This document shows, one piece after another, positions 1-32,333 of a stretch of DNA of 32,333 nucleotides. The position numbers and the translations under genes are program-made. The number at the start of each line of letters is the position of its first letter. The stretch's first letter is position 1. Under the pieces are notes generated by a model. It saw only the letters and a list, made by a program, of their open reading frames with translations, was not told where the DNA came from and ran no database searches. The stretch covers positions 1-32,333 of the IMG/VR virus record IMGVR_UViG_3300034060_000831. One strand, 5' to 3'. Source of the DNA: a virus.

Positions 1-486
1 AATAGCTTTGTTAAACCATTTATCATTTGTTTCTATTTTTGTATTATAACTATATACACCATCTGGTATAGGAAGATATTCATATGCTTTAGTGTAGTCT
101 TTTACATTTTGCAAGATCTCATCTTGATAGTTATAAGAAAATGGATATTCTATTATATATGGTTGTGTAATTCCATAGTAGGAATTATATAATTGTATGT
201 TAGTTAAATGTCTCCATAAACAAGCTGTTGTTGTTTGGGTAAACACTGCATCTGCAAAATCAGAAATAGTATATGATTCTAAACGAAATGATTTTTTTAT
301 ATTACACGCTCCTGTTGATTCAAGATTTAATATAGTTACATCATCATTTACAGTAAATGTAGTTCCTTTGATAAGAGTTTTTTTAGGCACATCAGTTGCT
401 ATCACATTCCCAAAATTATCAGTGATGGTAAATGGTCCAGCAATTACTCCAGCTCTTGTTAATTTTACAATTATAGTCTTTGACAT
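1..486 (-). CDS. Partial tail/fibre-associated protein with the shared N-terminal phage domain
   Basis: The gene starts with ATG at 484-486, four bases after the stop of the giant tail gene, and stays open for 162 codons to the left edge, so its C-terminus is missing. Its first 62 residues resemble the N-terminal domain of the proteins at 10095-11021, 11029-11706 and 11738-12364. Shared points are an aliphatic strand, then AGPF at residues 16-19, a Leu-x-x-Gly, an acidic-Thr-x-Ile strand and STGxC near residues 56-60. The part after residue 75 is rich in Tyr and aromatic residues, with PYIIEYPFSYNY around residues 108-119, and has no poly-Thr linker in the visible part. It follows the giant tail gene in the same operon, so a tail-tip or tail-fibre role is likely. 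Function is inferred from the shared domain and the position only. Confidence 0.75.
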   Translation of the reverse strand, partial: MSKTIIVKLTRAGVIAGPFTITDNFGNVIATDVPKKTLIKGTTFTVNDDVTILNLESTGACNIKKSFRLESYTISDFADAVFTQTTTACLWRHLTNIQLYNSYYGITQPYIIEYPFSYNYQDEILQNVKDYTKAYEYLPIPDGVYSYNTKIETNDKWFNKAI

Positions 487-489
487 AAC

Positions 490-3400
490 TTAAGGGGTTG
501 TTGTTGTGGTTGTGGTTGTTATATTAGCATTGTCAGTTATAGAACTTGGAACACAAGTTACTATTTGTGCAGCTGATATAGGAAGCACTTCTATAGAACT
601 TGTTTCTACTAATTCATAAGGAGAAATTCCTCCTATAATATATCTTGTACCATCTGCTTCTACAACAAATATACTACAATCACATTCATAAATAGACGTA
701 GGAGCGATTGCCCCTATGTTCAAATCTAATTCTATCACACCTGTAGCATAATCATATTGTGTTATATAGTTGTCTCCTGATATAGTATCTGTATTAATAA
801 CTAACAATTTACCACCAGTTGTATATAACATATTACCTATAGCAGTTCTATCAGTTTGTAAACTAAATTGAACTGTAGCAGTAAATGCTGGAGGATTTAC
901 ATTACAATCAAGAACTAATTCTACAACATCTTGTGGAGAAACAGAATCATCTATTGCAACTAGTGTCGTATCATTTAATGCAACTATTCCTGAAGACGTT
1001 GTAAATCCTGCTGGGAATGGTATTGCTGTATTAAATGTTGCACTAAATGGACTCAATGTAATATCCCACATTAAGAATTCAGTAGTTACACTCCATAAGT
1101 AATTGCTTGTCATAGCTATTCCATATGTAGAACTAAAGTTAGGTACATTTAATGTTGTCATAGTTTCAGTTAAAGGAAGAGTTTGAGTACTGTTTTGATT
1201 TAAATAATGTACAGTAGTTGATGTATTAAACAATATTCCACAGCACTCATCAATACTTGGTACTAGTGTAGTAGTAGTATCCACTGTTTCACATTCACAA
1301 TTAACTATTTCTACAACATATCCATCAACCACATTAACTACGCAATTATAGTTTTCACTAGGATTAGTCCAACTTTGTGACATGAAATACCAACCATCAC
1401 TAAGAACTGTACAATCTGTTGAACTAGTAGCATTGTCATAGATTAATTGTCCAACTTCTACAAACTCCACATAATTTTCTAAAGTTGCTCCAAAATTATA
1501 TGGATTTACATAAAGAATCTCTAATGTAAGATCTGAGCTAGTAGTATTTTTTGCTAAAGCTAATGCAGCACATGCGTCTTCAGCACTTGATGTTGAATCA
1601 ACTGTAGGATTTCCAGTAACAGTATATCCTGAATAAAATAAAAATATAGGTAAATTTGAAGGTCTTGCACACACAGTAGTAGTTGTTGGTGGTGGAATTG
1701 TTATAATTGCATCTCCTGATAGTTCACAAGATGTTTCAAAAATCACTCCTACTAACTCACAAGACAATGTTGTATTAGCAGTTGTAGTTGTAGAAGAAGT
1801 AGAAGAAGTAGTTGGTTTTACTGGGGGAATTTTAAATTGATTTCCAACTAATGCTTGAAACTCTCCTTCAATATCTGTACAACATCCATTGATACCAGAA
1901 TAAAAGAAATTGTTCTCAGCTATATACCAGTTAGGTATATAACTATGGAATGATATCCAAGATTTAAGATTTATATGGTATGACAGTGTCCATGATTTGT
2001 TACAGAAATATTCTGGATCTGTTAAAAAAACTTGTGTTTTAAATGAAACATTATTTATTATTTCTTCTACATAGAATTGTCTAGTAACAGGATCATATTT
2101 TACATCTGGATCTATTGGAATATAATCAAGTTTAGTGATTATAACTCTATCATATTTGGAATCATATACACCATGAAGTCCTACTCCTGTAAAATTATTA
2201 TCTACATCAACTCCAGGAATTACAATTCTTTCATTATTAACTATCACTTCTTTATCAGGGAAGTATCTAAGTATTTCAAATGCTAAGTGGTCTGTAAAGA
2301 ATCTATTCATTCCAGAACCAAATGCTGAAAGATCTTCAGCTTGATTACCAGAAATTAAAAACACTTGTCCTCTTTTAGCATCAACTGTTATCTGTCCTTG
2401 TGGGATCTTCAATAAGAACTTGTTCTGACTTCCTACATATCCAAGATCTGTCTCAGCAAAATCAATTGGAGGAGAAGATGCAAACAAAGTTGGGTTACCA
2501 ATATAAGCAGCTTGTGGATTACTTGTATTGATTGTAAGCATTGTATTGTATAACAATGATTTGTTTTCAAATCTAGCTAATACACTCTTATTTTGAATAC
2601 CATCAAGAGAAACTAATTTACCATAGTTCTGAGGGAAATCAAACAATGATATAGGACGATAGATTAACCAGTTGTTCACTCTTACATCAGCATTCTGATT
2701 TTGTGTATCAGAATAGATTGCTCTAAATGGAAAACGTGTATAACATAACTGTGTTGTCCAATCTGGAGGAAGATGTGTAAATGTATTTTCCTTATTCTGT
2801 TTAGAGAAAGTTACGTTGTAAGTGTACGTATTATCATTAGCAATTGATACGTAATCTTCCTGTACCCAATCATCTGGAATACTTGTAGACACATGTGGCC
2901 AGAAGTCACCTTCTTTATTATTAAATGCTTGTCTCAGATCTGTATTATAAGAACTCTCACAATAGAAGTTAGGAACACCATAAGCAAACAAATAGAAATA
3001 TCCATCATAATATGTTCTTAGTGAACCAGCTATTCCACCAGTACCTACTGCAGGTGCAGGAAATAAAGAAGGATCATTAGGACAATCAAAGTAATGAGCT
3101 TTGTATGAAATAATATTTGATAACAATTTATCTTCTGCTAGATAATTGTCTAATATAGATCTAGCAGAATGCCAATAAGTTGGAAAACCAACATTACCAA
3201 TCTCATCATAGAATACATCACTATCATCAGGAGCATTAACTCTATTATCTATGAAGAATGGAAGTTTTGTTTTAAATGCAAATCTAGATATAAATGTATC
3301 TCCACCAAAGAGTGTAACTATTTGATCAGATGTTGTAGTTGGTCTTTGGAATCCTGTATCAACTGTATCATATGAATATATCTGACCCCATTGATTAACA

Positions 3401-6400
3401 AAGTCATTCTTCATAGAAGCATAATATGACACTACAGATATGTCTTGTTCTTTTCCTGGAGTAGAGCAAGCGTTAGTTGCACCTATAGTTAATCTAGAAT
3501 AATCAGTAATTATACTTGTACCTGATGCATCTAATAGAGAATTTGTTTTACTTGGAAATGGTAATCCAGAAACTGAAATTCCATCTCTATCTTCGATTGT
3601 TTTAATATATACAGAAGACTCTCTTTGAAAGTTATTTATATTATATTTATCTCCTACGTTTTGTACTCCTGGAATAAGATATTGAGTAAGGTCAATTTGT
3701 CTTTGTTTAATACCAAGACCATTTTTAATATCTGCATTATAATTATAATCAGCTATTGAGTTAAATGAATACGCATAGTTCTTTCTTGTAATACCATTTA
3801 CATATATAGTTAAATATGCCTGATATGCTGTAAACATAGCAGTGGCATTAAAGTTAGTAGTTATACTAGCTATATTAGCAGAACTATTTAAAGCATCTTC
3901 TTGAGCTTCTTTAGAAAGTAATTTATAATTAGCATTATTTTTAACTTGTACAAAATGTGCTTTTCCTTTTCCAAACATTACATTTTCAAGCTTAAGGACA
4001 TTTCCTAAGAAAGGTTGTCCAAAAGATGTCTCTGGAGAATTAAACACTTGTCTATATCCAGGTTTTTCAAATCCTTCTAAAGGAAGTGCTTCTGTACAAG
4101 GTAAACTAGTTCTTCTACCTCTTTGAAAGAAATTTTCACCTGAAAATGGATTAACACTACCTACATGCCAACCATTGCTATCAGTTTGATTATTTATTCT
4201 TTCTGGCAGTTGTGCTTCTGGTAATATATCATAAGGCATTGTTTCTGATGCATATGCTATTTGAGTTGCATTATTTGTAATATATACATTGGCACCAACT
4301 TCTACTAACATATACATATTAGCTATGTTCCAACCAGCACCATTTGCTCCAAAAATCCAACGATCTTGATATTCACTTACAACAGAATTATTATTGTAAA
4401 CCCAAGGGCTTTCCCAACTAGCTCTATATCCATCAGCAGTAGTATACCAAGGAACTCTAACTATATCAAAATTTCCAGGAACAATTGTAGCTCTTCCACT
4501 TTTAATAATAGGTTTAGCTGCAGAACATATTTCATAATAACTTTGACCTCCTGTTGTTTCTTCTACCACATTTAATTGTTTTGGTAAATATGTAGAACAA
4601 TCTGTATATTCAATTATACCAGTTTCAAAAGCAAGAATTAACCAAGCTTCACATTGTAATGTAAATGCATTGTTTGTACTATTAATAAAGGGATCTCCAT
4701 CAAGGTCATTGTATGGATAATTTGGATAGTAAAAAGTTTGTTCTTCTTTTACATATTCTCCAACGTTTCTAAGAATACCTTTAGCTATAATAGATTTGTT
4801 TGTTCCTCTGTCTCCTCTTATTATTTTAAATCCAGCTATCTCAGATTTTTGACTATCTGTTAAATTAGAACTTGCAATCAATTGATTAATTTGTTGTACA
4901 TCAACTCTAACACCTATAGGAAACACATCATCATTTCCCATCACCATTGATGTAGGACCTGCAAATAATTTGGTTTCAACAATAGGACTTACAAGTACAT
5001 CTGGAAACTTATGATGTCTAATAGGTTTATTAGCAAGATCTCCCCAAATATCTATATTACAAGGGTAAACGTCTTCTGATTCCCAATAAGCAAATTCTCC
5101 ATATTGATGTGCTTTAGCATTTCCAATATCAGGACTATCTCCTGGACCAAGTACAGATGCTGTATTATATATCTTCCAATAAGGAGCACTTATTCCATCT
5201 CCTATGAAATCAGGATTTGTATTAGGTACATCTGGATATGCCTCATTAGAATTTCTTTCTCTACCAGGAATGTGGAAACCATCTGTTTGTTTTCCATTCT
5301 TTAATAGGAACACAATCTCAAATGCATACACCTCATCACGTAGATACCCACGTAGGTTTGTAGCATTAAGTTCATCAGAATAGTTTTCATTAGCAGGAAG
5401 TCTATATGTTTCCCAATTCAATGTTATTTGAGAAGCTATGTTTTGATAATTAATTCTATCTATAGATGTAATATTGTCCCATACAAGTACATCTTCTACA
5501 GCTGTTAAGTCTTGTGCTATTTCATAATAAGGATATTTTTGAAATATATCAAATATAGTTAACCTTGTTTGTGTATCATTTTGACCTGTGTATATAATAT
5601 CTTTATTTACTTGATCAATAAAATATGTTCCTACTAACTCAACAGAAGGAATATTGTTTACTGTTTTTATAACAGCAAGATTGAAATACTGAAACTGTCC
5701 TGTAGCATCTAGATTAGTAATGTTAACAACAATAGATTTACCCACTTCATAATTAAAATTAGGAGTGGTAATACTTATATCAGCGATAGGCGTTGGATTA
5801 GTAACTGAGTAATAAGAAGTGTATTCATTACCTGATGCGTCACAATACTGTATAGCAAACTGATATGTACCAGCTGTAAGGTTACCACCATTTCTAACAT
5901 CAGTTATTGCTAACTCAGGAATATTAAAATTAGGTTGTAGTTTTAATTGATTACAGTCAACTTGATTACTTTCTATAGGATAGCAAAGTGTAGAACCAGG
6001 TTGTAGTATATAAGGGATGTTATTTATATCTAAATATCTTCTTGGGTTTAATCCATCTGTCCAATATATCTCTGTAGTACAATTTGTAATCTTATGTACT
6101 GCTTTTCTGATTGGGTATTGCATATTGAATGCAAGACAAGAAGCATTAATTAGTATTCTATAAACACAATCGTTATTATCCATATATCCTATTTGAGACT
6201 CATTTGTTTCAGGATTAACAATAAAAAATATATGTTTAGTTTGCTCAACTATAAAATGTTTTCCAATAAGAATAAAACCACTAGGAAAAACTACGCATGA
6301 TTCATTACCTGGTTCATTTTGATAATTAATTGCAGAAGCATCAAAGTTTTCAATAGACGCATTTAATGCATATGTTAACTGTCCCTTAGCTACTTGACTA

Positions 6401-6507
6401 ACAGTGTTATCTAAATTTAAACCTGCAGCTGCAACATTATACTCTTGTTTAATGTTACTTTGATCACCACCAAGTATCTTTTTAATTTTATCTATTTCGT
6501 CTGCCAT
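490..6507 (-). CDS. Giant tail protein, muzzle/tail-stabilisation type, with poly-Thr-joined C-terminal modules
   Basis: This 2005-residue protein is the largest gene in the window and sits directly after the ring-type gene, where crAss-like phages carry the protein that forms the distal tail muzzle. Residues 1 to about 1560 form one long beta-rich body rich in Asn, Tyr and Thr with no linker, as expected for that family. The protein then changes character. A Thr/Ser linker lies near residue 1565, a short Cys segment follows, then a roughly 125-residue module (about 1613-1739) that also occurs in the proteins at 13449-15695 and 16880-17959. The last 250 residues have repeated strand-Asp-strand units reminiscent of a beta-propeller. 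The protein ends in eight Thr and a Pro. The assignment of the first 1560 residues rests on length and synteny. The extension appears to be acquired and could face the outside of the tail. Confidence 0.75.
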   Translation of the reverse strand: MADEIDKIKKILGGDQSNIKQEYNVAAAGLNLDNTVSQVAKGQLTYALNASIENFDASAINYQNEPGNESCVVFPSGFILIGKHFIVEQTKHIFFIVNPETNESQIGYMDNNDCVYRILINASCLAFNMQYPIRKAVHKITNCTTEIYWTDGLNPRRYLDINNIPYILQPGSTLCYPIESNQVDCNQLKLQPNFNIPELAITDVRNGGNLTAGTYQFAIQYCDASGNEYTSYYSVTNPTPIADISITTPNFNYEVGKSIVVNITNLDATGQFQYFNLAVIKTVNNIPSVELVGTYFIDQVNKDIIYTGQNDTQTRLTIFDIFQKYPYYEIAQDLTAVEDVLVWDNITSIDRINYQNIASQITLNWETYRLPANENYSDELNATNLRGYLRDEVYAFEIVFLLKNGKQTDGFHIPGRERNSNEAYPDVPNTNPDFIGDGISAPYWKIYNTASVLGPGDSPDIGNAKAHQYGEFAYWESEDVYPCNIDIWGDLANKPIRHHKFPDVLVSPIVETKLFAGPTSMVMGNDDVFPIGVRVDVQQINQLIASSNLTDSQKSEIAGFKIIRGDRGTNKSIIAKGILRNVGEYVKEEQTFYYPNYPYNDLDGDPFINSTNNAFTLQCEAWLILAFETGIIEYTDCSTYLPKQLNVVEETTGGQSYYEICSAAKPIIKSGRATIVPGNFDIVRVPWYTTADGYRASWESPWVYNNNSVVSEYQDRWIFGANGAGWNIANMYMLVEVGANVYITNNATQIAYASETMPYDILPEAQLPERINNQTDSNGWHVGSVNPFSGENFFQRGRRTSLPCTEALPLEGFEKPGYRQVFNSPETSFGQPFLGNVLKLENVMFGKGKAHFVQVKNNANYKLLSKEAQEDALNSSANIASITTNFNATAMFTAYQAYLTIYVNGITRKNYAYSFNSIADYNYNADIKNGLGIKQRQIDLTQYLIPGVQNVGDKYNINNFQRESSVYIKTIEDRDGISVSGLPFPSKTNSLLDASGTSIITDYSRLTIGATNACSTPGKEQDISVVSYYASMKNDFVNQWGQIYSYDTVDTGFQRPTTTSDQIVTLFGGDTFISRFAFKTKLPFFIDNRVNAPDDSDVFYDEIGNVGFPTYWHSARSILDNYLAEDKLLSNIISYKAHYFDCPNDPSLFPAPAVGTGGIAGSLRTYYDGYFYLFAYGVPNFYCESSYNTDLRQAFNNKEGDFWPHVSTSIPDDWVQEDYVSIANDNTYTYNVTFSKQNKENTFTHLPPDWTTQLCYTRFPFRAIYSDTQNQNADVRVNNWLIYRPISLFDFPQNYGKLVSLDGIQNKSVLARFENKSLLYNTMLTINTSNPQAAYIGNPTLFASSPPIDFAETDLGYVGSQNKFLLKIPQGQITVDAKRGQVFLISGNQAEDLSAFGSGMNRFFTDHLAFEILRYFPDKEVIVNNERIVIPGVDVDNNFTGVGLHGVYDSKYDRVIITKLDYIPIDPDVKYDPVTRQFYVEEIINNVSFKTQVFLTDPEYFCNKSWTLSYHINLKSWISFHSYIPNWYIAENNFFYSGINGCCTDIEGEFQALVGNQFKIPPVKPTTSSTSSTTTTANTTLSCELVGVIFETSCELSGDAIITIPPPTTTTVCARPSNLPIFLFYSGYTVTGNPTVDSTSSAEDACAALALAKNTTSSDLTLEILYVNPYNFGATLENYVEFVEVGQLIYDNATSSTDCTVLSDGWYFMSQSWTNPSENYNCVVNVVDGYVVEIVNCECETVDTTTTLVPSIDECCGILFNTSTTVHYLNQNSTQTLPLTETMTTLNVPNFSSTYGIAMTSNYLWSVTTEFLMWDITLSPFSATFNTAIPFPAGFTTSSGIVALNDTTLVAIDDSVSPQDVVELVLDCNVNPPAFTATVQFSLQTDRTAIGNMLYTTGGKLLVINTDTISGDNYITQYDYATGVIELDLNIGAIAPTSIYECDCSIFVVEADGTRYIIGGISPYELVETSSIEVLPISAAQIVTCVPSSITDNANITTTTTTTTP

Positions 6508-6512
6508 AATGA

Positions 6513-7487
6513 TTAGTTGTTGCGTCTTCTACCATATCTATTAGTACGATTAGGAAGCTCATACATATTAAATCTATTAAGATCGTTTTTGATTCTTCTT
6601 TGTTTCTCCCAAGGAGATTGTTTCTTCATTTCAATCTCAGCCATGATGTATGATTCTTCATAAGCTTGCTTATGATACATCATCTTCTGTTGTAACTGAT
6701 TGAATGTCTCATCATTAGTTTGGTTAGTGAGCATTTCAAACACCTTGAACTTAATGAATGCTTCTACATATTCTCTTATACGATAGTTATCAGGAATCAT
6801 TTGATTTCCTATTTCATCATATTCTGTAGAATAGAATAACAAGTGAACAACACCATTTCTGAAGTTGGTTACAAACTTATTGTCTCTAATATCAAATGAA
6901 TCATGACTAGCAGCACCAGGTGTGAATTCATGAATAGGAGGAGCTTGAGCATACATTTCCCAATTGTTTGTATAATCTACACCACAGTTTTGTCTTGCAG
7001 ATATATTACCAGGTCTAAGTAAATACTCATGAGTAAATTGTCTAGCTGTACTATTATTTGTTTTGTATACAGCTTGTACTAATGTTGGCATACATGTACC
7101 ATCACAAGCTGAATTCTGACAACCAGGATTATTACAAGGAGTACCTCCAATAGTTAATGGAGAGACTTGAATAGTTGTTGCATTAGCTGCTTGAGAATAG
7201 AATGAGTTAGCATCTTGATATGGAAAACCATTCACTGCTGTACACATCCAAGCTTCTCTAACAGCATAGAAGTTATCAGGAAGTCTAGCTTCAAAGTCTT
7301 CTATATATAAGATCTCTTCACTTATAACAAATGTGGTTCTTCCTAACTTCTTTAGAGCTTTATCTAAGTAAGTAGGAAATAAAAGATCATCCACTGCACC
7401 AGTATCAAAGTAAGACTTTAATTCTTCTTTAACTGTTGAATAGACAGGCTCTGGGGATACGAAATTGTATTTATAGTAGTACGACAT
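6513..7487 (-). CDS. Tail ring/connector protein (crAss-like, by synteny)
   Basis: This 324-residue protein begins MSYYYKYNFVSPEPVYSTVK and continues with an alpha-helical region of alternating acidic and aromatic residues, a Cys-rich middle (about residues 118-132) and a basic Arg/Asn-rich tail of about 20 residues. It lies five bases upstream of the giant tail gene and four bases after the 159-residue gene, so the three are cotranscribed. In crAss-like phages the gene just before the muzzle gene encodes a protein of the ring complex between portal and tail tip, and the size fits. I see no enzymatic motif. The ring assignment comes from gene order and general resemblance, not from a diagnostic motif. 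Confidence 0.6.
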   Translation of the reverse strand: MSYYYKYNFVSPEPVYSTVKEELKSYFDTGAVDDLLFPTYLDKALKKLGRTTFVISEEILYIEDFEARLPDNFYAVREAWMCTAVNGFPYQDANSFYSQAANATTIQVSPLTIGGTPCNNPGCQNSACDGTCMPTLVQAVYKTNNSTARQFTHEYLLRPGNISARQNCGVDYTNNWEMYAQAPPIHEFTPGAASHDSFDIRDNKFVTNFRNGVVHLLFYSTEYDEIGNQMIPDNYRIREYVEAFIKFKVFEMLTNQTNDETFNQLQQKMMYHKQAYEESYIMAEIEMKKQSPWEKQRRIKNDLNRFNMYELPNRTNRYGRRRNN

Positions 7488-7490
7488 AAT

Positions 7491-7970
7491 TTATTTTTTC
7501 CATTCGTTATAGATGTATTGATACTTGTCGTTGGTCTTTAAGTAATGTGATAATAGTCTTGATGTTAGTCTGGAAGGTTTGAAATACCATAGGTCAGAGT
7601 TTTTAAATCTTGCTGTGTTCTTAAACCACATCCAACCAAAGAAATAACCTTCTGTGTGGTAGTTGAAGTTATAGATCACCTTTCCTTTCTCTTTGGTCTT
7701 TTGCCAATCTATAGGAAGATTAACAAACTCTTTACCATCTACATCATTTTTTAGTTTTCTTCTTTTCTTTTTATTGATAGAGAACTCTCCAAATCCATAA
7801 GGTAGTTTTGCTTTCTCTCCTGTTTCTAATATATATTCTTTAAAACATTCATTATAAGTGTATAAGACGTTTCTCCACTCATCATATGTTAGTTTAATAG
7901 ACGTATGTTTTTTACAGAAGTTATTATAACTATCTTTACTAGAAGATCTCCAATCAACCTTTGTTCTCAT
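7491..7970 (-). CDS. Small basic protein of the tail operon, possibly HU/IHF-fold
   Basis: This 159-residue, strongly basic protein starts at an ATG that shares one base with the stop of the upstream gene (TAATG), which indicates translational coupling. Residues about 25-68 read like the N-terminal helices and first strands of HU/IHF proteins: two helices followed by LPYGFGEFSINKKKRRK. The Gly-Phe-Gly-Glu-Phe turn is typical of that fold, but the DNA-intercalating arm is not recognisable. The second half is aromatic and basic (WMWFKNTARFKNSDLWYFKP near residues 113-132), which is not part of HU. It could bind DNA leaving the portal or be a structural protein of the tail. IHF-like genes are known in crAss-like phages, so the idea is reasonable but unproven. 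Confidence 0.6.
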   Translation of the reverse strand: MRTKVDWRSSSKDSYNNFCKKHTSIKLTYDEWRNVLYTYNECFKEYILETGEKAKLPYGFGEFSINKKKRRKLKNDVDGKEFVNLPIDWQKTKEKGKVIYNFNYHTEGYFFGWMWFKNTARFKNSDLWYFKPSRLTSRLLSHYLKTNDKYQYIYNEWKK

Positions 7971-8698
7971 TAATTAGTTGGTTTTGAGTTTGGTGCTTGA
8001 CCATCTATTCCTTCTTGACTCATATCTGTTTTAATGTTGAAGTAAGTAGATAGAAGTTTCTGTGAGGTAAGTTGTAACACTTGTTGTTCTAGATATCCAG
8101 GAAGAGCAAACTCTTTATCTAATGGATTCATACATAATTGCTCATTTGTATATTCTGGACTTCCACATCCACATTCTGGATACATGATTTCATTATCCAC
8201 ATCTTCTTCAAACAATGCTACAAACCTAATTGATTTTAGTAAAGGATTGTTTACATATAGATATCCATTAGTTATCCAGAAGTATTCTTCTTTCTTAATT
8301 ACAGGAAGCTTTAGTAGATTGATATATCTATTGACAGTGATCTCTTTTAACTTCTTTCCTTGGCCACCTAATGCATTGATAGAATAAACTCCTTGTATTA
8401 CATATTGGTAATTACCTTCTGATATACGTGGAAGTTTAAACTTAGTTCTTGCAATACTACACTCATCTACATAGTTGCAACATTCAGAGATAGGTACTTC
8501 TACCATCTCTAAACAAGGAATTGTAGTGAACAATGTGTCAGTTGCCCAAAGTTTTCTAAGATTGGTTTCTCTCTTAATAAGTAATAGAGCATTGTTTCTG
8601 ATCTCAGAAGCAATAGCTCTATCTGTGATGAGACTATCTGTAGAAAGTATCTTGTGGACACTTCTAACATCACTGACTAATTTTCTTAATGTTGCCAT
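7970..8698 (-). CDS. Tail/ring-type structural protein of unknown detailed role
   Basis: This 242-residue protein begins MATLRKLVSDVRSVHK. A helical N-terminus of about 60 residues is followed by a beta-rich centre with paired Cys (ECCNYVDEC at about 72-80) and a later PECGCG near residue 175. The C-terminus has helix-forming sequence (LEQQVLQLTSQKLL) and a short disordered tail. It lies in the block phosphoesterase - this gene - small basic protein - ring-type protein - giant tail protein and overlaps the next gene by one base. Similar proteins in crAss-like phages belong to the stacked rings of the tail. I see no catalytic motif. An adaptor or ring function is inferred from context only. 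Confidence 0.55.
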   Translation of the reverse strand: MATLRKLVSDVRSVHKILSTDSLITDRAIASEIRNNALLLIKRETNLRKLWATDTLFTTIPCLEMVEVPISECCNYVDECSIARTKFKLPRISEGNYQYVIQGVYSINALGGQGKKLKEITVNRYINLLKLPVIKKEEYFWITNGYLYVNNPLLKSIRFVALFEEDVDNEIMYPECGCGSPEYTNEQLCMNPLDKEFALPGYLEQQVLQLTSQKLLSTYFNIKTDMSQEGIDGQAPNSKPTN

Positions 8699-8700
8699 AA

Positions 8701-9915
8701 TTATATTCGACTTTCAAATTCAGCAATCTTACCAAGCTCAAGATCATATACTAATGCTAGAGCAGCTCTCACTGAATGTACGTAGTTATTATCTAAGTGC
8801 CATCTATCAGTTCCTGATAAGCTAGGCATTTGTTGTATTCTCACTCCTTTGATTTCTTTAGCCATGTAGTGATGTTTATCTCCTGTATGCACCTCTCTGT
8901 ATTTAGCATTACCAAATGCTTGACTATATTGAGGATGTGTTGCAAACAATAATGGAAGATCTTCTATCTTACAATTACCATGGTGCCAACCAATGAATGT
9001 ATTACCTAATGTGATTCCCTTAACTACACTATGTTCTCTTATAAAGTCTACATCATGTGTACCTTTAAAGAATACATCTAACGCATGTGCTAGGTAGAAA
9101 GATTTAGTTCTATCATGGTTACCCTGTACTAAAACTACCACCACATGACTTGCATACTGTCTCAACATATTGATTGTATCTACAAGAATAGAAAACCCTA
9201 ATTCATATTCTTCTGAATAATCCATTATAGTGTCTTGTGGAGTACCTTGTGTAGTTTGATGTTGATAGTTATCAGTGTGAAAGAAATCATTTGATATAGG
9301 CAATATAACAGTGTCTATATGATAATTAGATACAACTTTGTTAATCAAAGATTGAGCCACATCAAGATATCGTTTAGCTCTTGCTTCAACACTGTTATCA
9401 CCATCTACAGTTCTCTTAGCTAAGTGGTAGTCAGATAGAGATATCTCTACATTCACCACATCTTTGAAGTTAGGTATTTTGGTAACTAATATATTGGCTG
9501 GTTTGTAGTTTTCTAAAAACTTAGCAAAGTCCTCAGGTGAGTAATCTTTTGCTTCTTTTCTCTTCGAGAATATAGAGGAAGTAAACTTCCCACTTGGTAA
9601 CATCTTAGACCAGTAGTTGGTTATGATGTATTTATCTAGGTTTATCTTGTGTAGCTTAGCTAGTTCAAGATCATCTTTAGGATCAAAATCAGATACGATT
9701 GTACTTTCTATTGTACCCTTTTCAACATTTACTTTTCGTTCTTCTATATAGTTTTTTCCTTCTGCGTTTTGATAATTGTCCTTCTCCCTAAGCTCCTTTA
9801 AGAGCTCAGTAACTTCATATTCACTTATTCCAAGTCTTTCAGCATAGAATTTCTTACTCTTTTTTTGTGTTAGCAATTCCTCTAATTGACTCAATAAGCT
9901 TTGATAATCAGACAT
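8701..9915 (-). CDS. Calcineurin-like metallophosphoesterase with N-terminal helix-turn-helix-like segment
   Basis: This 404-residue protein carries the ordered metal-binding motifs of the calcineurin-like phosphoesterase superfamily: DYH at residues 162-164, ND at 209-210 in place of the usual GD, GNHD at 265-268, WHHG at 310-313 and GDKHH at 345-349. These normally coordinate two metal ions for phosphomono- or phosphodiester hydrolysis. Residues 1-45 form a short helical segment (AERLGISEYEVTELLKEL) like a helix-turn-helix, which could bind DNA. The gene opens the last late transcription unit, just after a terminator and a promoter, and is followed two bases later by ring-type genes. The substrate is unknown: phage or host DNA ends, or cell-surface phosphates, are possible. 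An enzyme inside a tail gene block could be a virion component. The superfamily call is firm; the role is open. Confidence 0.85.
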   Translation of the reverse strand: MSDYQSLLSQLEELLTQKKSKKFYAERLGISEYEVTELLKELREKDNYQNAEGKNYIEERKVNVEKGTIESTIVSDFDPKDDLELAKLHKINLDKYIITNYWSKMLPSGKFTSSIFSKRKEAKDYSPEDFAKFLENYKPANILVTKIPNFKDVVNVEISLSDYHLAKRTVDGDNSVEARAKRYLDVAQSLINKVVSNYHIDTVILPISNDFFHTDNYQHQTTQGTPQDTIMDYSEEYELGFSILVDTINMLRQYASHVVVVLVQGNHDRTKSFYLAHALDVFFKGTHDVDFIREHSVVKGITLGNTFIGWHHGNCKIEDLPLLFATHPQYSQAFGNAKYREVHTGDKHHYMAKEIKGVRIQQMPSLSGTDRWHLDNNYVHSVRAALALVYDLELGKIAEFESRI

Positions 9916-9944
9916 ATGTACTCATATTAGTTAAAAAAATATTG

Positions 9945-9977
9945 TAAAGATAAATAATAGTTTTTATATATTCCAAA
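9945..9977 (-). promoter_or_regulatory. Candidate Bacteroidota-type promoter for the phosphoesterase-tail unit
   Basis: On the minus strand, TTTG (9977-9974) is followed after 21 bases by TATCTTTA (9952-9945), a 7 of 8 match to the Bacteroidota -7 element TAnnTTTG. It lies 30 bases before the phosphoesterase start and downstream of the terminator at 10021-10053, where a new promoter is expected. The region is very AT-rich, so chance matches are possible. Confidence 0.45.
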
Positions 9978-10020
9978 TAATTCTAGTTAGAGCTCTAATT
10001 ATTTATAACTAAATTAGTTA

Positions 10021-10053
10021 GAAACAAAAACTCCCCAAGAAGATCTTGAGGAG
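10021..10053 (-). terminator. Rho-independent terminator after the fibre gene block
   Basis: A stem of ten bases with one mismatch (10031-10040 with 10044-10053, CTCCTCAAGA pairing with TCTTGGGGAG on the minus strand) and a three-base loop is followed on the minus strand by TTTTTGTTTC (10030-10021). It lies 42 bases after the stop of the gene at 10095-11021 and ends the fibre block. Confidence 0.8.
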
Positions 10054-10094
10054 AAATCACAGAAAACCAACAAACTATGATTTTTTTATTATTG

Positions 10095-11021
10095 TTAAGT
10101 ACAAAGTGTTACTACATTAACAAATCCAAGACCATCAATAACAACAACATATGAAGGATCTCCTAGAGTAGCTGTAGATATTTGTAGTCTATATGTCTCA
10201 CCTCCCCCATTAAAATAACCAGATCCTGGAGAGTTAATAACTCTATCACCAGATGTAACAATTGCTGGGTTTGGGTTTTGATGTTGAAGTTTACAAGATT
10301 GATCTAAATCTAATATACAACCATCTCCTGCATATGGAGTAGTCTCACCATTTTGTGTTCTATAATATAAAAATCCTGCATTGGTGGTTGTGGTTGTTGT
10401 GGTTGTTATACAACAGTTTGATTCTGAAGGACCTATCGTTCCAGGATCTCCTGCACCTTCTTCTACACTACCTGTTTTAGCACAAATTTCTACTGGAGTT
10501 TCAGTAAACACTGTAATAGATGCAGGTTCATCTGTGAAACAATCTATATAGTCAAATTCTGTAGCACCTATAAAAGGAAAATCAAGTATAGAAGATAAAA
10601 TATAACAAGTACACGCTGATGTAGTAGTAGTTGTAGTTGTACTGCTACTAGTTGATGTAGATGTAGATGTACTTGTGCTTGTACTTGTTGATGTACTAGT
10701 ACTTGTTGAACTACTACTAGTTGTAGTGGTAGTTGGAACAGCTGTGGTACTAGTACTTGTAGTGGTAGATGTGCTACTAGTTGTTGTAGTGGTAGGAAGT
10801 ACATTCACTTGTACATTAACAAAGTTTGTACATACACCTACAGACTGCACTCTAATTGTAGTTGTTCCATTAGGTACGTTTGTAGCTGTATATCCAACAA
10901 TCAAAGCTGAAGCTGATATATTTGTTGCAAATGGAACAACATATCCATCTGTGTTTGAATAAAGATTAAAAGGACCTGCGTCCCCACCAGGTGGTAAAAC
11001 CAATGTTATTAATACTGTCAT
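10095..11021 (-). CDS. Modular fibre/adhesin-type protein: shared N-domain, Thr/Ser linker, Cys-rich module, C-terminal domain
   Basis: This 308-residue protein has four parts. Residues 1-76 are the shared N-terminal domain (DAGPFNLYSNTDGY near 14-27, SVGVCTNF near 60-67), also seen in the next two upstream genes and in the partial gene at the left edge. Residues 77-133 are almost only Thr and Ser. Residues 134-203 form a Cys-rich module (CTCY ... YIDC ... EIC ... CC). After eight Thr, a last domain (about 212-308) has alternating strands and ends VVTLCT. There is no signal peptide or membrane segment, so it probably enters the particle by assembly. The N-domain is the likely virion anchor and the distal modules the binding part. 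The gene is the last of the block and is followed by a terminator. Confidence 0.8.
   Translation of the reverse strand: MTVLITLVLPPGGDAGPFNLYSNTDGYVVPFATNISASALIVGYTATNVPNGTTTIRVQSVGVCTNFVNVQVNVLPTTTTTSSTSTTTSTSTTAVPTTTTTSSSSTSTSTSTSTSTSTSTSTSTSSSTTTTTTTSACTCYILSSILDFPFIGATEFDYIDCFTDEPASITVFTETPVEICAKTGSVEEGAGDPGTIGPSESNCCITTTTTTTTNAGFLYYRTQNGETTPYAGDGCILDLDQSCKLQHQNPNPAIVTSGDRVINSPGSGYFNGGGETYRLQISTATLGDPSYVVVIDGLGFVNVVTLCT
10623..10793 (-). repeat. Thr/Ser linker-coding repeat
   Basis: About 57 codons of ACN, TCN and AGY encode only Thr and Ser, apart from one Ala-Val-Pro. The codons vary among synonyms (ACA, ACT, ACC, AGT, TCA), so it is not a clean microsatellite. The linker joins the shared N-domain to the Cys-rich module. 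Confidence 0.85.
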
Positions 11022-11028
11022 GGTTTAT

Positions 11029-11706
11029 TTATAAAGGAGTTGTTGATGATGTAGTAGTTGTTGATGGACAAACATCTGTTGGAAAATTTAATCCTGTTGG
11101 GTTAGCTAAAACAGTTTGGTAATAACCAACACCAATTTCATTAATAGCATAAGCTCTCCAATAGTAATTAGTATTAGGAGTTAAACCTGTAACGTTAATA
11201 GTTGAAACACCTGTAACAGTTGGTCCAATAAATATAGAATCAGCAATAGTTGGGTTTCCAGTTGTGTTATAGCATATTCCTCGTTGAGTTAAAGTACCAC
11301 CACCATCTGTGAAACTAGAAGTAACTGTTAGACTTGTACAAGTATCTGGACCTGGAAAACCTAGTGAAGATCCCAAAGGTAAAATAACAGTTGTGGTGGT
11401 TGTAGTTGTTGGTGTTGATGTAGTGCTAGTAGTGGTTGTAGTTGAACTACTTGTACTACTAGAACTAGTGGTTGTAGTCGTTGGTTCTTCTACAGGAATT
11501 TCAATATAATTTGTACACAATCCATTATTTGATCTCACTCTAATAGTTGTTGTGAAATCAGGAACAAGAGATGATGGGTATCCTGCAAGCAATGACGCTT
11601 TAGGTACTCCTGATTCAAAAGCAGAAATGTATCCATCAAGATTTGAATAAAGATCAAAAGGACCAGAGTCTGTTCCTGCTATACTTAATGTTATTAATAC
11701 TGTCAT
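11029..11706 (-). CDS. Modular fibre/adhesin-type protein with fibronectin III-like domain
   Basis: This 225-residue protein is a tandem paralogue of its neighbours. Residues 1-75 are the shared N-domain (SGPFDLYSNLDGY near 14-26, NGLCTNYIEI near 61-70). Residues 76-107 are a Thr/Ser linker. Residues 108-213 read like a fibronectin type III-like domain of the kind common in Bacteroidota surface proteins, with RGICYNTTGNPTIAD (142-156) and VTGLTPNTNYYWRAYAINE (172-190). The protein ends in a short Thr/Ser tail, STTTTSSTTPL, with no domain after it. It lies seven bases upstream of the next paralogue. The domain could mimic or bind host surface proteins, or bind carbohydrate. The module reading is by motif; no structure was predicted. 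Confidence 0.8.
   Translation of the reverse strand: MTVLITLSIAGTDSGPFDLYSNLDGYISAFESGVPKASLLAGYPSSLVPDFTTTIRVRSNNGLCTNYIEIPVEEPTTTTTSSSSTSSSTTTTTSTTSTPTTTTTTTVILPLGSSLGFPGPDTCTSLTVTSSFTDGGGTLTQRGICYNTTGNPTIADSIFIGPTVTGVSTINVTGLTPNTNYYWRAYAINEIGVGYYQTVLANPTGLNFPTDVCPSTTTTSSTTPL
11386..11481 (-). repeat. Thr/Ser linker-coding repeat
   Basis: About 32 codons encode only Thr and Ser plus one Pro, between the shared N-domain and the fibronectin-like domain. It is the shortest of the six main linkers. Confidence 0.85.
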
Positions 11707-11737
11707 ATTATTTGGTTTATATTATTATTATTATTTA

Positions 11738-12364
11738 TTATTCACAAAATCCACTTACTCCAAAATTAGACCCATCCCAATAACGATATATACTTACATC
11801 AGTATACCATCCTGCAGCAGCTAAGGCAGGTCCTGTAAGATTTAAATATAATATAGTACAGGTTGCAAATGATGGTGTGTTCATATAAACACCAATAGCT
11901 GCACTACTTGTATCACAAGCAGTTCCTTCTGAACTATTTTGGTAAAGAGGTATTGGAGTTCTTGCTGAACTAGTTGTTGTTGTAGTAGTGGTTGGAGCCA
12001 AAGTGGTTGTGGTTGTGGTTGTAGTTGAACTACTAGTGCTAGTAGTGCTAGTAGTAGTTGATGTACTAGTTGATGTAGAAGTGCTTGTACTAGTACTAGT
12101 ACTTGTTGAAGAACTGCTACTAGTTGTAGTGGTTGTTGGAGTAAGTAAATTTATACTTAAATTAATAAAGTTTGTACACAATCCAGTAGACATCACTCTA
12201 ATTGTTGTAGCATCATTAGGTACAGTTGAACTGTATCCAGCTTGCAATGCAGCAGCAGACACATTCGTTGCAAATGGAACTGTGTACCCATCTGAATCTG
12301 AATAAAGATTGAAAGGTCCTGCATCACCTCCAGGAGGAATAACTAATGTTGTTACTATTATCAT
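11738..12364 (-). CDS. Modular fibre/adhesin-type protein, third copy of the shared N-domain
   Basis: This 208-residue protein has the shared N-domain at residues 1-76 (DAGPFNLYSDSDGYTVPFAT near 14-33, STGLCTNF near 59-66), closest in sequence to the gene at 10095-11021. A Thr/Ser linker covers residues 77-133. The C-terminal 75 residues are short, with ACDTSSAA near 149-156 and AAAGWYTD near 182-189. They look like a reduced form of the roughly 105-residue module in the proteins at 13449-15695 and 16880-17959. The protein ends FGVSGFCE. No signal peptide is seen. The function is inferred as a surface-exposed fibre or decoration protein. It is followed 31 bases later by its paralogue, so tandem duplication is the simplest origin. 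Confidence 0.78.
   Translation of the reverse strand: MIIVTTLVIPPGGDAGPFNLYSDSDGYTVPFATNVSAAALQAGYSSTVPNDATTIRVMSTGLCTNFINLSINLLTPTTTTTSSSSSTSTSTSTSTSTSTSTSTTTSTTSTSSSTTTTTTTTLAPTTTTTTTSSARTPIPLYQNSSEGTACDTSSAAIGVYMNTPSFATCTILYLNLTGPALAAAGWYTDVSIYRYWDGSNFGVSGFCE
11966..12136 (-). repeat. Thr/Ser linker-coding repeat
   Basis: About 57 codons for Thr and Ser, interrupted only by Leu-Ala-Pro near the end. The core alternates Ser-Thr ten or more times, as in the linkers of the neighbouring genes. Confidence 0.85.
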
Positions 12365-12398
12365 ATTTTTATCTATTTTTATTTATTAACTTTAATGA

Positions 12399-13439
12399 CT
12401 ACTCAGGTTCAATACACGCAAGATTAACAATTAGTATTCTAACTATATCTGTAACAAGAATAGAAGTTGAATTAAATGAATATGTTCCAGTTCCAGTAAG
12501 ATTTATTTGCTGTATATACACATTATTTACATAAAGTGACATACAGTTAGTAAATGCACTTGACATCGTAACGTTAACATTAATAGGTGTAGGTATATCT
12601 GAATGACTTCCTGTTGTTGTATCTCCTGGAAGAGCAACTGGATTAGATTGAATAATTATAGTACCAGCTATTGATGTAACAGTATTTACTGTAAGATTTG
12701 TTGACTCATTTTCAACAATTAAATTTCCACTTGGCAGTGTAGTGGATGTAGTAGTAGTTGTTGATGATGTAGGTGGAGGTGATGTACAACATTGACTTGT
12801 TTTTGTTACTGTTGAACCTTCTAGTGGGGCAGAATCATCTCTAAATAATACAGGTGTACTACCTGATTGTACACATTTTGTAAAAGGACGAGTACCTAAA
12901 ATAAAGTCAAGAGTAGGAACACCATTACAGTTTATATATGTAAGATTAAGTCCTGCCTCACTATCTGCTAGAGTTGCCTGAACCTCCCAAATATAACATG
13001 GACATGTAGTGGTAGTGGTAGTTGTAGAACTACTAGTAGACGTAGATGTACTTGTGCTTGTACTGGTGCTAGTTGAAGAACTGCTAGTTGTAGTAGTTGT
13101 AGAATCTGGAACTTGATTAACACTTCCTGTAAAATTACATGTAGGTAATTCAGTAGCAGTTATTGTAAAATCACAAATAGGACAACATATAAAGATTTGA
13201 TCATTTATATTCTCTATCTCTTCTCCTATAATCATTAAGTCCTCAGTAATGTTCATTACTTCTTCTGAAAGAATATTTACACTATTTATAGCAGAACATA
13301 TAACATTGTCAAACTTAGTAAGGATCGTATTTAGATCATCACATGCTTTTACATCTGTACAAGGAAGTGGAGTGCTATCATATGAGACAGCACTCGTTCC
13401 TATTATTGTTGTGTTATTTGTTTGAGAACAATTAGCCAT
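12399..13439 (-). CDS. Modular fibre-type protein with coiled-coil-like N-terminus and Cys-rich module
   Basis: This 346-residue protein starts with a Cys-rich and then helical N-terminus. The motif CDDLNTILTKFDNVIC at residues 33-48 matches CDTLNVILQKIDEIIC in the next upstream gene, and the following 35 residues have a heptad-like pattern that suggests a trimeric coiled coil. A Thr/Ser linker lies at 113-145. A Cys-rich module follows (CPCYIW at 146-151, YINC at 168-171, KC near 189, CC at 217-218), then a second short linker and a beta-rich C-terminal domain of about 110 residues (LIVENESTNLTVN, ending ACIEPE). It lies nine bases downstream of the 748-residue gene. A homotrimeric fibre or spike is the best reading; the receptor is unknown. 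Confidence 0.75.
   Translation of the reverse strand: MANCSQTNNTTIIGTSAVSYDSTPLPCTDVKACDDLNTILTKFDNVICSAINSVNILSEEVMNITEDLMIIGEEIENINDQIFICCPICDFTITATELPTCNFTGSVNQVPDSTTTTTSSSSTSTSTSTSTSTSTSSSTTTTTTTCPCYIWEVQATLADSEAGLNLTYINCNGVPTLDFILGTRPFTKCVQSGSTPVLFRDDSAPLEGSTVTKTSQCCTSPPPTSSTTTTTSTTLPSGNLIVENESTNLTVNTVTSIAGTIIIQSNPVALPGDTTTGSHSDIPTPINVNVTMSSAFTNCMSLYVNNVYIQQINLTGTGTYSFNSTSILVTDIVRILIVNLACIEPE
13005..13103 (-). repeat. Thr/Ser linker-coding repeat
   Basis: About 33 codons encoding Thr and Ser only, between the helical N-terminus and the Cys-rich module of the 346-residue protein. Confidence 0.85.
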
Positions 13440-13448
13440 GTTTTATAT

Positions 13449-15695
13449 TTATATTGTTGTCGTAGTGGTAGTTGTTGTTGCTGGTGTTCCACAAGGTGTA
13501 GTAGTTGCATTTAATACATAACTACCTGATGTTGGTGTAGGATTCCAAACAGGAGTTGTGCCTGGATAAACACATATAATTCCTGAACTATTTGTTATAT
13601 CTATTGCAGGAATAACTGTAAATACATTATCACAATTTGTATATTCTAAACCTGAATCATTAGGTCCTGAAGCTGCCCAATCCCATAGTTTACATGTTAG
13701 TAAAGTAGTTGTAGTGGTTGTGGTTGGACAAGGATGTGCAGCTACACAATCAACACAATCAGTGTAGATAGTAGGATCTCCTAATGTTATTGTTGGAGAT
13801 GCTACAGAAGTGTTTGCTGCTCTATAGCAATTTCCATCTGTGGCATATACAGTATCACCTAGAACAGTATCGTAAGGTAGTTCTATAAAGTAACGTTCTG
13901 ACCCATCGCAACAAGTAGGTTCTACTTCCCATACAATATCATTACAAGATATAGAATTAAGTACTGCCACTTTAGGACCTAATACTAATGAACTATCAAC
14001 TATACATCCTGTACTAGTAGTACCAGGGAATGGAATTGTTGCTCCAACTGGAAGACCTGTATCACAATCTATACCTGACCAATCACATTCTCCAAGACCT
14101 GAACCAGGACCTGTAGTTTCTAGTTCATATATTGAACAACTGAGTGTAGTAGTGGTAGTAGTTGTAGTACAAGCAGGAAACGCTACTATCACACTATTTA
14201 TGATTTGAACTACAGTCCATGTACCACCATAATTAATTTGGAAATATCCATCCTGTCCTGTAAGACCTAAAGTACATCCAGTGCTATTTGCATAAGCAGT
14301 ATCACCTATTCCTGGAGATGCAACATTCCAGTATACTGATACAGATGAAGTTATTGTACAAGTAGCAGCTTGTAAACATTCAATGGCTGCACAAGCATCA
14401 ACTAAGAAACTATTTGAATCAGGAACAGTACTTGTACCATTTACCACTGTTATATTAAATGGATGAGAAGTGGCAGGGTTACAAGTGGTTGTTGTAGTAG
14501 TGGTAGGTTCAGCTGTGGTGGTGGTTGTTGTTGTAGAACTAGAACTTGTTGTTGTACTACTTGTACTAGTGCTTGTTGAAGTGCTTGTAGACGTACTAGT
14601 TGAACTAGAACTTGTTGTTGTTGTAGTTGGTGGTATTGTGGTTGTTGTAGTAGTCGTAGGTACACATTGTGAATTATTTGTACAAAGAGTGACTCCTCCT
14701 ACTATATCACCAGTCCCATCAGCAATAACACTGCCTAATTGAGCACATACATACGTAGTGTTGTTTGTAATAGTTATAGTTTGAGCAACTCCATTTACAT
14801 CTGTCCAATAAAATTTCACTTTACCCTCTGCAGTAAGTGAATAGCAATATGCTGGAACAGCAGTTGTAGTTGTAGTTGTAGTTATTACAGCACAATCTAA
14901 ATCACTTGTACAAAGAGCAGTTCCTCCATCTATGTCAGGAAGACCTGAACCACTTGTAGCAATACTATTTAATTGAGCACATACATATATAGTGGTATTA
15001 TTAATACTTGCAGATTGAGGATCTCCATTTACGTCTGTCCAATAGAATATCACTTTACCATTTGCAGTAAGCGTATAACAATATGTTGGGATAGGTGCTG
15101 TTGTAGTAGTTGTGGTTGTAGGTCCAGCACAACAAGTAAGTAAGTTAATGAAACTTACATTTCCTATTCTAATAACACCATATGTATTATCAACACATAT
15201 TGACTGAACAACAGTTGTTGCAGTTTGTGTAACTACTTGAGTTGATCCACAAGGAACATATGTCACATTTCCAGGATTTACAGATGGTCCAACTAATCTA
15301 TATGTAGTACAAGTACAAGGAGATGTAGTGGTGGTAGTAGTTGTAGCATTACAACATAGATCTAATGTATTATTAATATTAATTATACTATTATTAATCT
15401 GCATCACTTGATTATTAATGTTCCCAACTTGAATGTTTAACACATTAATTTGAGTAAGTAGGTTACATATAATCTCATCAATCTTTTGTAATATCACGTT
15501 AAGTGTATCACATGGTTCAGCTATAATACAATCCAATACAGGACCATTATAGAGCACATTGCTAGATAGAATTACATTAGTTCCACATTGACTTTGTCCA
15601 CAACCAGTATTAGGAAGTGTAGAAGTGCATCCACAAGGAGTATTTAAAACTACGTCTGTGCAGCAAGGATTAACTGGTAAAAAAGGATATGCCAT
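13449..15695 (-). CDS. Multi-module fibre protein with six or more Cys-rich/beta modules on poly-Thr linkers
   Basis: This 748-residue protein is the most complex mosaic of the block. Residues 1-116 hold many Cys and a helical stretch (CDTLNVILQKIDEIIC at 62-77, then Asn/Ile heptads up to 112) that suggests trimerisation. After poly-Thr come a Cys-rich module (127-189), two tandem copies of another (204-268 and 282-345), a 59-residue Thr/Ser linker (346-404), a module with VDACAA and GDTAYAN (405-509), a further Cys-rich module (518-595) with an extra segment to 656, and a last one (666-734). The chain ends in a bare run of Thr and Ile. Each junction is poly-Thr. I read it as beads on extended, possibly glycosylated linkers, which would suit a long flexible fibre or head decoration. 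No enzymatic motif is seen. Confidence 0.78.
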   Translation of the reverse strand: MAYPFLPVNPCCTDVVLNTPCGCTSTLPNTGCGQSQCGTNVILSSNVLYNGPVLDCIIAEPCDTLNVILQKIDEIICNLLTQINVLNIQVGNINNQVMQINNSIININNTLDLCCNATTTTTTTSPCTCTTYRLVGPSVNPGNVTYVPCGSTQVVTQTATTVVQSICVDNTYGVIRIGNVSFINLLTCCAGPTTTTTTTAPIPTYCYTLTANGKVIFYWTDVNGDPQSASINNTTIYVCAQLNSIATSGSGLPDIDGGTALCTSDLDCAVITTTTTTTAVPAYCYSLTAEGKVKFYWTDVNGVAQTITITNNTTYVCAQLGSVIADGTGDIVGGVTLCTNNSQCVPTTTTTTTIPPTTTTTSSSSTSTSTSTSTSTSTSSTTTSSSSTTTTTTTAEPTTTTTTTCNPATSHPFNITVVNGTSTVPDSNSFLVDACAAIECLQAATCTITSSVSVYWNVASPGIGDTAYANSTGCTLGLTGQDGYFQINYGGTWTVVQIINSVIVAFPACTTTTTTTTLSCSIYELETTGPGSGLGECDWSGIDCDTGLPVGATIPFPGTTSTGCIVDSSLVLGPKVAVLNSISCNDIVWEVEPTCCDGSERYFIELPYDTVLGDTVYATDGNCYRAANTSVASPTITLGDPTIYTDCVDCVAAHPCPTTTTTTTLLTCKLWDWAASGPNDSGLEYTNCDNVFTVIPAIDITNSSGIICVYPGTTPVWNPTPTSGSYVLNATTTPCGTPATTTTTTTTI
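14484..14660 (-). repeat. Thr/Ser linker-coding repeat
   Basis: About 59 codons for Thr and Ser with two Pro-containing breaks (IPP and AEP). It separates the tandem module pair from the VDACAA module. Confidence 0.85.
14661..15086 (-). repeat. Tandem duplication of a 65-residue Cys module within one gene
   Basis: Two copies, 15086-14892 and 14852-14661, encode nearly the same sequence: CYTLTANGKVIFYWTDVNG against CYSLTAEGKVKFYWTDVNG, then INNTTIYVCAQLNS against ITNNTTYVCAQLGS, then a Cys-x5-Cys end. The copies are separated by a short poly-Thr linker. The DNA is also clearly similar, so the duplication is recent. Confidence 0.85.
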
Positions 15696-15707
15696 CTTAT
15701 TGATTTA

Positions 15708-16868
15708 TTAAGGTATGTACATTATATAATGAAGAGCCATTACAGGTTGAATATTAGGATGAGCATCTCCACTACCAGCACCAGCATTTGTCATTGTTAC
15801 TGTTATAACTTGAGTTGCATCACTAGTTTTTCCAATACTTGCAACTTGGGATGATCCTTGTAATGTATAACTTCTATTTTTATCATAATCATAGTTAACA
15901 TAATTTGTAGCAGTTAATGATGATATAGCAGTAGCTGTAGTTGGATTTGCTATAAAATGACTATGAGGAGGTGTAGTGGCAACAGCAGTATTTGAGTGCG
16001 TATGGTTTGGTAATTGAGGTGTTGTAAGAGTAACACAATTTGATCCTGCTACAGTTCCTAATTGATATAATGGGTTAGCACATGTAGTACATGATCCACA
16101 AGGATCTGTTTGTGGTGGGAAAGCATTGTTCCCCATAACTGTAGTTCCAACAATAACTCTTCCTCTTAAGTCTGGAACTCCTGGAGTTGCACCATTACAT
16201 AAATATACTTTAGTCCAATATCCTATACCTTGACCTGTTAAACTAAGACTGTCAGTTGCAGTTGGATAACCAGATAATGGTCCATAATAAGCAATAGGGC
16301 AATAAGGAACCATTCTAGCACTAGCTGAATTAGTTGAAGGTTGGCTAGCTAAGAAACTACTAATATAGTTATTTAATTGAGTACCATTACTTGAATACAT
16401 TGTATGAAGTTCAGTGGTAAGATCAGCTAAATCAGTTACTACTGTACAAAGTTTATTTATTACAGCTTGTACAATAATATGTGTATCTGAAGAAGCTGTA
16501 ACACCTGTCAAACATCCAATTGTATAATCAGCATTCAATGCAGTAATTGCATTGGTGTTTGCTGTAACTTGTACTTGAAGATCACAAGCAGCTTGTATAA
16601 GAGCTTTTGATATATCTGCAATAGAAAGATCTTTACATGTTGGAAGATATTTATTTACAAGAGTACATACGTTTATACCTGAAAGATCTATAATCACTCC
16701 TGTACCATCTAATGTAGATGTAAGGAATGTGATTAAAGCTTGTTCTACAAACGATAATGAATCACCAGTTTTTATTCCTAGAACAGGAACATCTATTCCT
16801 GTATATTTTACACATCTGTCAGAGACAATCTCTGTACATCCATTGTAACAATTTGAGCAAGTTGACAT
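15708..16868 (-). CDS. Tail-collar-domain fibre protein (receptor-binding type)
   Basis: This 386-residue protein has no poly-Thr linker, unlike its neighbours. The N-terminal half is Cys-bearing and helical; YTGIDVPVLGIKTGDSLSFV at 22-41 is a phrase typical of short fibres of Bacteroidota phages. From about residue 189 it matches the phage tail-collar fold seen in T4 gp12-type short fibres and many adhesins. YWTKVYLCNG (217-226) is followed by PDLRGRVIVG (232-241), LPNHTH (286-291) with paired His that could bind metal in the trimer, and PNIQPVMALHYIMYIP at the C-terminus. It lies between the 359-residue and 748-residue genes with gaps of about 12 bases. A trimeric receptor-binding or collar fibre is likely. 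Confidence 0.85.
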   Translation of the reverse strand: MSTCSNCYNGCTEIVSDRCVKYTGIDVPVLGIKTGDSLSFVEQALITFLTSTLDGTGVIIDLSGINVCTLVNKYLPTCKDLSIADISKALIQAACDLQVQVTANTNAITALNADYTIGCLTGVTASSDTHIIVQAVINKLCTVVTDLADLTTELHTMYSSNGTQLNNYISSFLASQPSTNSASARMVPYCPIAYYGPLSGYPTATDSLSLTGQGIGYWTKVYLCNGATPGVPDLRGRVIVGTTVMGNNAFPPQTDPCGSCTTCANPLYQLGTVAGSNCVTLTTPQLPNHTHSNTAVATTPPHSHFIANPTTATAISSLTATNYVNYDYDKNRSYTLQGSSQVASIGKTSDATQVITVTMTNAGAGSGDAHPNIQPVMALHYIMYIP

Positions 16869-16879
16869 ATTATTTTATT

Positions 16880-17959
16880 TTATATTGTTGTTGTTGTAGT
16901 TGTTGTTGGTGGAACATAATCACAAATATCAATTGCTGTAATTACTCCATTTACTATTGTAACAATGTTTATTTGATTAATAGTTTTAAAGTATGTTACT
17001 GGACCAGTAATATTTGGTTGGAACCAATAATATCCTGTTGGTACTAAGATACAATTAGTTTCATTATTATCTCTATATATTTTCTCTCCAATTGTTAGTG
17101 AACTATATTGCATGTCTTGAAAACTTGCTCCTGAACCTATTGTTGTAGGTACTGATCTAAAATAGTTAAACGTCTCACAAGCATATGCAACAGACACATT
17201 AGCAAAATATCTAGATGGATCTCCTGGGTTATTAACAGCTAATATTAAATTACCATTAGTTAAACCTACTGGTCTATTTATACATGCTGTTGTAGTAGTA
17301 CTAGTTGTTGAACTACTACTAGTTGTTGAAGTGCTACTAGAACTAGTTGTAGTAGTTGTAGGTCCTGCAGTAGTAGTTGTACTAGTTGTTGAGCTAGTAC
17401 TGGTGCTAGTTGAGGTACTTGTACTTGTAGATGTGCTGGTACTACTTGAACTAGTGGTACTAGTTGTAGGTGCTGCAGTGGTACTGGTACTCGTTGTTGT
17501 TGAACTACTACTTGTTGATGTACTGGTACTAGTAGAGGTGCTACTAGAACTAGTAGTAGTAGTAGTAGTTGGTACTAAAGTGGTACTAGTACTGGTTGTA
17601 GTACTGGTTGAGCTAGTACTAGTAGTATTTGGTACAATAGTTATATCACAAGATTCCTCTATACAAGGTTCTGGTGTATTACATCTACTTACACATCCCA
17701 CTGTAAGACGTATCACTCTACTAGAAATCATAGGTATAGTATACTCATGTACATAACTTGGATTACAAAGTTTGTACATTAGTATTCTTCTATACATTAT
17801 TAATTGAGTTATGTCACCAGCAGGTATAGGTTTGTTCAACATATATGAAATATTGTTGTACAAGTTGTTACCAAGTTCTGCTAACTTGCAATCTATTTTT
17901 TTAAGTAAAGATGGAATGTCCGAGCATTCAGGACAGTTGGTTAGTCTTGGTGATAACAT
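16880..17959 (-). CDS. Fibre-type protein with conserved helical N-terminus and 114-residue Thr/Ser stalk
   Basis: I take the start as ATG at 17957-17959, giving 359 residues. A start at 18010 would overlap the small gene at 17970-18065, while 17959 is ten bases after that gene and is preceded by the A-rich leader AATAAATAAAATTGTT seen at neighbouring genes. Residues 1-90 are helical with CPECSDIPSLLKKIDCKL (9-26), a KID phrase shared with the other two fibre genes. Residues 111-224 are an unbroken Thr/Ser stalk with three repeats of a Pro-Thr6-Ser4-(Thr-Ser)n unit. Residues 225-347 form the same module type as in the giant tail protein and the 748-residue protein (YACE, GEKIYRDN, C, PTGYYW, IVNGVI, C). 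The end is bare poly-Thr plus Ile. It is probably a trimeric stalked surface protein. Confidence 0.75.
   Translation of the reverse strand: MLSPRLTNCPECSDIPSLLKKIDCKLAELGNNLYNNISYMLNKPIPAGDITQLIMYRRILMYKLCNPSYVHEYTIPMISSRVIRLTVGCVSRCNTPEPCIEESCDITIVPNTTSTSSTSTTTSTSTTLVPTTTTTTSSSSTSTSTSTSTSSSSTTTSTSTTAAPTTSTTSSSSTSTSTSTSTSTSTSTSSTTSTTTTAGPTTTTTSSSSTSTTSSSSTTSTTTTACINRPVGLTNGNLILAVNNPGDPSRYFANVSVAYACETFNYFRSVPTTIGSGASFQDMQYSSLTIGEKIYRDNNETNCILVPTGYYWFQPNITGPVTYFKTINQINIVTIVNGVITAIDICDYVPPTTTTTTTI
17288..17629 (-). repeat. Longest Thr/Ser linker, with higher-order repeats
   Basis: This stretch of 342 bases (114 codons) encodes Thr and Ser broken only by Val-Pro, Ala-Ala-Pro and Ala-Gly-Pro at regular spacing. 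These mark three copies of a unit of 32-36 residues. Synonymous codons differ between copies. Confidence 0.85.
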
Positions 17960-17969
17960 AATAACAATT

Positions 17970-18065
17970 TTATTTATTTGCTTTTGCAGCACACGCTGCA
18001 CACATTCCATTTTTCAGCTGACATCCACAGCCTACATTAGCTCCACATCCTGAACATTGTGCCAT
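17970..18065 (-). CDS. 31-residue Cys-rich micro-protein
   Basis: This small gene encodes MAQCSGCGANVGCGCQLKNG and then MCAACAAKANK, 31 residues with seven Cys and a Lys-rich end. The pairs C4-x2-C7, C13-x-C15 and C22-x2-C25 look like a minimal zinc-binding knot. ATG at 18063-18065 lies two bases after the stop of the 187-residue gene, and the next gene starts ten bases after its stop, so it fits the operon exactly. This tight fit and the Cys pattern argue that it is real despite its size. Its role is unknown: a zinc-bound structural peptide or an assembly factor for the Cys-rich fibre proteins beside it are possibilities. Confidence 0.7.
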   Translation of the reverse strand: MAQCSGCGANVGCGCQLKNGMCAACAAKANK

Positions 18066-18067
18066 AA

Positions 18068-18631
18068 TTAATAAAAGTTTATTTGGTAGTTGTTACCAGA
18101 ACAACCACAGTTGGTTCTTAAAAAGTTGTTTAACATATTATCTGCCTGAGCATATAACGTGTTTGATTCATATTCTGCACAGTTATTAGCTGCTGCAATT
18201 GCTCCTTGTATAAAGAAGTTGATTGTGTTTAACGTAACACTAGATTGTGTTTTAAGGGCTCTATCACACTCCATCATATTTAATTGAAGAAACGCACTGT
18301 CAAACTTCTCTTGAAGCTTGTCAACACGTAATATTGTCTTCTCTACATTATACTTATATGAAGGAGCTACAGAATATCTTAATCTGTATATTCCATCAGG
18401 AAGTGGTTGATTACAACCTGGTTCTGTGATTCCTAAATTAGACGATGTAAATACATTGATTTCATCAGGAACAAATGGTAGTATTTTGGTTCCAAATCCA
18501 GGAATATCAATCTCAATAGATGGTGCTGACACCACTGGAGGATTGGTAGGATATACAGAAGCATCTGTAACACCAAGTGTAAGTACACTATAAGTAGGGA
18601 TTACTAATATATCTAATTGTAAGTTTGCCAT
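18068..18631 (-). CDS. Structural protein of unknown function, upstream of the fibre block
   Basis: This 187-residue protein starts MANLQLDILVIPTYSVLTLG. The first 105 residues look like a beta-sandwich (SIEIDIPGFGTKILPFVPDE, LPDGIYRLRYSVAP). The rest is mostly helical (VEKTILRVDKLQEKFDSAFL, MMECDRALKTQ) and ends with NCGCSGNNYQINFY. It is followed within two bases by the 31-residue Cys-rich gene and then by the stalked fibre gene. A hairpin at 18646-18688 lies upstream of it, between it and the 391-residue gene. The mixed beta-helical plan would suit an adaptor holding fibres on the particle, but I recognise no family motif. Confidence 0.6.
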   Translation of the reverse strand: MANLQLDILVIPTYSVLTLGVTDASVYPTNPPVVSAPSIEIDIPGFGTKILPFVPDEINVFTSSNLGITEPGCNQPLPDGIYRLRYSVAPSYKYNVEKTILRVDKLQEKFDSAFLQLNMMECDRALKTQSSVTLNTINFFIQGAIAAANNCAEYESNTLYAQADNMLNNFLRTNCGCSGNNYQINFY

Positions 18632-18645
18632 GTTTTTATAATAAT

Positions 18646-18688
18646 TATGCCAGAGGAATATGAGATTTATCCTCTTTCCCCTGGCATA
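18646..18688 (-). terminator. Hairpin between the 391-residue structural gene and the fibre operon
   Basis: An eight-base perfect stem (TATGCCAG at 18646-18653 with CTGGCATA at 18681-18688) can be extended inside by GAGGA pairing with TCCTC. No T-run follows on either strand. It is therefore not a classic terminator; it may attenuate read-through or protect the 3' end of the upstream message. Confidence 0.55.
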
Positions 18689-18719
18689 GGTTATTTAATA
18701 ATTTACTACTTCTTTATTC

Positions 18720-19895
18720 TTAAGGAATCTGAGTAGAAGTAGAAGTTGTTGTTGATGGAGCAGCAGTAGAAGAAGTAGTTGTAGTTGTGATGCAAGGAAT
18801 ACCTTGATCTACTACAGCACCTAATGCAGCTACTAAGATTGCTTCAAATGCAGATGTAAGATCGTTTGATGTTTTTACAGGAACAGCAAGGATCACTGTA
18901 GAATCTTCTTGGATATAATCACCCCATTGGTATGCAGATTTATCATATTCATTGAATTTGATATAGAATGTGTTATAAGTAGAACCTGCAGAAACATAAG
19001 ATTCGAAGTTCTCATTGTATCCAACCATTCTATATAAGTGTTTCAAGTAACCTGCTTGGTAGCTGTAGAAGTTTTTCTCTAATTGGATAATTTCTGCAGA
19101 TGTACCAGTAGCGTAAGAAGCACGTTGAGTAACAACTGGGTTAGCAACTAGGTTACAAGCATCTGCAACAATAAAGTCAGCAGTTGTAGCTGGACCAGAA
19201 TATACAAATGTTCTAAACCACATTCTGTCATATTCAAATGGGAATGCTGCTACGTCACAAGGTTGACCATATTTAGTTAATGGTTTTCCTGTAATACGTA
19301 AGATTGTACCACCTACATTTTCAAATGTATAGAATGTGTTGAAGCTAATGTTATCAGGGTTGTTACCTGGAGCTTGTTGTCTTAGTTTCTCAATCAATAA
19401 GTTGATGATAGTGTTGTCACTTACATCAGCACATGGATTTTCGTCACAACCACAGCATGGAGCTTGGATTGTTACTGAACGAGTGAAACCATTGAAATAC
19501 AATGTATCAATGTAAGAAGAGTGAGCACGTAAAGTTAACGTGATAGTTTCTCCACATTGTACAGTGAAATTAGTTACATCAGTGATTTGGTTAGCAGCTG
19601 TAGGACATCCTGATACTTTGTACCATTCTGTTACGTTTTGACCTGTACCAGCATTGTTTTTACCTGAGATCTTGTCAGATCTTTTAGATCCTTGAAGATA
19701 AGTGTTTTCTCTACCTTGAGCAATGTAGAAATAAGGAGAAGCAGCAATTGTACCTGAAGTAACAGGAACATAAGTGCTGTTGAAAATACCAACTTGACCT
19801 GCAGTCAAGTTTTGTGTTGAAGTCGAACCAGAGCTAGGGACAGCATCCTGCCCTACTGGAACCACGAATAACGTGGTTAATGAAAAATCAGCCAT
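18720..19895 (-). CDS. Virion structural protein, possibly auxiliary capsid or head decoration
   Basis: This 391-residue protein is beta-rich, with a Cys cluster CCGCDENPC at about residues 146-154 separating an N-terminal domain from a larger second domain. It ends in a 25-residue Thr/Ser/Ala tail (TTTTTSSTAAPSTTT, ending in QIP) although nothing follows it. It comes after the capsid and connector-type genes. It is flanked by hairpins and has somewhat less AT-biased codons than the fibre genes, like the major capsid gene, which suggests high expression. In crAss-like phages an abundant auxiliary capsid protein is encoded in this region, so that is the leading idea. The Thr/Ser tail links it in composition to the fibre proteins downstream. 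Confidence 0.55.
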   Translation of the reverse strand: MADFSLTTLFVVPVGQDAVPSSGSTSTQNLTAGQVGIFNSTYVPVTSGTIAASPYFYIAQGRENTYLQGSKRSDKISGKNNAGTGQNVTEWYKVSGCPTAANQITDVTNFTVQCGETITLTLRAHSSYIDTLYFNGFTRSVTIQAPCCGCDENPCADVSDNTIINLLIEKLRQQAPGNNPDNISFNTFYTFENVGGTILRITGKPLTKYGQPCDVAAFPFEYDRMWFRTFVYSGPATTADFIVADACNLVANPVVTQRASYATGTSAEIIQLEKNFYSYQAGYLKHLYRMVGYNENFESYVSAGSTYNTFYIKFNEYDKSAYQWGDYIQEDSTVILAVPVKTSNDLTSAFEAILVAALGAVVDQGIPCITTTTTSSTAAPSTTTSTSTQIP

Positions 19896-19920
19896 TTTAT
19901 TTATTTATTAAGTTAAAAAT

Positions 19921-20652
19921 TTACTCGTTTGTTTGAATCCTATATGCTGCATTTTTTACAGCATCATCGTTTTCTGTATACATTGCTAGATTCTGTACTG
20001 TTAAATCTAACAACTCATCTTCTAGATATGTTTCTAATTCGCAATCTTGATCAAATGATGGAAGACCATCTAACATTATATATCCTGCTTTGTTTATATA
20101 TTGAGGATATCTCATGTACATTATCTGTATATTCTTAGGAGTGAACGTTCCATCAGTGAATATAGAGATTTTATCAGATGCTAGAAAATTAAATGTCTCT
20201 TGATATTCAAAACTTGGTTTATAATGATCATTGTTTAATATAAACTGAAGATCACCATGTTTAGCAAGATCTCGATTGATCCAAATTCTTCTGTCTTTAC
20301 ATCTTCCTTTATCAGCTAAAACATATGAATCTACATAGAACATATATTTTGGTTCAAGTAAATGAACATTTGCTGACCATTGATTTAAGTTAGTATCTTC
20401 TAATGTTAGTGTCAATGGTTGATGATTATAATCTAATATAAGACTCTGCAAGTCTTCATAACGTTTCTTAAATGAATCAAGACCCATTTGACTAACAGTA
20501 CTAATACCATCAACCTTTTGCTTTATCAACTTAATCTGAGCTTCATTTAGAGCTAAGATTTTATCTTCAAGCTGAATCATTTGATGCTCATTAGTTGATA
20601 GCTTATTTAATCGTTGATCAATTTTATATAATAAACTATCTACCTGTATCAT
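19921..20652 (-). CDS. Head-tail connector or ring-type structural protein
   Basis: This 243-residue protein has a helical N-terminus of about 75 residues with coiled-coil character (YKIDQRLNKLSTNEHQMIQL, LEDKILALNEAQIKLIKQK). A beta-rich centre follows (about 80-185, with RYPQYINKAGYIMLDGLP just after), then an acidic helical C-terminus (CELETYLEDELLDLTVQNLA, ending AYRIQTNE). This helix-beta-helix plan resembles the adaptor proteins that dock under phage portals. The gene lies between the 322-residue gene and the 391-residue gene, with gaps under 30 bases. Ring or connector function is inferred from plan and position. Confidence 0.55.
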   Translation of the reverse strand: MIQVDSLLYKIDQRLNKLSTNEHQMIQLEDKILALNEAQIKLIKQKVDGISTVSQMGLDSFKKRYEDLQSLILDYNHQPLTLTLEDTNLNQWSANVHLLEPKYMFYVDSYVLADKGRCKDRRIWINRDLAKHGDLQFILNNDHYKPSFEYQETFNFLASDKISIFTDGTFTPKNIQIMYMRYPQYINKAGYIMLDGLPSFDQDCELETYLEDELLDLTVQNLAMYTENDDAVKNAAYRIQTNE

Positions 20653-20678
20653 ATTTTATATTTTTAAAAACTAGCCAC

Positions 20679-21647
20679 TTATACAGCAGCTAGTTTTTTA
20701 GTTTTTAATTTTCCTTCTAATACTAATAACTCATCTTGGTTATCATCATCAGCTAAGAATTTTACCAAATCCTCTTCATCTTTAGCTACTTCAAATTCAC
20801 CTTCATAAACCTTACCATTAGGTTTGACTCTATAAATAGAATGTGTTATAGCTTGTTTTACTAAATCTTTAATATGGAGTAAAGCTTCTTTCATGTCAGC
20901 AAATCTATTGAACACTTCAACTGGATTCAATCCTGAATACTTACCATTCTTGAATTCTGTTTGTTTCAATACATTATCTACTAAGTTGTATACCACTTCT
21001 TCTTTTGAATCTTCTGATACTGGAAGACCTAATAGTCTTGCCACTTTACGTTTTTTCTCAGGAGTCATAGAATCAAACTTAACAATTGCTTTGTTAATCA
21101 ATTGTTTTTTCTTGAAGATCACTGCATTCTCTATCTCATCATCAACAACATAAAACTGTGTCTCTGCTGGATATTCACCTCTTTCCCAAGCTTGGTGAGA
21201 AGATGCAATGGTAGGATGTACTCTCAACCATGAAAAGGCTATTTCTTGGAAAGCATTTGATAAATCAAAATAGTTATCACCATCCATCAATTTAACTGCT
21301 TGTACGTGAGTCTGATCATCTGGAGATAATGATAATCCATAGTTCCAGAATTTAGAACGTGGTCCAAGATCAATATCACCAATCTCGTTCTCAAGTCTTT
21401 TTCTAAGAGCAGTTACTCTTTCAACTTCAAGTTCTCTTTCAGTTGGATCTTGAATTCGTTTGATGTAAGCAGCGTCTGGATCAAGTCCTGTTCTGTATTT
21501 ACCATCTAATTCCTTGTAAGGATATTTGAATACTCCTGTTCCAGGAATTCTTGTCATACCTTTTTGTGCTAACCCACTATCCATAGTTTGTAACTGAGAG
21601 CTATTGTATTCTCTCTTGATAGTAGAAATTTTGCCTGTTTTACCCAT
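20679..21647 (-). CDS. Structural protein following the major capsid gene, function unknown
   Basis: This 322-residue protein is mostly helical and charged. It starts MGKTGKISTIKREYNSSQLQ and has a central region (about 90-165) with aromatic positions and a Lys-rich helical part (FDSMTPEKKRKVARLLGLPV near 191-210). The C-terminus is acidic and then basic (DEEDLVKFLADDDNQDELLV, KLKTKKLAAV). It starts after the structured gap at 21683-21840 and carries the same leader as the scaffold gene, TAAATAAAACCAAA. It may be an internal head or packaging-linked protein. I do not recognise a family, and no catalytic or metal-binding motif is seen. Confidence 0.6.
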   Translation of the reverse strand: MGKTGKISTIKREYNSSQLQTMDSGLAQKGMTRIPGTGVFKYPYKELDGKYRTGLDPDAAYIKRIQDPTERELEVERVTALRKRLENEIGDIDLGPRSKFWNYGLSLSPDDQTHVQAVKLMDGDNYFDLSNAFQEIAFSWLRVHPTIASSHQAWERGEYPAETQFYVVDDEIENAVIFKKKQLINKAIVKFDSMTPEKKRKVARLLGLPVSEDSKEEVVYNLVDNVLKQTEFKNGKYSGLNPVEVFNRFADMKEALLHIKDLVKQAITHSIYRVKPNGKVYEGEFEVAKDEEDLVKFLADDDNQDELLVLEGKLKTKKLAAV

Positions 21648-21682
21648 AATGTAGTTAATTTAATAATTTGGTTTTATTTAGT

Positions 21683-21840
21683 AGAGTGGTCCCATCGAAG
21701 GAACCTGATCATGGATACTATCCATATCAAACACTCTAGGTTGAGAATCATCCCCTCGTAGGAGGGAGAGGAGGTGAGGGGATTCATCTCGAATAAATGA
21801 GTTACTCTGGGACGCTGTTCTTATGGGTAGCGTAGTAACT
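21683..21840 (-). ncRNA. Highly structured untranslated RNA element after the major capsid gene
   Basis: The 205-base gap between the capsid gene and the next gene can fold almost end to end. A possible three-way junction is closed by CACTCT/AGAGTG (21683-21688 with 21732-21737). It holds ATGGAT-ACT-ATCCAT (21711-21725) and a GGTTCC/GGGACC stem with one wobble. A second stem pairs 21750-21757 with 21776-21783 (eight perfect bases), extended by GAGA/TCTC. A third pairs 21800-21806 with 21834-21840 and 21812-21816 with 21829-21833. No T-run follows. Local GC is higher than around it. It could be a 3' stabiliser, an attenuator or a processed RNA. The strand is assumed from the operon. Confidence 0.55.
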
Positions 21841-21852
21841 ACTTTACTATTA

Positions 21853-23415
21853 TTAGAATTGTGGGATTTCCTCGATCAACACAGTTCTAGAAAGATCTTC
21901 AATAAATACGTCACATCTGTCTTTCATCCAGATTTCGTATCCTGGGAATTTGTTAGCTGAACTCATACCTTGAGACTTAGCAAAACCTAAGTGGTGACGA
22001 GTACCATCAATATAACCCCATGTCATAGAAGGAGCACCTTTCATACGTACTTCTCTAATGTTGTTTACCATTGAACCATCAGACATTGGAGACACATCAA
22101 ACACCATGAATACTGGAGTAGATTTTTTGTTTTGTCCAAACTCTAAGTTAGTTTGTGGTAAATCTAATTCTTTTAAGTGGATCAATTCAACTCTACCAGT
22201 CTCACGAGTTACCATTGCATCAAATGCAAAGTTGTAAGTGATATGTTGTCCTTCTCCTTGCATGTATCTGTTTCCAGAATCTGCCATGAACGTAAGACCA
22301 GAGTTTAATGCATCTGTTTTCAAAGCTTGTTGGAATACGTCGAATCCAGCCTCATTAGTATACATTTTTACACTTCTGTCTTTAACATCCACTCTTCTGT
22401 AGAACAAGTCTCCAAATACTGAACGAATCAAGTTAGCAGAGAATTCACCTCTATTATATTGTACCAAGTTTCCATTGTTACGCATTCTGTGGTATACACC
22501 TGCAGATGTACGTTTCAACTCTTGTTTAGAACCATTAGTTTTAACTGTACCTGGTTTAGCCCAGATCATACGTTTAACTTTCAATTCTATCATTGACTTA
22601 CGCATCCAGAACTCAATAAATGGTTCCCATTTAACATCGTTACGAGTTAAAGGTAATTGGTTACGTCTTTGTGGAGCATAAACTAAGATATCTAATGGTT
22701 TACCAGAAGCATCTCTCATCATTTTGTCATCAGCCCACTCAGTGATTTTGTGCTCATATCCATATGCAGAACCTAATGATTCGAACATAGTGATTTGCTC
22801 ACCTAATCTAGGAAGACCTAATAAGTCTTGATCAAACTCACCAATTGCAGCGTCAACTAATTCTAGTTCAACACCATACTGTAAGAAGATAGGGTTTACA
22901 AAGTCAACTGTTGGATTGTCAGTTACTAATGTAAATGAATACAAGAATCCCATATTCCATGGTTGTGGATCTTTGATCACGTAGAAACGTGGACCATACT
23001 GACGTGTACCTACAGATACAATTGCATTTTTAGAAAACTCATTAGTATCTAATACTAAACTGAATTCTTGACCATCGATACCTGTTTTACCAGCATCAAT
23101 TAATGCTTGTGTAGAAGCAGGGATGTCAATAATTTTTGGGAATTTGTAAGGAACTGCTACTTGCCATTTCCATGCATCACTATTATTATCAATGTAATAA
23201 GGTGTGCTTTTGTTGATCATGTCCAAGAAGTCATTACTGTACAATGAGCTCTGAGTATATAAAGATATAATCTTTTTATCATAATCAGCTGGCTCTGTCG
23301 AGTGAAAACTCTCTAAGTGATTTGAGTCTGTAAGTTTCCCTACTGCACGTTTGTCCATAGACGCAACACGAGCATAAGTAAAACCTGTTAACCCAGGGAT
23401 TGTTTGAATTGCCAT
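21853..23415 (-). CDS. Major capsid protein (crAss-like, HK97-fold expected)
   Basis: This 520-residue protein begins MAIQTIPGLTGFTYARVASM and lies directly after an acidic scaffold-like gene and two genes after the portal, the standard position of the capsid gene. Length (about 500 residues) and composition fit the crAss-like major capsid proteins, which adopt the HK97 fold. Visible features are a long amphipathic segment after the N-terminus (SLYTQSSLYSNDFLDMINKS), a beta-rich P-domain-like centre with YGPRFYVIKDPQPWNMGF (about 141-158), and a Gly/Met-rich late part (VREVRMKG-like, GYIDGTRHHLGF). Codons are less AT-biased than in the fibre genes, as expected for an abundant protein. The call rests on context, length and resemblance; there is no short catalytic motif to confirm it. 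Confidence 0.82.
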   Translation of the reverse strand: MAIQTIPGLTGFTYARVASMDKRAVGKLTDSNHLESFHSTEPADYDKKIISLYTQSSLYSNDFLDMINKSTPYYIDNNSDAWKWQVAVPYKFPKIIDIPASTQALIDAGKTGIDGQEFSLVLDTNEFSKNAIVSVGTRQYGPRFYVIKDPQPWNMGFLYSFTLVTDNPTVDFVNPIFLQYGVELELVDAAIGEFDQDLLGLPRLGEQITMFESLGSAYGYEHKITEWADDKMMRDASGKPLDILVYAPQRRNQLPLTRNDVKWEPFIEFWMRKSMIELKVKRMIWAKPGTVKTNGSKQELKRTSAGVYHRMRNNGNLVQYNRGEFSANLIRSVFGDLFYRRVDVKDRSVKMYTNEAGFDVFQQALKTDALNSGLTFMADSGNRYMQGEGQHITYNFAFDAMVTRETGRVELIHLKELDLPQTNLEFGQNKKSTPVFMVFDVSPMSDGSMVNNIREVRMKGAPSMTWGYIDGTRHHLGFAKSQGMSSANKFPGYEIWMKDRCDVFIEDLSRTVLIEEIPQF

Positions 23416-23452
23416 TTGTTATTCGTTTTTGTTAATTATTAATTATTTTTTG

Positions 23453-24706
23453 TTATAGAAACCATGAACTAGGTTTAGCTCCTGAACCACTTGCTCCAGA
23501 TGACTTTGATTTAGTCACTTGTCTTGCAACTTCTCCAAATAACTGATCTGTCTTTTTAGACACACCTGTTCTTTGTATAGTTGATAATGTAGGATCTTTT
23601 TCCAACATCTTTATAAGAAGTCCCACTTTAACTTTCATTGCATGGTTCTCTGGTCTTTTCATATCCAAGATAGCACGATCAAAGTCTGTTAGTGTTTCTC
23701 CTGTTGGAGTTTTCCACTTATCAACTAATAAGAAGTCTTGTAGTTCTGTTGCTAATTTTGGATTGATTGGAATACCATCAAACTCTTTTGCTTTAACTTT
23801 TTCATTAAGAATATCTTGTACGTTCTTAATGTATTGATTTCTGATTTGAGCTTTTTGTTGTAACTCAGCTTCAGATTTCTGTTCTAATTGTTGTAACTTG
23901 GCTGCTTCTTTTTTAACCAACACTTTGTGGTTTTTAGTAGCTACACTTTCAAGATCACCATAATTCTGAAGTCTTTCAATTTCTGAATCTATATCTTCAG
24001 CATCAAATCCTTGATCTGATAATGCTTGTTTCATTATTGATATCTGGTTACTTTCTTGTGAAAGATCCATTTCAGCAAATCCAACAACATTGTTATATGT
24101 AGTGAAGTAATCTTTTGGATCAACTCCTTTTACAAATATGGCATCAAAAGCTTCTTGATAATCTTCTCCAAATTGTCCTATGAAGTTTTGTACTATTTCA
24201 CTAGCACCTTTTTTCTTTTCATTTTCAAATCTTTCTAAAAACTCTTCTGCAGTGGATACTGGTTCTGGATCTTCGTCATCATCATTGGTGAATACACCTA
24301 GTTTATAAAGATCGTTAGCAAGAGCAGTGAATTGTGTACCTTGTGGAGTGTCATCATCATCAGCGTCAGCAGTAGCTTCTGGAGCTTTTGCAGGTTTTGC
24401 TGGTGCAGGTGTATCATCGTCCTCATCTTCATCATCACTTAAGAAATCAGCAATCATAGATTGTCCATCTAATTTCTCTTCATCTGTTTTACCATCAACG
24501 CTTTTAGGAGGAACAATGTCCTTACCCTTAGGAACTGCTGGTGCATCTGGTGCAGCAGGAGCATCTGCGTCTTTAATGATAGGTGTAACATCTTCTGGAT
24601 TCGATGTTGATGTTTCAGGGGAAAACAAGTCATTTAATAGTTCTTGGTTACCCATTCCCATTTCCATAGTACCTTGGATACTAAAGTTATCTAAATTATC
24701 AGCCAT
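23453..24706 (-). CDS. Acidic scaffold-like protein upstream of the capsid gene
   Basis: This 417-residue protein is strongly acidic in its first 150 residues (DFLSDDEDEDDDTPAPAKPA near 86-105) and rich in Ala and Pro. A helical centre and a coiled-coil region (AKLQQLEQKSEAELQQKAQI) follow, and the C-terminus is basic and Ser/Gly-rich (TKSKSSGASGSGAKPSSWFL). Acidic disordered N-terminus, coiled coil and basic capsid-binding tail are the usual plan of phage scaffolding proteins, and the gene lies between portal and major capsid genes as those do. The start follows a promoter-bearing gap, and the leader has TAAATAAAACCAAA. A cargo or internal head protein is the alternative. Confidence 0.7.
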   Translation of the reverse strand: MADNLDNFSIQGTMEMGMGNQELLNDLFSPETSTSNPEDVTPIIKDADAPAAPDAPAVPKGKDIVPPKSVDGKTDEEKLDGQSMIADFLSDDEDEDDDTPAPAKPAKAPEATADADDDDTPQGTQFTALANDLYKLGVFTNDDDEDPEPVSTAEEFLERFENEKKKGASEIVQNFIGQFGEDYQEAFDAIFVKGVDPKDYFTTYNNVVGFAEMDLSQESNQISIMKQALSDQGFDAEDIDSEIERLQNYGDLESVATKNHKVLVKKEAAKLQQLEQKSEAELQQKAQIRNQYIKNVQDILNEKVKAKEFDGIPINPKLATELQDFLLVDKWKTPTGETLTDFDRAILDMKRPENHAMKVKVGLLIKMLEKDPTLSTIQRTGVSKKTDQLFGEVARQVTKSKSSGASGSGAKPSSWFL

Positions 24707-24739
24707 ATGTAGTTGTATTTGTGTTTGGTTTTATTTATG

Positions 24740-24770
24740 TAAAAGTATAATAAGGGTTTTTAATATCAAA
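24740..24770 (-). promoter_or_regulatory. Candidate promoter for the scaffold-capsid transcript
   Basis: On the minus strand TTTG (24770-24767) is followed after 19 bases by TACTTTTA (24747-24740), a 7 of 8 match to TAnnTTTG. It lies 33 bases before the scaffold start, in the only sizeable gap (24707-24850) between the portal and capsid genes. An extra promoter here would raise capsid over portal expression. Confidence 0.5.
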
Positions 24771-24850
24771 GAGTTATAGACCAATGTGACCCAATTTTCT
24801 AAATAATATAGCATTAATGTGTTTTACCCTTATCTATTTGGGAACTTTTT

Positions 24851-27436
24851 TTAACTTTTTTTGTTATTTCTTCCCTTAGCATTCTCTTTTGCCACTGCAA
24901 GATCGTTTGCCATATTCTCTCTAGCCACTTGTAATTTCTCTTTTTCTATAGAAAATTTATCAGAAGCTTGTTTATTCTTAGCTTGAATATCAGCTATCTG
25001 TAACCCATAGTCTTTTGCAGCTTTCTGTTGCTCCATGTTTATTTTACTTACTTCTAATACATCAGGAACAGCGTTAGCATTAACATCTTCGCTTTCCACT
25101 TTACCAAATCCTGTAGCTTGTATAATAGCAATCTTCTCTTTAGACTGTCTATCAAGTTCTTTTTGGTAATTGTCATTAACTTGTTGCTCTTGTGCCAATT
25201 GAGCAGCTTGTTGTAATGTAGCTTGAGCTTGTTCTTGTTGAGATTGTTGTTGTTGTTCAGCAAGTTGTTGCTGTTGTTCTTGTAGAGCAATTTGTCTATC
25301 TCTAAGATCTTTGAATGTTTTCTTAAGCTCTCTTTGAGATTTAGAACTATAAAGTTCCACTACATCATAAAGTGTGCCACCATTCTGAATAATAGCTTGA
25401 GAAAGTTGTCTAAGCTCATTAAACATTTGTGTGTCTTCTGGTCTATTGGTTAAGAACACTTTTAAGTCACGAAATTTAAGATCTGACCCATTCACCTGTA
25501 CGAATGCAGATAGTCCCTCAGAAGTGATGTATGAAAGCGTAGATTGAGGTTTAGAACTCTCTACATATAATGCAGCATCAATAATAGCTTGGTACAATTG
25601 TCCCATAACATATTCATGAGCTACAAACAATGGTTCTGTTTGAGAATAACTTTGCTGCATAGCAGTGTTAGTACCTGTTGCACTCTCTGAAGCAGATACA
25701 CTTCCCATACGTTGTTTAGACATACCAACAAGTTCCCAACATTCAGCTTTCATTTGTTGAGCTAAGCTATATCTAGATTGTATCTCCTGCGTACGTGTAA
25801 GATCAAGAGCTGTAAATTGATTGAATGAACTAGGAGCTTTTAAGTTCTCTGGACTGTCATCAATAAATACCACACCTCTGTTTCTCGCTTCCATTTCCCA
25901 TATATCAAGAGCATCTTGTGCATCTCCATCTTTAGGAATAGGAATATGTCTCAATGACATAAGTTGAACCTTACCAACTTCTTTTTCTAGAAGTTTATAT
26001 AATTGGTTCATACATACATTATATATAACCTGAAAAGGTTTCATAAGATCTACTAGACTTCTAGCTTCTGTATTCTTTACCTCATAGGTTGTTCCTATAA
26101 TAGGACAGTAGTTTAATAACTTGAATGGTTTGATGTGATAGATGTCTGGTCCAATTTTAGTTCCTTGATACCACTCATTAACCCATCCCCACTCTAATGA
26201 TTGTTGTGTAGGTATGGTTCCTGACTTGTAGGTTTCATCAACAAGTATTGATTGCTCATTACCAAATTCATCTACATAGATAAGCTTACCTATTTTTCTT
26301 TTAGAGATCCAATAACTACGTACAACAACATACTTATAACCAAATGAACTAACATTGTTTGTTAGCCCTAAGAAGTCTTTAAGTCCATCATTGTTCTCTT
26401 TCATTTCTGATTCAATGATCATACGTGTCTGTAACACTAATGGGTCAAATGTATCATACATTACAGAGTCTTGTCCAGGAATAGCATCTGGATTACCTAA
26501 GTTTGATTCACGTACATTGATTAGTCCATAATCTTGTAGCGATGAACGTAAGTGGTCAATTTCCTCTTTCGTAAGATCTGGTATGCTTTCAATGATCTCT
26601 GAAAGCTCCATAACTTGTACTGTACCAGCAGCATAGGCTCCCTGAGCTCTACCAGTTGGATCTGATATCCATTTTCTATCAGGAGTAGTAAGAAACCAAG
26701 TGTTCTTTGGGTTGGCCACTTCGATATTGAACCCAAGTTTCGAGTTGTCTTCATATATATGGTAAAATTCTCTAGCAGAGATTAGCATGTCTCTGAATGC
26801 GTCTTCTGATTTTTCTTTTAAATTAAACTCAGCTTTCTGACATGTAAGGATGTGATTAGCCCATTTCTCAGCAACAGATGTATAGCTATCTAATTGATCC
26901 TTAACTTGTTCCATAGTCAATTGCTGTAATTGCTCATCATCAATCTCTTCACCAGCAATCGCTGCTTTCTGCATTAATTGTTGTTTAACTTGAGCTATTA
27001 CATATTCTTGTAACGTATCAGTTTTGAATTGTAGTTCTTCTGCCTGACTATCATCATCAAAAGCTTTCACTCTAAATGTATCAGGACGTTTAGAGATCTC
27101 TCCTACCAACTCATTAACAGGAGTGGTAATAATAGAATACATCTTAACATAAGCAGGAAGTTCTAGATCAGATGTTAATACATCTGTAAAGCTTCTCACT
27201 TCTGGTTCTTGATAGAAATCCTCCATACGAAGAATACCTTTCATAAGATCGTAGTTCTTAACAAATGTGTCTCTATTCTTTACATACTCAGCATATGCTT
27301 TGTTGGAGAAATAGTCCATTGTGTTCTTGATCCAACTCTCATCCATCTTCTCCTTCTCTGTCTTAAACTGATCAGGGAATATATTCAGATAAGCATATCT
27401 GATAGTTGCATCTTTGGTATATCTAATTATTGCCAT
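24851..27436 (-). CDS. Portal protein (crAss-like)
   Basis: This 861-residue protein follows the large terminase gene by one base and precedes the scaffold and capsid genes, which is the portal position. The length is typical of crAss-like portals, larger than most. The N-terminal 650 residues carry mixed alpha-beta sequence with the look of a portal wing and stem (DLTRTQEIQSRYSLAQQMKA, MSKQRMGSVSASESATGTNT). The C-terminus is a long helical barrel-like part: Gln-rich at about 710-765, then a motif DVNANAVPDVLE near 780-793 resembling a calcium-binding thrombospondin/EF-type loop, then Lys- and Glu-rich coil ending KENAKGRNNKKS. It forms the twelve-fold ring for DNA packaging and tail docking. 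Confidence 0.85.
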   Translation of the reverse strand: MAIIRYTKDATIRYAYLNIFPDQFKTEKEKMDESWIKNTMDYFSNKAYAEYVKNRDTFVKNYDLMKGILRMEDFYQEPEVRSFTDVLTSDLELPAYVKMYSIITTPVNELVGEISKRPDTFRVKAFDDDSQAEELQFKTDTLQEYVIAQVKQQLMQKAAIAGEEIDDEQLQQLTMEQVKDQLDSYTSVAEKWANHILTCQKAEFNLKEKSEDAFRDMLISAREFYHIYEDNSKLGFNIEVANPKNTWFLTTPDRKWISDPTGRAQGAYAAGTVQVMELSEIIESIPDLTKEEIDHLRSSLQDYGLINVRESNLGNPDAIPGQDSVMYDTFDPLVLQTRMIIESEMKENNDGLKDFLGLTNNVSSFGYKYVVVRSYWISKRKIGKLIYVDEFGNEQSILVDETYKSGTIPTQQSLEWGWVNEWYQGTKIGPDIYHIKPFKLLNYCPIIGTTYEVKNTEARSLVDLMKPFQVIYNVCMNQLYKLLEKEVGKVQLMSLRHIPIPKDGDAQDALDIWEMEARNRGVVFIDDSPENLKAPSSFNQFTALDLTRTQEIQSRYSLAQQMKAECWELVGMSKQRMGSVSASESATGTNTAMQQSYSQTEPLFVAHEYVMGQLYQAIIDAALYVESSKPQSTLSYITSEGLSAFVQVNGSDLKFRDLKVFLTNRPEDTQMFNELRQLSQAIIQNGGTLYDVVELYSSKSQRELKKTFKDLRDRQIALQEQQQQLAEQQQQSQQEQAQATLQQAAQLAQEQQVNDNYQKELDRQSKEKIAIIQATGFGKVESEDVNANAVPDVLEVSKINMEQQKAAKDYGLQIADIQAKNKQASDKFSIEKEKLQVARENMANDLAVAKENAKGRNNKKS

Positions 27437-27437
27437 T

Positions 27438-29459
27438 TTATCTAAACAATTTACTTTTTGGTGTGTTAAACATTGTTCTGCTCTCTGTAAAGAGCGTATT
27501 CTTTTTGTTCTTAGTGAACATTGATTTGATTCTTACATCCTGTTCACCTCCTATTTTTCCCATAATGGGATCTAGTTTCATAGCAAGAGCCACAGCTAAT
27601 TCTGCAGCAATGATTCTATCAAAGTTACCTTGTTCGTTATACTGGATCATCTCCTCTAATAGAACAGGGTCAAATATCTTTGACATTCCTTTTATTTCTG
27701 ATATGATGTTTCCATCATCATCTTTCTCTACATGTATAGCTTCCTCTGTATACTTCTTAAGACATCCATGAAGGAAGTCTCGTATTTTATCAGAAGACCT
27801 GTGTATTCCATAATCCCTTCTAACTGTGGTGTTTGGAACAATTTCCTTTAACCACTCAGGTTGTTTCTCTAAATAATGTTGATCTCCTTTGGCTATCATG
27901 TAGTCAATAAATGAGATCTCATCATTCTCACATAGAGCTCTAGCATTATAATACTTGATGAGGTAGCGAGCTTGCTCTTCCCATGTTTCTTTCTTGTCTG
28001 GTCTAGCACAATAGCTGGCTACAAACATATCTTGATACTTCTCTCCTGCAATAGCATGCATACGTTTATATATGTACACAGATCCTAATGAGCTTGAATA
28101 GGCAGACTTTCCTTGTCTATAAGGGTCAATCCCTGCAACATAAAGTCCATAAGGAGGAGCTTCAATTGGAAACTCATATATCACTACAGGAGCATCTTTC
28201 ATATCACTATTCTTCAGAGGGAAGTTTGATATAGGAAGTTTATCTGTAAACTCATGCTTAACACCATCTCCATCATCATATAAAAAAACAGGTGTACCTG
28301 TTCTTTCTTGCATCAATAGTCTGGTTTTCTGACGTTTAGCTGCTTCTATATCAAAGATGTTTGTGTCTTCGTTTAAGAATATGTCATCCACTTCTTGTGG
28401 ATAGTACATCTTCTCTTTCAGATAGGCCATTCTATCACCAGCTTTCTTAAGCTTCTCTAGATTGCCATTGGTAATTTCTGTAGCCTTGTCTTCATTACTG
28501 ACCATCATCTTCACTTGATATAGAGAAGATCCTTCTGGTTTTTCTAAGAAAGCACCAAGAGAAGATTCTTCCTTGGCTTCCATTCTATATTTATGTGATA
28601 TAAATAACCCATGCACTCTCTTATCATCCTTTGCATTGTTGTATTCTAGGAAGTTGAAGTTTTCTACATCGAACATTAAGCTCTTTGCGTCCATGAACAT
28701 CTTCATGTCTCCACCTGTACCTGTAAGTATGGGTGAACATCCCCAACCAAATGGTGTTGTAAAACCTGGTATAGCAGCTTGAAGACCACGTAAGAATGAT
28801 CCTTTTCCAATCTCATCAATAATAAGTCTACGAGGTTTGGTACCTGCAATAGCCTCTTCATTGTTACCACCATCTAAGTTTCTTATAAGAATCTGAGAGA
28901 AGGGTATTCTCTCTCCTGCCTTGGTCTTAATCCCTAGGGTAACTTGGTTCTTCCAGTTATCCTCTACCCTCTGCCATCTCCAAGCTTTAGGTAGGAAGTT
29001 TAATCCCTTGTCAATCTTATCTGTAATCAGCTTAATATCAGGAGCATTCAGTCCTGCAATAATGTTCTGACTGTTCTCATCAAACGTAGCTCCTTGTCCT
29101 ATATAGGATGCTTCAATAACAGACTTAGCAAAACGACGAATACCTAGTATAACTAGGCCTTTCTTTTCTTTATGTGCTCTGTCTATTTCATTTGTTACCA
29201 ACCACTCATTATCTCTGAGCAGTGGATTAGCATACTTCTGGTTGATTCTACCAAACTCATCTATGGTATCCACCTCTGTATGCCATATGTTTAAATGCCA
29301 ATATAGAAATGGATTGATGTATTGTCCATCCATCATACAGCCATTCATACAAAGTTCCTTATGGAAATTGAAGAATGCTTTGTACTCACTAGATGTTTCA
29401 TCTGGAATACGTCCTTGATTGATAAACCAATCCTTATACTCTATATTATGTAATTGCAT
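27438..29459 (-). CDS. terL: Terminase large subunit (packaging ATPase and nuclease)
   Basis: This 673-residue protein has an N-terminal ATPase and a C-terminal RNase H-type nuclease. GIRRFAKS at 106-113 fits the Walker A position, but with Ala where Gly usually precedes Lys. RRLIIDE at 210-216 is the Walker B strand with its catalytic Glu. In the nuclease, AGIDPYRQGKS (442-452) supplies the first Asp, CENDE (510-514) an acidic site, and FDRIIAAELAVALA (613-626) the last Asp and helix, a phrase typical of crAss-like TerL. It powers DNA translocation through the portal and cuts the concatemer. The start shares one base with the stop of the 110-residue gene; the portal gene follows at once. Confidence 0.93.
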   Translation of the reverse strand: MQLHNIEYKDWFINQGRIPDETSSEYKAFFNFHKELCMNGCMMDGQYINPFLYWHLNIWHTEVDTIDEFGRINQKYANPLLRDNEWLVTNEIDRAHKEKKGLVILGIRRFAKSVIEASYIGQGATFDENSQNIIAGLNAPDIKLITDKIDKGLNFLPKAWRWQRVEDNWKNQVTLGIKTKAGERIPFSQILIRNLDGGNNEEAIAGTKPRRLIIDEIGKGSFLRGLQAAIPGFTTPFGWGCSPILTGTGGDMKMFMDAKSLMFDVENFNFLEYNNAKDDKRVHGLFISHKYRMEAKEESSLGAFLEKPEGSSLYQVKMMVSNEDKATEITNGNLEKLKKAGDRMAYLKEKMYYPQEVDDIFLNEDTNIFDIEAAKRQKTRLLMQERTGTPVFLYDDGDGVKHEFTDKLPISNFPLKNSDMKDAPVVIYEFPIEAPPYGLYVAGIDPYRQGKSAYSSSLGSVYIYKRMHAIAGEKYQDMFVASYCARPDKKETWEEQARYLIKYYNARALCENDEISFIDYMIAKGDQHYLEKQPEWLKEIVPNTTVRRDYGIHRSSDKIRDFLHGCLKKYTEEAIHVEKDDDGNIISEIKGMSKIFDPVLLEEMIQYNEQGNFDRIIAAELAVALAMKLDPIMGKIGGEQDVRIKSMFTKNKKNTLFTESRTMFNTPKSKLFR

Positions 29460-29791
29460 TATCCTCTACCTTTTAAGAATTCTTCTGCCATAGAGCCAAG
29501 CTCTGCACCACCACGTGTTTCCACCTTCTTAGCTTCCTCTTTCTCACGTAGTTTATCTACTTGCTCAAGCAATGCTAGGTAGTTCTTCATTGTCTCTTGG
29601 ACAAACTTACCTTGAGCCTCAATAGAGGCAATCACCATTGGCATAGCACCACCAGCTTTGGTTTCTTTCCATTTGATTCTATCCTCTAATGTATGTAAAG
29701 GATTAGCATCAACGTAAGCTTTCCAACTCTCCAATTGAGCTTCTGCCCAATCAAGTTCTGTATTGATGTATGTGTTTCTTTTTACTGCCAT
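29459..29791 (-). CDS. Small helical protein before terL, possible small terminase subunit
   Basis: This 110-residue protein begins MAVKRNTYINTELDWAEAQL. It is almost all helical and has a coiled-coil stretch (FVQETMKNYLALLEQVDKLREKEEAKK, residues about 63-89, described here by position) and a Gly-containing C-terminus (FLKGRG). Its stop overlaps the start of terL by one base, the usual coupling of small and large terminase genes, and the coiled coil would allow a ring oligomer. No clear N-terminal DNA-binding helix-turn-helix is seen, so the terminase role is only a positional inference. The leader AACTACAT just before ATG is shared with other late genes. Confidence 0.6.
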   Translation of the reverse strand: MAVKRNTYINTELDWAEAQLESWKAYVDANPLHTLEDRIKWKETKAGGAMPMVIASIEAQGKFVQETMKNYLALLEQVDKLREKEEAKKVETRGGAELGSMAEEFLKGRG

Positions 29792-29812
29792 TATGTAGTT
29801 GGTATTATGTTA

Positions 29813-30088
29813 TTATTCCTCCTCTTCCTCGAACAATGTTCTCTCCAAATTCATGCCATCTTTTATTATCTCCTCTATTTCCTCTTCATCTATATGAGGA
29901 GAATCCATGTTTAATTCTAGTTCATATTTCTCTAAAGCAAAAAGAAACTCCTTATCTGTAACACCCCATATATCGTCATATCCATCCAATGCTGTAGAAA
30001 TATGTCTTCCTATATTATATGTTGGATGGGCCTTGTGTAATCTCTCTAACACATGTATGATTTTTCGATAAGGGTTTTGTCTGCTCAT
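29813..30088 (-). CDS. Small acidic-tailed protein of unknown function
   Basis: This 91-residue protein starts MSRQNPYRKIIHVLERLHKA, basic at the N-terminus (PYRKIIHVLERLHKAHPTYN) and strongly acidic at the C-terminus (EEEIEEIIKDGMN, FEEEEE). It looks like a small helical protein with opposite charges at its ends, as in some chaperone-like or assembly-interacting proteins. It lies in the compact gene train before terL, 21 bases upstream of the 110-residue gene and six bases after the previous one. No family is recognised. Confidence 0.6.
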   Translation of the reverse strand: MSRQNPYRKIIHVLERLHKAHPTYNIGRHISTALDGYDDIWGVTDKEFLFALEKYELELNMDSPHIDEEEIEEIIKDGMNLERTLFEEEEE

Positions 30089-30094
30089 GATGTA

Positions 30095-30373
30095 TTATAT
30101 TAAATCTTCAATGTCATCATCAGAAAGAGGAGAAGGTGGAGTTGAATCACTTGTATTGTCTATTAAAAAATCCATTCCATGATCTATTACTTCCTCTTCC
30201 TCCTCAATATCAGGAGATAAATACTCAGGCTTCACAGTAATCTTAAGAGTGTCTCTTGGTACCTCTCCTTCATTGTCCTCATTACCTGATAAATCAATAA
30301 AATCAGCCCCATTCTCAAACAGATCTGTAAGGATATCTATGAATGGTCCTAATGGTATTTTACGTAGCATCAT
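30095..30373 (-). CDS. Small acidic protein of unknown function
   Basis: This 92-residue, strongly acidic protein starts MMLRKIPLGPFIDILTDLFE. It has a helical beginning and then acidic, disordered-looking stretches (DIEEEEEVIDHGMD near 55-68, SPLSDDDIEDLI at the end). It overlaps the stop of the upstream zinc-ribbon-type gene by 14 bases, so it is in the same transcript. It could mimic DNA or bind a basic partner such as the HU-like protein encoded nearby. That is a guess from charge; no motif supports it. Confidence 0.55.
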   Translation of the reverse strand: MMLRKIPLGPFIDILTDLFENGADFIDLSGNEDNEGEVPRDTLKITVKPEYLSPDIEEEEEVIDHGMDFLIDNTSDSTPPSPLSDDDIEDLI

Positions 30374-30638
30374 TTTCTTCTGGCATTGGTTGTGCTACCC
30401 ATTTCTTCAATGGACATTCACAAGTTAAACATTTGGTCTTAGCAGATAGCGTACATCCACAATTAGTGCAATGTGCATCCACCCTTATTGTATTATAATC
30501 CTTCTTATTAGAAGAATGCTCTTCACATGCTCCACATATAGCAAGTCTTTCATTGCTCACATGTTGAATAAAGGCTTTTTGTCTTTCCTCAGGAAGAAGG
30601 TGATTCTTCCATCCCTCAAATATCTGTCCCAGGCTCAT
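30360..30638 (-). CDS. Small zinc-ribbon-like Cys-rich protein
   Basis: This 92-residue protein has eight Cys in ordered pairs: C35-x2-C38, C57-x2-C60-x-C62, C70-x2-C73-x-C75 (ICGACEE, HCTNCGC, KCLTCECP). This layout fits one or two zinc-binding knuckles. A helical N-terminus (IFEGWKNHLLPEERQKAFIQ) precedes them. Its gene overlaps the HU-like gene by 23 bases and the next acidic gene by 14 bases, so it belongs to one transcript with the packaging genes. A DNA- or RNA-binding or assembly role is possible. Zinc binding is inferred from Cys spacing only. Confidence 0.75.
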   Translation of the reverse strand: MSLGQIFEGWKNHLLPEERQKAFIQHVSNERLAICGACEEHSSNKKDYNTIRVDAHCTNCGCTLSAKTKCLTCECPLKKWVAQPMPEENDAT

Positions 30639-30984
30639 TGATTTTTGGTTTTAATGTTTTAATATCGTTTAATATTGAGATTAGTCTCTGTTCTGTAGAA
30701 TGTCTCTTCTTATCTGATAAAGAATCATCAGCTAATAGGTTCTCATATGATTGTTTTATCCTAATAAACTTATCATATTGTGTTTGAGCTTTCTTCTGGT
30801 TGAAATAAAACTTACCAAAACCAGAGATCTCTATACTATCATGTATATCAAGAGCATCATTGGCTGAATCAAACTGATGTGTGACAACAGCATCGATAGT
30901 CTTTTCAGGCACCATCATACTAATTGCCATCTTCTTGATGATCCACTCTTTCACTGACATTGATTGGGGCTTCTTCATGCACAA
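30616..30984 (-). CDS. HU/IHF-like DNA-binding protein
   Basis: This protein of up to 122 residues has the HU/IHF N-terminal signature: a helix pair (MSVKEWIIKKMAISMMVPEK, then IDAVVTHQFDSANDALDI), then IEISGFGKFYFNQKK at about 51-65, the glycine turn before the beta arm. The arm itself is short and the last 55 residues are helical and basic. The start may be the third Met (30960) rather than the first (30984); both overlap the upstream gene. HU-like proteins bend DNA and are encoded by crAss-like phages. Position before the terminase genes would suit a role in packaging or DNA organisation. Confidence 0.75.
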   Translation of the reverse strand: MCMKKPQSMSVKEWIIKKMAISMMVPEKTIDAVVTHQFDSANDALDIHDSIEISGFGKFYFNQKKAQTQYDKFIRIKQSYENLLADDSLSDKKRHSTEQRLISILNDIKTLKPKINEPGTDI

Positions 30985-31309
30985 GTTTTATATTCAACAT
31001 TAAGTCTTTCTTGAAATCTATGATAATCTTAGGATTTACCTTCACCTTACCATTCTCCTTAATAAATATACCTAGTCTCTTAAGTTTAGAAACAATATTA
31101 TTGATGGTGGGTGATGTACTGTTGTAGGTTTTGCAGAACTCCTCTCTTACATTAGCATAGGTGATGTTTCCCTTGATAGCTGTAAAAGCTATGAGTTGTA
31201 TTTCTCTCTCTGTGAGATGTAGATTATTTATTGTAAACAATATGCTATAATACTTCTCTGCTAACTGCATGTCAGTCTGTACAACCTTCTTAAGACTCTG
31301 TACTATCAT
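30920..31309 (-). CDS. Winged-helix DNA-binding-type small protein, first gene of the late operon
   Basis: This 129-residue protein carries a helix-turn-helix-like stretch: LTEREIQLIAFTAIKG (32-47), then VREEFCKTYNSTSPTINNIV (54-73) with Ser-Pro-Thr-Ile-Asn in the position of a recognition helix, and KLKRLGIFIKENGKVKV as the wing. This is the plan of a MarR- or replication-type winged helix. It is the first gene after the divergent region and is preceded by a perfect Bacteroidota-type promoter at 31332-31361. It could control its own operon or bind DNA for packaging. The stop overlaps the next gene by 41 to 65 bases, depending on which Met starts that gene. Confidence 0.65.
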   Translation of the reverse strand: MIVQSLKKVVQTDMQLAEKYYSILFTINNLHLTEREIQLIAFTAIKGNITYANVREEFCKTYNSTSPTINNIVSKLKRLGIFIKENGKVKVNPKIIIDFKKDLMLNIKLVHEEAPINVSERVDHQEDGN

Positions 31310-31331
31310 CGTAATTTAGTTTTATTACTGA

Positions 31332-31361
31332 CAAAGATATATAATAAAAAAACATAATCAA
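31332..31361 (-). promoter_or_regulatory. Strong candidate promoter for the leftward late operon
   Basis: On the minus strand TTG (31361-31359) is followed after 19 bases by TATCTTTG (31339-31332), a full match to the Bacteroidota -7 element TAnnTTTG at the standard spacing. It lies 22 bases before the start of the winged-helix gene, the first gene of the long minus-strand run. Confidence 0.65.
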
Positions 31362-31626
31362 TACATAAGAGACAAATATTTTATTCCTATGCTATATTAT
31401 GAATACTTATTTAGACCTATATAGATATAAACAAACCCACCCACCCACCAAAGGTATAAACAAAAACTGGTCTGCTCCAAATTTTTTTTCCAAAATTTTT
31501 TTCCCAACTTGAATACCCATCGTGTGTATGGGGTTTGAGACCCATTCCAACAAACTACCCCACCTATTGTTTGGAAGTTGGGGGTAGCCCCCTGACTGAA
31601 ATAATAATCCATAAAAAACAGAAAAA
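31362..31626. other. Divergent non-coding region with C-rich repeats and small hairpins
   Basis: This region separates the leftward and rightward genes and looks unlike the rest of the window. It holds CCCACCCACCCACC (31436-31449), which gives G-runs able to form a quadruplex on the other strand, two similar T-runs (TCCAAAATTTTTTT-like near 31485-31505), a CCCAT/ATGGG stem near 31517-31533, and a perfect GGGGG-TAG-CCCCC stem (31580-31592) about 35 bases before the plus-strand gene. A weak open reading on the minus strand crosses it, but with no support. It may be a control region or an origin-like element. Confidence 0.5.
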
Positions 31627-31980
31627 ATGGAAAAAGTTTTAGATTACACAGGAGCAACAGGAGTTGCAAAAATGCGTTTCACTGACACTAACTTAGCAGG
31701 AACTGCAAGAGTTAAAGTGATATTGTTTAATGCCAAAGATGAGCCAAGAGACTGTTACCTTTCAGAACCAGTTAGTGCTGAGATAAGAAGTGGTAAACGT
31801 ACTAAAGACTCAATTGCGTTCTTACAAATGGTGCTTGATGAAGAGAACTCAACTGAAGACAAACAAGTTTACAGAATACAACGTGCTCAAGGTAAGAACA
31901 TTGATGTGTTCATGAAAGACTTGAACTTGAAAGAAGCACCACAAACTGTTGCGACTTTCGAAGAAGCAATTGGGTACTAA
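31627..31980 (+). CDS. Conserved-looking small protein of unknown function, first rightward gene
   Basis: This 117-residue protein starts MEKVLDYTGATGVAKMRFTD and is on the opposite strand to all structural genes. The first half has regular beta-type sequence (AKMRFTDTNLAGTARVKVIL); the second half is mixed, with DKQVYRIQRAQGKNIDVFMK and ending TFEEAIGY. The A-rich leader GAAAAA lies just before ATG, and a strong terminator overlaps its stop, so it is a single-gene transcript. The terminator and short leader suggest high or independent expression. I do not recognise the family; a small beta-barrel such as a nucleic-acid-binding fold is possible but not shown. Confidence 0.75.
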   Translation: MEKVLDYTGATGVAKMRFTDTNLAGTARVKVILFNAKDEPRDCYLSEPVSAEIRSGKRTKDSIAFLQMVLDEENSTEDKQVYRIQRAQGKNIDVFMKDLNLKEAPQTVATFEEAIGY

Positions 31981-31996
31981 CCCAATTGTTTTCTTT
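31967..31996 (+). terminator. Terminator overlapping the stop codon of the 117-residue gene
   Basis: A nine-base perfect stem (CAATTGGGT at 31967-31975, ACCCAATTG at 31980-31988) has a four-base loop ACTA, and TTTTCTTT follows. The TAA stop (31978-31980) is formed by the loop and the first base of the right arm, so the left arm encodes the last residues of the gene. Confidence 0.85.
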
Positions 31997-32052
31997 ATAT
32001 ATTTATATTGTACACAACACAGAAATGTGTGTATGTATAGGTATATTGCATT

Positions 32053-32126
32053 ATTCTCAGTAAATAAAACTTTCTACGAGGAGCGTAATAACTTTTCTTC
32101 AATGAAATGTATCATTTACTGAGAAT
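32053..32126 (+). repeat. 13-base perfect inverted repeat around a 48-base loop
   Basis: ATTCTCAGTAAAT (32053-32065) and ATTTACTGAGAAT (32114-32126) are perfect complements in the gap between the two plus-strand genes. The loop includes GAGGAG and a six-codon reading frame (MKCIIY) that ends in the right arm. The rest of the gap 31981-32248 has only small hairpins such as ACGTG/CACGT (near 32169-32186). Confidence 0.7.
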
Positions 32127-32248
32127 CTTCTAATAAAATATATATTGTTAGGAGTGTAAAAGAACTAACGTGTAGACCATCACGTACTAAAAGGGTTGAA
32201 AAGACAAACAACAAACAACGTTAAACACAAATAAATATATATAGCATT

Positions 32249-32333
32249 ATGAAACATGTTAGAATAAACAAGCTGCTTAGATATAGTGATGATCTATCAG
32301 TAGATGTAATTAGTAGTCTATTAGGAGAACAAG
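32249..32333 (+). CDS. Start of a rightward gene cut by the window edge
   Basis: An ATG at 32249-32251 opens 28 codons (MKHVRINKLLRYSDDLSVDV, then ISSLLGEQ) without a stop before the edge. It is preceded by the A-rich leader AAACACAAATAAATATATAT, which resembles leaders of other genes here. The first residues are basic, followed by an acidic helical stretch. Too short to identify. Confidence 0.45.
   Translation, partial: MKHVRINKLLRYSDDLSVDVISSLLGEQ

Follow-up and report, generated by a model that had tools for sequence, protein, structure and literature searches.

Adjacent crassvirus genes with a constant anchor domain and variable tips: probable tail-borne adhesins and reuse of the anchor in a split muzzle

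Three adjacent genes of a crassvirus, here called A, B and C, probably encode tail-borne accessory adhesins (we put the probability of this reading at roughly two in three), in which a constant docking anchor would present a swappable host-contact tip; the same anchor also heads one half of a split muzzle. The genes lie on a 32,333-base IMG/VR virus fragment (record IMGVR_UViG_3300034060_000831, positions 1 to 32,333), which was analysed as a whole and is referred to as the window. The crassviruses rank with the most abundant phages known, and their host choice and the evolution of their tail tips are poorly understood. If correct, the proposed reading would describe a route of diversification without retroelements, based on a constant plug, a flexible arm and interchangeable tips in parallel genes, as well as a highly conserved tail protein made of two chains with co-varying cysteines. 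The anchor domain would moreover offer a way to find the host-contact tips of many uncultured phages, and would provide an assembly model that can be tested directly.

The structural cluster and the shared anchor domain

The minus strand of the window carries a crassvirus structural cluster comprising terminase, portal, major capsid, rings and muzzle. Capsid, muzzle and ring proteins were recognised by Pfam matches (PF23898, Crassvirus major capsid protein, E=6e-28; PF25731, muzzle, E=3e-32; PF24228, E=2e-11; PF25702, E=1e-16), TerL and portal by PHROG matches. With capsid, muzzle and ring proteins found in one gene order, the window belongs to the Crassvirales, and its tail plan is like that of phi-crAss001, to which the muzzle, rings and capsid protein recognised here correspond (PMC10172136; PF25731, PF25729). 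By terminase, the nearest named relative (40%) is Leptolyngbya phage Lbo-JY46 (L311, PP438436.1), which was recorded from a cyanobacterium, has an intact crassvirus-like muzzle and a large tRNA cluster, and is a candidate crass-like phage outside the Bacteroidota. In nearly all relatives, the usual order is fibre, coiled-coil genes, array (the tandem anchor genes, one to four across relatives), exonuclease, Ring 2, Ring 1 and muzzle. The array of the window consists of the following features.

10031..10053, minus strand: terminator-like hairpin of 10 pairs with a T-run, closing the array and preceding the exonuclease gene
10095-11021, minus strand: gene A, open reading frame adjoining B
10797..11021, minus strand: anchor of gene A, residues 1-75, from the alignment; AlphaFold2 mean pLDDT 91
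10098..10796, minus strand: remainder of gene A, with T/S linker, Cys module, second T-linker and orphan beta-rich tip
10410-10619, minus strand: Cys module of gene A, predicted small all-beta domain, pLDDT 93.5
10098-10382, minus strand: orphan beta-rich tip of gene A
11029-11706, minus strand: gene B, open reading frame
11482..11706, minus strand: anchor of gene B, from the alignment with A and C
11032..11481, minus strand: T/S linker and fibronectin-III-like tip of gene B, with fn3 match at 11119-11307
11738-12364, minus strand: gene C, open reading frame adjoining B
12137..12364, minus strand: anchor of gene C, from the alignment with A and B
11741..12136, minus strand: T/S linker and orphan tip of gene C, the 75-residue tip being 11741-11965

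The initial annotation had described three adjacent genes that share an N-terminal domain of about 75 residues with AGPF or SGPF, Asp/Gly-Tyr and C-T-N motifs, followed by Thr/Ser linkers and unrelated C-termini, and this description was borne out by the alignments. The N-termini (75-78 residues) can be aligned end to end at 51-68% identity (39/79 identical columns for A/B, 53/79 for A/C and 41/80 for B/C), with scores of 186, 283 and 157, respectively (none of 500 shuffles exceeded 31), and the GPF, DGY and CTN columns are invariant. From about residue 76 onwards, each protein continues with a Thr/Ser linker and an unrelated C-terminus, namely a Cys module plus beta-rich tip in A and a 75-residue tip in C. 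The tip of B had been called fibronectin-like; it does show a weak resemblance to fn3 (PF00041, E=0.0012) but with 19.5 bits misses the curated Pfam cut-off of 25, and is thus fn3-like at best. This tip recurs in two relatives (L013 and L059), while no relatives of the C tip were found among the fetched loci. A further, divergent copy of the anchor, the fourth in the window, was found at the head of the open reading frame at 1-486.

AlphaFold2 modelling with a 38-row alignment yielded one small beta fold for the anchor (pLDDT 91, pTM 0.80), that is, a single confident fold for residues 1-75 and not three different ones. PDB searches with the anchor fold and with the Cys module gave no significant match, the Ig and FN3 resemblances of the anchor being sub-significant. 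In BFVD, the anchor shares its fold with uncharacterised proteins of Virus NIOZ-UU157 (E 2.6e-7 to 6e-4), a marine metagenomic virus. These matches include 77-aa proteins and a 287-aa protein, the latter sized like the C-terminal piece of the muzzle (see below); neither a function nor an arrangement of the NIOZ-UU157 proteins is described in the sources found. Among the named phages of the collection the anchor had no match, and none was confirmed in bacterial genomes, which were searched for a link to the host. Three IMG/VR scans, on the other hand, yielded 218 distinct anchor-domain proteins, 214 from arrays and 4 muzzle pieces. The anchor starts beyond residue 5 in only 4 of the 218, and 207 of the 214 array anchors contain exactly one Cys.

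Tip repertoire and exchange

The initial annotation had proposed to tabulate the tips attached to the domain in related phages. On the 214 distinct array proteins they fall into about 60 sequence clusters (66 module clusters when muzzle pieces are counted), with Fib_succ_major, DUF285, BspA-type LRR, DUF5122 beta-propeller and, weakly, Lcl_C as curated domains. The 3′ end is complete in 207 array proteins, of which 157 have a tip, 37 stop after a linker or short tail and another 13 have no more than the anchor; since about a quarter of the array proteins are thus tipless, some anchors may serve another role. Tips are also shared between array anchors and two coiled-coil T-linker genes, which form a second tandem family upstream of the array.

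12399..13439, minus strand: second family, member 1, with T-linkers and tips after a coiled-coil N-terminus that ends in CC
13449..15695, minus strand: second family, member 2, with coiled-coil N-terminus and several T-linked Cys and other modules

The two members align with a local score of 160 (maximum of shuffles 66), and their common coiled-coil N-terminus contains Cys.

For the comparison of tips between relatives, the identity of the neighbouring exonuclease was used as yardstick of relatedness. At 96-100% exonuclease identity, identical ones excluded, the tips on orthologous anchors were unrelated in 23 cases and the same in 7; in 5 further cases only one of the two anchors had a tip. 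Close relatives thus keep orthologous anchors at 80-97% identity below unrelated tips, in accordance with the earlier description of a constant anchor and a variable tip in parallel genes. The C anchor illustrates this well, as it is conserved at 90-94% identity in L006, L012, L014, L015 and L059, none of which has the C tip of the window; the same tip is therefore not present in all relatives. The window, L006, L013 and L015 differ from one another chiefly in their tips. The clearest case of exchange is the pair L018/L019, whose backbones are 97% identical upstream and 99% downstream of the array. Here, the C and A tips are swapped reciprocally: compared across the exchanged anchors, tip identity is 98.1% and 91.3%, and the anchors, compared in place, reach 97.7-100% (cross-anchor value 72%). 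Repeat-driven misassembly is an unlikely cause of such swaps, since the longest exact run shared by paralogues is 23 nt. Assembly chimeras were also dismissed as their source, identical arrays having been recovered from several independent metagenomes (e.g. L025-L029).

These data bear directly on the simplest alternative, namely plain duplication followed by fast divergence of the C-termini, in which domain exchange would play no part. The anchors clearly are duplicated genes, but 11 pairs of proteins share a tip at at least 85% identity on anchors that are less than 80% identical, and unrelated tips sit on anchors of 90-97% identity. Judged by these alignments, plain duplication appears already contradicted by the swaps and is scarcely credible.

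The swaps might also be the work of a switch operated on demand, with tips stored in parallel and brought into use by programmed recombination at one active site or by amber readthrough at the joint of linker and tip. Besides the reciprocal exchange in L018/L019, the existence of tipless stubs would fit such a system, as would two in-frame TAG stops located exactly at the linker-tip joint (L019, 6403-6405; L295, 7268-7270). These stops occupy Tyr and Trp positions of intact relatives, so that only anchor and linker precede the stop, and the tip beyond them is otherwise open. An alternative code or amber readthrough was nevertheless rejected, as the relatives use TAG, if seldom, as a normal stop (19 TAG, 923 TAA and 32 TGA), and no amber tRNA was found among the few phage tRNAs, which were detected in only two of four records and were all Thr and Met. 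A retroelement- or recombinase-driven switch was discarded as well: searches of relatives' genomes returned no reverse transcriptase (PF00078, 0/20) and no tyrosine or serine recombinases (PF00589 and PF00239, 0/18), and the array of the window has no long inverted repeats but only two short overlapping palindromes. Moreover, every gene has its own start, which fits better with parallel display and exchange over evolutionary time than with a switch. Altogether, on-demand switching appears very unlikely. Of the receptor-switching system envisaged in the initial annotation, the anchor-tip layout is thus retained together with tip exchange, whereas the switch itself lacks its machinery in the relatives' genomes; the tips would still be expected to bind receptors.

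The split muzzle and its cysteines

The crassvirus muzzle is described as a highly conserved, hexameric protein of the tail end (PMC10172136). Phi-crAss001, Fpv1, csAssE-Sib and Lbo-JY46 each have it as a single chain, whereas in the window it is encoded by two genes, the cut bearing tips and anchors, and hence departs from the single-chain form of the crassvirus muzzle protein.

1..486, minus strand: muzzle C-terminal piece, encoded separately and truncated at the window edge, with the anchor at about 271-486
304-306 and 220-222, minus strand: Cys of the anchor and edge Cys of 'ACLW', respectively, in the C-terminal piece
490..6507, minus strand: muzzle upstream piece (PF25731, E=3e-32), with core end 'NNFFYSGINGCC', CC at about 1879-1884, followed by T-linked tips of its own

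The stretch at 490-1878 is a long extension past the cut with T-linkers and possibly a propeller-like stretch, and it varies among relatives. Full-length homologues of the open reading frame at 1-486 have about 290 aa and, beyond the anchor, match only the last approximately 200 residues of intact muzzles. Accordingly, the C-terminal piece aligns to positions 1588-1781 of the 1783 of PHROG 15100, and it also matches the muzzles of Lbo-JY46, Fpv1 and csAssE-Sib. The cut falls in one short loop, which reads 'FYSWIYGNNNIWKH' in the intact Fpv1 muzzle and is divided into 'NNFFYSGINGCC...' and '...[AGS]CLWRH' in split muzzles. Mapped on Fpv1, the split site lies just before PF25729; mapping it onto the phi-crAss001 muzzle structure in the PDB gave no usable match.

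An anchor-headed muzzle piece is present in 29 of the first 30 relatives; the exception is G008 (with L067), whose muzzle extends towards the end of its contig. The muzzle is split in 13 and intact in 7 of 20 more distant long contigs, and the anchor domain occurs in 13/13 split genomes versus 0/10 unsplit ones (the 7 contigs and three named phages). In two of the 13, the domain is found on the muzzle piece only and an array is absent, suggesting that use of the anchor in the muzzle is the older one. The idea that the anchor is a relic of an internal muzzle domain was not retained, as a profile search at maximum sensitivity gave 0 matches in the three unsplit muzzles. The split does not simply track terminase similarity, so the muzzle type may have been exchanged or may have arisen more than once: L416/G046 (67% terminase identity to the window) and L351/G034 (53%) are both intact, L377 and L368 (53-54%) are both split.

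The tie between anchor and split is also relevant to the possibility that the array proteins decorate head or tail, with an Ig-like anchor and sticky beta domains that would provide weak, non-specific adhesion to glycans of mucus or biofilm and not select the host. A small beta-fold anchor with its sub-significant Ig/FN3 resemblances would suit this role, many tips are small beta modules, and crassvirus capsids likewise bear fibres (PMC10172136). However, the genes reside among those for fibre, rings and muzzle and at times within the muzzle split itself, with anchor genes between the two muzzle halves in L309 and L070/L274, and tips turn over quickly on constant anchors. Decoration is therefore considered unlikely, and the reading as tail-borne adhesins is preferred.

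Cysteines at the cut were compared in 36 split genomes in which the upstream edge, the downstream edge and the muzzle-piece anchor were all readable (the state of L336 was taken from direct reading of its sequence). The upstream/downstream/anchor pattern was CC/C/C in 28 genomes, -C/-/C in 7 and devoid of all of them in 1 (L437), and intact muzzles have no cysteines at either edge position. That the three sites vary together suggests that the muzzle halves are stapled by disulphides; as the changes may amount to only two or three evolutionary events, this covariation is a strong hint and not proof. The first upstream Cys of CC would bond the Cys of '[AGS]CxW' and the second the Cys of the muzzle-piece anchor. 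Array anchors do not just rely on the muzzle Cys, since some of them lack a Cys of their own (L450, L455 and L458) and since L448 has kept it in the array anchor while both of its muzzle pieces are without theirs.

Proposed assembly and known systems

In the assembly that we propose, the small beta-domain anchor would dock on the tail, the Thr/Ser arm would act as a flexible spacer and the tip would contact the host surface, with one to four anchor genes expressed and displayed in parallel. Recombination would trade tips among anchors and among phages, the linker serving as a neutral joint. In the muzzle, the chain is cut in a loop: T-linked tips terminate the upstream half and the anchor heads the downstream half, both halves probably being held together by disulphides. 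It is tempting to speculate that this lineage cut its muzzle at one surface loop and replaced the chain link by disulphides, one plug domain both rejoining the muzzle and mounting exchangeable tips; this scenario is plausible, but we advance it tentatively and would not yet favour it.

No description of the anchor domain, its arrays or the split muzzle was found in the open-access papers searched. As a gene layout, adjacent paralogues with constant N- and variable C-termini correspond to known multi-gene receptor-binding systems, to which the array may be compared at the sequence level. Ackermannviridae encode several tailspikes (TSP1-4) with conserved N-termini and variable receptor-binding C-termini, which form a branched complex on one and the same virion, and recombination between neighbouring tailspike genes has been reported (PMC11414711). 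The array resembles these in its adjacent paralogues with conserved N-terminus and variable C-termini. It differs in that its anchor has 75 residues and no known relative, its arms are Thr/Ser-rich, its tips are small and diverse, and one half of a split muzzle carries the anchor as well. Within the same virus order, tail fibres of Zeta crAss-like phages are diversified by diversity-generating retroelements (PMC12386605); host-contact domains would be diversified in both cases, but in the arrays whole tips are exchanged and not point-mutated, in line with the lack of reverse transcriptase in the 20 relatives' genomes searched. More generally, domain mosaicism is concentrated in phage receptor-binding proteins (PMC10684548). 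Fragments common to otherwise unrelated tail proteins are found here as well, although here they belong to a dedicated array of several genes built on one anchor, with exchange also among genes of one genome. As a minor observation, the intact muzzle of Fpv1 (L312, C-terminal 420 residues) seems by eye to have a Cys-type insertion like the tip Cys module, located in another loop.
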